From: Halobaculum sp. MBLA0147
GTDB lineage: Archaea > Halobacteriota > Halobacteria > Halobacteriales > Haloferacaceae
Direction of reading: 5' to 3'
DNA: 64,000 bases
Assembly (NCBI RefSeq): GCF_041361345.1
Contig: NZ_JBGKAD010000001.1
Coordinates: 2,418,001 to 2,482,000, forward strand
The notes below the pieces were generated by a model. The model worked only from the letters and a program-made list of their open reading frames with translations, was not told where the DNA came from and did no database searches. The position numbers were made by a program, and so were the translations under genes. This document shows, one piece after another, positions 1 through 64,000 of the stretch (the first letter of the stretch is position 1; the number at the start of each line of letters is the position of its first letter).

Positions 1-397
1 TCTCGTCGTTGATCGACATCTCCTTGTCGATGTACGTGTCCGTCTGTTCGACGTACGCCTCCGGCTGGTAGTAGTCGTAGTAGGAGACGAAGTACTCGAC
101 GGCGTTGTCCGGGAACAGTTCCCGGAACTCCTCGTACAACTGCGCGGCGAGCGTCTTGTTGTGGGCGATCACCAGCGTCGGTTTCTGGATCTCCTCGACG
201 ACCCACGAGACGGTGTTCGTCTTCCCGGAGCCGGTGACTCCCAACAGTGTCTGTTCGTCCATCCCCTGCCGGAAGCCGTCGGCCAACTGGGCGATCGCGT
301 CCGGCTGGTCGCCGGCCGGCTCGAACGGCGCGTCCACGCGGAAGTCGCGGTCCACCTCCGGTCGGTCCGGTGCGAGTGGCCCCTCGGCGTCACTCAT
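1..397 (-). CDS. uvrB: Excinuclease ABC subunit B, 5' part only
   Basis: Helicase-like damage-verification subunit of the UvrABC nucleotide excision repair complex. The visible 132 residues contain the UvrB N-terminal signature: a P-loop GVTGSGKT near residue 47, followed by [15 protein letters not shown] and the [10 protein letters not shown] block of the beta-hairpin region, which is diagnostic for UvrB. The ATG at 395-397 starts an acidic leader and then the conserved region. The gene runs off the left edge of the window, so its helicase and UvrC-binding domains are not seen. Haloarchaea carry bacterial-type UvrABC, so the gene is expected here. Confidence 0.95.
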
Positions 398-461
398 CGA
401 CACGTCGTACGAGCGCGAACGGCTTAGGGCTTCGTTCGGGAGAAACTCCGACTTGTCCGAC

Positions 462-1121
462 TCACGGCGAGCGGTCGGCGAGTCGGTCCTCCAGCCGGGA
501 CAACACCTCCCAGACGACGCGAGTCGGCGTCGTCGTGTCGAACTCGTACGGCTCGTAGTCGTACGATCCGTCGTCGGGTCGCTCTTGGTAGTGCCCCCAC
601 CCGTCGACGTGTGGGTTGGGGGCGTGGTGCCACCCGAGATCGCCACTCGGGTCGCTGTAGTGGAAGGAGAACTCCGGCGGGTCGGCCGCCGTGTCGCCGG
701 CGTACCACCGCACGGTCAGTGTGGCGTCGTCCACTCCCGCCGGGAGTCGCTCGCGCGCGAGTTCGGCGACCACCTCCGTGTACGGTTCCGCTGGGAACCC
801 ACGTGCCGACTCGACCAGCGGGTGCCGTTCGAGTTCCCGCCTGATCCCGCGCAGCGCACGGTGTGACGCCGCACCCGCGTCGCGGCCGTCGGCCACGGGG
901 AACCGCTCGTCGCCTCGTTCGGTGTCCACGTCGTGGACGCCGTTCGATCTGCCCGACACGCCGGCGCCGTTCGACCCGTCCGACGCGTCGTGGGTGCCGT
1001 CCGGTCTGTCCGACGCGTCGTGGACGTCCTCCGATTCGTCCGACGCGTCGTGGGTCTCGTCTGGCCCGTCCGACCCCTCGTCGTCACTCCCGGCCCCGGG
1101 GGCGCCTGCGTCGCCGACCAT
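462..1121 (-). CDS. Uncharacterised acidic haloarchaeal protein
   Basis: About 219 residues; I do not recognise the family. The first 80 residues are a low-complexity stretch rich in Asp, Ser and Gly with repeated HDASD-type units. The rest is a compact domain with [15 protein letters not shown] near its start and a C-terminal half rich in Trp, His and Tyr ([17 protein letters not shown]). ATG at 1119-1121 was chosen because it lies 2 bp after the stop of the upstream HTH gene, so the two are almost certainly co-transcribed and may act together. The repeats in the leader are visible in the DNA as near-identical 30-bp-scale units. Confidence 0.7.
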
Positions 1122-1123
1122 CG

Positions 1124-1645
1124 TCACGCCGGTGTGGGAGTGTCCCGGGTGTAGCTGTCGTAGTTCCCGACGGCGTCCTCGACGAGCGACAGCCGGTGCG
1201 CGAGGAGTTCCCACTCTGCGGCGACCTCCCGGATCTCGCGCGTCGTCGCGGCGTCGTCGGCAGTCGCCGCCCGCTCGCGGAGTTCGGTCGGCGTCGTGGC
1301 GTCGTGCGTCTCCCGCCACGTCTCGATCTGCTCACGGAGTTGTGCCGCCAACGCCACCAGTCCGTCGTGGTCGTGTGCGTCGAGTAGCTCTCGGAGACTC
1401 TGGACGCGCGTGTGCAGCGGATCCGGCCCGTACACGGTCGTCCCACCGCGCTCGTCGGCCAAGACCACGTTCATCTCGACGAGTCTCTCCAGGTGGTCCC
1501 GGGCGGTGTTCTCCGCGACGTGAGCCTCGTCGGCGACGGTCGCCGCGGACGCCGGTTCGTCGCGGCTCGTCGCCACCGACTGCACCCTGTCGAACGCCGT
1601 CGTCTCCGCGATCCACGCGTCCACACCGGTGTCGTCTGTCGTCAC
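1124..1645 (-). CDS. Winged-helix regulator, DUF7342/ArsR-like
   Basis: A 173-residue protein with a winged HTH at residues 20-65 (RVQSVATSRDEPASAATVADEA, then NTARDHLERLVEMNVV) and a helical C-terminal half that probably dimerises. The pattern matches the haloarchaeal DUF7342 regulators; the assignment comes from remembered family sequence, not a search. The GTG at 1643-1645 is preferred because an AT-rich TATA-like element (1671-1677) lies about 28 bp upstream, which fits a leaderless transcript. It is followed after 2 bp by the acidic partner gene. Confidence 0.7.
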   Translation of the reverse strand: MTTDDTGVDAWIAETTAFDRVQSVATSRDEPASAATVADEAHVAENTARDHLERLVEMNVVLADERGGTTVYGPDPLHTRVQSLRELLDAHDHDGLVALAAQLREQIETWRETHDATTPTELRERAATADDAATTREIREVAAEWELLAHRLSLVEDAVGNYDSYTRDTPTPA

Positions 1646-1792
1646 ACTCCCACCGAGTGGACGAGGCGCAATAAATCTACTCTCGACACGAATAGCTGTG
1701 GTCTGGCTCCGACACTCGCCGTCGCAGTCGGCCGTCGCTTCCGCGACGACGCGGTCCGACGGCGTTTTGCACGCCCCAGTCCTCCCGAGAGT

Positions 1793-2485
1793 GTGACCAG
1801 ACGCGTCCCCGAGTTCGCCCTGCTGACGGGTGTGTTCCTCGCCGTCTCGCTGGGTGGGTTCGCGCTGTGGGCCACGCGGGACCTCCACCAGTCCGTGCTG
1901 GTCGGCGCGGTCGTCGGCTATCCGTTCGCAGCCTACGCCGTCCGGATGGACGACGACCCGACGAGTGTGCTCCGCCCGCGGCCGATCGCGGTCGGCGCGC
2001 TGCTCGTCGGCCTCGTCGTCGCGGGCGACGTGCTCCTCCAGGCCCGCGACGCCCTCCCCGCGGCGGCGACACGCGCCGTCGCCCTCGGCAGTCTCGTCGC
2101 CGTCCCGCCGGTCGCGTACGCCGCCAGCTACGACCGCCGGCTCGGTCCGTCCGGCCGCCCGATCGGCGCCGTCGCCGTCGTCGCGACGCTCGTCCTCCCG
2201 GCCGTCGGTGCCGTCGGCGGCACGTGGTACGGTGCCGTCGCCGGCTTCCTCGTCGGGCTCCCGACGGGCCTGTACGCCGACGACCGCGGCGTCGTCCTCT
2301 CTCGGCTCGCCCGCGGGAGCACGGTCGCCGTCGGGACGCTCGCCGGCTGTGGACTCCTCGTCGCCGGCCTCCAGGTCGGGCTGGCGCCGCTGGCGACGCT
2401 CACCGCCGCCACCGCCCTCGTCGTGACGCCGGCGCTGTTCTACGCCCTGACGGTCCCCACCGACCTTTTTCGCTCCTCGGGGTGA
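1793..2485 (+). CDS. Multi-pass membrane protein, unknown
   Basis: A 230-residue protein with about seven hydrophobic helices starting at residue 6 and no soluble domain. I do not recognise a named family. The GTG at 1793 is the start that places the first helix directly after a short VTRRVPE leader; longer in-frame versions have arginine-rich, non-membrane sequence. The gene stands alone on the plus strand, and its stop codon lies inside the left arm of a strong inverted repeat (2475-2512), so transcription may end there. Confidence 0.65.
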   Translation: MTRRVPEFALLTGVFLAVSLGGFALWATRDLHQSVLVGAVVGYPFAAYAVRMDDDPTSVLRPRPIAVGALLVGLVVAGDVLLQARDALPAAATRAVALGSLVAVPPVAYAASYDRRLGPSGRPIGAVAVVATLVLPAVGAVGGTWYGAVAGFLVGLPTGLYADDRGVVLSRLARGSTVAVGTLAGCGLLVAGLQVGLAPLATLTAATALVVTPALFYALTVPTDLFRSSG

Positions 2486-2518
2486 TCGGCGCGAGGCGCC
2501 GATCACCCGAGGAAAAAA
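2475..2518 (+). terminator. Hairpin with A-run at gene 3' end
   Basis: Arms at 2481-2492 and 2496-2507 pair perfectly around a 3-nt loop. A further 5 bp pair beyond a single bulged base, and six A residues follow (2513-2518). The stop codon of the preceding gene is inside the left arm. Archaeal termination normally uses T-runs rather than hairpins, so a role in 3' end protection or in termination is inference. Confidence 0.5.
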
Positions 2519-2534
2519 GCTCGATCAAAAAGGG

Positions 2535-2564
2535 CCGCGAGCGCGCCGTCCGGCGCGCTCGCGG
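2535..2564. repeat. Second GC-rich hairpin
   Basis: A second inverted repeat, of the form CGCGAGCGCGCC-GTCC-GGCGCGCTCGCG, begins about 20 bp after the first hairpin. It encodes nothing evident. The two hairpins together form a twin stem-loop downstream of the membrane protein gene. Confidence 0.5.
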
Positions 2565-2818
2565 TGGGTGAGCCGGCGGTGACCGCGACCGCACCGCTCC
2601 GCCGCCGTACCACACCGCCCCGCTCCGCCGCCGCCCCACGACCGCCCCACCCCGCCGCCGCGACCACACCCCCGCCACCGCTCCGCCCCGTCACTGCCCC
2701 GTTCGGTCTGCTCTCCGTCTCCCTCGTCCCACTGGCCTGCGATCCCGCTCCGAGTGGGGTGTGTCTCCGCGAGACACGGATCGCGGCCTTTTTCGAACTC
2801 GCCCACGTAGTTCGGTCC

Positions 2819-3187
2819 ATGTCGAAGCTCCGCGAGGCGCTCCGTGACCTGCCAGAGACGGTGTTCGCCGACGTGTTGGAGAGCGACGCGGCGTACCTCC
2901 TCGTCGTCGACCTCCCCGGTGCCAGCGCCGACACGACGGACGTGTCGTTCAGCGGGGGCCGCCTCCGGATCGAGGCCAGACGCGAGAAGGACACTCCCCA
3001 CGAGTTCCGCTACACCAGCGAGGACCGCGCCCTGTTCTTGGACGCCGAGATCCCGCTCCCGCCGGACGCCACCGGCGACGACGCGGCGGCGTCGATGGAG
3101 CGTGGGGTCCTCGAGGTTCGCCTGCCCAAACGCCAGGCGACGCCGGAACGCACCATCCCCGTCACCGAACCGGACACGGACGCGTAA
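2819..3187 (+). CDS. Small heat-shock protein, Hsp20/alpha-crystallin type
   Basis: A 122-residue holdase-type chaperone that binds unfolding proteins without ATP. The alpha-crystallin domain spans roughly residues 20-110, including YLLVVDLPGASADTTDVSFSGGRLRIEARRE and the terminal ERGVLEVRLPK strand; the usual short N-terminal arm precedes it. ATG at 2819-2821. It ends 6 bp before the GTG start of the UbiB-like kinase gene, so the two are probably one transcript. A second, longer Hsp20 gene lies at 34788. Confidence 0.85.
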   Translation: MSKLREALRDLPETVFADVLESDAAYLLVVDLPGASADTTDVSFSGGRLRIEARREKDTPHEFRYTSEDRALFLDAEIPLPPDATGDDAAASMERGVLEVRLPKRQATPERTIPVTEPDTDA

Positions 3188-3193
3188 GGCGGG

Positions 3194-5071
3194 GTGGTCA
3201 CGCTGGTCTCTCTCCGTGCCTACCGTCGGTTCCCGGTCGTCGTCTACCGGTTCCTCCCGCTCATCGTCGCTCTCCTGCGGGACCGTCGCCGGTTCGTCCT
3301 GTTCGGTCGCTCCCGCGACCCGACACCCGAACAGCGCCGCGAACGCGCCGAGATCCTCCTCGACACCCTGCTCACCCTCGGCCCGACGTTCATCAAACTC
3401 GGCCAGATCCTCTCGACGCGCCCCGACGTGCTCCCCGCCGAGTACATCGAGGCGCTCTCACAGCTCCAAGACGACGTGCCGCCGGCCCCGTGGGCGGAGT
3501 CGAAGGTCGTGTTAGAGGAGGAACTCGGCCCCGTCGACGAGGTGTTCGACGAGTTCGACCGCGACCCCATCTCGGGGGCGAGTCTCGGGCAGGTGTACGT
3601 CGCCGAGTACGACGGCGAGCCCGTCGCGGTGAAGATCCGCCGTCCCGGCATCGAGGAGCTGGTCAACGCCGACCTCCGCGTCATCAAGTGGTCGCTGCCG
3701 TTGCTCGTCCGCTTCGTCGGTCAGGGACAGGCGTTCTCGCTGGAGAACCTCGCCGACGAGTTCGACAAGACGATCAACCAGGAGATGGACTACGCCCGCG
3801 AACGGCGGATGCTCTCGGAGATCCGCGCCAACTTCGCGGGCAACGACCGCGTCGTCGTTCCCGAACCGGTGGTGCCGGCCTCCGGCGAGCGCGTCTTGAC
3901 GATGGAGTACATCCCCGGGACGAAGATCAACGACGTGCAGACGTTAGACGAGAAGGGGATCGACCGCACGGAGTTGGCGACGACGCTCCAGCGGATCTAC
4001 CTCCAGATGATCGCCGAGGACGGCGTGTTCCACGCGGACCCGCACCCGGGGAACCTCTCGGTGACCGACGACGGCGCCATCGTGTTCTACGACTTCGGGA
4101 TGTCCGGGCGCGTCGACCCGTTCATCCAGGAGAAGATCATCGACTTCTACGTCGCCGTCGCGGACCAGAACATCGACGGCATCTTGGACTCGCTCGTCGA
4201 GATGGGCACGCTCTCGCCGGAGGCGGACCGCGACGTGATGGCCGACGTGATGGAGTTGGCCATCGCCGACGTGCGCGGGGAGGACATCGAACAGTACCGC
4301 GTCCAGCAGGTGATCGAGCAGGTGGAGTCGACGATCTACGACTTCCCGCTGCGGCTGCCACAGAACATGGCGCTCGTGTTGCGCGTCGCGACCGTCGTCG
4401 AGGGGGTCTGTGTCACGTTGGACCCCGAGTTCGACTTCATCGAGGTGGCGACGGACTACCTCGGCGAGCAGGGGTACCTGGAGGAGACGGCCGAGCGGTA
4501 CGCCCGCGACGCCGCGGGGCAACTGCGTGACACGACGGAGGCGCTGTTCCGCGTCCCGCCGAAACTGGAGACCGTCCTCGACAGCGTCGAACGCGAGAGC
4601 CTGACGGTCAACGTCAACTTGGAGGACGACAACGACGTGTTGGACCGGCTCGCCAAGCGGCTCTCGTACTCGATCCTCACTGCCGTCGGACTGCTGTCTG
4701 CGGCCATCGTCTACTCCTTCCGGACGGCGGCGACGGCGACCGTCGACGTGTACATCGCCGCCGGGATCGTCGTGTTGACGCTCCCGATGGTGTTCTTCCT
4801 CTACCGCTCGTTCAGCAAGACGGGCAGTGGGCTCCAGGCACAGCCGCAGTTCACCCGCCAGAACCTCAAGGAGCAGCAGGGCGGGCTCACCGGCGGTGCC
4901 GGCGTCGTGTCGTCGGGTGCCGACGAGGACGGTGACGACGGCGACGACGGGTCCGGTGGTGGTGACGGCGCAGGTGGGTCCGGTGACGGCTCCGCCACGG
5001 AGACGATGCTCCCGGGTGCGGCCTCACAGGCGGACGACGAGAGCGGCGTCGGTCGCGCTGGCGACGACTGA
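3194..5071 (+). CDS. ABC1/UbiB-family atypical protein kinase
   Basis: A 625-residue member of the ABC1/ADCK/UbiB family, membrane-associated atypical kinases linked to isoprenoid quinone biosynthesis. Visible hallmarks are the KLGQ motif with STRPDVLPAEY (about residues 65-85), the Ala-rich nucleotide loop GASLGQVY (about 128), the ion-pair lysine in PVAVKIRRPG, the catalytic-loop HADPHPGN (about 281), and the DFG equivalent FYDFGMSGR (about 297). Two C-terminal hydrophobic helices (about 490-540) and a Gly/Asp-rich tail follow. The GTG start is 6 bp after the Hsp20 stop. A role in menaquinone metabolism or lipid homeostasis is inferred from the family. Confidence 0.9.
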   Translation: MVTLVSLRAYRRFPVVVYRFLPLIVALLRDRRRFVLFGRSRDPTPEQRRERAEILLDTLLTLGPTFIKLGQILSTRPDVLPAEYIEALSQLQDDVPPAPWAESKVVLEEELGPVDEVFDEFDRDPISGASLGQVYVAEYDGEPVAVKIRRPGIEELVNADLRVIKWSLPLLVRFVGQGQAFSLENLADEFDKTINQEMDYARERRMLSEIRANFAGNDRVVVPEPVVPASGERVLTMEYIPGTKINDVQTLDEKGIDRTELATTLQRIYLQMIAEDGVFHADPHPGNLSVTDDGAIVFYDFGMSGRVDPFIQEKIIDFYVAVADQNIDGILDSLVEMGTLSPEADRDVMADVMELAIADVRGEDIEQYRVQQVIEQVESTIYDFPLRLPQNMALVLRVATVVEGVCVTLDPEFDFIEVATDYLGEQGYLEETAERYARDAAGQLRDTTEALFRVPPKLETVLDSVERESLTVNVNLEDDNDVLDRLAKRLSYSILTAVGLLSAAIVYSFRTAATATVDVYIAAGIVVLTLPMVFFLYRSFSKTGSGLQAQPQFTRQNLKEQQGGLTGGAGVVSSGADEDGDDGDDGSGGGDGAGGSGDGSATETMLPGAASQADDESGVGRAGDD

Positions 5072-5150
5072 CCGCGACGTGCGTCGCGGCCTCGCTGCGC
5101 CCTCACTGCGCCGTGTGCGGCGTATCCGACAACCGCGTCCCGCGTCGCTC

Positions 5151-6131
5151 TCAGTCCGGTCGCTGTCTGGCGGCGCGACTGCCGGCCGAGCCGCCGAGTT
5201 CGTCGAGGATCGCGTCGGTCACCTTCGTCGGCACGTCGTGTTGGAGCCAGTGGGTCGCCTCCTCCAGCCCGGTGAACCGGCCGTCCGTGCAGTGTTCCAG
5301 GCTCTCGTGGGCCATCCCGCGCCGCAGGAAACGGTCGCGAGCGCCCCAGACGACGCGTGTCGGCACGTCGACGCGGTCCGTCTCCGGCTCCGGCCGTCGC
5401 CGCCCGTTCGCGCGGTACCAGTGGAGCATCGTCGTGAACGCGCCGTCGCGCTCCCAGGCGGCGCGGTACCGGTCGAAGTCCCGGTCGTCGAACGTCCCCG
5501 GCATCGCCGTACGGCGCATCGTCGTTCGCGGGAGCCGCCAGTCGAACGCCCGCGAGACTGCCTCCGGCACCGCCGGGAGTTGGAACGCGACGGCGTAGGC
5601 GGTCCGCGCGAGCTGTGTCGGGTTCCGACGGAGCGTCCGCCGGATCACCGTCGGGTGTGGCGCGTTCGCCGTCACGAGCCGGCGGAGTCGCTCCGGGTGG
5701 TGGATCGCCAGCCACCACCCGACGACGCCGCCCCAGTCGTGGCCGACGACGTGGGCCCGATCGCGGTCGTACGCGTCGATCAGCCCGACCACGTCATCCG
5801 CGAGCCGGTCGATCCGGTAGGCGGCGACGTGGCTCGGCTTCGGCGAGCGGTTGTAGCCGCGCTGGTCGGGGACGACGACGCGGTAGCCCGCCCGTGCGAG
5901 CGGCCCGATCTGCTCGTGCCAGCCGTACCAGAACTCCGGGAACCCGTGGAGACAGACGACCAACTCGCCGTCCGCGGGGCCCGCCTCGACCACGTGGAAC
6001 TGCTCGCCGTCGACTCGCCGGTACCGAGCCTCGCCCGGCACCGTCTCCGGGAGTGTGTCCGTCTCGCGCCGGCCGGACCGTCGTCGGCTCCCGTCCGACA
6101 CCTCCTCGGACGGGGTGCTGTCGGAACTCAC
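5151..6131 (-). CDS. Alpha/beta hydrolase, epoxide hydrolase-like
   Basis: A 326-residue alpha/beta-hydrolase. The oxyanion-hole segment HGFPEFWYGW (about residue 60), the nucleophile elbow HDWGG (Asp nucleophile, about 125) and a late catalytic His in ATHWLQHD fit the epoxide hydrolase/haloalkane dehalogenase branch. The cap domain lies between residues 150 and 240. The first 30 residues are a haloarchaeal low-complexity leader and the true start could be further in. GTG at 6131 was taken. It is a single gene between convergent and divergent neighbours, and its substrate cannot be read from the sequence. Confidence 0.85.
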   Translation of the reverse strand: MSSDSTPSEEVSDGSRRRSGRRETDTLPETVPGEARYRRVDGEQFHVVEAGPADGELVVCLHGFPEFWYGWHEQIGPLARAGYRVVVPDQRGYNRSPKPSHVAAYRIDRLADDVVGLIDAYDRDRAHVVGHDWGGVVGWWLAIHHPERLRRLVTANAPHPTVIRRTLRRNPTQLARTAYAVAFQLPAVPEAVSRAFDWRLPRTTMRRTAMPGTFDDRDFDRYRAAWERDGAFTTMLHWYRANGRRRPEPETDRVDVPTRVVWGARDRFLRRGMAHESLEHCTDGRFTGLEEATHWLQHDVPTKVTDAILDELGGSAGSRAARQRPD

Positions 6132-6263
6132 GACGACCGGTAGGCGACGGACGAGCGAAAGCGTATCGGCGTCGGGGGTGACAGTCGCCAGCGACCGGTC
6201 GGCGTCGAACCTCCCGTCCAGTCGTAGTCCGACGGTCTCGTCGGTCGTCTGCTCTCGTTCGAC

Positions 6264-7151
6264 TCACCCGCCACCGAGCCACTCGCGGACGGCCGCCGTG
6301 TCGCCGGCCGCTCCGTCGACCGACAGCGGTGAGACGGAGACACACTCGCGTGCGATCGCGCCGCGGTCCGTCGTCGGCGGGTCGTCCGCGTCCACGCCGT
6401 TGTCCGGGATCAGCGGGTCGTAGAAGTGGTCGAACAGCCGGTAGTCGCCCGCGACGCGAGTGTCGTCGGGGTTCTCCCCACTCTCGTCACTCCCAGCGGC
6501 ACCGCCGTGTCCGTCGTCGTCGGGCACCATCGTCACGTCGGCGTCGTGGAGCGGTTCCGTGACGCGCCACCCGGTCGGGTCGGCGACGGCCGACGCCGAG
6601 GGTGCGGCGGGGACGTTGCAGTTGAGGTGGTCGACACCTGGCGGAAACCCGTCGTCGGGGAGTCGAACGACCACCTCGCGCGCGACGCGGCCCGCCGCTC
6701 GGTAGTCCGCGGCGTCGAACGCTCGAACACCCGTCGGCGGGTCGTACACGGACACCGCGACGCCCGGGACCCCGAAGAACGCCGCCTGTCGTGCGGCGCC
6801 GACCGTCCCCGACTGACCGAGCTTGTGTGCCCCGAGGTTCGGGCCGTCGTTGCAGCCGGCGACGACGGCGTCGAAGTCCGTCTGTACCCGTCCGCGGGCG
6901 ACGTTGACGCAGTCGACCGGCGTCCCCGCGACGGCCCAGCAGTCGTCGACGACGCGAGCCAGTGCCGGTGCCGGGTCGTGTTCGCGGACGGTGACGGCGC
7001 GGTTGTACGTCCGTCCCGCCCCGCTCTGGTCGCTCGCGGGTGCGAGGACGGTGAGGCTCGCGACGGGAGCCAACGCCTCGGCGACGACCCGCAACCCCGG
7101 CGCGTCGACGCCGTCGTCGTTCGTCAGGAGAACGTCGGGCGACACACTCAC
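6264..7151 (-). CDS. surE: 5'/3'-nucleotidase SurE
   Basis: A 295-residue metal-dependent nucleoside monophosphatase (survival protein E). The start DVLLTNDDGVDAPG supplies the metal-binding Asp-Asp pair, SGAGRTYN the third ligand, and NDGPNLG the family-specific loop; GTPVDCVN is also conserved. The GTG at 7149-7151 overlaps the stop of the upstream SWIM-type gene by 3 bp (GTGA), so the pair is translationally coupled. A Gly/Asp/Glu-rich insertion around residues 215-235 is typical of halophile loops. Confidence 0.92.
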   Translation of the reverse strand: MSVSPDVLLTNDDGVDAPGLRVVAEALAPVASLTVLAPASDQSGAGRTYNRAVTVREHDPAPALARVVDDCWAVAGTPVDCVNVARGRVQTDFDAVVAGCNDGPNLGAHKLGQSGTVGAARQAAFFGVPGVAVSVYDPPTGVRAFDAADYRAAGRVAREVVVRLPDDGFPPGVDHLNCNVPAAPSASAVADPTGWRVTEPLHDADVTMVPDDDGHGGAAGSDESGENPDDTRVAGDYRLFDHFYDPLIPDNGVDADDPPTTDRGAIARECVSVSPLSVDGAAGDTAAVREWLGGG

Positions 7152-7579
7152 AGGAACTCCCTGACCTCCGAGTACCACATGTCGTGGTGGTCGACCGCGT
7201 CGACCCGTTCGGCCACGTCGACGGCCAGCGCGTGCCAGCACTGCTCGTCGGGGTCGTCCGGGTCGAGGTTGTACGCGGCGTCGGCACAGTCACAGCCGCC
7301 GTCCTCGACGACGTGTTCGTCGTGGTGGCCCACGACGACGGTGAAGTCACGGTACTGTTTGACCCGCAGTTCGGAGACCGCCTCGATGGCCCGCCGTCCG
7401 CGGTCACCGTGCGTCTCGACGATGGCGCGCGTGATCGGCCCGACCAACTCGCCGGTCGCCGCCAGCGCGGCACGCCAGTCGCGTTCCGCCAGCGCCGCGA
7501 CCTGCTCGGGCGTCGGGCCGTCGGCGGACTCGTCGCTGTCCGTCACCTCGCGCCCGTCCCCGCTCCCACCGTCGGTCAC
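7148..7579 (-). CDS. SWIM-type zinc-binding protein upstream of surE
   Basis: A 143-residue protein. The C-terminal segment CDC-(16 residues)-CWH is a textbook SWIM zinc finger (CxCxnCxH), flanked by a conserved helix ending in YSEVREFL. Residues 20-90 form a helical region, and the first 25 are acidic low complexity. The GTG at 7577-7579 is preferred because a TTTTGCC element lies about 27 bp upstream. The 3-bp overlap with surE argues for a joint function in nucleotide or nucleic acid handling, but no activity is known to me. Confidence 0.7.
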   Translation of the reverse strand: MTDGGSGDGREVTDSDESADGPTPEQVAALAERDWRAALAATGELVGPITRAIVETHGDRGRRAIEAVSELRVKQYRDFTVVVGHHDEHVVEDGGCDCADAAYNLDPDDPDEQCWHALAVDVAERVDAVDHHDMWYSEVREFL

Positions 7580-8176
7580 GACTCCGACCTTCGCGCGGTG
7601 TGGGCAAAACGCTTCGGCCGCGTCCGACGCACGTCTGCCGGTCCGCGTCGTGCTGGGCACCCCCGTCGGTCGGTCCCGACGCACGGCGCACACCACCGCT
7701 TCCAGTGGAGCGGCTCCCCCACTGCCCTCGACGACGAGGCCGAGGCGCTTCTCCGAATTGCCTCGCCGTCGTGCGATCTAATCGTCGCCGACGGGACGTG
7801 CGGTGCTCCGAACCCGACTGCACGCCGGGGGGTTCCGGATCTGCGTCTCCCGCGTGCCTCCCATCGGCGGTCGACGGTGAGCGCTGCCGTCGCGCTCTCC
7901 CCATCGGCCTCTCGCCGCGCCCGTCGGACCCGTCCGACAGCTCCCGGCTGCCCACGTCGATCACACTCGATCTGCCCTCTCGTCTCTCGGACACTGTCAC
8001 GGTCGATCACCAGTGAGAGTGCCTCACACGGATAGATCCGGCGAGAGACGGGCGGAAACGGCGACTCTCGTTCACGCGTAAGTGTCTTCTGGAACCGGAT
8101 CTGGGTGTTTTGTCTGAAGACAATCACACACGAGCTTAAAGTGAGTCCGGGCGTAAGCCGGAGGTGGAGGTCTACG
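7580..8176. other. Intergenic region with divergent promoters
   Basis: About 600 bp between the divergent SWIM-type gene and the propeller gene. Open frames through it have arginine/serine-rich, non-protein-like composition. A TATA-like CTTAAAG lies about 40 bp before the start at 8177. I see no RNA gene, repeat or mobile element in it. Confidence 0.5.
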
Positions 8177-9136
8177 ATGTCGGACCAGAGGCACACGACC
8201 CGACGTACCGTACTGAAGACTACTGCCGGCGGACTGGCTGCCGGTGGTCTCCTGGGGACGGTCGGCTCCGTGTCGGCCGCCTCGGGGTGGGAGAGCGTCG
8301 AGAGTGGCGTCAGCGTCAACTTGTTCGACGTGGTCCACTCCACGAACGGCGCGTTCGCCGTCGGCGCCGGCGGCGACGTGTTGCGCCGGACGGCCGGCGG
8401 CTGGGAGCGTGTCGTCGACGGCGGCCCGACGGCCAACGGGAACGCACTGTACGGCGCCGACGTGACCGACGACGGGGAGCGCGTCTGGTTCGTCGGCTCC
8501 TCGGGTGCCATCGGCGAGTACGACGTGACGACGGGGAGTCTCAACGACTACTCCGCACCGAACGGCGTCACGAACAACTTCAACGACGTGAGCGTCCGCG
8601 GGAACGCGGACGAGGCGAACGTCTACGTCGCCGGCGACTCCGGGAAGATCTACCGGAGCTTCGAGAACGGCGCGACGGGGTCGTGGTCCCAGACCACGCC
8701 CGGCTCCGGCTCGGCGATCAACGCCGTCGACTACTTCGACGACAAACAGGGCCACGCGGTCGACGGCAACAAGGTCGCCTTCGAGACGGACGACGGGAAC
8801 ACCTACGACCGGATCGGTATCTCGGGTGCCAACGTCAACCTGTACGGGATCGACAGCGACGGTGACGACCAGATCCTCGTCAGCGGTGGCGGCGGCCAGA
8901 TCTTCGAGTACGACGGCGTCGACTGGACGCCGACCTCGGTCGGCGACGCCAGCCTGCGCGACGTGGCCGTCGACGCCGGCAGCGGTTACGTCGTCGGCTC
9001 CGGCGGCAAGGTGTTCGCGCTCGGCGGCGGGACGTGGACCGAGGAGGCGACGCCCTCCGGTGCGAACCTGAAGGGTGTCTCGCTGGGCAGCGTCGACGTG
9101 GCCGTCGGCGCCAGCGGGACGATCCTCGAGAAGTGA
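8177..9136 (+). CDS. Tat-exported beta-propeller-like protein
   Basis: A 319-residue secreted protein. Residues 8-35 are a twin-arginine signal (TRRTVLKTTAGG, a hydrophobic stretch, then SVSAAS), so it should be exported folded by the Tat system. The mature part is made of about six repeats of 40-45 residues with strands ending in patterns such as VFAVGAGGDVL, VWFVGSSGAIGEY, VYVAGDSGKIYRS and DVAVGASGTILEK. These resemble YCF48/BNR-type propeller blades. It is a single gene on the plus strand, and its cell-surface ligand is unknown. Confidence 0.75.
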   Translation: MSDQRHTTRRTVLKTTAGGLAAGGLLGTVGSVSAASGWESVESGVSVNLFDVVHSTNGAFAVGAGGDVLRRTAGGWERVVDGGPTANGNALYGADVTDDGERVWFVGSSGAIGEYDVTTGSLNDYSAPNGVTNNFNDVSVRGNADEANVYVAGDSGKIYRSFENGATGSWSQTTPGSGSAINAVDYFDDKQGHAVDGNKVAFETDDGNTYDRIGISGANVNLYGIDSDGDDQILVSGGGGQIFEYDGVDWTPTSVGDASLRDVAVDAGSGYVVGSGGKVFALGGGTWTEEATPSGANLKGVSLGSVDVAVGASGTILEK

Positions 9137-9305
9137 CGACGCGAGCGGTCACCGACACAGCCGACAGACCGTGAATCGACCGGCGGCGGGTGGTGACACC
9201 CCGCAGTGACTCACGCTCCGAATCCACTCGCCGTCCTGCAGTTCTCTCGATACTCCCGCGAGAGACGGCTCCGTGTCCGGTCGCCGTCGGTAGGTTCGTG
9301 TGCGG

Positions 9306-10838
9306 TCACGTCCGCCAGAACGACGGCGTGAGCAACACGAGGACGGTGATGATCTCCAGGCGGCCGATCCACATCAGGAACACCATGAACAGCTTCGCGA
9401 CGCCCGAGAAGGACGTGTAGCCGTTCATCGGACCGACCAACCCGAACCCGGGCCCGACGTTGCCGAGGATCGCCACGGTGGCGCTGGCCGCCTCCAGGAC
9501 GGACAACGAGACACCCGTCCCGAGCGCGTCGACGAACAGCAGGAACGTCGAGACGCCGAACCCGAGCAGGAACAGGAGGGTGAACACCTGCACGCCACGG
9601 ATCGTCTCCTCTTCGACGACCTCGTCGCCGAGGCGGACGGGGCGGACGGTGTCCGGGCGGCCCGTCGTGACCAACTCGCGCGCGGCTGCCTTCACCACGA
9701 CGACCCAGCGGACGATCTTCACCGAGCCGGCCGCCGACCCGCCGGAGCCGCCGAAGAACATCGCCAGCAACAACAGGTACTGTGCCGGCGCACTCCACGT
9801 GTTGAAGTCCATACTCGCGTAGCCGGTCGTCGTGACGATGGCCGCCGCCTGGAACAGCCCGTGCCGGAGCGCCGGCTCCAGGTTCCCGACGATCCGGGGG
9901 ACGTTCTCCGGCTCTGTGGCGAGCCCGCTCCCCGCGTACAACAGCGCGGCGGCGACGGCACCGACGCCGAGCACCGCGCCGACGTACACCCGGAACTCAG
10001 TGTTCCGGAGGAGTCGATCTGGGTCGCCGGTCTGTGCGCGCCACAGCAGGGCGAAGTTCGTCCCGGCCACCAGCATGAACAGCGTGATCACCCACTGGAC
10101 GGCCGGCGAGAACGCCTCGATACTCCGGCCCTCCGGCGAGAACCCGCCGGTCGGCATCGTCGTCAACGCGTGTGCGACGGCGTCGTACGCACCCATCCCG
10201 GGGGCGAGCTCGGTCGTCCCGAGTACGTACAACAGCGCCGCCAGGACGACCGTCAGGGCGACGTACAACAGCCACAGCGCGCGAGCGGTCTCGGCGATCC
10301 GTGGCGTGAGCTTGTCGAGTTCCAGCCCCGGCGACTCCGACTCGACGAGCGTCGCGCCACCGGCTCCCAACTCGGGGAGGATGGCGACCACCAAGACGAC
10401 GATCCCCATCCCGCCGAGCCACTGGGTGAGCTGTCGCCACATGAGCATCGCCCGCGAGTGTGTCTCGAAGGAGATGTCGCCGAGAACGGTCGCGCCGGTG
10501 GTGGTGAACCCGCTCATCGACTCGAACAGCGCGTTCGGGAACGCCGCGACCGTCCCGTTCCCGGCGACGAGGTACGGGACGGTACCGACGAGCGGGACGA
10601 CCAGCCAGGTGAGCCCGACGAAGAGGAACCCGTCGGCCGTCTCCAACTCCGGCGTCTCGTCGAGTCGCGACAGCAGCGTCCCCGCGGTGAGCGTCACCGC
10701 GGCGGCCGCGAGGAACGGCACGGTCGACTCTCCGTAGTACAGCGCCACGGCGACCGGCACCGCCAGCGGCACGGCGAGGTACCGGAGCACCCGCCCGAGC
10801 ACCGCCCCGGTCGCCCGGAGGTCGACGCGCGAGGTCAC
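9306..10838 (-). CDS. trkH: TrkH-type potassium uptake channel subunit
   Basis: A 510-residue membrane protein with the four pseudo-repeated pore loops of the Trk/Ktr superfamily: SGFTTTGATV (about 108), TMPTGGFS (about 230), TTTGYASMDF (about 345) and NVGPGFG (about 460). The selectivity-filter glycines are present in each. It imports K+ for the salt-in strategy, usually with a TrkA NAD-binding partner; none is adjacent here. The GTG at 10838 places the first helix after a short basic leader. Confidence 0.92.
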   Translation of the reverse strand: MTSRVDLRATGAVLGRVLRYLAVPLAVPVAVALYYGESTVPFLAAAAVTLTAGTLLSRLDETPELETADGFLFVGLTWLVVPLVGTVPYLVAGNGTVAAFPNALFESMSGFTTTGATVLGDISFETHSRAMLMWRQLTQWLGGMGIVVLVVAILPELGAGGATLVESESPGLELDKLTPRIAETARALWLLYVALTVVLAALLYVLGTTELAPGMGAYDAVAHALTTMPTGGFSPEGRSIEAFSPAVQWVITLFMLVAGTNFALLWRAQTGDPDRLLRNTEFRVYVGAVLGVGAVAAALLYAGSGLATEPENVPRIVGNLEPALRHGLFQAAAIVTTTGYASMDFNTWSAPAQYLLLLAMFFGGSGGSAAGSVKIVRWVVVVKAAARELVTTGRPDTVRPVRLGDEVVEEETIRGVQVFTLLFLLGFGVSTFLLFVDALGTGVSLSVLEAASATVAILGNVGPGFGLVGPMNGYTSFSGVAKLFMVFLMWIGRLEIITVLVLLTPSFWRT

Positions 10839-11228
10839 CGTCGCCTCCCGGAGCGACGGTTCGGCCGCGTCACGACTCCGCAGAGTCGACAGTCGAGTCG
10901 CGTCACGACCCTGCGGAGCGACGCTCCTCGCACTCGTTCACGTCCGACCCGCTCGATCCGACTCGCCGTTCTCCGACCCACTCGTCGCGTCGTCCGGCCG
11001 TCGACCCCCCAGTCGTGCCGTCGCGCGTGGTGACCGTGTCGACTCACGTGACTGGTTCGCCGGTGGGCGCACGGGGGTAAAAGTCCACTCCCGTCCGTCG
11101 ATCCGCGTCGGTGACGCGCCGCCCCTCTCACGTGGACGCAGCCGCGAGCGACGGAGCCGTCTCCACGCCGCCGTCGCGCCCGACCGATCGCACCCGACTC
11201 CGAGATATTCTGTATCGCGGAGAACGAT
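10839..11228. other. Intergenic region
   Basis: About 390 bp between trkH (starting leftward at 10838) and the convergently oriented end of the HAD gene. It contains imperfect repeats of GCGTCACGAC followed by CTGCGGAG-like sequence near 10868-10925, and an AT-richer patch around 11203-11232. I see no gene. Confidence 0.4.
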
Positions 11229-11849
11229 TTACAGCTCGCCGAGCCGACGCGCGATCACGGGCAACGACGCCTCGCGACAGTCGAGGAACGTCCCGTCGAC
11301 GCGTTCGACCCCGGCGTCCGCGCCGTCACTGCCAACGTGGACCAACTCGTTCGGGTCGACGTCGAGTCGCCGCGCGGCGGTCTCGAAGGCGCGCGGGTGT
11401 GACTTCTGCCACCCGCAGGCGGCACTGGAGACGATCGCGTCGAACGACTCGCGATCGACCGCGGCACGGATCAGCGTCCGGCGGACGAGTTCGGGCGCGG
11501 CGGCGTCTGCCACGATCCCGACCGGCCCCCGCTCGGCGGCCGCCGCGACGGCATCGACGGCCCCTTCGCGGGTCTCGACCTCGGGGTCGAACGCTGCCAC
11601 GGCGGCCCGACGGGGCGCGTTGTTCGGCGCGTCGACGCCACGCGAGGAGAGTGCCGCGCTGACGTGTGCCGGGAGTGGCACCTCGGCACCCGCCGGCGCG
11701 TCCACGTGTGTCTCGGCGTAGGCGGTCGCCCAGTCGTCCGGCACGGCCACGTCGCGGGCGGCCAACTCCTCGGCGACGGCCGTGGCGGGGTCGTCCGGGA
11801 AGTCGGCGTCCACGAGTGTCCCGAACAGGGCGAAAGTGGTCGCGGTCAC
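11229..11849 (-). CDS. HAD-superfamily protein lacking the nucleophile Asp
   Basis: A 206-residue HAD-fold protein. Motif I, normally DxFGT, reads FALFGTLVDAD at residues 6-16, so the catalytic Asp is replaced by Ala (codon GCC). Motif II corresponds to IVADAA (about 110), motif III to the Lys of CGWQKSHPRAF (about 145), and motif IV to HVGSDGADAGVER, which is intact. Fold and remaining motifs are HAD; phosphatase chemistry should be lost unless another residue substitutes. The GTG start at 11849 has no credible alternative upstream. Confidence 0.75.
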   Translation of the reverse strand: MTATTFALFGTLVDADFPDDPATAVAEELAARDVAVPDDWATAYAETHVDAPAGAEVPLPAHVSAALSSRGVDAPNNAPRRAAVAAFDPEVETREGAVDAVAAAAERGPVGIVADAAAPELVRRTLIRAAVDRESFDAIVSSAACGWQKSHPRAFETAARRLDVDPNELVHVGSDGADAGVERVDGTFLDCREASLPVIARRLGEL

Positions 11850-12019
11850 GGTCGCGGGTGGGTACCCGGACGGCTTCTGTCGTTCGACTCGTCGCGAGGC
11901 GAGACGGGACGGGTCGACCCGAGTCGAGCGAGACGACCGGCGACGAGGAGGGAGGACTGAGAGAGGTCGCGTCGAGCGAGAAGCGCCGAGTTCGACCGCG
12001 AGATTGGGTGTCGAGCGCC

Positions 12020-13207
12020 TCAGTGGCGGATCACGTTCGCCTCGAGGTCGCGCGGGAAGTGCGTCAGCGTCTCCGTCCCGTCGGCAGTGACGGCGACAGT
12101 GTCGGAGTGGCGGTAACCGAACTCCTCGGTGTAGATCCCGGGTTCGATGGTGTAGACGTGCCCCTCGCGCATCACCTCGTCGCCGTCGGCGACGTACTCG
12201 TAGTCGTCCCACCCGCGGTCGAGGTACGGGGGCTCGTGGCCGCCCATCCCGATGTTGTGGCCCACGTGGTGTTGGGCGTACTCCGTGATCCCCTGTTCCT
12301 CGAAGTAGTCCCACACCACCTGGTCGACGTGGGCGATGGAGACGCCAGGGCCGAGCGCGTCGATGGCCAGCGACTGGGCCTCCAGCATCAACTCGAAGTA
12401 GTGTTCCTGTTCGTCGCTCGGCTCGCCGACGAACATCGTCCGCTCCAGCTCGGAGAAGTAGCCGTCAACGTTGGCCGACGCCCCCGTGATCAACACGTCA
12501 CCCTCCGAGAGTCGCTCGTTCGGGGTGTGGCCGTGCGGGAGGGCGGTCTCGTGCCCGGAGATGTACCCCGCGTGGACGGGGCCGTCGCCACGGACGCGGA
12601 CACTGTAGGTGTCACCCAGCGTGTCGAGCATCGCCCGCGAGGCGTCCGTCGAGGCGCGCTGGCTCACCGTCGCCGGGTGTTCGCCGGGCTCGGTGTAGTC
12701 TGCGAGGTACCGGTGGCCGAGGTTCGCCCACTTCGCGGACTCGCGGATCAACTCGATCTCGGCGGCCGTCTTCTCCCACCGCATCCGGTCGACCCACGAC
12801 TGGTCGGTCACGTCGACGAACTCCGACAGCGCCGGCCCCTCGTACCCCATCACGCCCGGGGCGCCGTCTGCGTCGGCGATCACCGACTCGACACCCATCC
12901 CGTCGAGCATCTCCGCGGCGGTCTCGATCGGTGCGCCGCCGGGGTAGTCGAAGTAGTGGTGGACGGCGTCGATCCGTGGGTTCGGCTCGACGCGTTCGAC
13001 CTCGAGCCGTGGCACCACGATCTCGATCCGGTCCTGGGTGAGCGCCAGGACGACCGGTCGCTCCGTCTGGACGTGGTGGAACCCGGTGAGGTACTCGATA
13101 CTCGTCGCGCCGAACCAGACGCCGGCGTCGGCGTCCGTCTCCGCCAACCGGTCGCGCACCGCTTCCAGCCGGTCGTCGAACTCCGAGTCTGGGAGTCGTG
13201 TCGCCAT
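12020..13207 (-). CDS. Creatinase/M24 pita-bread family protein
   Basis: A 395-residue two-domain protein annotated in many haloarchaea as Xaa-Pro peptidase. The C-terminal pita-bread fold shows GHNIGMGGHEPPY (catalytic His), EPGIY and a terminal TLTHFP strand. Aminopeptidase P metal ligands are only partly kept: the VDxG position reads ITGA, the next Asp is Glu (SELERT), and the final RxED is RHSD. The GYFSELERTMFVGE stretch resembles creatinase instead. A non-metal amidinohydrolase-type or otherwise altered activity is therefore plausible. The ATG at 13205-13207 has a TACTTTAC promoter-like element further upstream. Confidence 0.8.
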   Translation of the reverse strand: MATRLPDSEFDDRLEAVRDRLAETDADAGVWFGATSIEYLTGFHHVQTERPVVLALTQDRIEIVVPRLEVERVEPNPRIDAVHHYFDYPGGAPIETAAEMLDGMGVESVIADADGAPGVMGYEGPALSEFVDVTDQSWVDRMRWEKTAAEIELIRESAKWANLGHRYLADYTEPGEHPATVSQRASTDASRAMLDTLGDTYSVRVRGDGPVHAGYISGHETALPHGHTPNERLSEGDVLITGASANVDGYFSELERTMFVGEPSDEQEHYFELMLEAQSLAIDALGPGVSIAHVDQVVWDYFEEQGITEYAQHHVGHNIGMGGHEPPYLDRGWDDYEYVADGDEVMREGHVYTIEPGIYTEEFGYRHSDTVAVTADGTETLTHFPRDLEANVIRH

Positions 13208-13381
13208 ACACGCCGGAGGGAGCCGACGAGGCGTAAGTTCTCGGGTAGCGGCGGGTCGACGGCAGCGCCGGGGGTGCCGACCCCCGATCAGGTGGAGTAA
13301 AGTAGAGAGTGCTATACAGAACTGGTGTGGCGCCACCCACAGCATACTCTCGCTCGGGTCACCGTCGACTCGGTGTGCCGC

Positions 13382-14308
13382 TCACGGGAGCGCGGTCGCG
13401 AGGTCGCGCACCTCGTCGGCCACGTTGAGCGGGTCCAGCCAGCGCGCCGGGATCGCGTCGGCACCGAACCGTGCGCCCGCGGCGGCACCACAGACGGCAC
13501 CCAGGGTGTCGGTGTCGCCGCCGCGCGAGACGGTCGTGACGAGACACTCCTCGAAGGAGTCGTGTGCCGTGGCGTCGTACAGCGCGGTCTCCAGCGTGTG
13601 GATCACGTAGCCGCTCGTCTCCAGGTCGGCGCCACGGTGGTCCGTCGCGTTCGCCAGCGCAGTCCGGACCGCTCGCGGTGCGTCGCGGTCCGCCGCCAGC
13701 GAGAGCGCGTCGTCGACGGCCGCCTCGGGGTCGTCTCCGGCCAGTAGTCGGTCACAGACCACCCCGAAGGCGACACAGCTCTCGACACACCGCGGATCGG
13801 CGTGCGTGATCCGGGAGTCGGCCGCGAGCACCTGGTTCCGGTGGTCGTCGTCCGGGAAGGCGAGTGCGTAGGGCGCACACCGCATCAGACTCCCGTTCCC
13901 GGCGTTCGACCCTTCCGGGCGGTCCTCCCACACTGCCTGGCCGGCCTCGTCCCACGGCGTGCCGTCCCGGATCGCGCGCAGTGCGTCGGCCGTCGTCAGC
14001 CCCACGTCGAACGGGTCCGACTCGTACCACTCCACGAACCGCCGCGCCACGTCTGCGCCGTCGAATTCACCGGTCTCGACGAGACTCCGTGCGACACACA
14101 GCGCCAGCTCGGTGTCGTCGGTCACGGTGCCGGCCGGCTGGCCGTGGGTGCCGTTCCCGTACATCTCCGTCACGCGGCCGTACTGGTCGGCGACGGCGGT
14201 CGAGGACTGGAACTCGACGGGGCGTCCGAGGGCGTCGCCGACGGCGAGCCCGAGTAGACAGCCGACGGCGCGGTCCCGGCGGTCGGCGGCGGAGTCCGTG
14301 TCTGTCAC
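13382..14308 (-). CDS. ADP-ribosylglycohydrolase family protein
   Basis: A 308-residue DraG/ADPRH-fold enzyme that removes ADP-ribose from proteins or small molecules. Visible metal-binding motifs are GLAVGDALG (about 18-27), TVTDDTELAL (about 58) and the C-terminal SRGGDTDTLGAVCGAAAGA (about 262-280), which match the binuclear Mg site of the family. GTG at 14308 is chosen. The frame stays open upstream through a 30-bp tandem repeat, but that sequence is arginine/histidine-rich and unlike protein. Confidence 0.88.
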   Translation of the reverse strand: MTDTDSAADRRDRAVGCLLGLAVGDALGRPVEFQSSTAVADQYGRVTEMYGNGTHGQPAGTVTDDTELALCVARSLVETGEFDGADVARRFVEWYESDPFDVGLTTADALRAIRDGTPWDEAGQAVWEDRPEGSNAGNGSLMRCAPYALAFPDDDHRNQVLAADSRITHADPRCVESCVAFGVVCDRLLAGDDPEAAVDDALSLAADRDAPRAVRTALANATDHRGADLETSGYVIHTLETALYDATAHDSFEECLVTTVSRGGDTDTLGAVCGAAAGARFGADAIPARWLDPLNVADEVRDLATALP

Positions 14309-14330
14309 GGCTCGGCGTCCGGTCGGGGAA

Positions 14331-14540
14331 GAGGTGTGCGTTTCGGCCGGCGAGAGAGAGGGGTACGTAGTTCGACCGGCAGGACGGGGGTGTTGTGCGT
14401 TTTCGCCGACGGAGCGAGAGTGGTGTGCGTTTCGGTCGGTGGAGCGAGAGTGGTGTGCGTTTCGGTCGGTGGAGCGAGAGTGGAGTGCGTTTCGGTCGGC
14501 GGAGCGGGAGTGGTGTGTATCCGGCCGACGGCGCGGAGCG
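14331..14540. repeat. 30-bp tandem repeat upstream of the ADP-ribosylglycohydrolase gene
   Basis: Exact 30-bp period. Clear units are 14391-14420, 14421-14450, 14451-14480 and 14481-14510 (consensus tggtgtgcgtttcggtcggt plus ggagcgagag), with degenerate units at 14331-14360, 14361-14390 and 14511-14540. It fills most of the 359-bp gap between the ADP-ribosylglycohydrolase start (14308) and the XapX gene (14668). Units abut without spacers, so this is not a CRISPR array. Confidence 0.85.
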
Positions 14541-14667
14541 GTGTGATCGCGTGCGTCGGGCGTGATGGGTACGGAGTCGACCTTCTCGTGCGGTCGGCTC
14601 ACACGAGTGCTCGCGGTCGGTCCGAACCCGAGGGCTCAAACGTCTCGCTCGACTCGGCTCGGGCGAC

Positions 14668-14865
14668 ATGGTCGACACGACACTCTCGGTGTTGGCACTC
14701 CTGACGGGGCTCGTGACGGGTGCCGTCTTCGCGGCACTGGAGGTACCGATCCCGGCACCGCCGGAACTCCCCGGCGTGCTCGGCATCGTCGGCATCTACG
14801 CCGGCTACAGACTGGTCCAGTGGGCCGACGTGGGTGTGAACCTCCTCGACGCCGTCGGCCTCTGA
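14668..14865 (+). CDS. XapX-domain small membrane protein
   Basis: A 65-residue protein with two hydrophobic segments: residues 6-25 end in GAVFAALEVPIPAPPELPG, and residues 36-50 contain GIVGIYAGYRLV. This layout (helix, proline-rich PxPAPPELPG loop, helix) is the XapX domain found in small bacterial and archaeal membrane proteins of unknown function. The ATG at 14668 follows a CTCAAACG promoter-like patch. It is a single gene. Confidence 0.75.
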   Translation: MVDTTLSVLALLTGLVTGAVFAALEVPIPAPPELPGVLGIVGIYAGYRLVQWADVGVNLLDAVGL

Positions 14866-14928
14866 GGAGTCGTCGCTCGGCCGCTGTCGAGGGAACTCGT
14901 GTCACTCTACCGACGGGGTCGAGTGTGG

Positions 14929-15252
14929 TCACCCGCCGAGGCGGTCGGTGTCGATCTCGACACCCGGCGGGGAGACGATCAGGAACCCGCGGAAGTGGGT
15001 GAGGCCGCCGTCCATCTCGGAGACCGCCGGTGCGAGCTCTTCTGCGAGGTCGTTCAACTCCCCCTCGACGTCCAAGACGAGCACGTTGCCGTACTCGACG
15101 TGACGGGTCCACTCCTCGGCGTCCGTCGTCCCGTCGAGGACGCCCAGGACCACGTCGCCGATCACCCCGTCGTCGCTCATCTCGTCTTCCACGTCGGCGA
15201 GGCTGAGACTGAAGTCCGTGTCCGTGTCCGACTCCTCGCTGGGTTCGCTCAC
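14929..15252 (-). CDS. Small conserved haloarchaeal protein (DUF5779-like)
   Basis: A 107-residue protein. The core contains GDVVLGVLDGTTDAEEW (about 32-48), NVLVLDVEGELNDLA (about 55-69) and LTHFRGFLIVSPPGVEIDTDRL at the C-terminus. I associate this pattern with the haloarchaeal family DUF5779, from memory only. No catalytic motif is visible. It is transcribed divergently from the RNA-ligase-like gene at 15415, with GTG at 15252. Confidence 0.6.
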   Translation of the reverse strand: MSEPSEESDTDTDFSLSLADVEDEMSDDGVIGDVVLGVLDGTTDAEEWTRHVEYGNVLVLDVEGELNDLAEELAPAVSEMDGGLTHFRGFLIVSPPGVEIDTDRLGG

Positions 15253-15414
15253 GCCCGCGAAGACGAGTGGCCGCGAGTTAAGCGTTCGCCACCCGCCCGC
15301 CGCGCCGCCGACGCGACCCCTCGCCCGGTCTCCAGACACCACTTCTCCCGCGACGGCACCCAATCGGCTGCGTCGGCACGGACACTGAAGTACGGTGGCG
15401 ACGCAGACGGGCGT

Positions 15415-16332
15415 GTGACCGATCCGTTCGCCGCGCTCCCGACGCCGACGCCGTTGGCCGAGACGCCAGAGCTCCTCGCGGGCGGCCACGTCTGGCTCCA
15501 CGAGTACCCGGCCGGGACCCGCCTCGGGGTCCGCGTGCGCGCCGACGGCACACTCGAACTCGCCGTGCCGCGGGGGCCGGACGACGTGCGCCGACCGGTC
15601 GACGCGACGGACGTACCGCCGAGGTACGGCTTCGCCGTGCGTGCGCTCCGGCGGGAGTTGGACCGCGCGGCGCTCACCGCGGCCGTGCCGGACCACGAGC
15701 GGGTGGCCTTCGACTGCGTCGCCGTCCACGAGACGGCGGGTGATCCGGGGTACGACTGGGACGCGACGCCGGCGGTCGTCGGCGTCAGTGTCGCCCACCC
15801 GGACTCGACGTTCCTCCCCCACGAGACACTGGAACTACTGGAAGGGGTGGGACTCGATCCGGTGCCGACGGTGGAGGCGGAGGTCCACACCCGACGGCTG
15901 GACACCGACGGCGTCGCCGCGCCCGACTCCGTCTGGCGAGCGGCCCCTGCACACGGCGTGCTCTACCGCGGGAAACCCGACGGGCTGGCGCTCCAGCGCG
16001 TGGGTGGTGTCGAGGGCGGTGACGCTGGGGACTCCGGAAGCGTCGGCAGTACCGACGAGTTCGGGAGCGGCGACGACACGCCGTCGGAGCCGGCGGCAGC
16101 GGCGCGGGCGTACGCGGACGCAGCGGTGGACGACGAGTTGCTCGGGACCGCGACGGCGGCGCTACGCGACCGCGGCGCGGAGCCGACGGTGGACGCGCTG
16201 GCGACGTGGCTGTTCGACCGGCTGGTGCGGCGCGACTTCTCGCGGCTCACCGGTGATGCGACCGCGTTCGACCCCGGCGCGTTGCGGGACACGCTGCCGG
16301 GTGTCGTGGCGGAACGCTATCGGAGTGAGTGA
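15415..16332 (+). CDS. Degenerate RNA-ligase-like nucleotidyltransferase-fold protein
   Basis: A 305-residue protein whose first 200 residues follow the layout of haloarchaeal RNA ligase-domain proteins. They show a motif-I-like segment HVWLHEYPAGTRLGVRV, a central GYDWDATPAVVGVSV block, a FLPHETLELLEGVGLDPVP block, and HGVLYRGKPDG in the motif-IV position. The normal E-K-x-D-G of motif I reads E30-Y31-P32-A33-G34, so the adenylated lysine is missing, and no C-terminal KxK is evident. A helical domain occupies residues 225-305. The fold call is by remembered pattern; an inactive or repurposed ligase is inference. GTG start at 15415. Confidence 0.5.
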   Translation: MTDPFAALPTPTPLAETPELLAGGHVWLHEYPAGTRLGVRVRADGTLELAVPRGPDDVRRPVDATDVPPRYGFAVRALRRELDRAALTAAVPDHERVAFDCVAVHETAGDPGYDWDATPAVVGVSVAHPDSTFLPHETLELLEGVGLDPVPTVEAEVHTRRLDTDGVAAPDSVWRAAPAHGVLYRGKPDGLALQRVGGVEGGDAGDSGSVGSTDEFGSGDDTPSEPAAAARAYADAAVDDELLGTATAALRDRGAEPTVDALATWLFDRLVRRDFSRLTGDATAFDPGALRDTLPGVVAERYRSE

Positions 16333-16477
16333 ACGAGGAGGCGGACGAGTGGGCGTGGGAGGAAGTGAGTGGGTGAGTGAGCGAACGAGTGACCGCAGAG
16401 TGGTGTGGTTTCGGCTCGGCGGTCCGCTCCGACGCGGCCGTCCGAGCAGGCGCGTTCGCCCGTGCCGACGGATATCG

Positions 16478-17818
16478 CTACGCCAGCAGCACCGCCTCGG
16501 TGAGAACGCCCGCACGGACGAGGAGACTCTGGACACCCAACACGAGCGTCAGTCCGATTCCGACTGGCACGACCAGTCGGACGAACCACAGCCACGCGGT
16601 CGACGGCGTGGCGACGCTGGCGCCTCGTTCCAGTTCCGCCGTCGCGTCGTCGGCGAGCACCCAGCCGACGTACAGCGTCACCCCGAGCACGGACAGCGGC
16701 AACAGGAGTTCGTACGCGACGGCGTTGAACCACGCCAGGTGACCGAACGCGCTCGGGACTCCCAACACGGCGCAGGCCCCGCCGAGCGTGCCGGCGGCTC
16801 GTCGCCGACTCCACGCCGTGTTCTCGACGGCGACGCTCACGGTCACCTCGAGGAGACTTATCGCCGAGGAGACGGCCGCCAGCAGGAGGACGACGAAGAA
16901 CACCGTCCCGAGGAGTCGCCCGGCCGGGAGCTGTGCGAACGCACCGCCGAGCGTGACGAACGCCGTCCCCGCCCCGCCGCTCCCGGGGTCGACACCCAGC
17001 GCGAACAGGATCGGGAAGATCACGAACCCCGCCAACAGCCCGACGAGGGTGTTCAACACGACGATCACACCTCCGTCGACCGGGAGCGAGTCGTCCTCGC
17101 CCAGGTAGGAGGCGTAGGTGATCATCGCCCCCATCCCGAGCGAGAGCGTGAAGAACGCCTGCCCAACCGCACTCGGGAGGATCGACGCCAGATTCGCCCG
17201 CACGGTCGCCAAGTCCGGCGAGAGGTAGTAGGCGTACGCCGCGTCGACACCCTCCAGCGTCGTCGCCCACACCGCGAGGGCGACGAGCAAGACCACGATG
17301 CTCGGTACCATCAGCTTCGTCGAGCGCTCGATGCCGTCCTCGACACCCCCGGCGACGATGGCGACGACGACGGCCATGAACACCAGGTGGAACGCGACGG
17401 CGTCCGGGCCCGTCGCGGCCACCTCCGAGAAGTACGTCGTCGGCGCGTCGAAGTACGCGCCCGTGGCGCTCCCGACGACGTACCGGATCACCCACCCGCC
17501 GACCACGCTGTAAAACGAGAGGATCCAGAACGCCGCCAGCGCCGCGATTCCGCCCGCGACGCGCCACCGGCCGCCACCCAGCGCCGCGAAGGCGTCGACC
17601 GGGTTGCGTTGGCTCCGGCGACCGAGCACGAACTCGGTCAACATCGCCGGGAACCCGATGGCGAGGACGACCCCGAGGTAGACGACGAGGAACGCCGCGC
17701 CGCCGTTCTGTCCCGTCTGGAAGGGGAACTGCCAGACGTTCCCCAGTCCGACTGCGCTGCCGACCGCCGCGAACACGAAGCCGACTCGAGAGGCCCAACT
17801 CGCTCTGTCGCTCGTCAT
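16478..17818 (-). CDS. Sodium-dependent transporter, SNF/NSS family
   Basis: A 446-residue LeuT-fold symporter of the neurotransmitter:sodium family. TM1 carries the diagnostic AAVGSAVGLGNVWQFPF (about 13-29), whose unwound region binds Na+ and substrate; eleven or twelve helices can be counted. The prokaryotic length (no extended C-terminus) is normal. The ATG at 17816-17818 directly precedes TM1. The substrate is probably an amino acid, but specificity is not readable. Confidence 0.88.
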   Translation of the reverse strand: MTSDRASWASRVGFVFAAVGSAVGLGNVWQFPFQTGQNGGAAFLVVYLGVVLAIGFPAMLTEFVLGRRSQRNPVDAFAALGGGRWRVAGGIAALAAFWILSFYSVVGGWVIRYVVGSATGAYFDAPTTYFSEVAATGPDAVAFHLVFMAVVVAIVAGGVEDGIERSTKLMVPSIVVLLVALAVWATTLEGVDAAYAYYLSPDLATVRANLASILPSAVGQAFFTLSLGMGAMITYASYLGEDDSLPVDGGVIVVLNTLVGLLAGFVIFPILFALGVDPGSGGAGTAFVTLGGAFAQLPAGRLLGTVFFVVLLLAAVSSAISLLEVTVSVAVENTAWSRRRAAGTLGGACAVLGVPSAFGHLAWFNAVAYELLLPLSVLGVTLYVGWVLADDATAELERGASVATPSTAWLWFVRLVVPVGIGLTLVLGVQSLLVRAGVLTEAVLLA

Positions 17819-18191
17819 GCGGTGGCGACTGGCGCAGAGGCACGCAAGTGGATTGCGGATTCGACTGGACACACGTCGACTACACTGTCGGCTCTCGTCT
17901 GATCTTTCGTGAGATTCGTGGAGTGTCGACGTTCGGTGGACGTTCGTGTGACGTGCGGTGTAGTGAGTACTGTGGCGACTGGGTGGCAACGGTAGCGGTG
18001 AGGGTGGTGGAGTGGCGGTGGCGATGGTGGTCGAGTGGTGATCTGTGGGTGACGTGTACAGTACAGATAACTCACCAGAACGCTTTTACCGCTCGCTACG
18101 CGATGGATCGATACGACACGCCGGGTCGCCGCTGTAGAAGTGGCGAGGGTGTTTGGGGCACCCTCCCCGGGGTGTCGTAGGTGGAACACCC
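17819..18191 (+). promoter_or_regulatory. Intergenic region with structured leader of the next gene
   Basis: A GT-rich strand (about 17980-18045) is followed by a TATA-like CGCTTTTACC at 18081-18090. A transcript starting near 18110 would have a leader of about 80 nt. Three overlapping hairpins can form in it: 18145-18151 with 18159-18165, 18157-18163 with 18170-18176, and 18170-18175 with 18186-18191, the last ending at the base before the ATG. Hairpin 2 excludes hairpins 1 and 3, so the leader could switch between open and closed start states. Confidence 0.45.
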
Positions 18192-18599
18192 ATGTGTGAG
18201 TCCGACTCGCCGTCACAAGAGCGTGGCGGCACGACGAGTGCACAGTGCGACGAGATTGACGCGGTCGACGAGTGCGGTGCGGACATCGCGGGCGGTGCGG
18301 AGGCGGCCAGCGGTGCGGACGACGCGACGCTGTCGGACGCGGCGGTCGCCGACGTGGTGTCGACGGCCGGCGCGGAACTGGCGGCGTTAGACGACTACGA
18401 GCGCGGGCAGGCGTTGGCAGCGGCCTGCGACCGCGTCGCCAGCGAGGCGCGAGCGGGCGAAGTCTCCGAGGCGTCGCTGGCGGCGCTACACGTCGCGGTG
18501 ACGGAAGGTGTGGGCGATCTGGCGGATCGCACCGACGGCGTCGAGGCGACGGTCGCGCGGGAGCTGTTCGAGTTGTTGGGGGTGATCGGGGAAATCTGA
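18192..18599 (+). CDS. Small acidic protein of unknown function
   Basis: A 135-residue protein with an acidic, Ala-rich N-terminal third containing three cysteines (C2, C19, C28), then an all-helical domain (about 45-135) that includes LAALDDYERGQALAAACDRV and ends in ARELFELLGVIGEI. I recognise no family. Its start codon sits one base after a hairpin arm (18186-18191), suggesting translational control. Base composition is normal for the window, in contrast to the AT-rich gene that follows. Confidence 0.65.
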   Translation: MCESDSPSQERGGTTSAQCDEIDAVDECGADIAGGAEAASGADDATLSDAAVADVVSTAGAELAALDDYERGQALAAACDRVASEARAGEVSEASLAALHVAVTEGVGDLADRTDGVEATVARELFELLGVIGEI

Positions 18600-18630
18600 G
18601 CTACCGCAACCAGGAACTGATCAACTTATA

Positions 18631-19161
18631 TTATAGAATAGAAGCTACCGACGCGGTCCCCCAAGCAATTGCCAGAACCGTCGTCCAGTAATGACTGCGG
18701 CGAATTGACTCAGATCTGACCCAGTTCTTTAGATCAACCAAATTTGTCACACGCCGTAGCTCCACTTCTGGTGAGGGAACCACCACATCCTGAGTCCCGT
18801 CCGCGTACTCAACACGAATCTCCGCATTCAACCCAGAAGACAGACCAGTCCCTGGTCCAACCCTCGCAGTTCCTAGAGAGCCTTCAATGGCGAGTACGAT
18901 TTCTGACGGTTCACGTACTATACTGGTATTCTTTTCTATTGCTTCGGAAACTTCACGAAATCCAGTATCGCCTGGTGAGAGAGAAGCCTCTTTATCGACA
19001 CTGCCGCTGTTCTGCTCGCTTATCTGTTCTATCTCAAACCTTTCGAGCTTTCGTATACCACTGTCTGCATTCCTTCTGTAGAGAGAGTACCTCGGATACC
19101 ACAGCGGAACAATAGCTATCAGAATGGTCAGCAATACAGTGAGAAACTGTATGGTCATCAT
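18631..19161 (-). CDS. AT-rich orphan membrane protein beside tRNA-Val
   Basis: A 176-residue protein with an N-terminal helix (residues 4-20, TIQFLTVLLTILIAIVPLW), a charged linker, a beta-rich soluble domain ending near VVVPSPEVELRRVTNL, and a second hydrophobic helix at the C-terminus. I recognise no family. Codon use and base composition (many AT-ending codons, isoleucine-rich) differ sharply from all neighbours, and the gene lies directly on the 3' side of tRNA-Val; both point to acquired DNA. The promoter CAATTTAAC lies about 30 bp before the ATG at 19161. Confidence 0.7.
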   Translation of the reverse strand: MMTIQFLTVLLTILIAIVPLWYPRYSLYRRNADSGIRKLERFEIEQISEQNSGSVDKEASLSPGDTGFREVSEAIEKNTSIVREPSEIVLAIEGSLGTARVGPGTGLSSGLNAEIRVEYADGTQDVVVPSPEVELRRVTNLVDLKNWVRSESIRRSHYWTTVLAIAWGTASVASIL

Positions 19162-19260
19162 AATCGTAGTGATGTCACATACGTTAGTTAAATTGTGTCG
19201 TAGCTATGGTGTCTACTATGTGTGAAATATGTCACCAGGCAAAACAGCAGGGGACAGAAG

Positions 19261-19335
19261 TGGGTTGGGGCGGATTCGAACCGCCGACCTGCTCCGTGTG
19301 AAGGAGCCGTCATAACCGGGCTAGACCACCAACCC
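19261..19335 (-). tRNA. tRNA-Val (anticodon CAC)
   Basis: On the minus strand the acceptor GGGTTGG pairs with CCAACCC, the anticodon arm is GCTCC-TTCACAC-GGAGC with CAC at the anticodon positions, and the T-arm is GGCGG-TTCGAAT-CCGCC. The discriminator is A, and CCA is not encoded. No intron is seen. It decodes GUG valine codons. Confidence 0.95.
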
Positions 19336-19432
19336 GTACCCCCACGTACCGCGGTGGCGAACTTAACCCTTGTTTTTCAGCGACGGAGACACGGCCCGGA
19401 CACACTTCCCGTGGGGCGGTCACCACCCGGTC

Positions 19433-19744
19433 GTGGTCGCACCGAGACTCCTCGCACTCGCGGGCGTGCTCGCCGCGGTCGTCGTCGCGGTCGACGCCCG
19501 TCAGCGACTCCGCGACACGCCCGCGCCGGAACGCCGTCGTCACACCGCCGGCAGACTCGGCGGCGCGAGTCTCGTCCTCGCGCTGGTCGGGTTCGACGGG
19601 ACGTTCGGGATCGTCCGCGACACCGGCCTGCCGGCGACCGTCGCGTCCGGCCTCGAGGCGGCACTGCTGCTCGTCGCGCTCGCCGGCCTCTGCGTGGCGT
19701 GGTGGCTCCCGCTCCCCGACGACGCCGACTCTGACGGCTCGTAG
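19433..19744 (+). CDS. Small membrane protein, unknown
   Basis: A 103-residue protein with three hydrophobic segments (about 3-22, 42-58 and 72-92) separated by a basic loop (DARQRLRDTPAPERRRH). I recognise no family. The GTG at 19433 places the first helix at the N-terminus; upstream frame sequence is not membrane-like. The MITE-like element 1 begins immediately after its TAG stop, so the element may have inserted at or replaced the original downstream sequence. Confidence 0.55.
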   Translation: MVAPRLLALAGVLAAVVVAVDARQRLRDTPAPERRRHTAGRLGGASLVLALVGFDGTFGIVRDTGLPATVASGLEAALLLVALAGLCVAWWLPLPDDADSDGS

Positions 19745-19878
19745 GGTAGTGTTTATATTGGTGAGTCATTGGACGAGACTACCACTCAGGAAGCCCCGAC
19801 CCGTTCGCAGTCGAGGCGCTCGTTTCACTCGCGCCTCGCACGCGCCACCCGCAACAGTCGGCGTACTCGAATACCACC
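19745..19878. mobile_element. MITE-like element, copy 1 (short form)
   Basis: 134 bp bounded by inverted ends: ggtagtgtttatatt (19745-19759) and, in reverse complement, ggtggtattcgagta (19864-19878). It shares the 28-bp block GACGAGACTACCACTCAGGA plus AGCCCCGA with copies 2 and 3, and CGCGCCACCCGCAA near the right end. The central region present in the longer copies is replaced by a single hairpin (CGAGGCGC/GCGCCTCG). It has no coding capacity. Confidence 0.65.
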
Positions 19879-19925
19879 ACCTGTAGTCCCACAAGAACCT
19901 TCTCGCCGCACGACGACCACCGCGT

Positions 19926-20492
19926 GTGTCCCCGAACTCGCGATCCGACTCAACGTCCGATTCACCACCCGACTCTGCGCCGGACCCCGCCGACTCACAC
20001 ACCCCGCGAGCGTCGCCCGTCGACCGGCTCCTCGCGGCGACGCCGGAGCTGCCCGGTCGTCTCCGCCCGTGGCACGGGGTGATGTTGGTCGTCTTCTGTG
20101 TGGGTGCCGCCGGCTCGCTCACACAGACGGATATCGGCTCGACGGCCGGACTCGGACCGGAGGCGATCTTCCTCCCGATCCTCTCGGGGCTGTTCGCGGT
20201 GGTCGTGTTCCAGTTTACGGTCGGGAACGTGTGGGGGTACGCCGTCGAGTACCGCAACGCCGGTGGCCGGTGGAGCGACTGGGCGTTCCTCGCGCCGATC
20301 CTGCTCACGGCGCTGGCGGGCGCGACCGTCGCGGCCGTCCGCCTCGGTGACGACGCGACGCTCCCGGCCGCCCTCCTCGCCGGCGGCTGGGCCGCCTTCT
20401 GGGTGTTCGTCGCCTGCGCCGCGGTGCTGTACGTGGTGACGTGGCTCCGTGTCGGCTACCGCGAGGGGCGCGCCGATCCGGAGCGGGAGTGA
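19926..20492 (+). CDS. Four-helix membrane protein, unknown
   Basis: A 188-residue protein with a Ser/Asp/Pro-rich soluble leader of about 30 residues, then about four hydrophobic segments (residues 50-66, 78-98, 120-140 and 150-172). It ends in a charged YREGRADPERE tail. The family is not recognised. The GTG at 19926 is taken; another GTG, at 19924, is out of frame. The MITE-like element 1 ends 47 bp before this start, so the gene may be using promoter sequence in or next to the element. Confidence 0.6.
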   Translation: MSPNSRSDSTSDSPPDSAPDPADSHTPRASPVDRLLAATPELPGRLRPWHGVMLVVFCVGAAGSLTQTDIGSTAGLGPEAIFLPILSGLFAVVVFQFTVGNVWGYAVEYRNAGGRWSDWAFLAPILLTALAGATVAAVRLGDDATLPAALLAGGWAAFWVFVACAAVLYVVTWLRVGYREGRADPERE

Positions 20493-20534
20493 GTCGCGAC
20501 TCGCTCACGCGGGTGACGCGACAGATCGGCCGGC

Positions 20535-21068
20535 TCAGTAGGTGGGGTTCTCCTCGGGCTCGCCGTCGCGGGCGTTGACCACCCGCGCCAGCGTGAACAG
20601 CGCGTCCGAGAGCCGGTTGAGGTACGTGACGACCGTCTCGTCGATCTCCTCCTCGCGAGCCAGCGCGACGGTGCGCCGCTCGGCGCGGCGTGTCACGGAG
20701 CGGGCGTGGTGGAGACTCGCGCCGGCCTCGCTCCCGGTCGGGAGCACGAAGTCCGTCAGCGGCTCCAGTTCCTCGTCGTACTCGTCGATCAGTGACTCCA
20801 GGTGTTCGGCGTGCGACGACGCCACCTGCGGGTCGTCCTCGTCCGGGTCGGGGTTCGCGAGGTCCGCCTGGACGACGTGGAGGTGGTTCTGGATCGCGCG
20901 CAGTTCCTCGTCGACGTCGTCGTACCCGGTGGGCCGGACCGTCCCGAGGAGCGCGTTCGCCTCGTCGACGGTGCCGTACGCCTCGATCCGCGGATCCGTC
21001 TTCGAGACGCGCGTCATGTCTCGCAGGTCCGTCTCGCCGTCGTCGCCGCGACCGGTGTAGATGCTCAT
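20535..21068 (-). CDS. Cob(I)alamin adenosyltransferase, PduO type
   Basis: A 177-residue enzyme that transfers the adenosyl group of ATP to cob(I)alamin to make coenzyme B12. The N-terminal ATP-binding motif TGRGDDGETDL, KTDPRIEAYGTVDEANA (about 23-40) and the late NRLSDALFTLAR helix (about 150-161), followed by NARDG, are diagnostic of the PduO-type four-helix bundle. ATG at 21068. It stands alone here with no adjacent cobalamin genes. Confidence 0.93.
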   Translation of the reverse strand: MSIYTGRGDDGETDLRDMTRVSKTDPRIEAYGTVDEANALLGTVRPTGYDDVDEELRAIQNHLHVVQADLANPDPDEDDPQVASSHAEHLESLIDEYDEELEPLTDFVLPTGSEAGASLHHARSVTRRAERRTVALAREEEIDETVVTYLNRLSDALFTLARVVNARDGEPEENPTY

Positions 21069-21238
21069 GCGTACACACCGTCACACACGGCCAGAGTAAG
21101 GAGGTGTCGCTGCGGCGACTCCGGACTGTCACACCGGTCACTCGGCGGGAGAGTCGGCACCGGGGATTCGGTGGGGGGAGTCGACCCCCGCCACTCGACG
21201 ACGGTCGACACCCGACGTTCGACGGGGGGTCGGCCGTC

Positions 21239-21481
21239 TCAGGCGGCCAGGGTGCGCTCGACGTACTCGAGGATGTTCGCGGACTCGTTCATCGTGACGC
21301 CGCGCTCGTCGTCGACGAGCACCGGCACCGCGCGCTGACCACTCACGCGCTTGACCTCGTCGCGCTCGGAGTGGAGCGCACCCACCCACTCCGTCTCGTA
21401 GTTGATTCCGTGTTCCTCGAGCGCGTCGTGGACCTTCTCGCACCACGGACAGCCGTCCAGCGCGTACAGCGTGATGGACAT
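21239..21481 (-). CDS. Glutaredoxin / GST N-terminal-like protein
   Basis: An 80-residue thioredoxin-fold protein with the active site CPWC at residues 11-14, the cis-proline segment AVPVLVD (about 51-57) and a terminal helix SANILEYVERTL. It resembles monodomain glutathione S-transferase N-terminal glutaredoxins common in haloarchaea, which use gamma-glutamylcysteine rather than glutathione. It is probably a thiol-disulfide oxidoreductase in the cytoplasm. Confidence 0.88.
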   Translation of the reverse strand: MSITLYALDGCPWCEKVHDALEEHGINYETEWVGALHSERDEVKRVSGQRAVPVLVDDERGVTMNESANILEYVERTLAA

Positions 21482-21532
21482 ACCTCCCCTACGAGCGGGG
21501 ACGGAAAGTGTCTTTCCGGCGAGCGCGCCCGA

Positions 21533-22405
21533 TCACTCCTCGGTGAGGTCCGCGGCCGGCTCGGGGTCGGGTTCGGTGACGAACGCCAACAGCTCGTCGG
21601 CGTCCGTCTCGATCCCCTGCCGGGAGAAGAACGCGGCGACGTTGCGACAGTCGCGTTCGAGGAACGACTGCGCGTTCGGGTGGTGGACCGTGACCGCCTG
21701 TCCCAGATCGATCACGAACAACTCTCCCTCGTGGATTATCAGGTTGTACTCCGAGAGGTCGCCGTGGACCAACCCGGCGGCGTAGAGCCGGCGCATGTAC
21801 TCCCGCACCACCTCGAAGGCCGTCTGGGGGTTCTCTACGTCGACTTCCGCGAGTCGCCGCGCGCGGTCCTCGGCGTGCCCGACCAGATCCATCACGAGCA
21901 CGTTCCGCTCGACGGCGATGGGCTCGGGGACGCGGACACCCGCCCGCTTCGCCCGCTGGAGGTTCGCGAACTCCTTGCGAACCCACGCGAGGACGACCTT
22001 CTTCTTGTCCGAGCCGATCCCGTCGAAGCGCGGGTCGCCGGCGAGGTACTCCCGCATCTGACGGAAGTCGGAGGCGTTGATCCGGTACACCTTGATCGCG
22101 ACCTCCGTCTCCTCGGGGCCGAGCGCCTCGTAGACGTTCGCCTCCTTCCCGGTCGAGACCGGCCCGCCGAAGGCGGCGACGTGGCCGTCCTGGACGAGTT
22201 TGTACACCGCGGCGAGTGTCGCGTCGTCGAACACCGACGCCTCGACCTTGAGACTCTCGACGTTCTTGATCCGCTTGCGGAACTCGTCGAACGCCTCGTC
22301 TTGGCGGCGCGCGATGGCGTCGGCGTCGGAGTCCTCGACCTCGATCTCTTCGAACTCGTCGCCGAACCCGTCGGCGGCCTCGGGGGCCACGAACCCTCCT
22401 GTCAT
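21533..22405 (-). CDS. rio1: RIO1-family serine protein kinase
   Basis: A 290-residue atypical kinase required for small ribosomal subunit maturation. It has the RIO signature STGKEANVYEA (nucleotide loop, about 79-89), the lysine in EVAIKVYR, a flexible loop (ASDFRQMREYLAGDPRF), the catalytic loop LVHGDLSEYN (about 207) and the metal-binding FVIDLGQA (about 225). The extended acidic N-terminus and the RIO1-type loop length favour RIO1 over RIO2. The start at the ATG of 22403-22405 matches family length. Confidence 0.93.
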   Translation of the reverse strand: MTGGFVAPEAADGFGDEFEEIEVEDSDADAIARRQDEAFDEFRKRIKNVESLKVEASVFDDATLAAVYKLVQDGHVAAFGGPVSTGKEANVYEALGPEETEVAIKVYRINASDFRQMREYLAGDPRFDGIGSDKKKVVLAWVRKEFANLQRAKRAGVRVPEPIAVERNVLVMDLVGHAEDRARRLAEVDVENPQTAFEVVREYMRRLYAAGLVHGDLSEYNLIIHEGELFVIDLGQAVTVHHPNAQSFLERDCRNVAAFFSRQGIETDADELLAFVTEPDPEPAADLTEE

Positions 22406-22482
22406 TCGACCGCCAGTACGGCGTCCCGGTGGAAAGGTCCGGTGGTCACCCTCGCGACCGCGCCCGGAAGCGACCGCGACCG

Positions 22483-22563
22483 CGGCCGACGCGGTCGCTC
22501 GCCGACGCGGTGTCGCCACTTGCAGACGCGGTGTCGCCACTCGCGGGCGCGGTGCCGTCACGA
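22483..22563. repeat. 21-bp tandem repeat
   Basis: Three units of 21 bp (22501-22521, 22522-22542 and a degenerate 22543-22563) built on gccgacgcggtgtcgccact, with a partial unit before them. It lies between the RIO1 start and the stop of the TbsP-like gene. Confidence 0.7.
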
Positions 22564-22600
22564 GGCGGCCGAGAGCCGGTAGTCGCCCCGCCGCACTCGC

Positions 22601-23527
22601 CTACGGTGTCGGGAGTGGGCTGTCGTCGCTCGGGTCCTCGACGGGAGTGTCCCACGCGGCGGCCAGCGAGAGCAGCGTCGCCGGATCGGGGTCGTCGGGC
22701 ACCGTGGGGGCGAGTCGGAGTCCGTGGGTCCGGCCACGGACGGTGTAGTCCGGGCGAACCGGTCCGTCGTCGCGCTGGAGCCGGCGCTTTCGCTCCGAGA
22801 CCGTGCTGGGCGCCGCGAGCCCGGTCGTCTCTGCCCACTCGACGAGGCGCGCGTTCGCGAGTTCGTGTTTGGCCGCGACGACCACCGCCACGGCGACCGG
22901 GTCGAACTGGTCGTCGCCCCGCTGTCCCGCCAGAGCGACGGTCTCTCCGAAGTCGGCGGCGACGGCGGAGCCACAGGCGGCCTCCAGTGTTCGCACGAGT
23001 CGCGATCGCGTCGGGTAGGCCACCGCGACGCGCGGCGCACGCTCCCACGCCGCCGCACACGTCGCCCGTGTCTCGTGTCCAGCGTCGAGTCGCCGCGCGG
23101 TCACGCCGCCGGGCGTCTCGACCACCGCGACCGCCCGCTCCGGCCCGACGATCAGCGGCGAGCGAGCCGTCCGACTCGTCGCAGATTCGCCGCGGTCGGC
23201 CGACCCGGCGTCCGGCTGTCGCCGTCGCACGACGAGCCGGTCCGCCTCGATCAGCGCTGCCGCCGCGGTGCCGGCGAGAAACTCGTCGTCGACGACGCGG
23301 ACGGCCGCCGGTGCGAGGAGTGCCCGCACCGCCGGTGTCGTCGTCGATCGCCGCGTCGCGGTCCGCAGGTACGCACGCAGCGTCGCCGAACCGGCGTCCA
23401 GCAAGTACGTCCACCCGTCGGTCGTCACCGCGTCGAGTGCCGTCGCCACCGCCACCTCGTGCGAGTCGCGCTCTGGCGCCGGCGCCGACTCGTACCGTCG
23501 GTGTGGCTGTGAGTGTTCCTCCGTCAC
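22601..23527 (-). CDS. TbsP-like (DUF5821) transcriptional regulator
   Basis: A 308-residue protein resembling haloarchaeal TbsP. The N-terminal half has GWTYLLDAGSATLRAYL and RVVDDEFLAGTAAAALIEADRL, matching the family's conserved VxDxxxFLVA-type segment. The C-terminal third has an HTH-like ARLVEWAETTGLAAPSTVSERKRRL and a terminal GLRLAP strand. The middle is Arg/Ala-rich and divergent. TbsP regulates gluconeogenic and other genes in Haloferax, but this copy is divergent and its targets are unknown. The GTG at 23527 has a CCTTTTCAG element about 33 bp upstream. Confidence 0.5.
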   Translation of the reverse strand: MTEEHSQPHRRYESAPAPERDSHEVAVATALDAVTTDGWTYLLDAGSATLRAYLRTATRRSTTTPAVRALLAPAAVRVVDDEFLAGTAAAALIEADRLVVRRRQPDAGSADRGESATSRTARSPLIVGPERAVAVVETPGGVTARRLDAGHETRATCAAAWERAPRVAVAYPTRSRLVRTLEAACGSAVAADFGETVALAGQRGDDQFDPVAVAVVVAAKHELANARLVEWAETTGLAAPSTVSERKRRLQRDDGPVRPDYTVRGRTHGLRLAPTVPDDPDPATLLSLAAAWDTPVEDPSDDSPLPTP

Positions 23528-23864
23528 GCGACCCGCTCGCTCGGCGGGGTCACTGAAAAGGTAGACGGTACGACCGCTCTCGGCGGTGTAATCCGGTCCG
23601 TACGGGTGGATTACGCCACGCGCGGTTCGAACCAGCGTCCGCCGCGTGTACCGACCGGTCGTCCGGTCGCGACCGCCCGCGACCACCGGGGTCACTCGCT
23701 CGCGGGACGGTGGGACGCGAGGCGGCGGGGCGCCTCGACCGCGTACCTCGCGTCCGTTCTCCGGAGTCGCTCGGTCGCGGTTCCCGGGGGCCGATCGCTC
23801 GGTCGAGAGACGCCGCGAACGCAGGCGAAACGGTGATTCCCGTCGACCCGGTACCGAGAGACAG
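23528..23864. other. Intergenic region between divergent genes
   Basis: About 340 bp separating the TbsP-like gene from the DUF3105 gene. It contains the minus-strand promoter patch near 23555-23562. The rest is GC-rich without repeats, RNA genes or convincing coding frames. Confidence 0.4.
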
Positions 23865-24596
23865 ATGCCAGAGTGTGACCACTGTGGAGAGTCGTTCGCC
23901 GACGAGGCGTCGTACGCCGGGCACCTGCAGACGGCACACGACGGCGAGTTGAGCCGGATCGACCGCCGTCGCGTCGCGCAGTTCCAGGCGGACGACGACG
24001 ACGACGGCCGCTCGCTCGGTACACTCGTCGGTGTCGGCCTCGCGGTCGTGCTCGTCGCCGGACTCGGGGTCGTCGCGGTACAGGGGTTCTTCGGCGGCTC
24101 GGAGGGTGGCGGTAGTGGCGAGACGGGACCGCTCGGTCTCCCGCCGTCGGGCGACGATCCGGCACTGTCGAACGTCGAGCGGTTCGACTCGGCGGGGGCT
24201 GACCACGTCGCCCCCGGCGCACGACTCTCGTACCCGCAGTCGCCGCCGCTGTCCGGGCCACACTACGGTGGCAGGACCGTCTCCGCCGGGTTCTACGAGG
24301 AACGACAGTCTCCGGGTGCGCTGGTCCACTCGCTGGAACACGGCGCGGTCGTGATCTACTACGACCCCGGTGTGCTCTCGGCGGACGCACGTGACCACCT
24401 CCGTGGGTTGACGACGACGTACACGGACCCGTGGGGGAGTGTGATCGTGACACCGGCTCCGACCGCCGAGCCGGCGGGGCCGGTCGTGCTCACCGCGTGG
24501 CGGACGCGACTGGTGCTGGACGCCCACGACCCGGACGCGATCGATGCGTTCCTCGCCGAGTACCTCGGACGTGGCCCCGAGAACCCGATCCGGTGA
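23865..24596 (+). CDS. C2H2 zinc finger-TM-DUF3105 protein
   Basis: A 243-residue protein with three parts. Residues 4-24 form a C2H2-type finger (C4, C7, H20, H25: ECDHCGESFADEASYAGHLQTAH), residues 48-72 a single transmembrane helix, and residues 90-240 an extracytoplasmic DUF3105 domain. The DUF3105 hallmarks YPQSPPLSGPHYG, LVHSLEHGAVVIYYDP and LTAWRTRLVL are all present. A cytoplasmic finger joined to an external DUF3105 domain suggests a signal-linked membrane protein. The function of DUF3105 is unknown to me. Confidence 0.8.
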   Translation: MPECDHCGESFADEASYAGHLQTAHDGELSRIDRRRVAQFQADDDDDGRSLGTLVGVGLAVVLVAGLGVVAVQGFFGGSEGGGSGETGPLGLPPSGDDPALSNVERFDSAGADHVAPGARLSYPQSPPLSGPHYGGRTVSAGFYEERQSPGALVHSLEHGAVVIYYDPGVLSADARDHLRGLTTTYTDPWGSVIVTPAPTAEPAGPVVLTAWRTRLVLDAHDPDAIDAFLAEYLGRGPENPIR

Positions 24597-24631
24597 CGGC
24601 TGGGTGCGAGGCGGTCGGTGTCTCCGCCTCG

Positions 24632-24755
24632 TCGCCCCTCGCCGGACCGTGCCGCCGCCTCGTCGCTCCTCGCCGATCCACCTCACCGTCCTGTCGCTCC
24701 TCGCCGATCCACCTCACCGTCCCGTCGCTCCTCGCCGATCCGTGTCTCCGTCGAC
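24632..24755. repeat. 31-bp tandem repeat upstream of cofE
   Basis: Units begin at 24632 (degenerate), 24663, 24694 and 24725, each on the core tcgctcctcgccgatccacc plus tcaccgtcctg. It lies between the DUF3105 gene and cofE and shows no spacers. Confidence 0.75.
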
Positions 24756-24833
24756 CGCCAGCCGGCTCCCGGACACCCCGGAGAGACGTGTCGACACCGG
24801 GGTCGTTTTCCTCGCGGGGCCTCACGGGCGTGT

Positions 24834-25589
24834 ATGGAACTGTTCGCAGTCCCGGACCTCCCCGAGGTTCGGCCGGGCGACGACCTCGCGGCGCTGATCC
24901 GCGAGCGGGTCGACCTCCGGCCCGACGACGTGGTGGTCGTCGCCTCGACCGTCGTCTCGAAGGCCGAGGACCGCACGGCGGATCTCTCGTCGTTCCCGGC
25001 AGGCCCGCGGGCCCGCGAGATCGCCACGAACTTGGAGGAGACGACCGGCGACGAGAAGGACCCGCGGTTCGCACAGGCGGTCCTCGAGGAGTCGACGGAG
25101 GTACTGATGGAGTCGCCGTTCCTGCTCACTGAGTCGCGGTTCGGCCACGTCGGCGTCAACGCCGGCATCGACCGCTCGAACGTCCCGGACGCGGATCTGT
25201 TGTTGCTCCCGCGACGCCCCTCCGAGTCGGCGGCGCGGATCCGCGCCGAACTGCCCGCCGAGCGCGTGATCGTCACGGACACCTCCGGACGCCCGTTCCG
25301 ACACGGCCAACGCGGCGTCGCGATCGGGTGGGACGGGATCGCGCCGGGCCGCGACTACCGCGGCGAGCGGGACCGGAACGGTCGGGAGCTGGGCGTCACC
25401 GTCGAGAACGCGATCGACGAACTCGCGGCCGCGGCGAACCTCGTCGCCGGCGAGGGGGCAAGCGGGACACCGGTGGTCGTCGTCCGCGGGTTCGAGTGGG
25501 GCGACCACGACGAGAGCGACGCACACTTCCGCGACGTGTCCGGGGACTTCGTCCGTCAGGCCGTCCGCGAGTGGGAGTTCGAGGGGTAG
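24834..25589 (+). CDS. cofE: Coenzyme F420-0:L-glutamate ligase
   Basis: A 251-residue GTP-dependent ligase adding gamma-linked glutamates to F420-0. The conserved DVVVVASTVVSKAE (about 32-45), RFGHVGVNAGIDRSNV (about 100-115), VIVTDTSGRPFRHGQRGVAIG and VENAIDELAAAANLV blocks identify CofE. The ATG at 24834 is preceded by a GTCGTTTTCC promoter-like patch. It is followed after one base by the F420-dependent reductase gene, forming a cofactor-plus-user operon. Confidence 0.93.
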   Translation: MELFAVPDLPEVRPGDDLAALIRERVDLRPDDVVVVASTVVSKAEDRTADLSSFPAGPRAREIATNLEETTGDEKDPRFAQAVLEESTEVLMESPFLLTESRFGHVGVNAGIDRSNVPDADLLLLPRRPSESAARIRAELPAERVIVTDTSGRPFRHGQRGVAIGWDGIAPGRDYRGERDRNGRELGVTVENAIDELAAAANLVAGEGASGTPVVVVRGFEWGDHDESDAHFRDVSGDFVRQAVREWEFEG

Positions 25590-25590
25590 G

Positions 25591-26583
25591 ATGCTCGGGA
25601 TCGAACTCACGCCGGAGCACCCGCCCGACCGCGTCGTCGACCTCGGAGAGACCGCCGAGGCGGCCGGCTACGACAGCGTGTTCGTCTCGCACCACTACAA
25701 CAACCGCGACGCCACCGCCGTGCTCGCGCGGCTCGCGACGGCGACCGACGACGTGCGACTCGGCCCGGGCGTCGCCAACCCGTTCGAGAGTCACCCGGTG
25801 ACACTCGCCAGCGAGGTGGCGACGCTGGACGAGCTGTCCGACGGGCGCGCGGTGTTCGGGCTCGGCCCCGGCGACCCGTCGACGCTCCGGAACCTCGGTC
25901 TGGCGGACGACCGCGGACTCCGGCCCGTTCTGGAGGCGTTCGAGACGGCCCGCGACCTGTGGGCCGGCGAGCGCGTCGACGGCGGCGACACGTTCGACGC
26001 CGACGACGCGGGGTTGAACTACACGCCGCCACAGGGAGCGTCCGTCCCGGTGTACGTCGGCGGCGAGGGGCCACACATGTGCCGGATGGCGGGCAAGCGA
26101 GCCGACGGATTGCTGTTCAACGGTTCGCACCCGGCGGACCTCGCGTGGGCTCGCGATCGCGTCGACGAGGGGATCGGACGAGCCGACGGGAAGACGGCCG
26201 CCGACTTCGACCTCGCGGCGTACGCCTCCGTCAGCGTCGCCTACGACGCGGCCGCGGCCCGCGAGGCGGCACGCCCGCCGGTGGCGTTCGTCGCCGCCGG
26301 CTCCCCGCCGCCGGTGCTCGACAGACACGGGATCGACCACGAGACGGCGAGCGAGGTCGGCGACCTGATCGCCGCCGGGGAGTTCTCCGAGGCGTTCGCG
26401 ACCGTGACCCCGGCGATGATCGACGCCTTCTGTGCGGCCGGCACGCCCGAGACCGTCGCCGACCGGATCGCGGCGATGCTCGAGTCGGCCGACTCGCTCG
26501 TCGTCGGTTCGCCGCTGGGGCCGGACCTCGACGCCGCCGTCGAGTTGGCCGCCGAGGCCGCGCCGGACAGTATCGTGGAGTGA
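25591..26583 (+). CDS. mer: F420-dependent oxidoreductase, Mer/LLM family
   Basis: A 330-residue luciferase-like (LLM) flavin/F420 enzyme closest to archaeal 5,10-methylenetetrahydromethanopterin reductase. It shows GIELTPEHPPDRVVDLGETAEAAGYDSVFVSHH split over the first strand and helix, RLGPGVANPFESHPV, GLGPGDPSTL and a terminal GTPETVADRI. One base separates it from cofE. In non-methanogenic haloarchaea the Mer homologue probably interconverts C1-tetrahydrofolate or pterin intermediates; the exact pterin is not known from sequence. Confidence 0.85.
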   Translation: MLGIELTPEHPPDRVVDLGETAEAAGYDSVFVSHHYNNRDATAVLARLATATDDVRLGPGVANPFESHPVTLASEVATLDELSDGRAVFGLGPGDPSTLRNLGLADDRGLRPVLEAFETARDLWAGERVDGGDTFDADDAGLNYTPPQGASVPVYVGGEGPHMCRMAGKRADGLLFNGSHPADLAWARDRVDEGIGRADGKTAADFDLAAYASVSVAYDAAAAREAARPPVAFVAAGSPPPVLDRHGIDHETASEVGDLIAAGEFSEAFATVTPAMIDAFCAAGTPETVADRIAAMLESADSLVVGSPLGPDLDAAVELAAEAAPDSIVE

Positions 26584-26677
26584 GTGATCGACCGCGAGAA
26601 CCGAGTTCGCTCCTCCGTCTACACGACACCGCGACGGAACCAGCGACGCCGACGCGTCGAGCGCCAGGGTCGACCGC

Positions 26678-26995
26678 TCACCGCTCGTCCTGCTTCGCGG
26701 CCCCGGCGCCGGCGGTCTCGGAGCCCGCCTCCGGGTTCGGGTAGCCGGTCGGGATTCGCCCCTCCGCCTCGCGCGTTCCGCGACCGGGACTCGGCAACGA
26801 GAGTCCGAGTGGCTGGAGCAACGCGCCGAGTGCGACGTAGCCCAACACGCCCGTCGACACGACCAGGAACGCCGTGCCAGCGACGACGGAGACGAAAGAC
26901 AGCGGGTCCCGCAGCGCCACCTCCGTGCCGATCGTGATCGCCATCTCGGCGACACTCGCGGCGAGTTCGACGAGGAAGTCCGTGACAGTGACCAT
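26678..26995 (-). CDS. Small membrane protein, unknown
   Basis: A 105-residue protein with two hydrophobic segments (about residues 8-22 and 33-60) and a flexible, Gly/Pro/Glu-rich tail with no fold. The ATG at 26993-26995 has an acceptable position relative to the first helix. A cluster of GTGTTTCG sites around a TATA-like AAGTACTTT lies 80-130 bp upstream (27078-27124) and may control it. The family is not recognised. Confidence 0.55.
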   Translation of the reverse strand: MVTVTDFLVELAASVAEMAITIGTEVALRDPLSFVSVVAGTAFLVVSTGVLGYVALGALLQPLGLSLPSPGRGTREAEGRIPTGYPNPEAGSETAGAGAAKQDER

Positions 26996-27077
26996 ACCGC
27001 CGTTGGGGCCCGCGAGGATTTCAGCGTTCGGGGTTCGGTGTCTGGACCACATCCGCCGGTCCCCTGTGTCCCCTGGC

Positions 27078-27124
27078 GTGTTTCGATCCGTGTTTCGGGG
27101 GAAAGTACTTGTACACCGAAACAC
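27078..27124 (-). promoter_or_regulatory. Clustered GTGTTTCG boxes at a promoter
   Basis: Two direct copies (27078-27085 and 27090-27097) and one inverted copy (27117-27124) of GTGTTTCG surround AAAGTACTTGTACA. The second and third copies form an inverted repeat with extended arms GTGTTTCGG and CCGAAACAC. It is most likely the control region for the leftward gene starting at 26995, with a leader of about 80 nt. The regulator is unknown. Confidence 0.4.
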
Positions 27125-27170
27125 GATGTTACCGTGTCGGTAAGGCCGTGAGAGGGAGATGACCTCGCAC

Positions 27171-27187
27171 AGGTGAGAAAATCACCT
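27171..27187 (-). terminator. Small hairpin downstream of the DUF3800-like gene
   Basis: AGGTGA (27171-27176) pairs with TCACCT (27182-27187). On the minus strand the loop contains TTTT. It lies about 65 bp after the stop of the leftward DUF3800-like gene, so a terminator or mRNA-end role is possible. Confidence 0.3.
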
Positions 27188-27251
27188 CGTCCGGCTACGT
27201 TCGACCCTCTCGACGACGAACGTGGTTACGGGCTGGCGGGTGGGAGCCCGA

Positions 27252-27911
27252 TCACGGCTCGACTTCGTACACGTGCAGTCGCAACTCGAACTCGTCCAGT
27301 ACGTGCCCACCACACCGAACGACGCGTTCGGAGCCGAGGCGATCCAACCATCCGGCGTCTCGCTTGTGATCCGCTGCGGCAGCACCGGCGAGACAGTCGG
27401 CGGTCTGTACCTCCTTCTCCTGCCGTGAGCCACGGAACTCCGCGGAGAGTGTCGACGAGAGTTCCTCGATACGCTCCCGAATCGCCTCCGACTGCCTCGC
27501 CGACGCGACCCGGTCGAACGTCAGTGTATCTCGTGTCGCCTCGGTGTGATCGTCCAGCCGTCGAACGAGTTCTGTGTAGGCCCGTGCGCGCAGTGCCAGG
27601 TCCCACTCGAGGTCGAAACGACCGTCGTACAACAGGTGTGCGTCGGCCAACTGGTGGAGTCCGTGAGATGTCACCGTCGCGACGCCGAACTCCAGCCGAG
27701 AGTCGGCGAGGCGCCCGAACAGTCGACGCTTCTGCTCCTGGAAGAGATCGTTCCACCTCGCCTCCGGAACGTCTCGAACGTCGTCCACCGTGCGCTTGGC
27801 GTACCTCCGGCACTCGTTCGTCTCTCCCGCCACGACGCCGGCGACGTACACCTCGCAGTTCCCGTGGATCACTCCTCTCAAATCTCCAGAGGCGTCGCCG
27901 AAGTACGGCAC
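27252..27911 (-). CDS. DUF3800-like protein
   Basis: A 219-residue protein resembling DUF3800, a predicted RNase H-fold family often found on mobile or defence islands. It begins PYFGDASGDLRG (Asp6 in the usual DESGD position). It has a central KRTVDDVRDVPEARWNDLFQEQ helix region and ends with QTADCLAGAAAADHK, the typical late acidic helix. The GTG at 27911 has a clear TATA element (AAATATTTG, 27938-27947) about 30 bp upstream. Composition is less GC-rich than its neighbours, which hints at transfer. The family call is by pattern. Confidence 0.55.
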   Translation of the reverse strand: MPYFGDASGDLRGVIHGNCEVYVAGVVAGETNECRRYAKRTVDDVRDVPEARWNDLFQEQKRRLFGRLADSRLEFGVATVTSHGLHQLADAHLLYDGRFDLEWDLALRARAYTELVRRLDDHTEATRDTLTFDRVASARQSEAIRERIEELSSTLSAEFRGSRQEKEVQTADCLAGAAAADHKRDAGWLDRLGSERVVRCGGHVLDEFELRLHVYEVEP

Positions 27912-28014
27912 GTGAGAACGGTGTGGCGGTCGCACAAATATTTCTTTCTGTCGGAAACTGTTGTCGGACCAGGCAAAGAAACTAGACGACGACGGTAGTA
28001 CTGTAAGTTTCCGA

Positions 28015-29652
28015 CTACGAGGTTGCCTCGCCGATCCGCTCCAACAGCTCGTCCGGCGTCTCCGCGGGGGCGACATCCCGGCCCCGAATCACCGCGGCTC
28101 CGTCGGGGGCGTCGTCGGCGTCGGGGACGACCACCTTCTCGTGGTCCGCGACGCGGAGCGCGGCGCGGTGGAGGTCCGAGCCGACGCCGTCGCCGACCGC
28201 GACGACCAACGGCTCCGAGAGACAGCGATCGACGGCGGCCCCGTACCCAGCCACCTGCGGCCCCATCCGCTCGGTCGCGTCGGCGAACGCCGCCAGTCCG
28301 CGCTCGGCGCGGTCGCGGTACCGGTCCGCGCCCGTCAGTGCCGCCAGATCGAGCAGCCCCTCCGCGAGCGCGACCGTCCCGTCGATGGGTCGCAACGGCC
28401 GGTCGAGCAACCCGACACCCGCGGCGGGGCCGTCGCGGAACCCGTCCTCGTCGCCCAACTCCGCGACGGCGCGGTCTGCGACGGCCGCGGCCACGTCGAC
28501 ACCCTCGCCGAGCACCTGCGCGGCGGTGGTGAACGCCCGGACGACCCGGCCGGCGTCCGACAACAGGTCGACCGGCGCGTCGTCGGCGTCGAAGTGTCGC
28601 ACTCGCCCGGCCGTCTCGGTGTCTCTCCCCGTCTCGGTGTCCGCCCCCGTCCCGATCAGCGTCTCGCGGAGGTACCGCAGTGCGCCACGTGCGTCCTCAC
28701 GCGCCTCGTCGTCGTCGGTGTACGCCGCCAGCCACAGCAGTGCGTCGGCCGCGAGCGCGTTGCCGTCGGCGTACGCCGTCAGGTCCCGGCGGTCCCCGTC
28801 CGGCCCGACGCTGCCGCCGAAGGCGTCCCCGACGCGCAACTGGTCGCGTAGGAACCCGGCGGCGCGGTCGGCGGCAGTGTGGTACGCCTCCTCGCCGGTG
28901 TAGAGGTAGCCGTGTGCGAACGTCCGCAGCAGTGCGGCGTCGTCGACGAGCAGGCGCTCGCGGTGGACGCCGCTCCAGTCGCGGCCGGCGGCGTAGCGGT
29001 AGAAGCCGCCGTCGGGGCCCTGGAGGTGTCGCCGGATCGCGTCCAGCGTCGCCACCGCGCGCTGGCGGTCGCGCTTGAGTGCGAACGCGACCGTGTCCGG
29101 CAGCGGGAACTTCGCGTCCGTCCCCCACCCGGCGAACTCCTCGTCCCACTGCCGGTCGAGTTGGCCGGCGAAGTGCCGCGGGATGGCCTCGGACAACTCC
29201 CCGGACGGGGTGTCGTTGCCGGCGAGCGCGCGCGGCACTCGCCCGGCGGCGGTCCCCTGTGCGTCCCAGCGCTCGCGGACCTTGTCGAGGATACCACGGA
29301 ACCCGTCGGGTGCGAGGTACGTCGCGCCGGTGAGGACCTCGCCGTCGGGGGTACAGAAGACGGTCGACGGAAACCCACCCATGTTGTACCGCTCGCGGAC
29401 CCGCGGCTGGCGGTCCACGTCCACCTTCACGGGGACGAATCCGTCGTCGACGTTGGCGGCGGTGCGCGGCTCGCCGAACGTCTCGGCGAGCATCTGGTGG
29501 CAGTCGTCACACCACGTCGCCGTCAGGAACAACAGCACCGGGCGGCCCGTGCGCTCGGCGATCTCGAACGGCTCCGCACCCCACTCGTGCCACTCGACGT
29601 GCGAGGTGTCGACCGGCTCGTCGTCGCGTGTCGCGTCGTCGGTCACACCCAC
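28015..29652 (-). CDS. Thioredoxin-domain DUF255 (YyaL/SSP411-like) protein
   Basis: A 545-residue protein. Residues 15-130 form a thioredoxin-like DUF255 domain with WCDDCHQM (about 47-54), YNMGGFPSTVF (cis-Pro) and VKVDVDRQP. Residues 180-490 form an (alpha/alpha)6 barrel of the N-acylglucosamine epimerase type (GGFYRYAAGRDW, ERLLVDDAALLRTFAHGY, DLTAYADGNALAADALLWL). It is shorter than the usual 680-residue YyaL proteins. GTG at 29652 (a second GTG at 29646 is equally possible) follows a GGTTTAC promoter patch. Function is unknown beyond a redox-linked role. Confidence 0.85.
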   Translation of the reverse strand: MGVTDDATRDDEPVDTSHVEWHEWGAEPFEIAERTGRPVLLFLTATWCDDCHQMLAETFGEPRTAANVDDGFVPVKVDVDRQPRVRERYNMGGFPSTVFCTPDGEVLTGATYLAPDGFRGILDKVRERWDAQGTAAGRVPRALAGNDTPSGELSEAIPRHFAGQLDRQWDEEFAGWGTDAKFPLPDTVAFALKRDRQRAVATLDAIRRHLQGPDGGFYRYAAGRDWSGVHRERLLVDDAALLRTFAHGYLYTGEEAYHTAADRAAGFLRDQLRVGDAFGGSVGPDGDRRDLTAYADGNALAADALLWLAAYTDDDEAREDARGALRYLRETLIGTGADTETGRDTETAGRVRHFDADDAPVDLLSDAGRVVRAFTTAAQVLGEGVDVAAAVADRAVAELGDEDGFRDGPAAGVGLLDRPLRPIDGTVALAEGLLDLAALTGADRYRDRAERGLAAFADATERMGPQVAGYGAAVDRCLSEPLVVAVGDGVGSDLHRAALRVADHEKVVVPDADDAPDGAAVIRGRDVAPAETPDELLERIGEATS

Positions 29653-29680
29653 ACTCCGTGTGCCGGGCGCGTAAACCTCG

Positions 29681-29750
29681 CGTTCTCTCGTGTCCGCCGA
29701 CGGAGAGACGCTGCGCGTTCTCTCACGTCACCCGGCGGAGAGACGCTGGA
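29681..29750. repeat. 35-bp direct repeat
   Basis: Two units with a 35-bp period (cgttctctc at 29681 and 29716; cggagagacgctg at 29701 and 29736) lie in the divergent gap between the DUF255 gene and fxsA, next to the fxsA promoter patch GGCTATACGC. Confidence 0.6.
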
Positions 29751-29784
29751 AAAGGGCTATACGCGTCGGCGAGAACCGTGGTGT

Positions 29785-30393
29785 ATGGTCAGATGGCGGT
29801 ACGTGCTCGCGGCGCTGTTGTTGGTGCCGCTCGTCGACGCCACCCTGCTCGTGTTCGTCGCCGGCGAGATCGGCGGCGTCACGACCGTCCTCCTGGTGGT
29901 GTTGACCGGACTCCTCGGGATGCTCCTCGTCCGCGCGGAGGGACGCCACACTCTCCGGAAACTCCGCCGTGCGGTCGGGCGCGGGGAGCCACCCACCGAC
30001 CAGTTGCTGGACGGGGCGTTCCTGATCGCCGCGGGGGCGTTCCTGCTCACGCCGGGGCTCGTGACGGACGTGCTCGGGTTCCTGTTCGCGCTCCCACCGA
30101 CGCGGTACCCGGCTCGCGAGGCGCTGAAGCGGTACGTCGTGGTGCCGTACCTCGACGAGCAGACCGGCGGCTTCGCCACCGGGAACGTCTACGTCGGCGG
30201 CTTCCCGGGCGGCGGCGACCGCGAGGACGGCGGTCTCGGTGGCGTCGGGACGGACGGCGGCGGCCCGTTCGGCGGGAGCGGCGACTCCGGCGGTCCCTTC
30301 GGCGGCGACGGCGGTCCCTTCGACGACGCCGACGACGAGCGGACGGACGACGACACGGTCGACGTGCGCGACGACGAGTACAGCGTGAAGTGA
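29785..30393 (+). CDS. fxsA: FxsA-family membrane protein
   Basis: A 202-residue protein. The FxsA domain occupies residues 1-115, with the [17 protein letters not shown] start, [19 protein letters not shown], and the hallmark [20 protein letters not shown] (about 77-96) before [14 protein letters not shown]. The C-terminal 70 residues are a Gly/Asp/Phe-rich tail typical of the haloarchaeal version. It is an inner-membrane protein; in E. coli FxsA relieves phage exclusion by F, and its archaeal role is unknown. The ATG at 29785 lies about 25 bp after a TATA-like CTATAC. Confidence 0.85.
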
Positions 30394-30465
30394 CGCGGGG
30401 TCGGAGCGGTCTGTCTCCGTTGAAGCGACGTTCTCACCGGCGCGACGCTTCTGGCGGCGCACCCG

Positions 30466-30555
30466 ACCGCGACCGCACCGACCCCTCGAGCCTACACCGC
30501 GACCGCGCCGACTCCCTGGGACTCCACCGCGACCGCACCGCTGCCCGCTCGACAC
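30466..30555. repeat. 30-bp degenerate repeat before trpC
   Basis: The motif accgcgaccgcaccg recurs at exactly 30-bp spacing (30466, 30496 and 30526) in the gap between fxsA and trpC. The spacing equals that of the 14331-14540 repeat although the sequence differs. Confidence 0.6.
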
Positions 30556-30560
30556 AACGC

Positions 30561-30592
30561 TTTTGTACAGATACGCCCATCGGTGTACACGG
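30561..30592 (+). promoter_or_regulatory. trp promoter with paired TGTACA boxes
   Basis: Two palindromic TGTACA hexamers lie at 30564-30569 and 30584-30589, exactly 20 bp apart. The first overlaps the TATA-like CTTTTGTAC; the second ends 3 bp before the trpC ATG. TGTACA is the TRP-box core bound by TrpY in Methanothermobacter, so this is a candidate tryptophan-responsive operator. Confidence 0.5.
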
Positions 30593-31543
30593 ATGAACAC
30601 GACAGGGGAGCTCGCGCCGGCGGTCGCGTCGATCCTCGACGCGGCGGCCGACCGCGGGACGGCGGACGAGCGCGTCGCGGCGGACGCACGGTCGTTCCCG
30701 GACGCGGTCGCGGCGGCGGAGGCGGACGGCCGGGTCCCGGTCGTCGCGGAGGTGAAACCGACCAGTCCGACCACGGACGGCGAGCGCGTCGCCGACCCGG
30801 CGACGCTGGCCGAGGGGATGGTCGCCGGCGGTGCGACGGCGATCTCCGTGTTGACCGAGCCGGACCACTTCGGCGGATCGGCGGCGGCGCTGGCGGCCGT
30901 CCGCGAGGCCGTCGACGTGCCGGTGCTCCGGAAGGACTTCCTGTTGCGCGAGGCGCAACTGGACATCGTCGCGGCGGATCTGGTGTTGTTGATCGCGCGG
31001 TTCCTCGGCCCGGAGCCGGACGCGGCGGGCCACGGTGCCGACGACCTCTCGACGATGGTCGCGGCCGTCCGCGACCGCGGAATGGAGCCGCTCGTCGAGG
31101 TCCACTCCGAGGCGGAACTCGAGGCGGCCGTCGACGCCGGCGCCCGCGTGATCGGGGTCAACAACCGCGACCTCGCGCGGCTGGAGGTCGACCTGGAGAC
31201 GTTCGAGCGCGTCGCGCCGGCGGCACCCGACGACGTGACTCTGCTCGCGGAGAGCGGGCTCGCCACGGCCGCCGACGCCCGCCGGATGCGGGCGGCCGGC
31301 GCCGACGGACTCCTGATCGGCTCCGCGATCATGGAGGGTGTCGCCTCCGGCAACGAAGACGGCGTCGTCGGAGACGACGAAGCGGGCGTCGCCTCCGGCG
31401 AGGAGAGTGACCTCGACGCCGGTGAGAAGACAGAGAGCGTCGCCGAGCGGGTCGCGACGAACACCCGGCGATTTACGACGGCGGAGTCCCAGGAGACGGA
31501 CGTGACGACCGACACCACGGACGCGACGGAGGTGGACCGATGA
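30593..31543 (+). CDS. trpC: Indole-3-glycerol phosphate synthase
   Basis: A 316-residue TIM-barrel enzyme forming indole-3-glycerol phosphate from CdRP in tryptophan synthesis. It shows [14 protein letters not shown] (the general-acid Lys, with Thr-Ser-Pro for the phosphate loop), [25 protein letters not shown] and [13 protein letters not shown]. An acidic low-complexity insert (about residues 245-285) lies between the barrel's last strand and the terminal helix. The ATG at 30593 lies 3 bp after the second TGTACA box. It overlaps trpB by 4 bp (ATGA). Confidence 0.95.
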
Positions 31544-32841
31544 GCGACGCCGAACGGACCGGTCCCAGCGGGATCGACGGCGACGGGATCGAACCCGGCC
31601 GGTCGAGCGCGGACGGGAAGTTCGGCCCGTACGGCGGTCAGTACGTCCCCGAGGCGCTGATGCCGGCGATCCGCGAACTCGAAGACGCCTACGAGCGGTA
31701 CGTCCTGAACAACGAGGACGGGTTCGTCGACGAGTTCCGGCGCCGCATCGAGGACTTCGGCGGCCGGCCGACCCCGCTGCAGTACGCCGAGAACCTCTCG
31801 GCGCGGTACGACACGGACGTGTACCTCAAACGCGAGGACCTGCTCCACGGCGGCGCCCACAAGCTGAACAACGCCCTCGGCCAGGTGTTGCTGGCGAAGT
31901 ACATGGGCAAAGAGCGGATCATCGCCGAGACCGGCGCGGGCCAACACGGCACCGCGACGGCGATGGCGGCGGCCCACCTCGACATGCCCTGTGAGATCTA
32001 CATGGGCGAACGCGACATCACGCGCCAGCGGCCCAACGTCTTCCGGATGAAGCTCAACGGCGCGGAGGTCGTGCCGGTGACGACCGGCCGCGGGACGCTG
32101 AAGGAGGCCATCTCCGAGACGATGCGCGACTGGGCGACGACGGTCGAGGAGACCCACTACGTGATCGGCTCCATCGTCGGCCCGCACCCGTTCCCGACGA
32201 TGGTGCGGGACTTCCACGCGTTGATCTCCGAGGAGGCGCGGGCACAACTCCACGAGCGAGCGGGCCAGTTGCCCGACGCGGTGTTGGCGTGTGCCGGCGG
32301 CGGCTCGAACACGATGGGCACTTTCCACCACTTCGTCGACGACGAGGACGTGGGGCTGTACGCCGTCGAGGCGGGCGGCTCTTCGCTGGCGGTCGACGAG
32401 GAGGAGGGTGTCGCCCCCAACTCGGCGTCGCTGTCGACGGGGACGGAGGGTGTCCTCCACGGCGCGCGGACGAAACTGCTGCAGGACGGCGACGGCCAGA
32501 TCGTCGAGAGCCACTCCGTCTCCTCGGGGTTGGACTACGCCGGCGTCGGGCCGGAGTTGGCCCACCTCGTCGACGAGGGGCGCGTCCAGCCGGTGAACGT
32601 CGACGACGACGCCGCCCTCGAAGGGTTCCACCGCCTCTCCCAGCGGGAGGGAATCATCCCGGCGTTGGAGACCGCCCACGCGTTCGGCTACCTGGAGGAA
32701 CACCACGACGACCTGGGTGACGTGGTCGTCGTCAACGTCTCCGGGCGCGGGGACAAGGACCTCGCGGCGGCGCTGGAGGAGACGGAACAGCGCGACCTGT
32801 CGAACGCGCCGGACATGGGCGAGTTCTCCGGAGGGATGTGA
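31540..32841 (+). CDS. trpB: Tryptophan synthase beta chain
   Basis: A 433-residue PLP enzyme that condenses indole with serine. [13 protein letters not shown] contains the Schiff-base lysine (about 108), [13 protein letters not shown] the catalytic Glu and substrate loop, [10 protein letters not shown] the phosphate-binding glycines, and [14 protein letters not shown] the COMM-domain region. It is TrpB1-type by length and motifs. It overlaps trpC by 4 bp and trpA by 1 bp, a tightly coupled order that supports alpha2beta2 assembly. Confidence 0.97.
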
Positions 32842-33698
32842 TGTCGGGGAGTGACCTCGCGACGGCGTTCGCGGCCGACGACCCGGCGTTCGTCCCGTAC
32901 CTCGCGGTCGGGGACCCGAGCTACGAGGCCTCGCAGGCGTACGTCGAGGCGCTCGCGGAGGGCGGTGCCGACGCGATCGAACTCGGCTTACCGTTCTCGG
33001 AGCCGATCGCGGAGGGCCCGACGATCCAGGAGGCGATCGTCCGGGCACTGGACGCCGGGATGACGCCAGAACGGTTCTTCGAGTTCGTCGAGGACCTCGA
33101 CGTGGACGTGCCGCTCGTCTGTATGACCTACTACAACCTGCTGTACCAGTACGGCGAGGTCGACGAGGGCGAACGGCGCCCGCGGCCGTTCGTCGAGCGG
33201 GCCGCCGAGGCCGGGATCTCCGGGTTCGTCGTGCCGGACCTGCCGGCCGAGGAGGCGGGGCCGCTGCGGGAGGCGTGCGACGAGTTCGGGCTGGACTTGA
33301 TTTCGATCGTCGCGCCGACGACGGAGGACGAGCGACTGGAGCGACTCGTCGACGTGTCGTCGGGCTACCTCTACGTCCAGGCGCGACTGGGTGTGACGGG
33401 GACGGACGTGGGTGCCGCCGACCGCACCGCCGAGTCGCTGGAGCGACTCGCAGAGTACGACCTGCCGAAGGCGGTCGGGTTCGGGATCGACGGCGGCGAG
33501 AAGGCGGCGGACGTGATCGAGGCGGGCGCCGACGGGATCATCGTCGGCTCCGCGCTGGTCGAGATCGTCGCCGACGGCCACGAGCGCGACCGGTCGACGG
33601 CGGCGGTCGCGGCCGACCTCGAGGAGTTGGCACGGGAACTGAAGACGGGGGCGCGTCGTGGCTACGAGCGACGCGTGCCGCGACCCGAAGGATCTTGA
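32841..33698 (+). CDS. trpA: Tryptophan synthase alpha chain
   Basis: A 285-residue TIM barrel that releases indole from indole-3-glycerol phosphate. [18 protein letters not shown] holds the catalytic Glu (residue 49 in Salmonella), but the second catalytic position, Asp60 in the bacterial enzyme, is Glu here. LGVTGTD and GFGID follow. The start is ATG 32841, which overlaps the trpB stop; an upstream in-frame GTG at 32838 would add one residue. A 52-bp gap separates it from the aldolase gene. Confidence 0.95.
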
Positions 33699-33750
33699 GG
33701 CCGACTCGTCCGCAAGGAACTTCCGGTCGCTCGCACGACGGAGAGACACT

Positions 33751-34551
33751 GTGACACACGCCGGACTCGACGCACGACTGGACCGGATCTCCACGGACGG
33801 GCGGTACCTGATCGTCCCGATGGACCACGGGATCACGCTCGGTGCCGTGACGGGCTTGAAGGACATCGAGGGGACGATCGACGCCGTCACGCGCGGCGGT
33901 GCCGACGCCGTGTTGACCCAGCGCGGGATCGCGCCGCGGGTCCACGGCAACGCGAACGGTGCGGGGTACGTCGCGCACCTGAACGCCTCGACGGCCATCG
34001 GGCCGGACAGCAACGACAAGCGCCAGACCGGGACGGTCGTCGACGCCATCCGTGCGGGCGCGGACGCGGTGTCGATGCACATCAACGTCGGCTCCGACTA
34101 CGAGCGCGAGCAGCTCAAGTTCCTCTCGGAGTTGACGAGCGAGGCGGCCGGCTACGGCGTGCCGACGCTGGCGATGGCGTACGCCCGCGGCGCGAACCTG
34201 ACCGGCGAGGACCCCGAACACGACCCCGAGTACCTGGGCCACGCAGTCCGGCTGGCCGAGGAGGTCGGCGCGGACGTGGTGAAGACCGCCTACTCGGGCG
34301 ACCCGGAGACGTTCGAACACGTCTGTGAGTCGACGGCGCTGCCGGTGGTCATCGCCGGTGGGTCGCCGTCGGGCGACCGCGCGACGCTGGAGGCGGTCCG
34401 CGGCGCGATGGACGCCGGTGCGGCGGGTGTCTCGATGGGGCGGTCGATCTTCCAACACGACGACCCCGAGGCGATCACCCGCGCCGTCTCCGCGGTGGTC
34501 CACGAGGACGCCGACGCCGAGGACGCGCTCCACGGCGCCGAACTGCTGTAA
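33751..34551 (+). CDS. 2-amino-3,7-dideoxy-D-threo-hept-6-ulosonate synthase
   Basis: A 266-residue class I aldolase of the FBA/DhnA group. YLIVPMDHGITLG, AVLTQRGIAPR, HINVGSD and a late KTAYSGDPE (Schiff-base lysine) plus GRSIFQHDDP identify it. In archaea lacking DAHP synthase this enzyme starts the alternative shikimate route (ADH synthase). Its position straight after trpCBA therefore links entry to and exit from aromatic biosynthesis. A simple fructose-bisphosphate aldolase is the alternative. GTG at 33751. The usual partner, dehydroquinate synthase II, is not adjacent. Confidence 0.85.
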   Translation: MTHAGLDARLDRISTDGRYLIVPMDHGITLGAVTGLKDIEGTIDAVTRGGADAVLTQRGIAPRVHGNANGAGYVAHLNASTAIGPDSNDKRQTGTVVDAIRAGADAVSMHINVGSDYEREQLKFLSELTSEAAGYGVPTLAMAYARGANLTGEDPEHDPEYLGHAVRLAEEVGADVVKTAYSGDPETFEHVCESTALPVVIAGGSPSGDRATLEAVRGAMDAGAAGVSMGRSIFQHDDPEAITRAVSAVVHEDADAEDALHGAELL

Positions 34552-34736
34552 CTCCAGGCCGCGTCTCGGTCGAGTCCGGACGCCGACCCGCTGTGCCCCA
34601 GTCGCCGACCCGTGCGATCTGACCTTCTGTCGACTTCTCTCTCGCCAGTGTCTCACGGCCAATTGCAACGCCGAACGGCACGAGAGATGACTCCGCTGGA
34701 CCACCGAGCGCCGTGCTCGCGCGCCGCGAGCTATCC

Positions 34737-34764
34737 TGTCCCACGCTAGGGGACACATTGATTA
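34737..34764 (+). promoter_or_regulatory. Promoter with inverted repeat before hsp20
   Basis: The inverted repeat TGTCCC (34737-34742) / GGGACA (34750-34755) sits just upstream of a TATA-like ATTGATTAG (34757-34765), which is about 28 bp before the ATG at 34788. The position over the BRE suggests an operator for a heat-shock repressor; the regulator is not known. Confidence 0.4.
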
Positions 34765-34787
34765 GCTCGTCCGACGTACGTTCGGGT

Positions 34788-35225
34788 ATGTCCCGACGGA
34801 ACCCGATCGACGACATCGAGCAGGTGTTCGAGCGGATGAACCGCGAACTCGCCAACATCGGCGAGGGATTCGAGCCGCGCGGCCGCGGCGGCGTGAACGT
34901 CGACGTGCTCTCGCGCGACGGCGAGATCGTCGTCGTCGCCGACCTCCCCGGCTTCACGAGCGAGGACATCGACGTGTCGCTGGTCGACCGGGAGTTGACG
35001 ATCACTGCCGAGGCGAGCGACGAGACGGAGACGGCCGTCGACGACGAGTCCGTCCAGGTCCACCGCCGCGAGCGCCACGCCCGCTCCGTCGAGCGGCGAC
35101 TCCGACTCCCCGAGGACGTGGTCGAGGCCGAGACGACCGCCGAGTACGAGCACGGCGTCCTGACGGTGACGCTCCCGACACTCGAGAGCGAGACCGTCGA
35201 GGGCACCACCATCGACGTGAACTGA
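34788..35225 (+). CDS. Hsp20/alpha-crystallin small heat-shock protein
   Basis: A 145-residue sHSP. The crystallin domain (about residues 38-138) includes VNVDVLSRDGEIVVVADLPG, EDIDVSLVDRELTITAEA, RRERHARSVERRLRLPEDV and EYEHGVLTVTLPT. An N-terminal amphipathic arm (DDIEQVFERMNRELANIGEG) probably drives oligomerisation. ATG at 34788. It is a single gene with its own promoter and a candidate operator at 34737-34755. It is more typical of the family than the shorter copy at 2819. Confidence 0.92.
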   Translation: MSRRNPIDDIEQVFERMNRELANIGEGFEPRGRGGVNVDVLSRDGEIVVVADLPGFTSEDIDVSLVDRELTITAEASDETETAVDDESVQVHRRERHARSVERRLRLPEDVVEAETTAEYEHGVLTVTLPTLESETVEGTTIDVN

Positions 35226-35411
35226 CGACGCCAACCGAGCGGGTGACCCGAACTGGCGCCGGCCGCTCACACGCTCGCTCCGCCACGAGGTGCCTCCCCG
35301 GTCGAGAGGCGACGAGAAACTCGAATTCGAGTACCGATCTCGACGAGACCGCCGGAGAGCGGCGCGATCCGGAAAGCTACTTGCCCCGCCGGGTGGAACC
35401 GACGAGCAGAG

Positions 35412-37439
35412 ATGGCGTCGACAGACACCGGCACGGAGGAGGTGGTCCACGAACCGGACCCGGCGTTCGCCGAGGCGACGAACGTCCGGCAGTTCATGCG
35501 AGAGTACGACATCCCGGACCACGAGGCGCTGATCGAGCGCACGACGACGGACCTCGACGGGGACCCGGACTCCGGCGTCGAGTGGTTCTGGGACGAACTC
35601 GTCGACTACCTCGGGATCGACTTCTACGAGGACTACGACACCGTCCGCGACGACACGGACGGCCCCCAGTTCTCGCGGTGGTACCCCGGCGGGGAACTCA
35701 ACCTCGCGCACAACGTGCTCGACCGCCACGCCGCCCGCGACAGCGAGCGTCGCAACAAGATGGCCTGCATCTGGGAGGGGGAACCCGGCGACGAGCGCCA
35801 CGTCACCTACCACGACCTCCACCGACAGACGAACCGCGTCGCGAACTACCTCGACTCGGTGGGTGTCGAGACGGGTGACACCGTCGGGCTGTACATGCCG
35901 ATGGTGCCGGAGGTGATCTCGATCCTCTACGGCTGTTTCAAGGTGGGCGCGATCGCGGTGCCGATCTTCTCCGGGTTCGGCACGGAGGCGACCGCGACGC
36001 GGATCGCCGACTCGGAGTGTTCCGTGTTGTTCACCGCCGACGGCTTCTACCGCCGCGGCAGCGAGGTGACGCTGAAGGGGACCGCCGACGAGGCGATCGC
36101 CGAGGCCGGCCACGTCGAACACACCGTCGTCTACGACCGCCTCGGGTCGAGCGGGGACGCCGACGCAGACACCGACGAGGACCTCCCGATCCCGTGGCAC
36201 CACGACCGCGACACCTGGTGGGCCGACAGCGTCGCCGCCGCGGACGACGACTACGAGACGCGGTCACTCTCCTCCGACCAGGAGTCGATGCTGCTGTACT
36301 CCTCGGGGACGACGGGGGAGCCGAAGGGGATCGTCCACACCCACGCGGGCGTACAGATGCAGTGTGCGAAGGAGCTCCACTTCGGGTTCGACCAGAAGCC
36401 GTCGGACCGGTTCTTCTGGGTCTCCGATATCGGGTGGATGATGGGGCCGTGGACGCTGATCGGCAACCACACGTTCGGCGGCACCGTGTTCATGTACGAG
36501 GGTGCCCCGGACCACCCGCAGCCCGACCGCTTCTGGGAGATGATCGACCGCCACGACCTGACGCAGTTCGGGATCTCGCCGACGGCGATCCGGGCGCTGC
36601 GCGAGCGGGGTGACGAGTGGCTCGCGGACCACGACCTCTCCTCGCTGCGGATCCTGGGGTCGACCGGCGAGCCGTGGGACCCCGAGTCCTGGCGGTGGTT
36701 CTACGAGCACGTCGGCGGCGGGGAGTGTCCGATCGTCAACATCTCCGGCGGGACGGAGATCTGTGGCTGTTTCCTCATGCCGATGCCGGACCAGCCGCTG
36801 AAGCCGTGTACGCTCGGCTCGCCGGGGCTCGGGATGGACGTCGACATCGTGGACGCCGACGGGGAGTCGGTGGCGGAGACGGGCGAGCGTGGGTTCCTCG
36901 TCGCGCGCGACTCCTGTCCCTCGACGACGAAGTCGCTGTGGTCGGGCGACGAGCGGTACCTCGAGGAGTACTGGTCGACGTGGCCGGACCTGTGGGACCA
37001 CGGCGACTGGGCCCAGAAGGACGCCGACGGGTTCTGGTTCCTCCACGGGCGGGCCGACGACGCCCTGAACGTCGCCGGCCGGAAGATCGGCCCGGCGGAG
37101 ATCGAGGGCGTGTTGATCGACCACCCGGATGTGAACCGCGCGGCGGCGGTCGGGGTGCCGGACGACACCACCGGCACCGCGGTCGTCGCCTACGTCGTCA
37201 CGGAGCCGGGCGTCACCGGCGACGACGACCTGCGTGCGGAGCTGACGGAACTTGTCGGCGAGGAACACGGCAAGCCGTTCCGTCCGCGCGAGGTGTTGTT
37301 CGTCGACGCCTTCCCGAAGACGCAGTCGGGGAAGATCATCCGCCGCGCCATCGCCTCGGTCCACGAGGGCGAGGACCCCGGCGACCTCTCCTCGATGGAG
37401 AACCCCGAGGCGCTCGAGGCGATCCGGGACGCGTCCTGA
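35412..37439 (+). CDS. AMP-forming acyl-CoA synthetase (acetyl-CoA synthetase-like)
   Basis: A 675-residue ANL-superfamily ligase. The N-terminal ACS domain includes FSRWYPGGELNLAHNVLDRH. The ATP/AMP-binding loop is YSSGTTGEPKGIVHTH (about 296-311); STGEPWDPESW and the C-domain hinge HGRADDALNVAGRKIGPAEIE are present, and the catalytic Lys lies in TQSGKIIRR near the C-terminus. Length and motifs fit the acetate/propionate-CoA ligase branch rather than short PaaK-type phenylacetate ligases. Its location beside the paa operon nevertheless makes an aryl-acid substrate possible. ATG at 35412. Confidence 0.88.
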   Translation: MASTDTGTEEVVHEPDPAFAEATNVRQFMREYDIPDHEALIERTTTDLDGDPDSGVEWFWDELVDYLGIDFYEDYDTVRDDTDGPQFSRWYPGGELNLAHNVLDRHAARDSERRNKMACIWEGEPGDERHVTYHDLHRQTNRVANYLDSVGVETGDTVGLYMPMVPEVISILYGCFKVGAIAVPIFSGFGTEATATRIADSECSVLFTADGFYRRGSEVTLKGTADEAIAEAGHVEHTVVYDRLGSSGDADADTDEDLPIPWHHDRDTWWADSVAAADDDYETRSLSSDQESMLLYSSGTTGEPKGIVHTHAGVQMQCAKELHFGFDQKPSDRFFWVSDIGWMMGPWTLIGNHTFGGTVFMYEGAPDHPQPDRFWEMIDRHDLTQFGISPTAIRALRERGDEWLADHDLSSLRILGSTGEPWDPESWRWFYEHVGGGECPIVNISGGTEICGCFLMPMPDQPLKPCTLGSPGLGMDVDIVDADGESVAETGERGFLVARDSCPSTTKSLWSGDERYLEEYWSTWPDLWDHGDWAQKDADGFWFLHGRADDALNVAGRKIGPAEIEGVLIDHPDVNRAAAVGVPDDTTGTAVVAYVVTEPGVTGDDDLRAELTELVGEEHGKPFRPREVLFVDAFPKTQSGKIIRRAIASVHEGEDPGDLSSMENPEALEAIRDAS

Positions 37440-37450
37440 TCTCTCGGACG

Positions 37451-37515
37451 GCTCGTCTCGGTCGTCCGAACGCTCCGTCTCGATCGTCCGAACGCTCCGT
37501 CTCGATCACCCGAAC
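37451..37515. repeat. 22-bp tandem repeat covering the HTH gene 3' end
   Basis: Units at 37451-37471, 37472-37493 and 37494-37515 (core gctccgtctcgatcgtccga plus ac). The last unit contains the stop codon (37506-37508) and final codons of the leftward HTH gene, so the gene end has been tandemly copied downstream. Confidence 0.7.
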
Positions 37516-38141
37516 AACTGTTCGAACAGCGCCGCCTGTCCCCGGCGGAGGCGTTCGAGGAAGGCGGTCTTGCCGACCCCCAACTCGGCGGCCACCTCCG
37601 CGGCGGTGACGGCCTTCGGCACGCCGAAGTACCCCATCGCGTGAGCCGTGCGGATCGCCGCCTCCTGTGCCGGGGTCAGGTCGAACCGCCCGGCGCTCTC
37701 CTCGGTGTCCGGTCCCAGCGGGTAGACCCGTTCCAGACTCACGCCGACGCGGTCGCCGGCGGCCGCCATCACACCCTGGAGCACCTCGCGCCCGACGACC
37801 GCCCCGGCGAAGCGTGCCCCGTCTGGCTCGTAGGTGAGTGTCTCGGGCATGAACCCAACGTCGACGAGGTCGTGGACCACACACGGTGCCAAGGAGAGAC
37901 AGCGGTAGACGGCGCGGTCACCCGCGTCGGCGCGGTGGAGGTACCGGACCCTGTCGTCGGCGTCCAGCGTCGCCGCCACGTCCGCCTCGGCCGGCGCGGA
38001 ACACCTGACGAGCGCGTTGCCGTCGCGACGCAGCGCCGGCGGCTCCGCGGTCACGGTCGCCTCGTGGGCGGTCGCGGCGTCCGCGAGCGGACAACCGTCG
38101 CCCGTCACGCCCACCTCCACGACCAGACACTCGTCGATCAC
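37506..38141 (-). CDS. Bat-type HTH regulator beside the paa operon
   Basis: A 211-residue protein with a C-terminal HTH_10 (bat-type) domain (about residues 155-210: FDLTPAQEAAIRTAHAMGYFGVPKAVTAAEVAAELGV) and an N-terminal sensory domain containing several cysteines. The GTG at 38141 is preferred over the ATG at 38168, because that ATG lies inside the TATA-like GGTTTATGTATCC about 28 bp upstream; leaderless expression fits. It is divergent from paaA, so it is the likely regulator of phenylacetate degradation (inference). Confidence 0.8.
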   Translation of the reverse strand: MIDECLVVEVGVTGDGCPLADAATAHEATVTAEPPALRRDGNALVRCSAPAEADVAATLDADDRVRYLHRADAGDRAVYRCLSLAPCVVHDLVDVGFMPETLTYEPDGARFAGAVVGREVLQGVMAAAGDRVGVSLERVYPLGPDTEESAGRFDLTPAQEAAIRTAHAMGYFGVPKAVTAAEVAAELGVGKTAFLERLRRGQAALFEQLFG

Positions 38142-38163
38142 GCGGCAACACTCGCGTCGAGGA

Positions 38164-38224
38164 TACATAAACCCCGGCTACAGACGGGCCAATCCCTACG
38201 TCACGGTAGTTCCTGACGGTAGGT
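38164..38224 (+). promoter_or_regulatory. Divergent paaA / HTH promoter region
   Basis: It contains the leftward TATA element (about 38164-38175) and, before the paaA ATG, a direct repeat ACGGTAG at 38203-38209 and 38216-38222. The first copy is also the right half of the imperfect palindrome CTACGTCACGGTAG. These are candidate regulator sites. Confidence 0.4.
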
Positions 38225-39163
38225 ATGGACATCGAGACGGTCAAGGAGCGTGCCGGGCCACGCGAGTTCGGGCCGGCCGACGACATGCCCGAGGAGTACC
38301 GCCGCGCGGCCACGCGGATGATCCAGTTCCACGCCAACAGCGAGGTGATGGGTGGGTACCTCGACAAGCAGTTCACCCGCCACGCGCCGTCGCTCGACCG
38401 GAAACTGGCGTGTACGGCGAAGGTCCAAGACGAGATCGGCCACGCGCAGCTGCTGTACCGCGCCGCCGAGACGCTGGGCGTGAAGACCCGCGAGGAGATG
38501 CTGGACGAACTCGCCAACGGCGAGGGGAAGTTCCTCAACTGTTTCCACTACCCGGTCGACTCCTGGTACGAGGCCCCGATGATCGACTTCTTCGTCGACG
38601 GCGGGGCGATGCGCCGACAGGCCACGCTGAAGACCACCTCCTGGACCCCGTACGCCCACGCGATGGACAAGGTGTGTTTCGAGGAGGGGTTCCACGTCAA
38701 GCACGGCGAGTCGATCCTCAAGGAGCTGATGACCTCCTCGAAGGCGACCCGAGAGCGCGTCCAGGAGACGTTCGAGACGTGGTGGCCGCGCATCCTCCAG
38801 TTCTTCGGGCCGACGAACGACGAGTCGCACCACAACGACTTCGCGCAGGACGTGGGTCTGAAGACGGCGACGAACGACGAACTCCGCAACTCGTTCCTCA
38901 ACATGTACGTCCCGAAGGCGGAGAAGTACGGCCTGGAGATCCCGGAGTACCCGCGCATCTTCGAGCGTGACGACGGGACGATGGCGATCCGCGAGGACGA
39001 CCTCGACTGGGACGAGTTCTGGACGATCTCGAAGAACGACTACGAGGGGAGTCACGAACAGATCGGCACCCGACGGCGGCGCCAGGAGGCCGTCGAGTGG
39101 GTGCGCCAGTCGATGGACGACTGGGAGGCGTCGGGCGGAACCACGCCGCAGGCGGCCGACTGA
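38225..39163 (+). CDS. paaA: Phenylacetyl-CoA epoxidase subunit PaaA
   Basis: A 312-residue catalytic di-iron subunit of the ring-1,2-phenylacetyl-CoA epoxidase. Ferritin-like iron motifs are seen: the Glu in QFHANSEVMGGYLDKQF, KVQDEIGHAQLLYRA (ExxH), and FEEGFHVKHGESIL (second E and ExxH-type) in the C-terminal half, with SWYEAPMIDFFVDGGAM between. First gene of paaABCD plus zinc ribbon; the paaB ATG follows 10 bp after the stop. The oxygenase opens the aerobic hybrid pathway for phenylacetate; the reductase subunit PaaE is not in the window. Confidence 0.96.
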   Translation: MDIETVKERAGPREFGPADDMPEEYRRAATRMIQFHANSEVMGGYLDKQFTRHAPSLDRKLACTAKVQDEIGHAQLLYRAAETLGVKTREEMLDELANGEGKFLNCFHYPVDSWYEAPMIDFFVDGGAMRRQATLKTTSWTPYAHAMDKVCFEEGFHVKHGESILKELMTSSKATRERVQETFETWWPRILQFFGPTNDESHHNDFAQDVGLKTATNDELRNSFLNMYVPKAEKYGLEIPEYPRIFERDDGTMAIREDDLDWDEFWTISKNDYEGSHEQIGTRRRRQEAVEWVRQSMDDWEASGGTTPQAAD

Positions 39164-39173
39164 GAGACCACAC

Positions 39174-39500
39174 ATGATCTGGGAAGTGTTCAGACAGGAG
39201 GAACCGGGCGACTACCACCAGCACGTCGGCAACGTCCACGCGCCGGACCGGGAGATGGCGAAGCAGTTCGCCCAGATCCAGCACGCCCGCCGGATGCAGA
39301 CGAACTCGCTGTGGGTCGTCCCGCAGGAGGAGATCGGTGAGGTCGACGCCGAGGACACCAGCTTCGGCGGTACCACCGACAAGTCCTACCGCTGGGCGAT
39401 GACGTACAACGACATCGACGCCTCCTTCGCCGAGGAGGTCGCCGACAGCGAGGAGGAACAGCGCGAGGCCGCGGAGAAACGCTCGGAGGCCCAGTCGTGA
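39174..39500 (+). CDS. paaB: Phenylacetyl-CoA epoxidase subunit PaaB
   Basis: A 108-residue small structural subunit, with IWEVFRQEEPGDYHQHVGNVH at the N-terminus and MAKQFAQIQHARRMQTNSLWVVP in the middle, both typical of PaaB. It has an acidic, helical haloarchaeal tail. It bridges PaaAC heterodimers. ATG at 39174, and the stop overlaps the paaC GTG by 4 bp. Confidence 0.94.
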   Translation: MIWEVFRQEEPGDYHQHVGNVHAPDREMAKQFAQIQHARRMQTNSLWVVPQEEIGEVDAEDTSFGGTTDKSYRWAMTYNDIDASFAEEVADSEEEQREAAEKRSEAQS

Positions 39501-40321
39501 CCGCCGCCGGACTCGACCGCGAGGACCTGACGGACGAACAGCAGACCGCGCTGGAGACACTGCTGTTCCGCCTCGCAGACGACGAGTTCGTCCACGCCGA
39601 GCGCGCGACGGAGTGGCAGATCTACGCGCCGACACTGGAGTCGGACCTCGCCCTCGCCAACGTCGCCCAAGACGAGTTCGGGCACGCACGGCTCTGGTAC
39701 GACCTCCTGCAGGAACTCGGCTACACGGAGGCCGAGTGTATCTGGGAGCGCGACGCCGACGACTGGACTCACTCGACACTCGTCGAGCGGCCGTTCCCGG
39801 ACGGCGGCTGGGGGAACGCGATCCTCCGGGGGTACCTCTACGACGTGGCCGAGCGCATCCGACTGGAGGCGTTGATCGACACGAGTTACGCCCCGCTCGC
39901 GGACCGCGTCGGCAAGGCGCTCGACGAGGAGGAGTACCACCGCGAACACGCCGAGAACTGGCTGGACCGACTCGCCGGCGGCGGCGAGTCCCACGAGCGA
40001 CTCCAGCGGGCCGTCGACGACCTGTTCCCGCACGCGCTCTCGCTGTTCGCACCCAGCGAGCACGAGGAGACGATCCTCGACGCGGGGTTCCGCACGGAGT
40101 CGACCGCCGACATGCGCGAGGAGTGGCTCGACACCGTGATCCCGCGACTGGAGTCGCTGGGGCTCGACGTGCCCGATCCGGAGGACACCGACCTGCCAGA
40201 GGCGCGCGGTCGTGACGGCACTCACACCGACGCGTGGTTCGACCTCCAGGCGGAGTTCACCGCGACGTACGGCGAGATCGACCCGGACGAGCCGGCGACG
40301 CTCTCCAGCGAGGGGGTGTGA
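39497..40321 (+). CDS. paaC: Phenylacetyl-CoA epoxidase subunit PaaC
   Basis: A 274-residue structural ferritin-like subunit that pairs with PaaA. LADDEFVHAERATEWQIYAPTLE, NVAQDEFGHARLWYDLL and LDEEEYHREHAENWL carry the helix pattern. The GTG start overlaps paaB by 4 bp, giving translational coupling. One base separates its stop from the paaD GTG. Confidence 0.94.
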   Translation: MTAAGLDREDLTDEQQTALETLLFRLADDEFVHAERATEWQIYAPTLESDLALANVAQDEFGHARLWYDLLQELGYTEAECIWERDADDWTHSTLVERPFPDGGWGNAILRGYLYDVAERIRLEALIDTSYAPLADRVGKALDEEEYHREHAENWLDRLAGGGESHERLQRAVDDLFPHALSLFAPSEHEETILDAGFRTESTADMREEWLDTVIPRLESLGLDVPDPEDTDLPEARGRDGTHTDAWFDLQAEFTATYGEIDPDEPATLSSEGV

Positions 40322-40322
40322 C

Positions 40323-40739
40323 GTGCCGACGAACGCACCGATAGACTCGGAGGCGTGCGCCTACACCGAGTACGAGGACGGGGAGTCGCCCGCGGACTAC
40401 CCGAAGACCGGCGCAGGTGCCGAGGGTGTCGAAGCCGAGATCTGGGACGCCCTCCGCGAGGTGGAGGACCCGGAGATGCCCGTCAGCATCGTCGATCTCG
40501 GACTGATCTACGGCGTCGAGGTGGACCCCGAGAGTGGCACTGCCGAGGTCGAGATGACACTCACCTACTCCGGGTGTCCGGCTCGCGACATGCTCCTGAA
40601 CGACGTGGAGTGTGCCGCAGAGACCGCCTCGGAGGTCGACGACGCCGAGGTCCGCCTGCGGTACTCCCCGGAGTGGAACGTGAACATGGTGACCGAACGG
40701 GGTCGCTCGGCACTGCGCGACTTCGGACTGAGTGTGTGA
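40323..40739 (+). CDS. paaD: PaaD, DUF59/MIP18 domain only
   Basis: A 138-residue protein needed for maturation of the epoxidase. The DUF59 domain (about 37-130) shows DALREVEDPEMPVSIVDLGLIYG, LTYSGCPARDML with the conserved Cys, and SPEWNVNMVTERGRSALRDFG. Bacterial PaaD continues into a C-terminal zinc ribbon; here the chain stops after GLSV and the ribbon is a separate gene 2 bp downstream. Start is the GTG one base after paaC. Confidence 0.9.
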   Translation: MPTNAPIDSEACAYTEYEDGESPADYPKTGAGAEGVEAEIWDALREVEDPEMPVSIVDLGLIYGVEVDPESGTAEVEMTLTYSGCPARDMLLNDVECAAETASEVDDAEVRLRYSPEWNVNMVTERGRSALRDFGLSV

Positions 40740-40741
40740 GT

Positions 40742-40939
40742 ATGAGTGATTCAGAGACCCCCAGCGCGCCGACCGACGACGCCGACCCGAGTACCGAGAC
40801 CAGCGGCGAGACCGCGGGTGCAGAGTGTCCGTACTGCGGCTCGACGGAGACGGAACGCGACCACCCGCAGGGTCCCTCGTCGTGTCGGTCGATGCACTTC
40901 TGTAACGAGTGTCAACAGCCGTTCGAGCGGTTCGGGTAG
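40742..40939 (+). CDS. Free-standing PaaD C-terminal zinc ribbon
   Basis: A 65-residue protein. Residues 1-28 are acidic and disordered, and residues 29-65 form a four-cysteine ribbon (CPYCGSTETERDHPQG, then SCRSMHFCNECQQPFERF). The spacing and the GST..S-C-R-S/K.L-Y/H-F-C..C..PF pattern match the C-terminal ribbon of bacterial PaaD. It most likely acts with the DUF59 protein encoded just upstream, so the single bacterial protein is split in two here. Confidence 0.8.
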   Translation: MSDSETPSAPTDDADPSTETSGETAGAECPYCGSTETERDHPQGPSSCRSMHFCNECQQPFERFG

Positions 40940-41006
40940 GTAGGTGTCGACGTGTGGACGGCACCCGGACGAGGGTTTTTCACCGATTCCGAGGCAACGG
41001 CGAGGT

Positions 41007-41294
41007 ATGAGTGACCGAGTCGAGAACGACGACCCCGTCGTCACGGAACTCTCCAGTGACGGCGAGACGGCGATCCCTGCGCCGGTCCGCGAGTGTTTGG
41101 CCCTCGAACCGGGCGACGAGATCCGGTGGCGCATCGACGGGGAGACGGTCCGTGTCCGTCGGGCCACGCCGACGGCGAAGGGTGTCGCCTACGCGGACGA
41201 CGTCCCGATCGAGGATCGAGAGGAGTGGGTGACCAACGCGAACGAACGCCTCCGCCGGAAGCGCGAGACGGACTGGGACGGGGCTGGTGAGTAG
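41007..41294 (+). CDS. AbrB-like antitoxin/DNA-binding protein
   Basis: A 95-residue protein. Residues 10-55 match a SpoVT/AbrB swapped-hairpin domain (TELSSDGETAIPAPVRECLALEPGDEIRWRIDGE), and the rest is an acidic helical tail suited to covering a toxin. Its stop is directly followed by the ATG of the PIN gene with no gap, the standard antitoxin-toxin order. ATG at 41007, after a GGTTTTTCACC promoter patch about 30 bp upstream. Confidence 0.8.
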   Translation: MSDRVENDDPVVTELSSDGETAIPAPVRECLALEPGDEIRWRIDGETVRVRRATPTAKGVAYADDVPIEDREEWVTNANERLRRKRETDWDGAGE

Positions 41295-41702
41295 ATGGCG
41301 ACGTACGTCGCCGACGCCGTCGCGATGAACCGTCGACTGATCGGTGCCGAGCCCGCCCGTGTCGCGGGAGTGTTCGACCGCGCACGACGGGGTCTCGACA
41401 GTCTCCTCGCCACGCCCGTCCAGTTGGCCGAGGTCGCCGACACGTTCACGCGACGCGACGAGATCGCGGGCACGACACCGTCACTCACCGGACGAGAGGC
41501 CGTACGGACACTGTTGGACGGCCCCGTCGACTCGACACCCGTCGACCGGGCCGTCCTCCTCCGACTCGACCGGCTGTTCGACTACTACTCGATCCACGAC
41601 GCCGTCCTCGTCGCCGCACACGAGACGCTCGACGCGGACGGCATCGTGACGAACGACCGCGAGATCGAGACGTTCGACGGTGACGCCGCCGTGTGGTCGT
41701 AG
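41295..41702 (+). CDS. PIN-domain toxin-like ribonuclease (VapC-type)
   Basis: A 135-residue PIN-domain protein. The acidic residues expected of a PIN nuclease are present in order: D7 (YVADAVAMN), E46 (VQLAEVADTF), the Asp of YYSIHDAVLVAAHE (about 100) and the Asp of IVTNDREIETF (about 119). It starts at the base after the AbrB-type antitoxin stop. The likely role is an RNA-cleaving toxin of a VapBC-like pair. The first motif (VADAV) is weaker than the usual LDASV. Confidence 0.75.
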   Translation: MATYVADAVAMNRRLIGAEPARVAGVFDRARRGLDSLLATPVQLAEVADTFTRRDEIAGTTPSLTGREAVRTLLDGPVDSTPVDRAVLLRLDRLFDYYSIHDAVLVAAHETLDADGIVTNDREIETFDGDAAVWS

Positions 41703-41710
41703 CCGTTGGG

Positions 41711-41769
41711 TCACCGCGTCGTGCGCCCTCCGAGAACAAACACGAGCAGTGCCATCGAGAGCGCGCCGA
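41711..41769 (-). pseudogene. 3' fragment of a second pentapeptide-channel gene
   Basis: 59 bp aligned without gaps to the last 59 bp of the channel gene at 43403-43461, with 7 mismatches. In the minus frame it reads GALSMALLVFVLGGRTTR and stop, against GALLMALLVFVLGRRATR and stop in the intact gene. It has no start or upstream coding part, and it abuts the 3' end of the HTH gene. It looks like the remnant of a duplicated or recombined channel gene. Confidence 0.75.
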
Positions 41770-41773
41770 CACG

Positions 41774-42442
41774 TCAGAACAGTTCGTCGAGCGTCCTGTC
41801 GCCGTCTGCGTCCTCGTTCAGAACGCTCGGGTCCGCAGGGGCCGCGTCGGCGTAGAACGTCTCCTCGCGGAGTTCTCTGAGTGTCGTGCCCTCGTCGGTC
41901 ACGGCCGTCAGATCGGCCGAGGAATCGGTGTCTATCTCCGATCCATCGTGGCCGAGTGCTTTCCGAACCGTCGACGGGAGCGTAGGCCGTGGTGCGTTCT
42001 CGTGGCGGCCGACCGTCTCGGTCTTGTGTGTCGCGTCGTGGACGGCACGGAGGACAGCTACTCCGCGGAGGTAGTTGTACTCGGTCAGCAGCGAGACACC
42101 GAAGGCGGTGAACCCCCAGAAGTCCGCCGGCACGTCACGCGAGTCCTCGTTCGGCTCGTGGTGGTACTGGGTCAGAATCTCGTGGTCCGCGAGGTTGGCG
42201 AGTTGCTCGCTGATCGCGGAGCGACTGCGCGGGACGTAGTACGCGATCTCGGTCGTGGACGCGAGGTTCGACGGGTGGCCGAGGAGAACTTGCAGAACGT
42301 TGTGTCGCGTCTCCTGTGAGAGATACCGCTGGACCGTGCGCTCGGTCTCGTACGGGACGCTGTCGTCGAGGTCGAAGACGTCCGCGACCGAGGGCGTCTC
42401 CGCGTGACCCTCCGATCCGGTGGCTGTCTCAGAGCGACTCAT
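41774..42442 (-). CDS. Winged-HTH regulator of the accessory module
   Basis: A 222-residue protein. An ArsR-like winged helix spans about residues 36-95 (TVQRYLSQETRHNVLQVLLGHPSNLASTTEI, then RSRSAISEQLANLADHEIL and a YYHHEP-type wing). FWGFTAFGVSLLTEYNYLRGVAVLRAVHDAT and a disordered acidic C-terminus follow. The ATG at 42440-42442 faces the divergent gene at 42563 across a perfect 10-bp inverted repeat, so it probably represses both promoters. Confidence 0.8.
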   Translation of the reverse strand: MSRSETATGSEGHAETPSVADVFDLDDSVPYETERTVQRYLSQETRHNVLQVLLGHPSNLASTTEIAYYVPRSRSAISEQLANLADHEILTQYHHEPNEDSRDVPADFWGFTAFGVSLLTEYNYLRGVAVLRAVHDATHKTETVGRHENAPRPTLPSTVRKALGHDGSEIDTDSSADLTAVTDEGTTLRELREETFYADAAPADPSVLNEDADGDRTLDELF

Positions 42443-42487
42443 CGTTGCCCGTCCGTACGCACGGGTGTCGGGTAAGCATTCCGGACA

Positions 42488-42524
42488 GACCACGACGATT
42501 CTCTGGCTCGAATCCGTCGTGGTC
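42488..42524. promoter_or_regulatory. Perfect 10-bp inverted repeat operator candidate
   Basis: GACCACGACG (42488-42497) and CGTCGTGGTC (42515-42524) are exact inverse copies with 17 bp between. They lie in the 120-bp gap between the divergent HTH gene and the Rossmannoid gene. The centre-to-centre distance of 27 bp suits a dimeric regulator binding two half-sites. Confidence 0.55.
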
Positions 42525-42562
42525 GAAACACTCTTGCGCTCCGTTACTGATATCGTCACAGT

Positions 42563-43384
42563 ATGGTCGATTCTACACGTCGCAGACGTGTCTCCGAGGC
42601 ACTGTCGCGGGCACTCCGAGACATCTCGCTCCCCGTCGAGGACTACACGACGATCCGGACGTGGGTGGACGAGGAACTTCCCCAACTTCACAGCCCCGCT
42701 GTCACCTCCTATCTCGTCTTCGGGAGTTACAGAGGACGCTACCACGAGTCCTTGCGACTCGCGCAGTACGAACTGTCGAAACCGGTGAGCGTCACTGCGG
42801 TGGTCCTCGGAGACACGCCGGAACTCGGTCTCACGGTCGCGGAGATCGGGCCGGACCCGTTGGCGTTTCTCGTGAAGTTCCACCTCTTGACGGCGTTCGC
42901 CGACCGGAACGTCGGCATCTACGAGAAGGACTCCGGTGGCGAGGCGGTCGAACTCGGACTGCTCACGGGTGAGTCGTGTTTCGAGCAGACGACACTGTTG
43001 CCTCGTGACTACTACGGGAGAGAGAGCGACGACATCCAGGATCGAGCAGACGTGTTCTCGGTTGCACGCCACGTCGCGTTCGCGGCCGACCTCGACGAGG
43101 ACGAGAAGAAGACCGAACTCCGCGGACTACTCCAGACGGCTCGGAGTCGGGGAATCGACGTGAGCGAACACGAGTTGACGGTGTTTCTCGAGGAGGAACT
43201 CGCCGACCGAGACGCGGACGCTCCGACGTACAGTTGGGTCCACCTCTCGGTCTTCCGACAGTTCGAGGCGAGCGGACGGTGTGAGACGTGGCACACCGAA
43301 GACGACCTCCGAGCGGCCGTCGCGCGGATCAGAGCAGAGAGCGCGCCACAGTGGGATCTCGGGACGACCGGTTCGGGGAGTTGA
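42563..43384 (+). CDS. Predicted NDT/TIR-like Rossmannoid protein
   Basis: A 273-residue protein of a family I do not know by name. Residues 50-135 follow a nucleoside deoxyribosyltransferase/TIR-like layout: the strand YLVFGSYRG, helix ESLRLAQYEL, strand SVTAVVLGDTPE, helix FLVKFHLLTAFADRN, strand VGIYEKDSGG, then EAVELG with E130 in the catalytic-Glu position. The second half is helical (ARHVAFAADLDEDEKK, ELTVFLEEELADRD) and ends in SWVHLSVFRQFEASGRC. Such folds hydrolyse or sense nucleotides in defence systems; the activity here is inference. ATG at 42563, divergent from the HTH gene. Confidence 0.5.
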   Translation: MVDSTRRRRVSEALSRALRDISLPVEDYTTIRTWVDEELPQLHSPAVTSYLVFGSYRGRYHESLRLAQYELSKPVSVTAVVLGDTPELGLTVAEIGPDPLAFLVKFHLLTAFADRNVGIYEKDSGGEAVELGLLTGESCFEQTTLLPRDYYGRESDDIQDRADVFSVARHVAFAADLDEDEKKTELRGLLQTARSRGIDVSEHELTVFLEEELADRDADAPTYSWVHLSVFRQFEASGRCETWHTEDDLRAAVARIRAESAPQWDLGTTGSGS

Positions 43385-43402
43385 GTGTCCGAGAACTGTC
43401 GA

Positions 43403-45031
43403 TCATCGCGTCGCGCGCCGTCCGAGGACGAACACGAGCAGTGCCATCAGGAGCGCGCCGAAGAACGACTCGACGGTGGCGACGAGTTGTCCGCGGCCGA
43501 CCGGCTGGAGGTCGCCGTAGCCGAGGATCGTGAACGTGACCGTCGAGAGGTAGAGGCTCTTGCCGACGAGGTTCGCTGCAGTGGTGTTCTGGAGCGCGAA
43601 ACTGATGACCTCGCCGCCGCTCGTCGTGTCACGGATGCCGGTGTGCTGGAACAGGCCCGCGCTGACGAGGATGGTCCCGATGGAGAGCCCGACGACGCGA
43701 CCCGGACTCTCGCCGTACTTCGTGAGTAGGCCGAAGCCGGCGTTCCTGAGCCACGAGAGGTAGTTGCCTTCTTTCCAGTGGTGTCTCCGGCGGCGGGTCT
43801 TCCGTTCGACGACGGCCTCGGTGACTCGTTCGGGAAGCGCGCTCTCGCGAGAGAGCTGTTCGATCTGCCGGAGTGTCCACGTCGCTCTCTCGATGGTGTC
43901 GTTCTCGCCGGTGTAGTGATCGCCGAACTTTGTATTTGCGTTCAGGCGGATGTCGGCGAGAATCGCACCGTAGAGTGCTGCGCCGGTGAGGTCGGCGTCG
44001 AATATGTCGGCTTTCGAGAGGTCGGCGCGTTCGAGTGTCGCGTCTCGCAGTTCCGCGTCGGCTGCCTGCACCGCTGACAGATCCCCATAGCTGAGATCTG
44101 CTCCCGAGAGATCGACCTTACGGAGGAGTGCCCCCGAGAGGTCGGCACGAGCGAGGTCTGCCTCCGAGAGGTCGGCACGGGCGAGGTCCACCTCCGAGAG
44201 GTCGGCACGAGCGAGGTCCGCCTCCGAGAGGTCGGCACTGGAAAGGTCTGCCTCCGAGAGGTCGGCACGGGCGAGGTCTACCTCCGAGAGGTCGGCACGG
44301 GCGAGGTCTACCTCCGAGAGGTCGGCACGAGCGAGGTCTGCCTCCGAGAGGTCGGCACCAGTGAGGTCTGCCTCCGGGAGGTCGGCATCGAAAAGGTCTG
44401 CCTCAGAGAGGTCGGCACCAGTGAGGTCTGCCTCCGAGAGGTCGGTATTGGGGAGGAACGCCCTCGAGAGATTGGCATTCGAAAGGTCCTTGTTTGACAG
44501 ATCGAGAAACTCGAGATTCGCCTCAGAGAGGTCGGCACCGAGTAGACCTACATCCGAGAGGTTGGCACTCGAAAGGTTCGCCTCCGAAAGGTTCGCTTCG
44601 GGTAAATCTGCACCCGAGAGGTCGGCGAAATCGAGATTCGCCTTCGAGAGGTCGGCACCGAGTAGGTCTGCCCCAGAGAGGTCGACACCCGAGAGGTCGA
44701 CACCCGAGAGATCAGCCGTCGAGAGGTCGGCGAACCGTAGCCGCGCCTCACCCAACGATTGCTCGTCTCGAAACTCGAACCCGGATAGCTCGGCACCGTC
44801 GAGAACGAGCGGTCTGTCGTGATCTACCTCCAGAACCTCACCACCCGACTCACCAAGCTCGTCCGTGTGCCAGCGACACCGCTCGCTGCCGTCGACAGTT
44901 TCGCGACGACAGACGGCGACACGATTCGACTCGACCGCCTCACGAAGCGAATCCGAGTCGAGTATCTCGTGTGAGTGGACGTCCGCCGCCAACATCTCGA
45001 ACCCACACCGACCTGGTGGCGCTTCGCCCAT
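43403..45031 (-). CDS. Pentapeptide-repeat potassium-channel protein
   Basis: A 542-residue protein. Residues 10-65 contain several Cys and His residues (RCGF, VCRRE, RCRWH). Residues 85-350 form a long run of A(D/N)LS-x pentapeptides, a right-handed quadrilateral beta-helix. After a basic linker (ERKTRRRRHHWKEGNYLSW) come TM1 (about 450-475), a pore loop with TILGYGD (K+ filter, about 507) and TM2 (LVATVESFFGALLMALLVFVLGRR). It resembles a two-TM K+ channel gated by a large cytoplasmic sensor. ATG at 45029-45031 is preferred over an upstream GTG. Confidence 0.88.
   Translation of the reverse strand: MGEAPPGRCGFEMLAADVHSHEILDSDSLREAVESNRVAVCRRETVDGSERCRWHTDELGESGGEVLEVDHDRPLVLDGAELSGFEFRDEQSLGEARLRFADLSTADLSGVDLSGVDLSGADLLGADLSKANLDFADLSGADLPEANLSEANLSSANLSDVGLLGADLSEANLEFLDLSNKDLSNANLSRAFLPNTDLSEADLTGADLSEADLFDADLPEADLTGADLSEADLARADLSEVDLARADLSEVDLARADLSEADLSSADLSEADLARADLSEVDLARADLSEADLARADLSGALLRKVDLSGADLSYGDLSAVQAADAELRDATLERADLSKADIFDADLTGAALYGAILADIRLNANTKFGDHYTGENDTIERATWTLRQIEQLSRESALPERVTEAVVERKTRRRRHHWKEGNYLSWLRNAGFGLLTKYGESPGRVVGLSIGTILVSAGLFQHTGIRDTTSGGEVISFALQNTTAANLVGKSLYLSTVTFTILGYGDLQPVGRGQLVATVESFFGALLMALLVFVLGRRATR
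44085..44480 (-). repeat. Coding tandem repeat (15/30 bp) of the pentapeptide domain
   Basis: Near-perfect repeats of cctccgagaggtcggcacga plus gcgaggtctg, with a 15-bp subperiod (five codons). They encode the ADLSE(A/V)DL..A units. Several adjacent units are identical in DNA, showing recent expansion or homogenisation. Confidence 0.85.
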
Positions 45032-45130
45032 CACACAACCAACCACACCACGAACGCAAAAAGCTACCCACTAGCCACGACCGGTCACACAAGACAACAG
45101 TTAACCCCACCACCGCACACCCACACCACC

Positions 45131-45718
45131 GTGCACGAGATCACCCAGTCGGGGTTCGTCGAGGTGATCACGGGGTCGATGTTCTCGGGGAAGACGGAGG
45201 AACTGCTCCGTCGGCTCCGCCGGGCGCGCATCGCGGGCCAGGACGTCGCCGTCTTCACCCCCGCACTCGACGACCGCTACGGCACGACGAAGATCGGCTC
45301 GCACGCCGGCCGCGAGTGGGAGGCGACCGTGATCGAGCCGGACGACGAGGGGCCGTGGGACATCACGGACCACCTGAACGGCGAGGAGGTCGTCGCGATC
45401 GACGAGGCGAACTTCTTCTCGGAGACGCTCGTCGACGTGGTCGAGGCGCTGGCGGCCGACGACCGCCGTGTGATCGCCTGCGGCACCGACCAGACGTTCC
45501 GCGGGGAACCGTTCCACCCGCTGCCGGAGCTGGTCGCACTCGCGGAGTACGTCGACAAACTCCAGGCGATCTGTGCCCAGTGTGGCGAACCCGCGACCCG
45601 CAACCAGCGACTGGTCGACGGGGAGCCGGCCCACGTCGACGACCCGACGATCGTCGTCGGCGCCGAGGAACGCTACGAGGCCCGGTGTCGCAACTGCCAC
45701 GAACTCCGGCGAGACTGA
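45131..45718 (+). CDS. tdk: Thymidine kinase
   Basis: A 195-residue type II thymidine kinase for dTMP salvage. P-loop GSMFSGKTEEL (about 15-25), the Asp-Glu catalytic pair in AIDEANFF (about 92), the lasso substrate loop near ACGTDQTFRGEPF, and two zinc Cys pairs (CAQC and CRNC) are all intact. GTG at 45131. It is a single gene running into a Yip1-like gene. Confidence 0.95.
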   Translation: MHEITQSGFVEVITGSMFSGKTEELLRRLRRARIAGQDVAVFTPALDDRYGTTKIGSHAGREWEATVIEPDDEGPWDITDHLNGEEVVAIDEANFFSETLVDVVEALAADDRRVIACGTDQTFRGEPFHPLPELVALAEYVDKLQAICAQCGEPATRNQRLVDGEPAHVDDPTIVVGAEERYEARCRNCHELRRD

Positions 45719-45848
45719 CGGTATCGGACCGGACCACGGCCCCCGGCGAGACCGACGAGACCGGGTCGGACCGCGGACGCACCGACACGAGCGCACCGAC
45801 GAGTCCGCACCGGAACGGTCAAACCGCGAACCACCGTACGAGACGCTC

Positions 45849-46508
45849 GTGACGACGTGGGTCGACAGCACGGAGGGCGGTCGTGCGCGCGGCGTCCGCG
45901 GACTGCTCAGAGCGTGGTTCGAGGTCGTGGTCCACCCGCGGCGGTTCTTCCGGGTCGGGATCGCGCCGGGCGACCAGGCACCGGGGCTCGTCTTCGCCGT
46001 CGTCGTGGCGCTCGGCTTCGCCGGGACGCGTGTCGCGGTCGAGCCGGGGCTCGTCCCGGCGGTGTTCGGTGGCCGTGCCGGCTCCGTCGTGGTGGCGCTG
46101 GCGGCGGTCGGGCTCTTGGTCGCGCCGGCGACGCTCCACTTCGCGGCGGCGATCCAGACGGTGTTGATCGTCCTCGTCTCCGTCCGCGTACGCGAGACGC
46201 TCCGGGCGATCCGACGCGGTGACGGGTGGCTCGTCACCGCCGACCGCGGCGGTGTCAGCGAGACGGTCCAAGTGATCGCCTATGCCGCCGCGCCGTGTCT
46301 CCTCGCCGGGGTGCCGATTCCCGAAGTACGTGCGGCCTGTGCGATCTACGGCGCGTACCTGCTGGTGGTCGGGTTGGAGACCGTCCACGGCCGGTCGACG
46401 ACACGGACGGTGCTGGCGGCCGCTCTCCCGGGATCGCTGGTCTTCGGCTACGGGTTCGGCGGCTTCGGTGCGATCGTGACACTGCTCGCGCGGTGGTACG
46501 TGATCTGA
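45849..46508 (+). CDS. Yip1-domain membrane protein
   Basis: A 219-residue protein. An N-terminal WFEVVVHPRRFFRVGIAPGDQAPG segment leads into about five hydrophobic helices, with the DRGGVSETVQVIAYAAAPCLLAGVPI signature of archaeal Yip1-family proteins. Function is unknown; eukaryotic Yip1 acts in membrane traffic, so similarity is structural only. The GTG at 45849 follows a stretch of non-coding sequence after tdk. Confidence 0.75.
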   Translation: MTTWVDSTEGGRARGVRGLLRAWFEVVVHPRRFFRVGIAPGDQAPGLVFAVVVALGFAGTRVAVEPGLVPAVFGGRAGSVVVALAAVGLLVAPATLHFAAAIQTVLIVLVSVRVRETLRAIRRGDGWLVTADRGGVSETVQVIAYAAAPCLLAGVPIPEVRAACAIYGAYLLVVGLETVHGRSTTRTVLAAALPGSLVFGYGFGGFGAIVTLLARWYVI

Positions 46509-46567
46509 CTGGCGTCCGATCGGTCGGCGCCCGCCTTCACGCGTGACTCGCCAGACGCGGTTAGGCG

Positions 46568-46966
46568 TCACCCGAGCGCCGAACCGGTGCTCGCGAGTGC
46601 CTCGACGCGATCGGCGTGGGTCGGACAGTAGTCGCGGACGGCGCCGCCACCGCCGAAGATCACGTACCGCTCGGCGGCTCGGCCACAGTCGTCGTGGGTA
46701 CACTCTCCGAGCGCGTCGGCCGTCAGCGACAGGTGGTCGAGCAGTCCGCTCGGGTGGAACACGACCATCCCGTCGCGGCGGACTTCGACGACGCTCGTCT
46801 CCCGTGCGGCGCGGCGAGCGGCCGCGAGGTGGTCGTCGGCCGCCGGGTCGGGGACCAACCGTGCGGCGTACCGGTCGCGTGCCCGTGCGCTGACGCGGAC
46901 ACCCACGACCGGCACGTCCCGACGGCGGAGCCACAACGCGAGTGCGTCGGCCGGATCTGCGCGCAT
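46568..46966 (-). CDS. Small protein with a putative zinc site
   Basis: A 132-residue protein. An N-terminal alpha/beta region (VPVVGVRVSARARDRYAARLV) and a central VVEVRRDGMVVFHPSGLLDHL segment are followed by a C-terminal metal site CTHDDC-(18 residues)-CPTH. The family is not recognised. ATG at 46964-46966. It runs convergently toward the Yip1-like gene with about 60 bp between the stops. Confidence 0.6.
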   Translation of the reverse strand: MRADPADALALWLRRRDVPVVGVRVSARARDRYAARLVPDPAADDHLAAARRAARETSVVEVRRDGMVVFHPSGLLDHLSLTADALGECTHDDCGRAAERYVIFGGGGAVRDYCPTHADRVEALASTGSALG

Positions 46967-47127
46967 ACGCCACCTTCGGGCCGCGAGCGACCTGAATCTC
47001 CGCCACGCGTGCGGAGTGGAAGTGAAAGTGGAAGTGGACCCGTACGTTCGCCGGCGACTGGGTTCGGTGACTCGGGGCGGGAGCGCCCGACCCCCGGAGA
47101 CGGCGTCCGACGCGTCGAGCGCCGCAG

Positions 47128-47628
47128 TCACCCGGCGAGGAGTCCGAACCGGACGAGGACGGCCGCCGTCGCGGTCGCGGTGAGCACCCCACCGGCGAGC
47201 AGGCCCCAGTTCGCCAGCGTGTCGTCGGCGGTCACCAGCGACAGCGAGTAGTTCGCGTTCGACAGCGGCGCGAACGGCTCGACACCCATCGGCGTGAGTG
47301 CGTCTGCGGCGACGTGCGAGCCGACGGCGACGACGCCGACCGTCGCGCCGAACACGGCCAACACGGGCGTCGGCCACGTCGCCGGCCCGCTCGCGAGGAC
47401 GCCGACGCCGCCGAGGACGGCCCCGACGGCCGCGGCGAACCACACCGTGTGGGTGATCCCCCTGTGGGAGACGAACGGGACGCGCAGGTCGTAGTCGGGC
47501 AGCGACGCCAACGCCACGGAGACGACCGCCCCGAGCGCGGCCAACCCCGGAACCCCGACCAGCACCGCTCCGACGCCGACCGGCGTGTACGCCACCAGTG
47601 CCGCACCGACGTGCCCCTCTCTGTACAC
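47128..47628 (-). CDS. YdjM/DUF457-like membrane metal-dependent hydrolase
   Basis: A 166-residue protein with about four membrane segments. The conserved histidines and aspartates of the YdjM (LexA-regulated membrane hydrolase) group appear in YREGHVGAALVAY, LASLPDYDLRVPFVSHRGITHTVWF and GSHVAADALTPMGVEPFAP. A catalytic role is predicted from these; the substrate is unknown. The GTG at 47628 gives the usual length. The much longer open frame upstream is antisense to the DHH gene and is not real. Confidence 0.8.
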   Translation of the reverse strand: MYREGHVGAALVAYTPVGVGAVLVGVPGLAALGAVVSVALASLPDYDLRVPFVSHRGITHTVWFAAAVGAVLGGVGVLASGPATWPTPVLAVFGATVGVVAVGSHVAADALTPMGVEPFAPLSNANYSLSLVTADDTLANWGLLAGGVLTATATAAVLVRFGLLAG

Positions 47629-47865
47629 GTCGTCGAGTGGGTCGTGCCGTCGGATAAACGTTCGCGCGACTGGTGGGGAGTGTTCGGGCGACGGACGAGT
47701 GACGACCCGTCGTCTGGCCACCCGGTCGTGTTCGGGCGCCGGGACGAGAACAGCCGTCGACGGCTGCGAGGCGGAAGCGCCGAGAGCGGCACGAACGGGC
47801 ACGACGGGCGGGGGACGGAGCGGTTTCGACAACAGTTTTAGGCAGGCGGTCCAGGTTGCCGACGA

Positions 47866-50253
47866 ATGGGTACGTGTATCATCTGTGGGACGGACACCGA
47901 CGGACGGATCTGTGACTCCCACGAGCAGGACGTCGTCTTCGAGTTCAAAGGATCGGACCCCTCGTTGCTCCGTGACGGGCGGTTCTACCGCGGGACGGTC
48001 GACGGGTACGCCGACTTCGGCGTGTTCGTCGACGTCTCGCCGGACGTGACCGGGCTCCTCCACCGGTCGGAGCTGGATCAGCGACTGGAGTCGCTGGACT
48101 GGGAACCGGGCGACACGGTGTACGTGCAGGTGAAGGGCGTCCGCGACAACGGTAACGTCGACCTGGCGTGGTCGATCCGACAGGCGGAACGTGAGTTCCG
48201 CGGGTCGCTCGTCCAAGACGGCCAGACGGACCGCGAGCCGACCGCCAACGACGCGATGGGCGACGACGGGGACGACGGCGACGGGAGGACCCGCACCGAC
48301 GCCACCGACGACGGGTCGGCCGCCGACGGGGCCGACGACGAGACGACCGCCGACGCGGCCGACGACACCGACGCGGACGAGTCCGACGCCGACACCGGTG
48401 CAGACGGTGCCGGGTCGGGCGACGACGCGGCGGCCGACGCCGAGACGGACGGTCAGGTGACACACCAGCCGTCGCCCGCCGAGGACGACCGCCAGACGGC
48501 CGACGACTCCAGTTTCGAGTTCGGTGCGCCCACCGAGGACGCCGACGAGGCGGCCGACGAGTCCGACGACGGCACGGCAGACGCCGCCGAGCCGAGCGAC
48601 GACACGGCGGAGTCGACCGCAGACGCCGAGACGGTCGACGACTCCGAGACGACCGACGACCCCGGGACCGAGACCGAGACCGACACCGAGAGGGACGCGG
48701 ACGCGACCGCCGAGACGGCCGACGAGACAGAGACGGCCGACGACACCGAGACGGACGCGGACGACGACACCGAGCGCGTCGCCGTCGACTCCCTCGAGAG
48801 TCGCGTCGGTGAGACCGTCCGCTTGGAGGGTGAGATCACGGACGCACGCCAGACGAGCGGCCCGACCGTCTTCGAGCTGCGCGACGAGACGGGGACCGTC
48901 GACTGTGCGGCCTTCGTCGAGGCGGGCGTGCGCGCCTACCCCGGTATCGAGGTCGGCGAGACGGTGCGTCTGGAGGGCGAGGTGGAGCGCCGTCGCGACG
49001 AGATCCAGGTGGAGACGGAGGCGCTGGCCGCTCTCGAAGGCGCGGACGCCGAGGCCGTCGAGGCGCGACTCGCGGAGGCGATGCGGGCGAAGACGCGCCC
49101 GGACGAGGTGACCACACTCGCGGACCACCCGGCGGTCGACGCCGTGAGCGAGTCGCTTCTGGACGCCGCCGAGGCGATCCACCGGGCGGTGCTCTCGGAG
49201 CGACCGATCGTGGTGCGCCACGCCGCCACCGCGGACGGCTACGCGGCCGGCGCGGCCGTCGAGCGGGCGACGCTCCCGCTGGTGCGTGCAGAACACCCGG
49301 AGAGCGACGCGGAGTACCACTTCTTCGACCGACGACCGCTCGACGGGTCGGTCTACGACATGGACGCGGCGACGAACGACACGACGCGGATGCTCTCGGA
49401 CCGCGAGCGCCACGGCGAGAAGCTGCCGCTCGTCCTCCTGCTCGGGACCGGCTCGACGGAGGAGTCCGCGGACGGACTCGGACTCTTGGGCGTGTACGGC
49501 GCCGAGCGGGTCGTCGTCGACCCGCGAGCCGGTGACGAGGCGGTCGCCGACTCCGTGGAGACGATGGTGAACCCGGCGCCGACGCCGGACGCGCCGGCGT
49601 TGACGACGGCGGCGCTGGCGGCGACGCTGGCGGCGACGGTGAACCCCGACGCCGCGACGGCGGTGTCGCACCTCCCGGCGGTCTCCTACTGGGAGTCGAC
49701 GCCGACGGCGTTCGCCGACCTCGCCGCCGAGGCGGGGTACGACGACGAGCGCGTCGCCCAGTTGCGCGAGGCCATCGCGCTGGAGGCGTTCTACCAGCAG
49801 TACGAGGACAAACGCGAACTCGTCGCGGACCTGCTGTTCGAGGACGACGGCGACCTGGCGGCACACGTCGCCGCACAGTTCCGCGAGCGGTTGGAGACGG
49901 AACTGGACACGGCCGCGCCGAACGTCGAGACCCACGAGGTCGACGGCCGGACCGCGCGGGTGCTCGACGCCGACGCGTTCGCCCACCGGTACGACTTCCC
50001 GCCGACGGCGTTGTTGGCCGACGAACTCCACCGTCGCCACGGCGGTGTCGTCGTCGTACTCGGTGACGACGACCTCTACGTCCGTGCCGACGACGACGTG
50101 GACGTGCGCGCGGTCGCCGACGCCGCCGGCGAGGCGGTCCCCGACGGCGCCGTCACCGCCGCCGGCGTCCGCGAGGGGCGCATCGAGTACCTGACCGGCC
50201 GCCGCGAGGCGGTCTGCGAGGCCGTGCTGGACGCCGTCGCCGAGGCCGCCTGA
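47866..50253 (+). CDS. S1-OB-DHH (RecJ-like) protein with degenerate active site
   Basis: A 795-residue protein: zinc motif (C4, C7, C16, H19), S1 RNA-binding domain (about 38-105), a 190-residue Asp/Glu/Thr disordered linker, an OB fold (about 305-385, ETVRLEGEITDARQTSGPTVFELRDE), and a DHH/DHHA1-like region (about 400-795). It belongs to the haloarchaeal RecJ-like group. The usual DADG motif reads TADG, and the DHH triad position reads VVVDPRAG, so metal chemistry is probably lost or altered. NDTTRML is kept. It is a single gene starting at ATG 47866. Confidence 0.75.
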   Translation: MGTCIICGTDTDGRICDSHEQDVVFEFKGSDPSLLRDGRFYRGTVDGYADFGVFVDVSPDVTGLLHRSELDQRLESLDWEPGDTVYVQVKGVRDNGNVDLAWSIRQAEREFRGSLVQDGQTDREPTANDAMGDDGDDGDGRTRTDATDDGSAADGADDETTADAADDTDADESDADTGADGAGSGDDAAADAETDGQVTHQPSPAEDDRQTADDSSFEFGAPTEDADEAADESDDGTADAAEPSDDTAESTADAETVDDSETTDDPGTETETDTERDADATAETADETETADDTETDADDDTERVAVDSLESRVGETVRLEGEITDARQTSGPTVFELRDETGTVDCAAFVEAGVRAYPGIEVGETVRLEGEVERRRDEIQVETEALAALEGADAEAVEARLAEAMRAKTRPDEVTTLADHPAVDAVSESLLDAAEAIHRAVLSERPIVVRHAATADGYAAGAAVERATLPLVRAEHPESDAEYHFFDRRPLDGSVYDMDAATNDTTRMLSDRERHGEKLPLVLLLGTGSTEESADGLGLLGVYGAERVVVDPRAGDEAVADSVETMVNPAPTPDAPALTTAALAATLAATVNPDAATAVSHLPAVSYWESTPTAFADLAAEAGYDDERVAQLREAIALEAFYQQYEDKRELVADLLFEDDGDLAAHVAAQFRERLETELDTAAPNVETHEVDGRTARVLDADAFAHRYDFPPTALLADELHRRHGGVVVVLGDDDLYVRADDDVDVRAVADAAGEAVPDGAVTAAGVREGRIEYLTGRREAVCEAVLDAVAEAA

Positions 50254-50422
50254 CTCGGCGCCGACACGGTCACCCGCCGACACGACTGCTCGCCGACGCG
50301 ACCACTCGCCGGCGCGGCCGCCCGGTCGACGGCCGCCCACCCCGTTCGTGCACGGACCGCCGGGCGAGACGAAGTGTTTTTGTCCGAGAGCGGAGCACAC
50401 TCGTCAGAGACGTGACCCGACA

Positions 50423-52039
50423 GTGACCGAGGTCGACTTCACGACGCTCCACGAGCGAGCGGCGACGCTGGACGCGGCGGACACGACGCGTGACGTACGC
50501 GAACGGACGGTGCGGCTCGTCGCCGACGTGCTCGAGTACGACGCGGTCGGCGTGTACCAGCCGGAGGGGAGTCGGCTCGTCGCGCGAGTGGCGACGGACG
50601 CCTTCGAGTCGCTGGACCCACCGACGACGCTGGACCCGCGCGAGTCGCCGTTGGGGGAGGCCATCGCCGCGGGCGAGCCGACGGCCGGCCCGGCGCCGCC
50701 GTCGTTCGGCGACGCGGCGTCGTGGTGTGTCGCCGCGACCGGGCACGGCGGCGGCTTGGTGGTGTTGTCGGAGACGCCCGGCGCCTTCGACGCGGACGTG
50801 AGCGCGGCGGTCGCGGGCGTCTCGTTGTACGTCGAGTCGGCGTTGTCGGACGCGGTGGCGGTGTCGGCGTCGTTCCGCGACGACGACATCGCGGACGAGG
50901 AGGCCGTCTCGGACCGCGCACTGCTGGACGCGTTGCGGTACGCGTTCACCGACTACGCGTTCCTGTTCGACGCGGAGGGGCGGTACCTCGACGTGCTGTT
51001 GGGCGAGCGAAACCTCTCGGTGTACTCCCGCGAGGACTTGGTCGGGAACACCGTCGACGAGGTGTTCGACGCAGAGACGGCGGACCGACTGCGCGCCGGG
51101 ATCGACGCGGCGCTGTCGGAGTGGTCGACGCAGACCGTCGAGTACCCGATCGACACACCCGACGGCCGACTGTACTACGAGGGGCAGATCAGTCCGCTCC
51201 CACAGGACGACCTCCCCACAGACGCGGCCGTGATGGTCGCCAGAGACGTGACCGAGCGGATCGAGCGCGAGCGACGACTGGAACGGCAGAACGAGCGGCT
51301 CTCGGAGTTCGCGGGCGTGGTGAGCCACGACCTCCGGAACCCGATGGAGGCCGCCAACGGGTTCTTGGAGGTGGCACGGAGCCGCACGGACGACGAGGCG
51401 CTGGCGAAGGTGGACAGCTCGCTCGACCGGATGGAGGCGATCGTCGAGGACCTGTTGCGCCTCGCCAGAGAGGGGGAGGCCGTCGACGACGTGCAGCCGG
51501 TCGCGCTCGGGGAGGTGGTCCGGACGGTGTGGAACGGCCTCGACACCGGCTCCGCGACGCTCCGAGCGGACGGGCTCCCGACGGTGGTGGCCGATCCGGA
51601 CGGACTCCGTCGCGTGGTGGCGAACCTCTTCCGGAACGCCATAGAACACGGCGGGCGGACGGTCACCGTCACGGTGACGTGGATCGGGACGGACCCCGAT
51701 TCAGCCGACCCGGTCGCGGTGGGCGGCGCGAGCCCAGTCACGGACGGCACGCACTCCTCGTCCGACGACGTACCTCTCGGGTCCGATGAGAGTGGTGTCG
51801 GCGGGTTCGCGATCGCCGACGACGGGCCGGGGATTCCGGCGTCCGAGCGCGACAGCGTGTTCGAGACGGGGTACACCACGGACGCGGAGGGGACCGGCTT
51901 CGGACTCTCCATCGTGCGCCGGATCGCGGAGGCACACGGCTGGACGGTGCGGGTGACGGACGGCCCGGAGGGGGGCGCACGGTTCGTCTTCGACGGCGTC
52001 GAACGGGTGAGCGGTGGCGGCGAGGCGGCGACTCGCTGA
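50423..52039 (+). CDS. GAF-PAS sensor histidine kinase
   Basis: A 538-residue soluble kinase. A GAF-like domain (about 20-160) precedes a PAS domain (about 180-290, YAFLFDAEGRYLDVLLGE and MVARDVTERIERE), a HisKA helix with VVSHDLRNPMEAANGF (His about 309), and a HATPase with N-box LFRNAIEHGG, G1 IADDGPGIP and G2 GTGFGLSIVRRI. There is a Ser/Asp-rich insert before G1. No membrane segment is seen, so it senses an internal signal. GTG at 50423 follows a GTGTTTTTGTCC promoter patch. No response regulator is adjacent. Confidence 0.88.
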   Translation: MTEVDFTTLHERAATLDAADTTRDVRERTVRLVADVLEYDAVGVYQPEGSRLVARVATDAFESLDPPTTLDPRESPLGEAIAAGEPTAGPAPPSFGDAASWCVAATGHGGGLVVLSETPGAFDADVSAAVAGVSLYVESALSDAVAVSASFRDDDIADEEAVSDRALLDALRYAFTDYAFLFDAEGRYLDVLLGERNLSVYSREDLVGNTVDEVFDAETADRLRAGIDAALSEWSTQTVEYPIDTPDGRLYYEGQISPLPQDDLPTDAAVMVARDVTERIERERRLERQNERLSEFAGVVSHDLRNPMEAANGFLEVARSRTDDEALAKVDSSLDRMEAIVEDLLRLAREGEAVDDVQPVALGEVVRTVWNGLDTGSATLRADGLPTVVADPDGLRRVVANLFRNAIEHGGRTVTVTVTWIGTDPDSADPVAVGGASPVTDGTHSSSDDVPLGSDESGVGGFAIADDGPGIPASERDSVFETGYTTDAEGTGFGLSIVRRIAEAHGWTVRVTDGPEGGARFVFDGVERVSGGGEAATR

Positions 52040-52095
52040 GTCGGAGACACGACTCCGTTCGGGACCCGCGAGACTCGTCCGACGGGCGACACTCG

Positions 52096-53706
52096 TCAGT
52101 CGACGGTGAACCGCTCGAACCTCCGGGCGGCGTAGGCGGCCGCGAACAGGCCGGCGACACCGAGTAGTAACGCGGATACGCCGACGCCGACGGCCGACAC
52201 GACGAGCGCGCTCGTCCCGAGGACCCCGGCGACGGCGTCCGCGACCGGTGCCACCGCCAGCGCGACGCCCGGTCCGGCGAGCAACACAAGCCCCAGCGAG
52301 TAGCCGGCGAACGCGAACAGACTCGGGACGACCGCCTCGCGGCTCCGCGTGACGCGCGAGGCTTCGAACTTCGGGAGCAGCGTCCCGACGCCGGCCGCGA
52401 GCGCGGGCGCGGCGACCCCGACGACGACGGCGGCACCGGTCACCAGGAGCACCCGTGGGAGTGGGTCGCCCGCGACGAGCGACAACCCGCCGGCGAGTGC
52501 CGTCCCGACGCCACCACCGAGGACGACGCCCGGGAGGACGACACCGCGGACGAACGCCCACCCGGGGACGCCGCTGGTGGCGGTCACCGGGAGCGTCGCC
52601 CCCTGGTCGCCCAATGGATTGAGCGCGAAGCCGGCGCCACCCGCCCAGGCGGCGTACAGCGCCGCCGTCGGGGGGAGCGACGCCGGGATCCGGCCGGTCT
52701 CGACGGCCGTGGAGACGCTGGGTGCGAGCAGGAACACGGGGTACGCGACGAACAGCAGTTTCACCGGTGCTCTGATCGCCCGAACCGTCGACACGCGGGC
52801 GATCCAGGCGGCACGGGGACCGACGAGCCGGCCGACGAGACCGGCGTCGACGCTCGTCTCCCCGTCGCCGTGGGCCGTCGGGTCGCTCGCGACGCCGTCG
52901 GCGTACCACAAGAGTCGTGCGAGCACCCCCGTGACCGCGAACAGCCCGACCGCGAGACCGAGACTCCCGACGAGTGCGACCCCGCCGCGGACGAGGTCCG
53001 TCCCGACGACCGGCGCGAGTGCGAACTCGCCGAGCCACGTCAGTGGTGGTCGTGCGACGGTCGTCAACAGCGGGTCGAAGACGGACTCGATCTCGCCGGA
53101 GAGGAACGTCCAGACGTAGGCGACGAACACGATCGCCCAGATCGGCACCCGGAGTCGCTGGACCAGTCGCGAGCGGACGGAGACGTTCGCGACGGCGTGC
53201 CCCACCGTCTGTCCGGTCGCGACCCCGAGGACACCGGGGACGAGGACGGCGAGTGCGACCGTCGCCGCGACCGTCGGCGTGCCGGTGCCGAGCGCGTACC
53301 CGACGCCGACCACCACTGCCGGTGGCGTCAGATAGCCGAGTGTCCCGAGCAGTTCCACGGCCGCGACCCCGGCGAACAGGTCTCGGGCGGCGACCGTCGT
53401 CAGGTAGCCGTCCCGGTTGTCCGGGTCGGCGCCGTCCGTGATCACGCGGACCGCGGCGAAGGCGCTCACCGCGAGCCACACCCCCGGCGGGACCACGTCG
53501 GCGGCGACCGTCACGAGTTCGGTGTCGCCGGACTGCCCGACGAGGAACGCCCCGACACCCAGTCCGATCACGACCGGGACGAGGAACAGCCCCGAGATCA
53601 CCAACGCGATCAGCTGTGAGGTGCGGCCACGGAGCGCCCGGAGTCGGCGTCGCACCTCCCACCAGACGATCAGCCGAACCCGACCGGCGTCCGGGAGTCG
53701 TGTCAC
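52096..53706 (-). CDS. ABC-2 type exporter permease
   Basis: A 536-residue membrane protein with about twelve hydrophobic segments in two halves. It begins with a cytoplasmic WWEVRRRLRALRGRT helix before TM1, common in haloarchaeal ABC-2 permeases. The GTG start overlaps the stop of the ATPase gene by 3 bp, so the pair makes one exporter. The substrate is not readable. Confidence 0.8.
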   Translation of the reverse strand: MTRLPDAGRVRLIVWWEVRRRLRALRGRTSQLIALVISGLFLVPVVIGLGVGAFLVGQSGDTELVTVAADVVPPGVWLAVSAFAAVRVITDGADPDNRDGYLTTVAARDLFAGVAAVELLGTLGYLTPPAVVVGVGYALGTGTPTVAATVALAVLVPGVLGVATGQTVGHAVANVSVRSRLVQRLRVPIWAIVFVAYVWTFLSGEIESVFDPLLTTVARPPLTWLGEFALAPVVGTDLVRGGVALVGSLGLAVGLFAVTGVLARLLWYADGVASDPTAHGDGETSVDAGLVGRLVGPRAAWIARVSTVRAIRAPVKLLFVAYPVFLLAPSVSTAVETGRIPASLPPTAALYAAWAGGAGFALNPLGDQGATLPVTATSGVPGWAFVRGVVLPGVVLGGGVGTALAGGLSLVAGDPLPRVLLVTGAAVVVGVAAPALAAGVGTLLPKFEASRVTRSREAVVPSLFAFAGYSLGLVLLAGPGVALAVAPVADAVAGVLGTSALVVSAVGVGVSALLLGVAGLFAAAYAARRFERFTVD

Positions 53707-54545
53707 CGCCGTGCCTCCTCGTCCGCCGACGAGGTCGTCTCGACCGCCGGCTCGTCGTCCGACGCGACACTCCCCACGTCCTCGCCCACGAGGTCCGTCC
53801 GCTCCTCGCCACTCCCACCGGTCACGTCGAGGAACACGTCCTCCAGCGTCCGCTCGTCCCCCTCGGCAGCACGGCGCTTCAGCGTCTCGGGTGGCCCCTC
53901 GGCGACGAGTTCGCCGTCCGCGAGCACGCCGACCACGTCGGCGAGTTCGTCCACGACCGGCAGGATGTGCGTCGAGAGGAACACCGTCGTGTCGCCGCGA
54001 CTCAACTCCGCGATGGTGTCACGCACGGTTCGGGAGGCCCGCGGGTCCAGCCCGCTCGTCGGCTCGTCGAGGAACAACACGTCCGGCTCGTGGAGCATCG
54101 CCTGGACGATCCCCGTCTTCTGTTTCATCCCCTTCGAGTACTCGTCGATCCGGCGATCGGCGTCCGCGGCCAAGTCCAATCGCGCGAGCAACTCGTCGAT
54201 CCGGTCTGCGGCCGCCGACTCGAGGTCGCGCAGTCCCGCGGTGTACTCCAACTGCTCGCGGGCGGTGAGTTCGTCGAACAGCGGCGGCTCCTCCGGGAGG
54301 TAGCCGATCCGCTCGACGACCGCCTCGCGATCCGAGACGGGCTGGCCGGCGACGTGTGCCGTCCCGTGGCTGGGGCGAGTGAGCGTCGTCAACATCCGCA
54401 TCGTCGTCGTCTTGCCGGCCCCGTTCGGGCCGAGGAACCCGTAGACCGTCCCCGGATCGATCGACAACTCCAACGCGGAGACCGCCTCCGTGTCCCCGTA
54501 GCGCTTCCCGAGTCCCTCCGTCACGATGGCACCGGTCTCTGACAC
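53703..54545 (-). CDS. ABC transporter ATP-binding protein
   Basis: A 280-residue nucleotide-binding subunit. Walker A GPNGAGKTTT (about 39-48), the signature YSKGMKQKTGI (about 137), Walker B VLFLDEPTSGLD, and the switch His in STHILP are intact. The C-terminal 60 residues form an acidic, disordered tail. It is coupled to the permease by a GTGA overlap. GTG start at 54545. Confidence 0.93.
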   Translation of the reverse strand: MSETGAIVTEGLGKRYGDTEAVSALELSIDPGTVYGFLGPNGAGKTTTMRMLTTLTRPSHGTAHVAGQPVSDREAVVERIGYLPEEPPLFDELTAREQLEYTAGLRDLESAAADRIDELLARLDLAADADRRIDEYSKGMKQKTGIVQAMLHEPDVLFLDEPTSGLDPRASRTVRDTIAELSRGDTTVFLSTHILPVVDELADVVGVLADGELVAEGPPETLKRRAAEGDERTLEDVFLDVTGGSGEERTDLVGEDVGSVASDDEPAVETTSSADEEARR

Positions 54546-54776
54546 GTCCGAGGTGTCTGTGCCGGCGGCCCTAAATCCCCACCTCCCGTCTCACTGGTCG
54601 TGACTCGACGCCGCGGGTCGGACACCCCGGCGCGACGAGCGAGAGACGTGTCGCGGACACGGATCACGAGACGTGTCGACGACCCGCACGGGAGAACACG
54701 ATAGGAGGAGAACGGCGGCAGTACGAGTGTGAGAGAGCGGCGGTCGGTGGCAGTCGCAGTCACTCGGCCGCGGTCG

Positions 54777-54832
54777 GTCGACGCGTGTCAGTCGACGCGT
54801 GTCAGTCGACGCGTTTCAGTCGACGCGTTTCA
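54777..54832. repeat. 14-bp tandem repeat covering a gene 3' end
   Basis: Four exact-period units (54777-54790, 54791-54804, 54805-54818 and 54819-54832) of gtcgacgcgtgtca or gtcgacgcgtttca. The two rightmost units contain the last codons and stop of the leftward zinc-ribbon gene; the others are downstream copies. Confidence 0.85.
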
Positions 54833-54983
54833 GTCCCTGTCCGATTCCGGCGGCGTCACAGTCGTCTTCGGGGCAGCCGTAGTGCCACCCGTCTTCCGTG
54901 GCGCGGCCCTCTGGGAACTCGGCACCGCACTTTCGACACCGGAGCAGATCTCGGCCGACCTCTCGCGTCGCGAGTTGGGGCAT
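54816..54983 (-). CDS. Small zinc-ribbon protein
   Basis: A 55-residue protein with CRKC (about 16-19) and CPEDDC (about 37-42) separated by GAEFPEGRATEDGWHYG, a compact four-cysteine ribbon. It ends in GIGQGLKRVD. It resembles small haloarchaeal zinc-finger proteins of unknown role. ATG at 54981-54983. The last five codons lie in a 14-bp tandem repeat that continues past the stop. Confidence 0.7.
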   Translation of the reverse strand: MPQLATREVGRDLLRCRKCGAEFPEGRATEDGWHYGCPEDDCDAAGIGQGLKRVD

Positions 54984-55185
54984 ACGCGAACACTCGGACG
55001 GAGAGGATTTGAATATACCGATGTTTCGCGTCGTTTCGTCCGCGTCCGTCTGTCCAGCGGCCGGTTTCGGCCGTCTCTGTCCACCCGACACCCACTCGAC
55101 GCCAGACGGCGGAGCCACCACGGGGTCACGACGGCGGCGACCGTATCCAGTCAGGTACTTGTTGCTGCAGTACGGACGTAGAATC

Positions 55186-55788
55186 ATGCGGGAACTAGAC
55201 GAGACGGACGTGTCGATCCTCCGACTGTTGGCCGAGGACGGTCGCCGCTCGTACAGCGAGATCGGCGAGGTGGTGGACCTGACACCCCCGGCGGTGTCGG
55301 ACCGGGTCACGCGACTCGAGGACGCGGGTGTGATCCGGCAGTTCACGATCGACGTGGACCGATCGACGCTCCGCTCGGGGACGCCGGTGTTGGTCCGTGT
55401 CGAGCCGGAACCCGACGCCAGAGCGGCCGTCCGCGAGCGCCTACTCGCGGCGGACGCGGCCGAACACGTCTTCACGACCGCCGAAGGCGAGGTCGTCGTC
55501 TTCGCTCGCACCCCGACGACCGCCGTCCACGACTGGCTCGTCGACACCGTCGGTGCCGAGCGCCTGCTCGACGCCGAGGTGGATCTCGTGGCCGACGCCG
55601 AGTGGACGCCCGCCGTCGACACCGTCGACTTCGCGTTCGACTGTGCCGAGTGTGACAACACCGTCACCAGCGAGGGAACCTCCGCCGAGATCGGCGAGGA
55701 ACTGCGCCACTTCTGTTGTTCCTCGTGTGAGTCCGCCTTCCGCGACCGCTACGAACGGATGGCGGACGGGGCCGACGAGCCCGCGTGA
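55186..55788 (+). CDS. Lrp/AsnC HTH-TRASH metal-responsive regulator
   Basis: A 200-residue regulator. The AsnC-type HTH (about 1-50: ELDETDVSILRLLAEDGR, then TPPAVSDRVTRLEDAGVI) is followed by a shortened ligand region. The C-terminal TRASH-like metal domain (about 150-188) has CAECDNTV and FCCSSCESAFRDRY. Such proteins sense copper or other soft metals and usually sit beside a metal exporter; none is adjacent here. The target is unknown. ATG at 55186 follows a TATA-like GTACTT about 28 bp upstream. Confidence 0.82.
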   Translation: MRELDETDVSILRLLAEDGRRSYSEIGEVVDLTPPAVSDRVTRLEDAGVIRQFTIDVDRSTLRSGTPVLVRVEPEPDARAAVRERLLAADAAEHVFTTAEGEVVVFARTPTTAVHDWLVDTVGAERLLDAEVDLVADAEWTPAVDTVDFAFDCAECDNTVTSEGTSAEIGEELRHFCCSSCESAFRDRYERMADGADEPA

Positions 55789-55825
55789 ACGGTCTGGGCC
55801 GCCCGTGCGGTGCGGTTGTCCCCGT

Positions 55826-57253
55826 TCAGTCCTCGTCGCCGAGAATCCCGCGGTGGGTCATCGCCTCCGGGTCGAGCACCTCGTCGGCCTCCTCGGCGTC
55901 GAGGTACCCCTTCTCGATCACGACCTCTCGGATCGTACGGCCCTCCTTGAGCGCCTCCTTGGCGACCTCGCTGGCCTTGTCGTAGCCGATCGCGGGGTTG
56001 AGCGCCGTCGCCAGCGCCATCGACTGCTCGACGCGCTCGGCGGCGTGTTCGGCGTTCGCCTCCAACTTCGCGACGAACTTCTCGCCGAACACCTCGCTCG
56101 TGTTCGCCAACAGCCGCGCCGACTGGAGGTAGTTGTGCGCGATCACCGGCTTGTAGAGGTTCAGGTCGATCTGTCCCTCCGCCGCGCCGGCCGACACCGC
56201 CGCGTCGTTGCCGACGACCTGCTTGTGGACCTGGTTGACTGACTCCGCGACGACCGGGTTCACCTTCCCCGGCATGATCGAGGAGCCGGGCTGGTTCTCC
56301 GGCTGTTCGATCTCGCCCAACCCGTTGCGTGGGCCGGACGCCAACAGCCGCAGGTCGTTGGCGATCTTGTTGAGACTGCCGGCGACCGTCCGGAGTGCAC
56401 CGTGGGCCTCCGCCATCGCGTCGTGGGCCGCCTGCGCCTCGAAGTGGTTGTCCGCCTCGCGGAACTGCGTGTTCGTCTCCTCGGAGACGTACTCGGCCGC
56501 CAGCCCCGGGAACTCGGGGTGTGTGTTGAGCCCCGTGCCGACCGCGGTGCCGCCGAGGGCGAGCTCCCGGAGGTGGTACCGGGAGTCTTTCACGCGCTTG
56601 ATCCCCTTCCCGACCTGCGCGCGGTAGCCGCCGAACTCCTGGCCGAGTCGGATCGGCGTCGCGTCTTGGAGGTGTGTGCGCCCCGTCTTCACCACGTCGT
56701 CGAAGGCAGCCTCCTTCGTCTCCAGTTCCGCGTGGAGTCGCTCCAACGCCGGGACGAGGTCCTTCTCGACGGCCTCCAGGGCGGCGACGTGCATCGCCGT
56801 CGGGATCACGTCGTTCGAGGACTGCCCGTAGTTGACGTGGTCGTTCGGGTGGACCACGCGGTCGCCGATCTCCTCGCCCATGATCTCGGCGGCCCGGTTC
56901 GCGATCACCTCGTTTGCGTTCATGTTCGAGGAGGTGCCCGAGCCGGTCTGGAACACGTCCACCGGGAACTGGTCGTCGTGGTCGCCCGCGATCACCTCGT
57001 CGGCCGCCTCCGCGATCGCCGCCGCGATCTCCTCGTCGACGAGCCCCAACTCCGCGTTGGCTCGCGCGGCGGCCTTCTTCACCACGCCCAGCGCCCGGAC
57101 GAAGCGTCGGGACATCCCGATCCCCGAGATCGGGAAGTTCTCGACGGCCCGCTGGGTCTGGGCGCCCCAGTAGGCGTCGGCGGGCACCTGCATCTCCCCG
57201 AGACTGTCGGACTCGGTCCGGTACGCCGTCTCCTCGTCTGCGTCGTCTGCCAT
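55826..57253 (-). CDS. fumC: Fumarate hydratase, class II
   Basis: A 475-residue TCA-cycle enzyme interconverting fumarate and malate. It has the superfamily signature GSSIMPGKVNPV (about 320-331), the N-terminal QTQRAVENFPISG, SGTSSNMNANEV and TGRTHLQDATP segments, and the ALGGTAVGTGLNTHP block. Length is typical. The ATG at 57251-57253 follows GC-rich non-coding sequence. It is a single gene. Confidence 0.96.
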   Translation of the reverse strand: MADDADEETAYRTESDSLGEMQVPADAYWGAQTQRAVENFPISGIGMSRRFVRALGVVKKAAARANAELGLVDEEIAAAIAEAADEVIAGDHDDQFPVDVFQTGSGTSSNMNANEVIANRAAEIMGEEIGDRVVHPNDHVNYGQSSNDVIPTAMHVAALEAVEKDLVPALERLHAELETKEAAFDDVVKTGRTHLQDATPIRLGQEFGGYRAQVGKGIKRVKDSRYHLRELALGGTAVGTGLNTHPEFPGLAAEYVSEETNTQFREADNHFEAQAAHDAMAEAHGALRTVAGSLNKIANDLRLLASGPRNGLGEIEQPENQPGSSIMPGKVNPVVAESVNQVHKQVVGNDAAVSAGAAEGQIDLNLYKPVIAHNYLQSARLLANTSEVFGEKFVAKLEANAEHAAERVEQSMALATALNPAIGYDKASEVAKEALKEGRTIREVVIEKGYLDAEEADEVLDPEAMTHRGILGDED

Positions 57254-57328
57254 ACGCGCCCGTTCGCCGAGACACGCGTAAAACCCTCCGGAACCCGGCG
57301 ACGAGTCGTCTCCGGTGTCGCTGCAGTC

Positions 57329-57412
57329 GTGGTGGCCGTCGGCGTCGTCGTTCAGTCGGCCGTGGCGACCGTGGTGGCCGTCGGCGTCGTCGTTCAGTCG
57401 GCCGTGACGACC
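57329..57412. repeat. 42-bp tandem duplication at a gene 3' end
   Basis: Two units with a 42-bp period (57329-57370 and 57371-57412) on gtggtggccgtcggcgtcgt plus cgttcagtcggccgtgrcgacc. The right unit contains the stop and final codons of the leftward gene at 57394; the left unit is a downstream copy. Confidence 0.75.
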
Positions 57413-58518
57413 GCGGCCGTCTCCCGAGACTCGATCAGCGCCTCGGCGACGCTCGTCACGGTCTCGCGGTCGAGGTCCGCGAGCACGCCGTGTCGTGTCT
57501 CACCGACCTGCCACCACACGGCCACGCCGCGGTCCGTCTCGGTGACGTTGACTGTCGTCCCCGCGAGTGTCGTCTGCGTGGCGTTCTCCGCGACCGCACC
57601 CAGCGCGCGGTCGCTCGTACTCGACACGACGGTCAGGTTCCCCGGTCCGTCGTACCGCTGGACCGCGACCGTCGCGTTGTCGTACGTCACCGTCGTCCCC
57701 TCTGCGAACGCGAACCGGTCGTCGTCGACGCGGGGGAGCGTCGCCTCCGTCGACGACTGCAGCGTCGCGAAGCTGTCGACCGGCTCGCCGAAGCTCGCGC
57801 TCGCCGCGGCGGTGCCGGGCGGCTGGAACGTGCTGTCGGCGACGCTGACGTTGAACTGCGTCTCCGTCACCCGCGTCGTCACGGTGCCGTTCGGCCCCGC
57901 GAGTTCGGTCTTGTGGACCGTCGCGTCGTCCGTGTCCACCCACAGCGTCACCGTCCCCTCGGTGTCGTCGGCCGGCGTCACCTCGACGACGTACACCTCG
58001 GTCCCGTCCAGCGTCGTCGTGTCGACCCGCTCGGCCGTGCGGTTCTCCGCCGACCAGTCCCACAGGCGCTGTCGCTCGGTCGCGTTCAGGCTGTGGTTGC
58101 CGTCGTCGCTCTTCTCGGCCCACTCCTCGCGGGCCGCCTCGGCGTCGTCCTCGTCGTACACCCGTGTCAGCCCGGTCTGTTCGTCGTGGACCCACGCGAC
58201 GGTCCCGTTCGAGCCGACGACGTAGGTGCCGTTGCTCGTCGTCACGGCCACCCGCGACTCGTTGTCGTCCGTCGCCGCGAACGACACGTCGAGCGTCTCC
58301 GTCTCCGTCTCGTTTTCGACGGTCACCGTCGCCGCCCCGACGACGGTCTCCGCGTTCTCGTAGCGGTCCTCCACGTCCTCGAGGATGGCGTCGCCGCTCG
58401 GCGCGCTCGGAGCCGCCAGGGTGAGTCCCGCGACCGCCGCCGCGCCGACCAGCGCGACCGCGAGCGCGACCACCGCCGCGTTCCCGGTCAGCCCACGGTC
58501 GCCGTCGTCTCCTGTCAT
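57394..58518 (-). CDS. Secreted LolA/DUF2092-like protein
   Basis: A 374-residue protein anchored or exported by an N-terminal hydrophobic helix (about 12-36). The external part is acidic, Thr/Val-rich and beta-stranded. It contains SGDAILEDVEDRYENAETVVGAATVTVE, a TVTLWVDTDDATVHKTELAG strand, and a second copy of a similar sheet further on. This fits outer-membrane lipoprotein-sorting (LolA/LolB-type) folds seen in haloarchaeal surface proteins. The function is unknown. ATG at 58516-58518. Confidence 0.65.
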   Translation of the reverse strand: MTGDDGDRGLTGNAAVVALAVALVGAAAVAGLTLAAPSAPSGDAILEDVEDRYENAETVVGAATVTVENETETETLDVSFAATDDNESRVAVTTSNGTYVVGSNGTVAWVHDEQTGLTRVYDEDDAEAAREEWAEKSDDGNHSLNATERQRLWDWSAENRTAERVDTTTLDGTEVYVVEVTPADDTEGTVTLWVDTDDATVHKTELAGPNGTVTTRVTETQFNVSVADSTFQPPGTAAASASFGEPVDSFATLQSSTEATLPRVDDDRFAFAEGTTVTYDNATVAVQRYDGPGNLTVVSSTSDRALGAVAENATQTTLAGTTVNVTETDRGVAVWWQVGETRHGVLADLDRETVTSVAEALIESRETAAVVTAD

Positions 58519-58566
58519 CACGTTCAGTAGGGCTTCGACAGCCTTGACTCCTCGGGTGGTACGCCG

Positions 58567-58851
58567 GGTAGTGTTCAGATACGGGTGAGTAGTCAGACGA
58601 GACTATCACTCAGGAAGCCCCGAGGGGATCGCGGTCGCTCGGCGACATATCGCGCCTCTCGGCACCACCCGGCGCGATAGGGGCCGCCGAGACGACTGAA
58701 GTGAACGCGATCCCCTCGCCCCTTCCAGTCCCGCCCAAATCCGCCCCGCACAGCGCCTCGCCCTCCCCAGCCTCGTCGCTCGCTGCGCTCGCTCCTCCCT
58801 CGCGCGTTCCTCGCGCGCCACCCGCAATCGTCGGCTTATCTGAACACCACC
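58567..58851. mobile_element. MITE-like element, copy 2
   Basis: 285 bp with terminal inverted repeats ggtagtgttcagata (58567-58581) and, reverse-complemented, ggtggtgttcagata (58837-58851), one mismatch in 15. Internal nested stems are 58621-58633 with 58706-58718 (13 bp), 58638-58644 with 58685-58691 (7 bp) and 58648-58656 with 58671-58679 (9 bp). It has no protein-coding frame and no clear target-site duplication. It lies in the gap before the aldo/keto reductase gene 3' end. Confidence 0.75.
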
Positions 58852-59023
58852 GCACGCGTCGCGTGTGTTACCCCACGAAAAGAGCTCGGTCAGAGACGCC
58901 ACCGGGGCGCTCCGCGGAACGCCCGCTCGGGGTGTCCTCGCGGCGACCACCTCCGCCACCGCACCCGTTCGACGGGTCGCCGTTCGGACCCACCCGGCCG
59001 TCTCGCCCGGCCGACCCCGGCCG

Positions 59024-59995
59024 TCACCCCGGCGGCGCGTACGACGGGGACTTCGGAGCCGCGATCCGCTCGACCTGCTCGTCGGTCAGTTCCAGCTCCA
59101 CCGCGCCCAACACGTCCCGCAACTGCGCGCTCGTCTTCGGGCCGACGATGGGCGCGGTCACCACGTCCTGGGCCAGCAGCCACGCCACCGCCACCTGTGC
59201 GGGGGTGGCGTCACACTCCTCGGCGACGGCACGGACGGCGTCGAGCACCGCCCAGTTCTCCGGCGAGAAGTACGACCGCACGGACTCCGAGGCCGCCCCG
59301 CGCGTCCCCGCTGCCGGCTCTTCGTCCCGCTCGTACTTCCCGGTGAGGAACCCACCCGCCAACGGCGACCACGGGATCACGCCCACGTCCTCACCCTCGC
59401 ACACCTCCAACAGGTTCGCCTCCTCGTGGCGCGCGACCGCCGAGTACTCCGGCTGCATGCAGGTGAACCGCGACAGGTCTTCGAGGTCGCTCGTGTACAG
59501 CGCCTTCGTGAACTGGTAGGCCGTCATCGTCGAGGCGCCGATGTACCGCACACGGCCGGTCTCGACGAGGTAGTCCAGCGCCGCCAGCGTCTCCTCGATG
59601 GGTGTGTCCTCGTCCCAGCGGTGGATCTGGTAGAGGTCGACGTAGTCAGTCCCGAGCCGATCGAGACTCGCCTCACACTGGTCGATCACGTGCTTGCGCG
59701 ACAGGCCGCTGCCGTTCGGGCCGTCGCGCATCTCGCCGAACACCTTCGTCGCGACGACCACCTCGTCGCGGTCGTACGCTTCGATCGCCTCGCCGACGAT
59801 CTCCTCGCTCTCGCCGTACGAGTAGACGTTCGCCGTGTCGAGGAAGTTGATCCCCGCGTCGATCGCCTCGTGGATCAACTGGACGCTCTCGGCGCGGTCG
59901 TTCACCATCCACTCCCGCTCGGACCCGAAGTTCATGCAGCCGAGACACAGCCGCGACACCTCCACCCCCGTCGCTCCCAGCGTGGTGTACTCCAT
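59024..59995 (-). CDS. Aldo/keto reductase
   Basis: A 323-residue NADPH-dependent TIM-barrel oxidoreductase. The catalytic tetrad is readable: Asp and Tyr in FLDTANVYSYG (about 51-61), Lys in VVVATKVFG (about 84), and His in VDLYQIHRWD (about 124). IGASTMTAYQF and IPWSPLAGGFLTGKY belong to the AKR fold. It is the yeast/bacterial AKR11/13-like group common in archaea. ATG at 59993-59995. Its substrate is unknown. Confidence 0.93.
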   Translation of the reverse strand: MEYTTLGATGVEVSRLCLGCMNFGSEREWMVNDRAESVQLIHEAIDAGINFLDTANVYSYGESEEIVGEAIEAYDRDEVVVATKVFGEMRDGPNGSGLSRKHVIDQCEASLDRLGTDYVDLYQIHRWDEDTPIEETLAALDYLVETGRVRYIGASTMTAYQFTKALYTSDLEDLSRFTCMQPEYSAVARHEEANLLEVCEGEDVGVIPWSPLAGGFLTGKYERDEEPAAGTRGAASESVRSYFSPENWAVLDAVRAVAEECDATPAQVAVAWLLAQDVVTAPIVGPKTSAQLRDVLGAVELELTDEQVERIAAPKSPSYAPPG

Positions 59996-60044
59996 ACACG
60001 CCGCCTTCTGCCCGCTCCGATTTCAACCTGCGGAGACACTCCTG

Positions 60045-60433
60045 GGTAGTGTTCAGACAAGGATGAGTAGTCGGACGAGACTACCACTCAGGAAGCCCCG
60101 ATCCGTCGCCGGGCGGCTCCGCCGCCCGGCTGGTAGCGGGAGCTTCGCTCCCGCCCACCTCGCGGTCGCTCGGCGGCATATCGCGCCTCTCAGCACCGCC
60201 CGGCGCGATAGGGGCCGCCGAGACGACTGGAGTGAACGCGAGCGGATCTACGGGAGAGCGGAGCTCTCCCGAGGAAACGGCGGCAGAGCCGCCGTGACCG
60301 CCCGTTCCAGCCCCACCCGAAACCGCTCCGCACAGCACCTCACCCTCCCCAGCCTCGTCGCTCGCTGCGCTCGCTCCTCCCTCGCGCGTTTCTCGCGCGC
60401 CACCCGCAACTATCGGCTTATTTGAACACCACC
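60045..60433. mobile_element. MITE-like element, copy 3 (expanded)
   Basis: 389 bp with inverted ends ggtagtgttcagaca (60045-60059) and, reverse-complemented, ggtggtgttcaaata (60419-60433). It shares the left 58 bp, the central stem region and about 130 bp at the right end with copy 2. Extra hairpins are inserted at 60108-60130, 60136-60154, 60251-60271 and 60277-60295. The central stems pair 60159-60164/60237-60242, 60169-60177/60214-60222 and 60179-60187/60202-60210; an outer GATCCG/CGGATC stem joins 60100-60105 and 60243-60248. Confidence 0.75.
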
Positions 60434-60536
60434 ACCAACTTCTGTCACAGTAGCGGCGACTCCCGGCGACTGGGCGAGCGGTACCGCCGTCCACGTCAGA
60501 TCAAGGGGACGAACCACCGCCTCCACGACGACTGCT

Positions 60537-63440
60537 TCAGTCCTCCGCGTCCGCCGACGCGGCCGGGCCACCACCGCTCCCGTCGCCGCCGGCGCCACCG
60601 CCGGCCCCGTCGCCGATCTCCTCGACGACGCGGGCGTGGAACTCCTGGAGCGCCGCGGACTCGTCGTCGGCCAACACCACGTCCGAGGCCGCCAGCGTCG
60701 CCAGCCCGAACGCCCGCGGGGACGGGGAGTCCACCTCGTAGCTGTGGATCGTCACCTCGCCCCGCTGGATCGCGCCCAACACCTCGCGAATCCCGCGCAG
60801 GTTCAGTTTGTCCTCGGTTATCTCGCGGTACGTCTCCTCGATCACCGCGAAGTCGTCCAACTCCTCGGCGAACGACAACAGCATCTCCGAGGACACCTGC
60901 TGTTCGGCCGCCGACTTCTCGTACCCCTTGTAGCGTTTGAGGATCATCAGCGACCGCGTCGCGTCGATCCGGAAGTAGCGCTTGAGCAGGTCCGTCCCGT
61001 CCAACGCGGCCCGCAGGTCCGGCAACGCCGCCGCCGGCTCGACACTCTCGATCACGTCTGCCACGTCCACCTTCCGGTTCAACGGCATCGCGACGGTGAA
61101 CCCGTTGTCCGCGACGGCCACCTGCACGTTCGTGTTCGTCCGCTGGGCACACCGGTACGCCACCAGCCGCGAGAGCCCGTCGTTGAACCGCCGCCCGTAG
61201 TTCGAGTGGACGTAGTACCGCCGCCGGTACTCGTCGCGGTCCAACTCCTCCTCGACGACCAGCCGCTCGTCCGTCGCGATCGACTCCAGTCCCGCGTACC
61301 GCCGCTGTTGGTCGAACGTCCGCGCAAGCGCCCGCACGGCGTTCTCGTCGACCGGCAACCCACGCAGCCACGTCCGCAGCGCCGACCGCCCGCCGTCGCG
61401 CAGTCGCTCGACCACCGTCCGCTGGAACGAGAGGATCTCGCGGCCGAGGTCGTAGCTCAGTGGGAGCCGTTCGGAGAACCACGACGGCACCGTCGGCCGC
61501 GCACTCGTCGGGTCGACGTACACCTTCGAACCGCGGCGGTACCGGAACTCGTAGTTCGTCCCGCCGAGCACGAACACGTCGCCCGGCTCCAGCGTGTCGA
61601 GGTACTCCTCGTCCAACTGCCCCACCCACTCGTCGCCGCCGCGGGTGTACACGTCGCAGGTGAACGAGTCCGGGATGGTGCCGATGTTCGTCATGTAGAT
61701 GACCCGCGCCATCCGGCCGCGTTTGCCGATCAGCCGCTCGCCCACGTCGTACGCCTCGTAGTGGTGCTCCCCGTCGGGCGGGTCGTTCGTGTCGCGCCAG
61801 ATCTTCGCGTAGACGTTCTTGTCTTCCAACCCGTCGTAGTCGGCGGTGAGGTACCGACAGAGCTGTTCCCAGTCGGCGTCCGTGTAGTCGCGGCACGGGT
61901 ACGCGCGCCGTAGCGTCGCCAGCACCTCCTGCTCGGGTCGCACGTCGTTGATCGCCATGCCGTAGACGTGTTGGGCGGCCACGTCCTGGGCCGTCTCCGG
62001 GACGAACACCCGGTCGACGAACCCCTCCGTCGCCTTCTGGAGCATCACCGCACACTCGACGAGTTCGTCCCGGTCCAACGCGATCACCCGGCCCTCGACG
62101 GTCTGGCCGAGTTGGTGGCCCGCGCGCCCGACCCGCTGGAGCAGCGACGCGACGGACTTCGGCGACCCCACCTGGACGACCAGGTCGAGGTGTGGCATGT
62201 CGATCCCCAACTCCAGGGATGTCGAGGAGGTGACCACGTCTACGTCGCCGGACTTCAGGTCCGCCTCGATCGCCTCGCGCTTCTCCTTCGACATCGAGCC
62301 GTGGTGACACCCGGAGTTCGTCTCGTCGTAGGTGTCGAACTTCGTCCGGAGGTTCTCCAGGACACGTTCGGCCCCCGACCGGGTGTTCGTGAACACCAGG
62401 GTGTTCTCGTGGGCGGCGATCAGCTCGTGGAGCCGGTCGTAGAAGGCGGCGTCCACCACGTCTCGGGGGGTGTCGATCAGATCGTCCGTCGGACACTCCA
62501 ACCGGAGGTCGAAGTCCCGGACGAACCGCGTGTCGACGATCTCGTAGTCGCGGAACCCGTCGTCCGCGCCGGCGTCGTCTCTCTCTGCGTCGTCGACGCT
62601 CTCCCTATCGCCGTCGCCACCCACAGTTCCGTCGCCGGCGTCACCGCCCTCCGCGGTCGCCAGCGGTTCCGTCCCGTCCGCGCGGCCGACGAGGAACTTC
62701 GCGACGGTCGACAGCGGCTCGACGGTCGCCGAGCAGCCGATCCGCGTCGGGGAGGTCTCGGCCATGTTCTCCAGCCGTTCTAACGAGACGGCGAGGTGGG
62801 TGCCGCGTTTGTTCTCCGCCAGCGAGTGGATCTCGTCGACGATCACGTACTCCACCGAGCGGAGTTTCTCCTTGAACTTCGGCGAGTTCAGCAGGATCGC
62901 GAGTGTCTCCGGCGTCGTGTTGAGGATGTGTGGCGTCGTCTCCAGCATCTGCTGGCGCTCGCTGTCGGAGGTGTCGCCGTGACGGATCGCGTGGCGGATC
63001 TCCGTCTCGTGGCCGCGCTCCGCCAGCTTCTCGCGGATCCCGTCCAGCGGCTCCGTCAGGTTCCGGTGGATGTCGTTGGCCAACGACTTCAGCGGAGAGA
63101 CGTACAGACAGTAGACGGCGTTGTCGAGCCCGTCGGGCTGCTCGCGCTCCCGCCGGTACAGTTCGTCGATCACCGCCGAGAACGCCGAGAGCGTCTTCCC
63201 GCTGCCGGTCGGCGAGCAGACGAGCGTGTTGGTGCCCTCCTGGATCAGCGGGATCGCCTCCCGCTGTGGCGGCGTGAAGAACCCCTCGTTCTGTGGGACG
63301 AACGCGCCGAACTGCTCGACCCACCACTCCCGGACGGAGGGGGCCAGCCGGTCGAGCACCTCCCCGTCCGTGATCTCGACGGTCGCCGGGTCGAACGCGT
63401 AGTCGGTCGCCGTCGCACCCAACAGCTCCCGGCCAGACAT
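60537..63440 (-). CDS. lhr: Lhr-type ATP-dependent helicase
   Basis: A 967-residue superfamily 2 helicase of the archaeal Lhr-core group, which unwinds branched and RNA:DNA structures in recombination and repair. Visible are Q-motif TPPQREAIP (about 55), Walker A SPTGSGKT (about 73), DEIH box in VDEIHSLAENKRG, motif III GCSATV, domain-2 STSLELGIDMPHLDLVVQVGSPKS and GRAGHQ. A winged-helix and Lhr-specific C-terminal region follow. A Gly/Asp-rich insert lies about residues 255-290, and a Gly-rich tail ends the chain. ATG at 63438-63440. Confidence 0.93.
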   Translation of the reverse strand: MSGRELLGATATDYAFDPATVEITDGEVLDRLAPSVREWWVEQFGAFVPQNEGFFTPPQREAIPLIQEGTNTLVCSPTGSGKTLSAFSAVIDELYRREREQPDGLDNAVYCLYVSPLKSLANDIHRNLTEPLDGIREKLAERGHETEIRHAIRHGDTSDSERQQMLETTPHILNTTPETLAILLNSPKFKEKLRSVEYVIVDEIHSLAENKRGTHLAVSLERLENMAETSPTRIGCSATVEPLSTVAKFLVGRADGTEPLATAEGGDAGDGTVGGDGDRESVDDAERDDAGADDGFRDYEIVDTRFVRDFDLRLECPTDDLIDTPRDVVDAAFYDRLHELIAAHENTLVFTNTRSGAERVLENLRTKFDTYDETNSGCHHGSMSKEKREAIEADLKSGDVDVVTSSTSLELGIDMPHLDLVVQVGSPKSVASLLQRVGRAGHQLGQTVEGRVIALDRDELVECAVMLQKATEGFVDRVFVPETAQDVAAQHVYGMAINDVRPEQEVLATLRRAYPCRDYTDADWEQLCRYLTADYDGLEDKNVYAKIWRDTNDPPDGEHHYEAYDVGERLIGKRGRMARVIYMTNIGTIPDSFTCDVYTRGGDEWVGQLDEEYLDTLEPGDVFVLGGTNYEFRYRRGSKVYVDPTSARPTVPSWFSERLPLSYDLGREILSFQRTVVERLRDGGRSALRTWLRGLPVDENAVRALARTFDQQRRYAGLESIATDERLVVEEELDRDEYRRRYYVHSNYGRRFNDGLSRLVAYRCAQRTNTNVQVAVADNGFTVAMPLNRKVDVADVIESVEPAAALPDLRAALDGTDLLKRYFRIDATRSLMILKRYKGYEKSAAEQQVSSEMLLSFAEELDDFAVIEETYREITEDKLNLRGIREVLGAIQRGEVTIHSYEVDSPSPRAFGLATLAASDVVLADDESAALQEFHARVVEEIGDGAGGGAGGDGSGGGPAASADAED

Positions 63441-63779
63441 ACGGACACACTCGGTCGCGGTGAACAAGTGGGTTGCGACGGTGTCGTGGTGTGGTCGTCG
63501 CAGTCGACACTCCGGCGGCGACGCCACCCGACCTCCGGGTCCGAGCGGTCCTGGCTCCGAGTCCGCGTTCGGGTCCACGTCCGGGTCCACACCCGCGTTC
63601 GGGTTCGGGTCCGCGCCCGCGTTCGCGTCCGGGTCCGACCGCGATCCTGCGACACCCACGCTAGCGCGAGTCACACGAGCCGTTCCACACGACGACGAAC
63701 ACAACTACACTCAGTTGGACAAATACTTACCCGTCGCTGTCGGCAGTGTCGGGGCACGGAGCGACGCACGGAGGCACAC
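63441..63779. other. Intergenic region with GC-rich simple repeat
   Basis: About 340 bp between the divergent lhr and padR-like genes. 63558-63640 is a degenerate hexanucleotide repeat of the type GGGTCC/GCGTTC. A TATA-like AAATACTTA lies at 63721-63730, about 50 bp before the padR-like ATG, followed by a GGAGG Shine-Dalgarno-like site near 63771. Confidence 0.5.
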
Positions 63780-64000
63780 ATGTCGCAGACACACACCGGC
63801 GAGGGAGGCGAGACGGTGCTGCCGGGACTGAGCGCGTTCCAGCAGAACGTCCTCGCGGTCCTCGCCGACGAGGCGATGTACGGGCTGGCGATCAAACGCG
63901 AACTGGAGACGTACTACGACGACGAGGTGAACCACGGGCGACTGTACCCGAACCTCGACGAACTCGTCGAGTTGGGACTCGTTGAGAAGTCCCAACTGGA
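63780..64000 (+). CDS. PadR-family transcriptional regulator, 5' part
   Basis: The first 73 residues of a PadR winged-helix regulator. After an 18-residue leader comes LSAFQQNVLAVLADEAMYGLAI (helix 1 and the MYG turn), KRELETYYDDEVNHGRLYPNLDEL (recognition helix with the PadR-typical GRLYPNLDEL) and VELGLVEKSQL. The ATG at 63780-63782 has GGAGG 5 bp upstream, suggesting a leadered mRNA. The gene runs off the right edge. Confidence 0.9.
   Translation, partial: MSQTHTGEGGETVLPGLSAFQQNVLAVLADEAMYGLAIKRELETYYDDEVNHGRLYPNLDELVELGLVEKSQL

Follow-up and report, generated by a model that had tools for sequence, protein, structure and literature searches.

A conserved two-gene unit within the locus

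Five genes lie between positions 41007 and 45031 of the window (the whole stretch of 64,000 nucleotides of Halobaculum sp. MBLA0147 DNA analyzed), and they raise the question of whether they act together as one system and what the 273-aa protein encoded among them does. The most likely explanation, to which we give about an even chance, is that two of them form a haloarchaeal, often plasmid-borne cassette, predicted to produce an N-glycosidase-type effector under the control of a repressor. All five genes named in a preliminary description of the locus were found, at essentially the coordinates it gave: a candidate AbrB/PrlF-like antitoxin gene (41007–41294, + strand), a candidate PIN-like toxin gene (41295–41702, +), a gene for a 222-aa winged-HTH regulator (41774–42442, −), the divergent gene for the 273-aa protein, a putative N-glycosidase-type effector (42563–43384, +), and a gene for a pentapeptide-repeat two-TM K+ channel (43403–45031, −). 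The description had taken them for one 4-kb module of lower GC content. GC content is indeed 0.63–0.65 over about 42–45.5 kb, compared with about 0.70; the AbrB/PIN part is hardly lowered (about 0.67), and values of 0.65–0.69 are found in the paa operon immediately upstream as well. Nor do the genes behave as one module, since elsewhere the HTH and 273-aa genes alone stay together. The proposal was to fall if its genes were not found together in other genomes; this was the case for the channel and the AbrB/PIN genes, and not for the HTH and 273-aa genes. The conserved unit consists of the HTH gene and the divergent 273-aa gene.

Neither the AbrB/PIN pair nor the channel belongs to this unit; they are bystanders and should not be counted into the system. 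The channel (TILGYGD pore; Pfam Ion_trans_2, E 5e-9; Pentapeptide, E 3e-85) accompanies the pair nowhere but in the window, except that one further locus has a distantly related pentapeptide protein, and pentapeptide paralogues are numerous in the genus. Pfam scores of the AbrB protein for PrlF/MazE were under the cut-offs, and the PIN assignment is a motif reading, since no Pfam model matched that protein. A homologous AbrB-PIN pair occurs at a second place (L163) in the same genome, and conservation of AbrB/PIN with the HTH and 273-aa pair was not found across loci. At the same site of a sister genome (G124) the HTH and channel genes are kept and the 273-aa gene is absent; there the HTH gene directly follows the paa genes, and AbrB-PIN remnants lie between HTH and channel.

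Between the PIN and HTH genes of the window there is a 59-bp remnant that copies the channel gene's 3′ end (41711–41769), 88% identical to 43403–43461 and with an 85% match to the channel gene's 3′ end in the sister genome. This copy had been overlooked in the preliminary description, as had the operator-like inverted repeat dealt with below. A 1.7-kb element bounded by 59-bp direct repeats was considered, and the gene order of the sister genome argued against it. Because of the HTH/paa order and the AbrB-PIN remnants in that genome, the repeat seems better explained by AbrB-PIN having moved along with a small piece of the channel 3′ end.

These data bear on the four- or five-part abortive-infection system first proposed for the locus, in which the AbrB/PIN pair and the K+ channel would take part along with the HTH and 273-aa proteins. 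The genes are adjacent in this window, and immune effectors, for example TIR proteins and the effector of retron-Eco1, belong to the fold class of the 273-aa protein. Since conservation with the pair extends neither to the channel nor to AbrB/PIN, and since the 273-aa gene is missing from this site in the sister genome, the design of sensor, repressor and pore falls. The expected enrichment near known defence genes was not seen either around 20 copies as compared with matched control regions: PADLOC families matched numbered 33 for 140 neighbours and 113 for 139 matched control proteins, in one modest sample. We consider such a system very improbable.

Predicted fold and invariant residues of the 273-aa protein

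The 273-aa protein and its relatives matched no family in Pfam, NCBIfam or PADLOC, and in particular neither PF05014 nor the Pfam families TIR, TIR_2 and DUF4062. No family was assigned in a PHROGs scan (phrog_3650 appeared weakly, E 0.0035, in 10 members), and a sequence search of solved structures gave nothing for the family. The protein was compared at the level of predicted structure. In the AlphaFold2 model of the window protein (pLDDT 85), the top structural match by VIA-align was DNPH1 (Z 11.3, 136 residues, 3.1 Å), and the retron-Eco1 effector scored Z 8.7. A separate model of a distant short relative again gave DNPH1 as best match (Z 11.7) and retron-Eco1 at Z 9.3, and nearly all of its 50 matches listed were DNPH1, NDT, MilB, TIR, SEFIR, retron-Eco1 or STING chains. 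Counting against the effector reading are the flavodoxins, whose scores for the model of the window protein came within 1–2 Z of the DNPH1 score, and the profile–profile comparison of the family with archaeal DNPH1, in which hhalign gave a probability of 0.2% and thus no sequence homology. With a TIR-like set hhalign gave nothing significant.

Five residues (Gly54, Leu71, Glu121, Glu130 and Trp243) show no variation among the 59 members compared, so that the Glu130 singled out in the preliminary description is invariant, as is Glu121. Because the two models agree and Glu121, Glu130 and Trp243 are invariant, the NDT/TIR-like Rossmann fold guessed from the sequence is supported, and the protein is predicted to take a DNPH1/NDT/TIR fold. 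Glu130, a glutamate of the catalytic type, is placed by motif and secondary structure, and not by residue-level superposition, at the helix that follows the strand with the acidic motif. The order of motifs, GSxR ... E-GG-ELG, is similar to that in a DNPH1-like protein from haloarchaea (GSIRG ... GYELG).

The closeness to DNPH1 suggests another explanation, namely that the protein is a non-toxic nucleotide-pool enzyme, a DNPH1-like hydrolase removing damaged or modified nucleotides and switched on by its own substrate by way of the HTH protein. In favour of this, both models match DNPH1 best, and human DNPH1 is a nucleotide sanitizer that uses Y24, D80 and E104 (PMC10603095). Position 106, which by sequence offset corresponds to the general acid Asp80 of DNPH1, is F, L, I or Y in the family and never acidic, a point that also counts against the effector reading, and some haloarchaea have a separate, much closer DNPH1-like protein. 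Together with the distribution of the family given below, this makes the nucleotide-pool enzyme unlikely in our judgment. A regular expression for the Asp80 position matched 13 of 35 archaeal DNPH1 sequences and was not used as evidence.

Pairing of the HTH and 273-aa genes across haloarchaea

The HTH protein shows a weak HTH_20/ArsR Pfam match, and its profile matches the solved structure 3u1d (E 1.5e-16). At 132 of the 150 places listed for 273-aa relatives, an HTH match lies divergent to the relative. For the other 18, 14 further loci covering 15 of them were examined: at nine of these the HTH gene is without a frame break, adjacent in eight and displaced by about 1.5 kb in one. In the first set of loci the HTH gene was found beside the 273-aa relative in 41 of 42, being truncated in the remaining one, and the pairing is kept in 19 of 20 distant relatives of 185–215 aa. 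Pairing at these listed places and at most other intact ones bears out the dedicated divergent regulator claimed earlier. The two genes thus share with type II toxin-antitoxin systems the trait of being adjacent and inherited together. They are divergent in 42 of 42 measured pairs and do not form a single operon. Toxin-antitoxin genes are usually co-transcribed, not divergent, and on this account the arrangement counts against our main reading.

Loss of the two genes is asymmetric. At least 17 intact regulators were found without an intact 273-aa gene, three of them with a 273-aa fragment alongside, against about three near-intact 273-aa genes without an intact regulator (Fisher p 0.002; counted among the matches listed and in related genomes, the regulators possibly forming the larger of the two families). 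As indirect evidence, this asymmetry would fit a toxin and its neutralizing partner. Lone regulators would also be expected if the HTH protein had further targets, and the Rossmann protein could then be a sensor and not an enzyme, binding a nucleotide through its invariant residues and controlling the HTH protein, the pair being a switch that acts on other genes. The near-obligatory pairing agrees with this. Opposed to it are the two invariant glutamates in the region where NDT/TIR enzymes keep theirs and the want of a target, as no third gene is constant among the conserved neighbours of the pair. Lone HTH genes showed no other conserved partner. We consider a sensor rather improbable.

The 273-aa family is patchy (172 of 391 genomes) and frequently located on plasmids (39 plasmid records), which fits an accessory function better than a DNPH1-like pool enzyme. 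No homologues were found in phage records or viral contigs. No description of the pair was found in the open-access literature, nor were the old NRC-1 locus tags, in guessed forms, found in papers.

The shared control region

Both putative promoters are contained in the 120-bp divergent intergenic region (42443–42562), whose length is nearly constant across 42 pairs (median 115 bp). Conservation in the aligned regions is centred on an inverted repeat, which in the window has perfect 10-bp arms, GACCACGACG-N17-CGTCGTGGTC (42488–42524), and is flanked on both sides by sequences that we read as BRE/TATA elements. The repeat occurs once in the window and in none of 100 shuffles. Across 41 intergenic regions, the summed best arm matches reached 324, compared with a mean of 297 and a maximum of 307 in 50 shuffles. 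We regard the repeat as a putative operator.

Proposed function of the cassette

The effector cassette favoured here builds on the established pairing, the conserved spacing and inverted repeat, a predicted fold, residues that do not vary, and cases in which the effector is lost while the regulator stays. In the proposed model, the HTH protein would bind the inverted repeat and repress both promoters; some signal would free it from the repeat, and the 273-aa protein would then be made. This protein would most likely use Glu130, along with Glu121 and Trp243, to cleave an N-glycosidic bond in a nucleotide, either NAD+ or a (deoxy)nucleotide. Its production would probably do so much harm that the regulator cannot be lost. 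A bolder version, possible although doubtful, is that these proteins are toxins or immune effectors of a so far undescribed, haloarchaea-specific family that has the NDT/TIR fold and cleaves nucleotides, perhaps depleting NAD+; a dedicated winged-HTH protein would keep them silent from a conserved operator common to both genes, and megaplasmids would have spread them through the Halobacteria.

A large haloarchaeal family of "hypothetical proteins" can thereby be assigned a predicted fold and a candidate active site, as well as a regulator that is nearly constant and a putative operator. Since homologues are present on pNRC200 of the laboratory strain Halobacterium salinarum NRC-1, binding, activity and toxicity are directly testable. 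If NAD+ or nucleotide cleavage were confirmed, the family would be an archaeal, transcriptionally controlled branch of a fold class widely used in immunity.

Comparison with known systems

DNPH1/RCL (2′-deoxynucleoside 5′-phosphate N-hydrolase) is the best structural match and has a similar order of GSxR and E-L-G motifs; the 273-aa family differs from it in having no detectable profile similarity and no acidic residue at the D80 offset, and the 273-aa protein in its extra N-terminal helices, its C-terminal helical insert and its dedicated divergent HTH partner. With the nucleoside 2-deoxyribosyltransferase family it shares the fold and a glutamate that opens the helix following the strand with the acidic motif, but not a PF05014 match. 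The NDT-like effector of retron-Eco1 (Ec86) has the same fold and a functionally important glutamate (E106, by PDB title), whereas no reverse transcriptase family is among the conserved neighbours here and the partner is an HTH protein. TIR and TIR-like proteins (SPARTA TIR, TIR-STING, DUF4062) belong to the same fold class, but the 273-aa family has neither a Pfam TIR/DUF4062 match nor a fused STING or Argonaute partner. The uncharacterized winged-HTH crystal structure 3u1d belongs to the same HTH family as the window regulator; with 150 aa it lacks the C-terminal tail of the latter, and a protein identical to it is the divergent partner of a distant short relative in one locus (L084). Finally, VNG_RS11970/VNG_RS11975 on pNRC200 of Halobacterium salinarum NRC-1, annotated as hypothetical proteins only and with neighbours that differ from those in the window, are a homologous divergent pair whose effector is 40% identical to the 273-aa protein.

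A recurrent pair of divergent genes

Five genes of the window had been described as a single candidate low-GC stress/defence module, and all five were found where the preliminary description had placed them: AbrB-like (41007-41294, +) and PIN-like (41295-41702, +) genes, an HTH gene (41774-42442, -), the divergent gene for a 273-residue protein (42563-43384, +; the 273 gene), and a K+ channel gene (43403-45031, -). The low GC held in part, falling to 0.63-0.65 chiefly across 42-45.5 kb, whereas the AbrB/PIN stretch was about the same as its flanks. In a Pfam scan the channel was unmistakable, with an ion-channel domain (pore TILGYGD) alongside its pentapeptide repeats; the scan matched no model to the PIN-like protein, and the PrlF and MazE antitoxin matches of the AbrB-like protein both fell under curated cut-offs, so the names AbrB and PIN are partly a reading of motifs. 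A homologous AbrB-PIN pair occurs at another place in the same genome (L163, ~5445-6153; PIN 58% and AbrB 35% identical), so these two genes form an independent pair. Genomes of the genus encode very many pentapeptide-repeat proteins, and the G345 genome has such open frames of more than 5,400 residues.

Of 391 genomes sampled from the class, 172 contain relatives of the 273 protein (E 0.001). In a sample spanning the phylum, a profile matched 48 of 393 genomes, and all the matching genomes that were listed belong to the window's order. When neighbours at 42 loci were clustered, two families reached 40 loci each: that of the 273 protein and that of the divergent HTH. After these came, at 9-10 loci, families that resemble TnpB-type transposon proteins and Orc1/Cdc6 (OrfB and Cdc6 Pfam matches). 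Neither the channel nor AbrB/PIN was among the frequent families at these loci, and their proposed membership of the system was not upheld. The proposed pairing with an HTH regulator was borne out: in a larger tally, an HTH match is divergent to the 273 family at 132 of the 150 places listed. Fifteen of the other 18 places are covered by 14 further loci: eight have an adjoining HTH without frame break, one has such an HTH shifted by ~1.5 kb, one a frame-broken HTH, one an HTH fragment only, and three none, each of these having only a 273 fragment and one lying at a contig end. The last three places are L069 and L070, with an HTH, and L068, where it is truncated. The same pairing was seen for 19 of the 20 distant relatives retrieved, which are 185-215 residues long.

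The HTH partner (222 aa in the window) falls in the same family as 3u1d, a solved but uncharacterised structure whose sequence is identical across 148 residues to the partner at L084. Another divergent pair occurs in the window's own genome (L002/L052, contig C1, ~1.906 Mb), its putative effector 40% identical to the window's and its HTH longer in the C-terminal part. A 370-373-residue HTH with a long C-terminal extension goes with one effector clade (L044, L049, L053, L057, L059-L061, L064, L066, L071, L072).

Homologues were present on 39 haloarchaeal plasmid records, among them pNRC200 (H. salinarum NRC-1; VNG_RS11970/11975) and PHS2 (strain R1), where they carry a hypothetical-protein annotation. 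The phage records and viral contigs searched yielded no homologue. The 140 neighbours of 20 copies matched 33 PADLOC families and 139 control proteins matched 113; the controls, regions of the same contigs, by chance take in a BREX-like locus, and the result is therefore stated only as no enrichment of defence genes around these copies relative to same-contig controls.

Putative shared control region and unequal gene loss

The two start codons lie at an almost fixed distance from each other (median 115 bp, mostly 109-130), individual lengths being approximate because start codons were picked by script. Four regions of one clade measured just 67-73 bp (L056, L062, L063, L065), probably through an upstream choice of HTH start by the script and no real difference. 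Aligned intergenic regions have a common central pattern, approximately ACCANNNTGGT, a spacer of ~13 and ACCANNNTGG. Over 41 regions together, the best inverted repeat totals 324 matching positions, against a mean of 297 and a maximum of 307 in 50 dinucleotide-preserving shuffles. In the window it reads GACCACGACG-N17-CGTCGTGGTC (42488-42524), with both arms perfect across 10 bp, and appears to be flanked by putative BRE/TATA elements of both genes. Given this position, a single HTH complex bound to the putative operator could block both divergent promoters.

In the sister genome G124 the site runs paa genes, HTH, AbrB-PIN remnants, what we read as a MazF/PemK-like gene with a wHTH gene, then the channel and the thymidine-kinase gene; the 273 gene is missing. 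The two HTH genes share 77% DNA identity, and similarity to the window stops at 42481, immediately before the inverted repeat. A small MazF/PemK-like gene accompanied by a wHTH gene repeatedly adjoins lone HTH regulators (L160, 5985-6685; L185, 3219-3940; L189, 3144-3865). At 41711-41769, in the gap that separates PIN from HTH, the window has a copied scrap of the channel 3' end, which forms an 88% identical 59-bp direct repeat with 43403-43461; it is most simply read as AbrB-PIN having moved together with this scrap of a former neighbour.

At least 17 intact regulators, G124's included, lack an intact 273 gene, three of them being adjoined by a 273 fragment; about three near-intact 273 genes lack an intact regulator among the matches listed (Fisher p 0.002 among those matches, the genomes being related). 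A harmful effector restrained by a repressor would leave such an excess of lone regulators; a retained regulator may instead have other targets.

Predicted fold and invariant residues of the 273 protein

Foldseek found nothing below E 0.001 for the AlphaFold2 model of the window's 273 protein (mean pLDDT 85). On re-alignment human DNPH1 ranked first (Z 11.3, 136 residues, 3.1 A), other NDT, TIR and retron-Eco1 chains scoring Z 8-10 and flavodoxins 9-9.7, a gap from DNPH1 that would be thin if taken alone. The fold assignment is clearer for a distant relative of 191 residues: DNPH1 again ranked first against its model (Z 11.7), and nearly all of the 50 rows listed were DNPH1, NDT, MilB, TIR (SPARTA, STING, MAL), SEFIR or retron-Eco1. 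Across 59 members Gly54, Leu71, Glu121, Glu130 and Trp243 are invariant, and Tyr50, Asp84 and Arg148 almost so. The two models and the constant Glu130 thus bear out the description of an NDT/TIR-like protein with its glutamate.

The first rank of DNPH1 brings in a nucleotide-sanitising enzyme, which we consider unlikely; a non-catalytic sensor switch formed by the pair seems similarly doubtful. Over both we favour a putative repressor-controlled N-glycosidase-type effector, a reading with about an even chance of being correct. Profile comparison of the 273 family with archaeal DNPH1 gave no sequence link. The general acid of DNPH1 is Asp80 (PMC10603095). On a comparison by sequence offset, which may miss a structural counterpart, the 273 family has no acidic residue at the matching position. 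The order of motifs in the family, GSxR followed by E-x-x-x-GG-x-x-x-E-L-G, is similar to that of a haloarchaeal DNPH1-like protein.

Follow-up and report, generated by a model that had tools for sequence, protein, structure and literature searches.

The repeat element and its hairpin

The genome of Halobaculum sp. MBLA0147 (4.29 Mb, six contigs) was examined in a stretch of 64,000 nucleotides of its 3.0-Mb contig, referred to below as the window, which carries the copies of a short repeat element listed in Table 1. The sequence-only reading had placed nested stems of the element at 58621-58718; a hairpin does lie there, but the whole element (copy 2) is longer and is bounded by terminal inverted repeats.

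Table 1. Positions of the element copies, their flanks and the parts of the hairpin in the window
Feature	Position	Strand	Description
Copy 1	19745-19878	+	MITE copy, 134 bp, without the middle hairpin
Left flank of copy 2, GTACGCCG	58559-58566		Decayed 8-bp target duplication, 5/8 identical to 58852-58859
Copy 2	58567-58851	+	Complete IS6-type MITE, 285 bp; ends GGTAGTGTTCAGATAC... and ...TTATCTGAACACCACC
Hairpin core	58610-58736	-	Covariance model R1, 138 bits; G000:C1:2476610-2476736; minus is the folded strand
Helix 1, 5' side GGAAG	58613-58617		Partner CTTCC, 58722-58726
Helix 2, 5' arm CGAGGGGATCGCG	58621-58633		Partner 58706-58718; contains the A-T to C-G change (58628 with 58711)
Helix 3, GTCG	58634-58637		Partner CGAC, 58693-58696; nearly invariant
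Helix 4, CGGCGAC	58640-58646		Partner GCCGCCG, 58683-58689
Helix 5, TATCGCGCC	58648-58656		Partner GGCGCGATA, 58671-58679
Helix 2, 3' arm CGCGATCCCCTCG	58706-58718		Partner 58621-58633
Right flank of copy 2, GCACGCGT	58852-58859		Decayed 8-bp target duplication
Copy 3	60045-60433	+	MITE copy, 389 bp; double hairpins inserted in both hairpin arms
Insert splitting the 5' arm of copy 3	60106-60158		Double hairpin; compared with L004, L014 and L071
Hairpin core of copy 3	60159-60242	-	Partial model match, 88 bits
Insert 3' of the copy-3 arm (TACGGGAGAGC...GTGACC)	60249-60298		Double hairpin; also in L008, L009, L011 and L014

The hairpin is about 125 nt long and consists of five helices. A letter-by-letter check found all pairings and coordinates of the sequence-only reading in the sequence, including those of ATCGCG (58628-58633) with CGCGAT (58706-58711) and of CTCGGCG (58638-58644) with CGCCGAG (58685-58691) in copy 2. 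Helices 1 and 2 are separated by a 3x3 internal loop, CCC/CCC, and helix 4 includes one position pair (58645/58684) that is G-U when read on the minus strand and A-C on the plus strand. Whether taken as RNA or as DNA, and on either strand, the copy-2 hairpin folds more stably than 200 of 200 dinucleotide shuffles, the z-scores of the two strands being -4.3 and -5.3 for RNA and -5.0 and -6.1 for DNA. The module 3' of the core (window 58737-58830, CCGCACAGC...CCTCCCCAGCCTCGTCGCTCGC...CTCCCTCGCGCG) is conserved on its own in many genomes of the order. Two tandem 42-bp copies, 98% identical, are located at 57328-57411, just beyond the 3' end of a minus-strand gene region.

The same reading had pointed to a compensatory change, the A-T pair of copy 2 being C-G in copy 3 on both arms at once, and this is correct to the base. 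Both sides do differ, but the difference is not confined to one base pair, since the whole distal arm differs between two arm types, GAGGGGATCGCG/CGCGATCCCCTC (loci L001-L003 and L005) and GATCCGCTCGCG/CGCGAGCGGATC (L004, L007 and L011). Because these types swap as whole arms, the change within this genome may represent a single block replacement. In copy 3, CTCGCG (60159-60164) pairs with CGCGAG (60237-60242), while GATCCG (60100-60105) and CGGATC (60243-60248) had been taken for a different stem outside it; they are self-complementary, but GATCCG is half of one arm with CTCGCG and not a separate stem. That arm is interrupted in copy 3 by an inserted double hairpin and is unbroken in L004, where it reads GATCCGCTCGCG. 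Such units of about 50 nt, each made of two small hairpins, are inserted at varying sites of the element (apical loop, arms and 3' module) in L005, L006, L009, L014, L024 and copy 3 (60106-60158 and 60249-60298); units resembling one another turn up in different loops, giving the impression of small palindromes inserted into larger ones.

Distribution, covariation and the probable folded strand

A BLAST search with the core alone detected the hairpin in 29 of 392 genomes. A covariance model built from 29 copies (alignment A2) extended this to 198 of the 392 genomes and 64 of the 95 genera, with E-values down to 1e-29; named hosts include Halorussus, Halosimplex and Halopiger, as well as plasmids of Haloarcula, Halorussus and Haladaptatus. 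When 150 candidates were scored per genome, 112 model matches were counted in a Halorussus genome, 87 in a Halosimplex-type genome, 23 in G083 and 16 in the genome studied here. No Rfam family matches the hairpin, and no description of it was found in the open literature, subscription papers being outside the scope of the search. This is a strongly covarying structure present in two thirds of the sampled Halobacteriales genera, in up to more than 100 copies per genome, and absent from Rfam and the open papers searched. A viral origin was rejected, IMG/VR having yielded no exact pattern and the phage comparison no match.

Two variations were observed. Genus g2 of the same family (L084-L107) has a related element in which the outer frame CAAAGCCCCAG...CTGCCCCTTTGAGTCC and the 3' module are retained but the inner hairpin is a different one; TTTATAA-like boxes are present on either side. 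The 5' flank (...GAACACCTCGAAAGCCCCCG...) of several copies from Halorussus and family f1 (L082, L103, L113, L118 and L232) is tandemly repeated ahead of the full hairpin, in units of about 50-75 nt.

Covariation was evaluated on A2, a plain MAFFT alignment, and on A3, which comprises 111 matches (102 distinct) from many haloarchaeal genera; fitting to the model biases A3 towards the structure, and A2 agrees with A3. Among the 38 pairs, 20 had changed on both sides in A2 and 29 in A3. Standard pairs fill 94.7% of the A3 cells, compared with 80.7% after shuffling and 26-48% with slid partners, and the covariation score is 0.332 against 0.104 for shuffled data; none of 500 shuffles reached any of the five measures used on A3. 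In a test that keeps relatedness, based on the APC-corrected G statistic for all column pairs of 74 sequences less than 85% identical, the top ten of 7,260 column pairs are all stem pairs and rank above all 7,222 non-stem pairs. The pair singled out in the window (A3 columns 40/240) ranks fifth among the 7,260 and occurs as CG 59, GC 26, AU 3 and UA 3 times. Its change in this genome was possibly one block swap; the other genomes provide independent support for the pair. Selection for a folded RNA or DNA hairpin, which had been proposed from the change in the window alone, is therefore supported by the covariance model and the covariation test, and conservation of the hairpin structure can be regarded as practically certain.

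The direction of wobble pairing was used to distinguish the strands. Read on the minus strand of the window, A2 contains 25 G-U and 11 A-C combinations, six of the A-C cases falling at a single misaligned end pair. For A3 the inner helices give 55 G-U versus 16 A-C (15 versus four sites), and the plasmid copies give 14 versus one. The counts on A3 and A4 come from alignments fitted to the minus-strand model. An excess of G-U on one strand argues for selection on one folded strand, since a cruciform or a neutral palindrome process would give no wobble bias, and the bias fits a folded single strand of either RNA or DNA. Although its function is inferred, the hairpin probably works as a single folded strand, which would be the minus strand of the window.

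Two-sided change is not in itself conclusive, as template-switch copying of palindromes could produce it too, and the hairpin might be maintained purely by mutation, with template switching between the arms during replication rewriting one arm without selection. The whole-arm swaps in this genome are in keeping with such a process, as are L129/L146 and L130/L164, each the same locus in two species, where both arms may differ with pairing kept and the flanks are 79-90% identical. However, the process does not predict fixed unpaired loops (GGG/GGG, UCU/AG, CCC/U and a bulge), the wobble strand bias or the fixed place on plasmids described below, and as the sole explanation it is very unlikely. 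Template switching may nevertheless be the way in which arms change even where the hairpin is selected.

MITE carriage and dispersal on chromosomes

In this genome the whole repeat gave 41 BLAST matches, nearly all on the 3.0-Mb contig, and copies 91-96% identical to copy 2 lie elsewhere in the genome. Copies with two ends span from GGTAGTGTTCAGATA to TATCTGAACACCACC. The 8 bases flanking each end show 62.5% identity, compared with 28.2% in shuffled pairings (0 of 2,000 shuffles), and among the duplication lengths of 4-12 tested none but 8 stands out strongly. Some elements entered this test in both orientations, which inflates the nominal significance and leaves the comparison of lengths unaffected. 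Perfect 8-bp duplications are found at L004 (CGTCGCGC) and L009 (GTCAGAAC). The terminal inverted repeats GGTAGTGTTCAGATAAG are common to the MITE copies and to two IS6 remnants, each roughly 700 bp long and situated on contigs C2 and C6 (L065 and L067), which have ends of this type on both sides. The reading frame of the L067 remnant matches the NCBIfam IS6 transposase model NF033587 with an E-value of 1.2e-34 and, being partial, falls slightly short of the curated cut-off. All IS6 copies seen were broken. The site syntenic to copy 2 is empty in G003, a genome of the same genus, consistent with insertion of copy 2. The IS6-like ends, the 8-bp duplication and the empty site together indicate that here the hairpin is, very probably, cargo of a non-autonomous IS6-type MITE, its movement by an IS6 transposase being inferred.

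It could be supposed that nothing more is involved, that is, that the element is only an IS6-type MITE with a hairpin as cargo and that all remaining copies are decayed old ones. The ends, the 8-bp duplication and the IS6 partner remnants of this genome agree with that, but 96 copies outside it show no excess of IS6-like ends around the hairpin over a reversed-pattern control, and it is the hairpin that is conserved, not the ends. As a full account this explanation is largely refuted by the outside copies and is scarcely tenable, and IS6-like ends as a general property of the hairpin were ruled out on the same grounds. The element thus shares with IS6-family MITEs, in this genome, its short non-coding nature, IS6-like inverted ends and 8-bp target duplication, and differs from them in having a hairpin conserved across the whole order that lacks such ends elsewhere. 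MITEs of haloarchaea have been reviewed (PMC3119063).

The dispersed copies are mostly intergenic, six of 80 overlapping a frame called by a simple gene finder, and they show no preferred orientation to neighbouring genes (19 same/same, 18 opposite/opposite, 11 and 9 mixed). On account of this random orientation a terminator, riboswitch or UTR element was rejected. Neither flank of the copies is enriched in TATA-like boxes, and a conserved promoter ahead of one strand or the other was rejected for that reason. When neighbouring reading frames were clustered, no recurrent protein partner emerged on chromosomes, the sole partner being the plasmid gene considered in the next section. The hairpin itself forms the repeat unit in Halorussus, where most matches extend from about 803 to 926 of the query, and some positions are common to different species. 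A Y1/HUH transposase is absent from 7 of 16 element-rich genomes, and no element match was found in 20 Y1 loci; a REP/RAYT system was accordingly rejected, the Y1 search having shown no link. A TnpB/omega-RNA or PATE origin, a lead suggested by the AGGAAGCC motif, was also set aside, no tnpB being seen near the copies.

Of described repeats, REP/BIME elements with RAYT transposases likewise occur as many intergenic palindromic copies foldable on one strand; the present element differs in having no linked Y1 transposase and in its 125 nt, five helices and fixed loops. SMR-A of Haloquadratum walsbyi, about 110 bp long, strongly palindromic and present in up to 54 copies (PMC3119063), is similar in its strong palindrome, high copy number and lack of a known mobilising enzyme. 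SMRs are, however, defined by terminal repeats and by insertion into IS605/PATE palindromes (PMC3119063), neither of which has been shown for the hairpin.

Plasmid copies and a possible single-strand signal

In 11 of the 14 plasmids found through the element, the hairpin lies 397-622 nt upstream of a gene for an OB-fold (RPA/SSB-like) protein, and in a twelfth (L363) it lies 992 nt upstream; all 12 have it on the same strand, the folded strand being the template of the OB-fold gene. The gene is annotated as SOSS-B family, DNA-binding or replication factor A, and its product gives weak matches to RPA/SSB-type OB-folds in Pfam and NCBIfam, below the curated cut-offs. The Haloarcula and Haladaptatus proteins are about 33% identical, so that the arrangement of hairpin and gene must be old. 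On nine Haloarcula plasmids, most of those examined, a gene for type IV secretion coupling is located no more than 7-8 kb away on the opposite side. No OB-fold gene was found near chromosomal copies among the chromosomal loci examined.

The gene family occurs in 178 haloarchaeal plasmid records. When loci were selected through the gene, independently of the element, seven of 16 have a model match (E-values from 1.6e-7 to 0.016, obtained in unfiltered searches of small sets), and L378 has a weak one (E 0.44). These matches, which represent diverged versions of the hairpin, lie about 420-545 nt upstream, on the same strand as in the plasmids found through the element, and come from Haladaptatus, Natrinema, Halomicrobium, Halobaculum, Natronobeatus, Salinigranum and Haloplanus. 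A recognisable hairpin is absent from about half of the 16 gene-picked loci. In pNRC100 the outer frame GAAAGCCC...CCCTTTC is present, with an insertion, and this frame was never seen on the opposite strand at the SSB loci. The SSB genes of Haloarcula have an ordinary TATA-like box, CTTTATATA, between the element and the gene (seen in L162).

The plasmid position bears on two explanations of the dispersed copies. According to one, the element is a REP-like mobile hairpin whose folded single-stranded DNA is the recognition site of a transposase or recombinase acting in trans, so that only foldable copies spread, and its place on plasmids is one old insertion kept by descent. Numerous, intergenic and randomly oriented copies, the wobble bias on one strand and the coincidence of the Halorussus copy boundaries with the hairpin would all be expected of such an element. 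It does not predict, however, that the hairpin keeps its position and strand ahead of the SSB gene in four families, and it is further weakened by the element-rich genomes without Y1/HUH, the element-free Y1 loci and the positions shared between species; it remains a serious but unlikely candidate. The other explanation is a structured non-coding RNA transcribed from the minus strand, the dispersed copies being retro- or DNA-copies or acting in each flanking transcript. Conserved internal loops and the predominance of G-U over A-C on one strand are as expected of RNA, but there is no promoter near the copies, their orientation to genes is random, Rfam holds no such family, and the plasmid hairpin folds on the strand opposite to the SSB mRNA and hence is not an SSB leader, so that this possibility appears improbable. 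RNA and single-stranded DNA are both compatible with the data; the plasmid context leans towards DNA. Folding of the whole SSB-upstream region, compared strand against strand, gave an ambiguous result.

Any mechanism has to accommodate action as one folded strand, a preferred plasmid position at a gene for a single-stranded-DNA-binding protein, and tolerance of dispersal. A parallel is offered by the Frpo/ssi sequences of F-type and related bacterial plasmids: on entry the single strand folds and forms a promoter from which ssb and further leading genes are transcribed. In F, Frpo2 precedes ssb within the leading region and adopts its fold as single-stranded DNA (PMC9849209, PMC11541004). The haloarchaeal plasmids share with them a hairpin of the folded single-strand type upstream of a gene for a single-stranded-DNA-binding protein, near conjugation genes, the folded strand again being the template strand of the gene. 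The element differs in having neither bacterial -35/-10 boxes nor an archaeal TATA/BRE in the stem, in its hundreds of chromosomal copies, and in that no sequence similarity has been shown. Neither the stem nor the sequence adjoining it showed an archaeal promoter of the TATA/BRE type, the only fixed AT part of the stem being TATC/GATA. This weighs against the proposed signal, as do the ordinary TATA-like box between element and gene in Haloarcula and the gene-picked loci without a recognisable hairpin.

By analogy, the plasmid hairpin would form on the single strand produced during transfer or replication and would serve, in the Frpo/ssi manner, as a single-strand signal, either a single-stranded-DNA promoter or a primer/initiation site, turning on the SSB gene with the folded strand as template. 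For the plasmid copies this is the most likely working model, yet it is held only tentatively and at less than even confidence, because the stem has no promoter box, oriT is unknown and there is no experiment; transcription or priming is inferred without activity data. Use of the hairpin for priming, or its binding by the OB-fold protein, would be equally compatible. Status as a leading region has not been shown, since neither oriT nor the direction of transfer is known for these plasmids.

A plasmid signal does not explain the more than 100 chromosomal copies. These would be dispersed descendants of the plasmid hairpin, spread by hitch-hiking in MITEs in the present genome and by an unknown route in Halorussus and Halosimplex. 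The complete chain, from a hairpin of about 125 nt acting as a folded single strand, through an Frpo/ssi-like plasmid signal, to dispersed chromosomal descendants, is plausible but falls somewhat short of an even chance. It is doubtful at present that the hairpin is the first archaeal single-stranded-DNA signal of conjugative plasmids and that chromosomes have gained up to more than 100 copies from it; should the plasmid model be true, the authors know of no earlier signal of this kind in Archaea. The plasmid position provides a concrete hypothesis for the single-stranded stage of archaeal plasmids, about which almost nothing is known, and makes the question of archaeal single-stranded-DNA promoters directly testable in Haloarcula.

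Between the hairpin and the SSB-like gene, in the region about 500 nt upstream of the OB-fold gene in L368-L372 and L375-L379, the plasmids contain a long non-coding stretch with several further strongly conserved hairpins. One example is GCGCGCTCTCGCTCGCGCC...GGCGCGAGCGAGAGCGCG, and the plasmids that have these hairpins in common belong to many genera.
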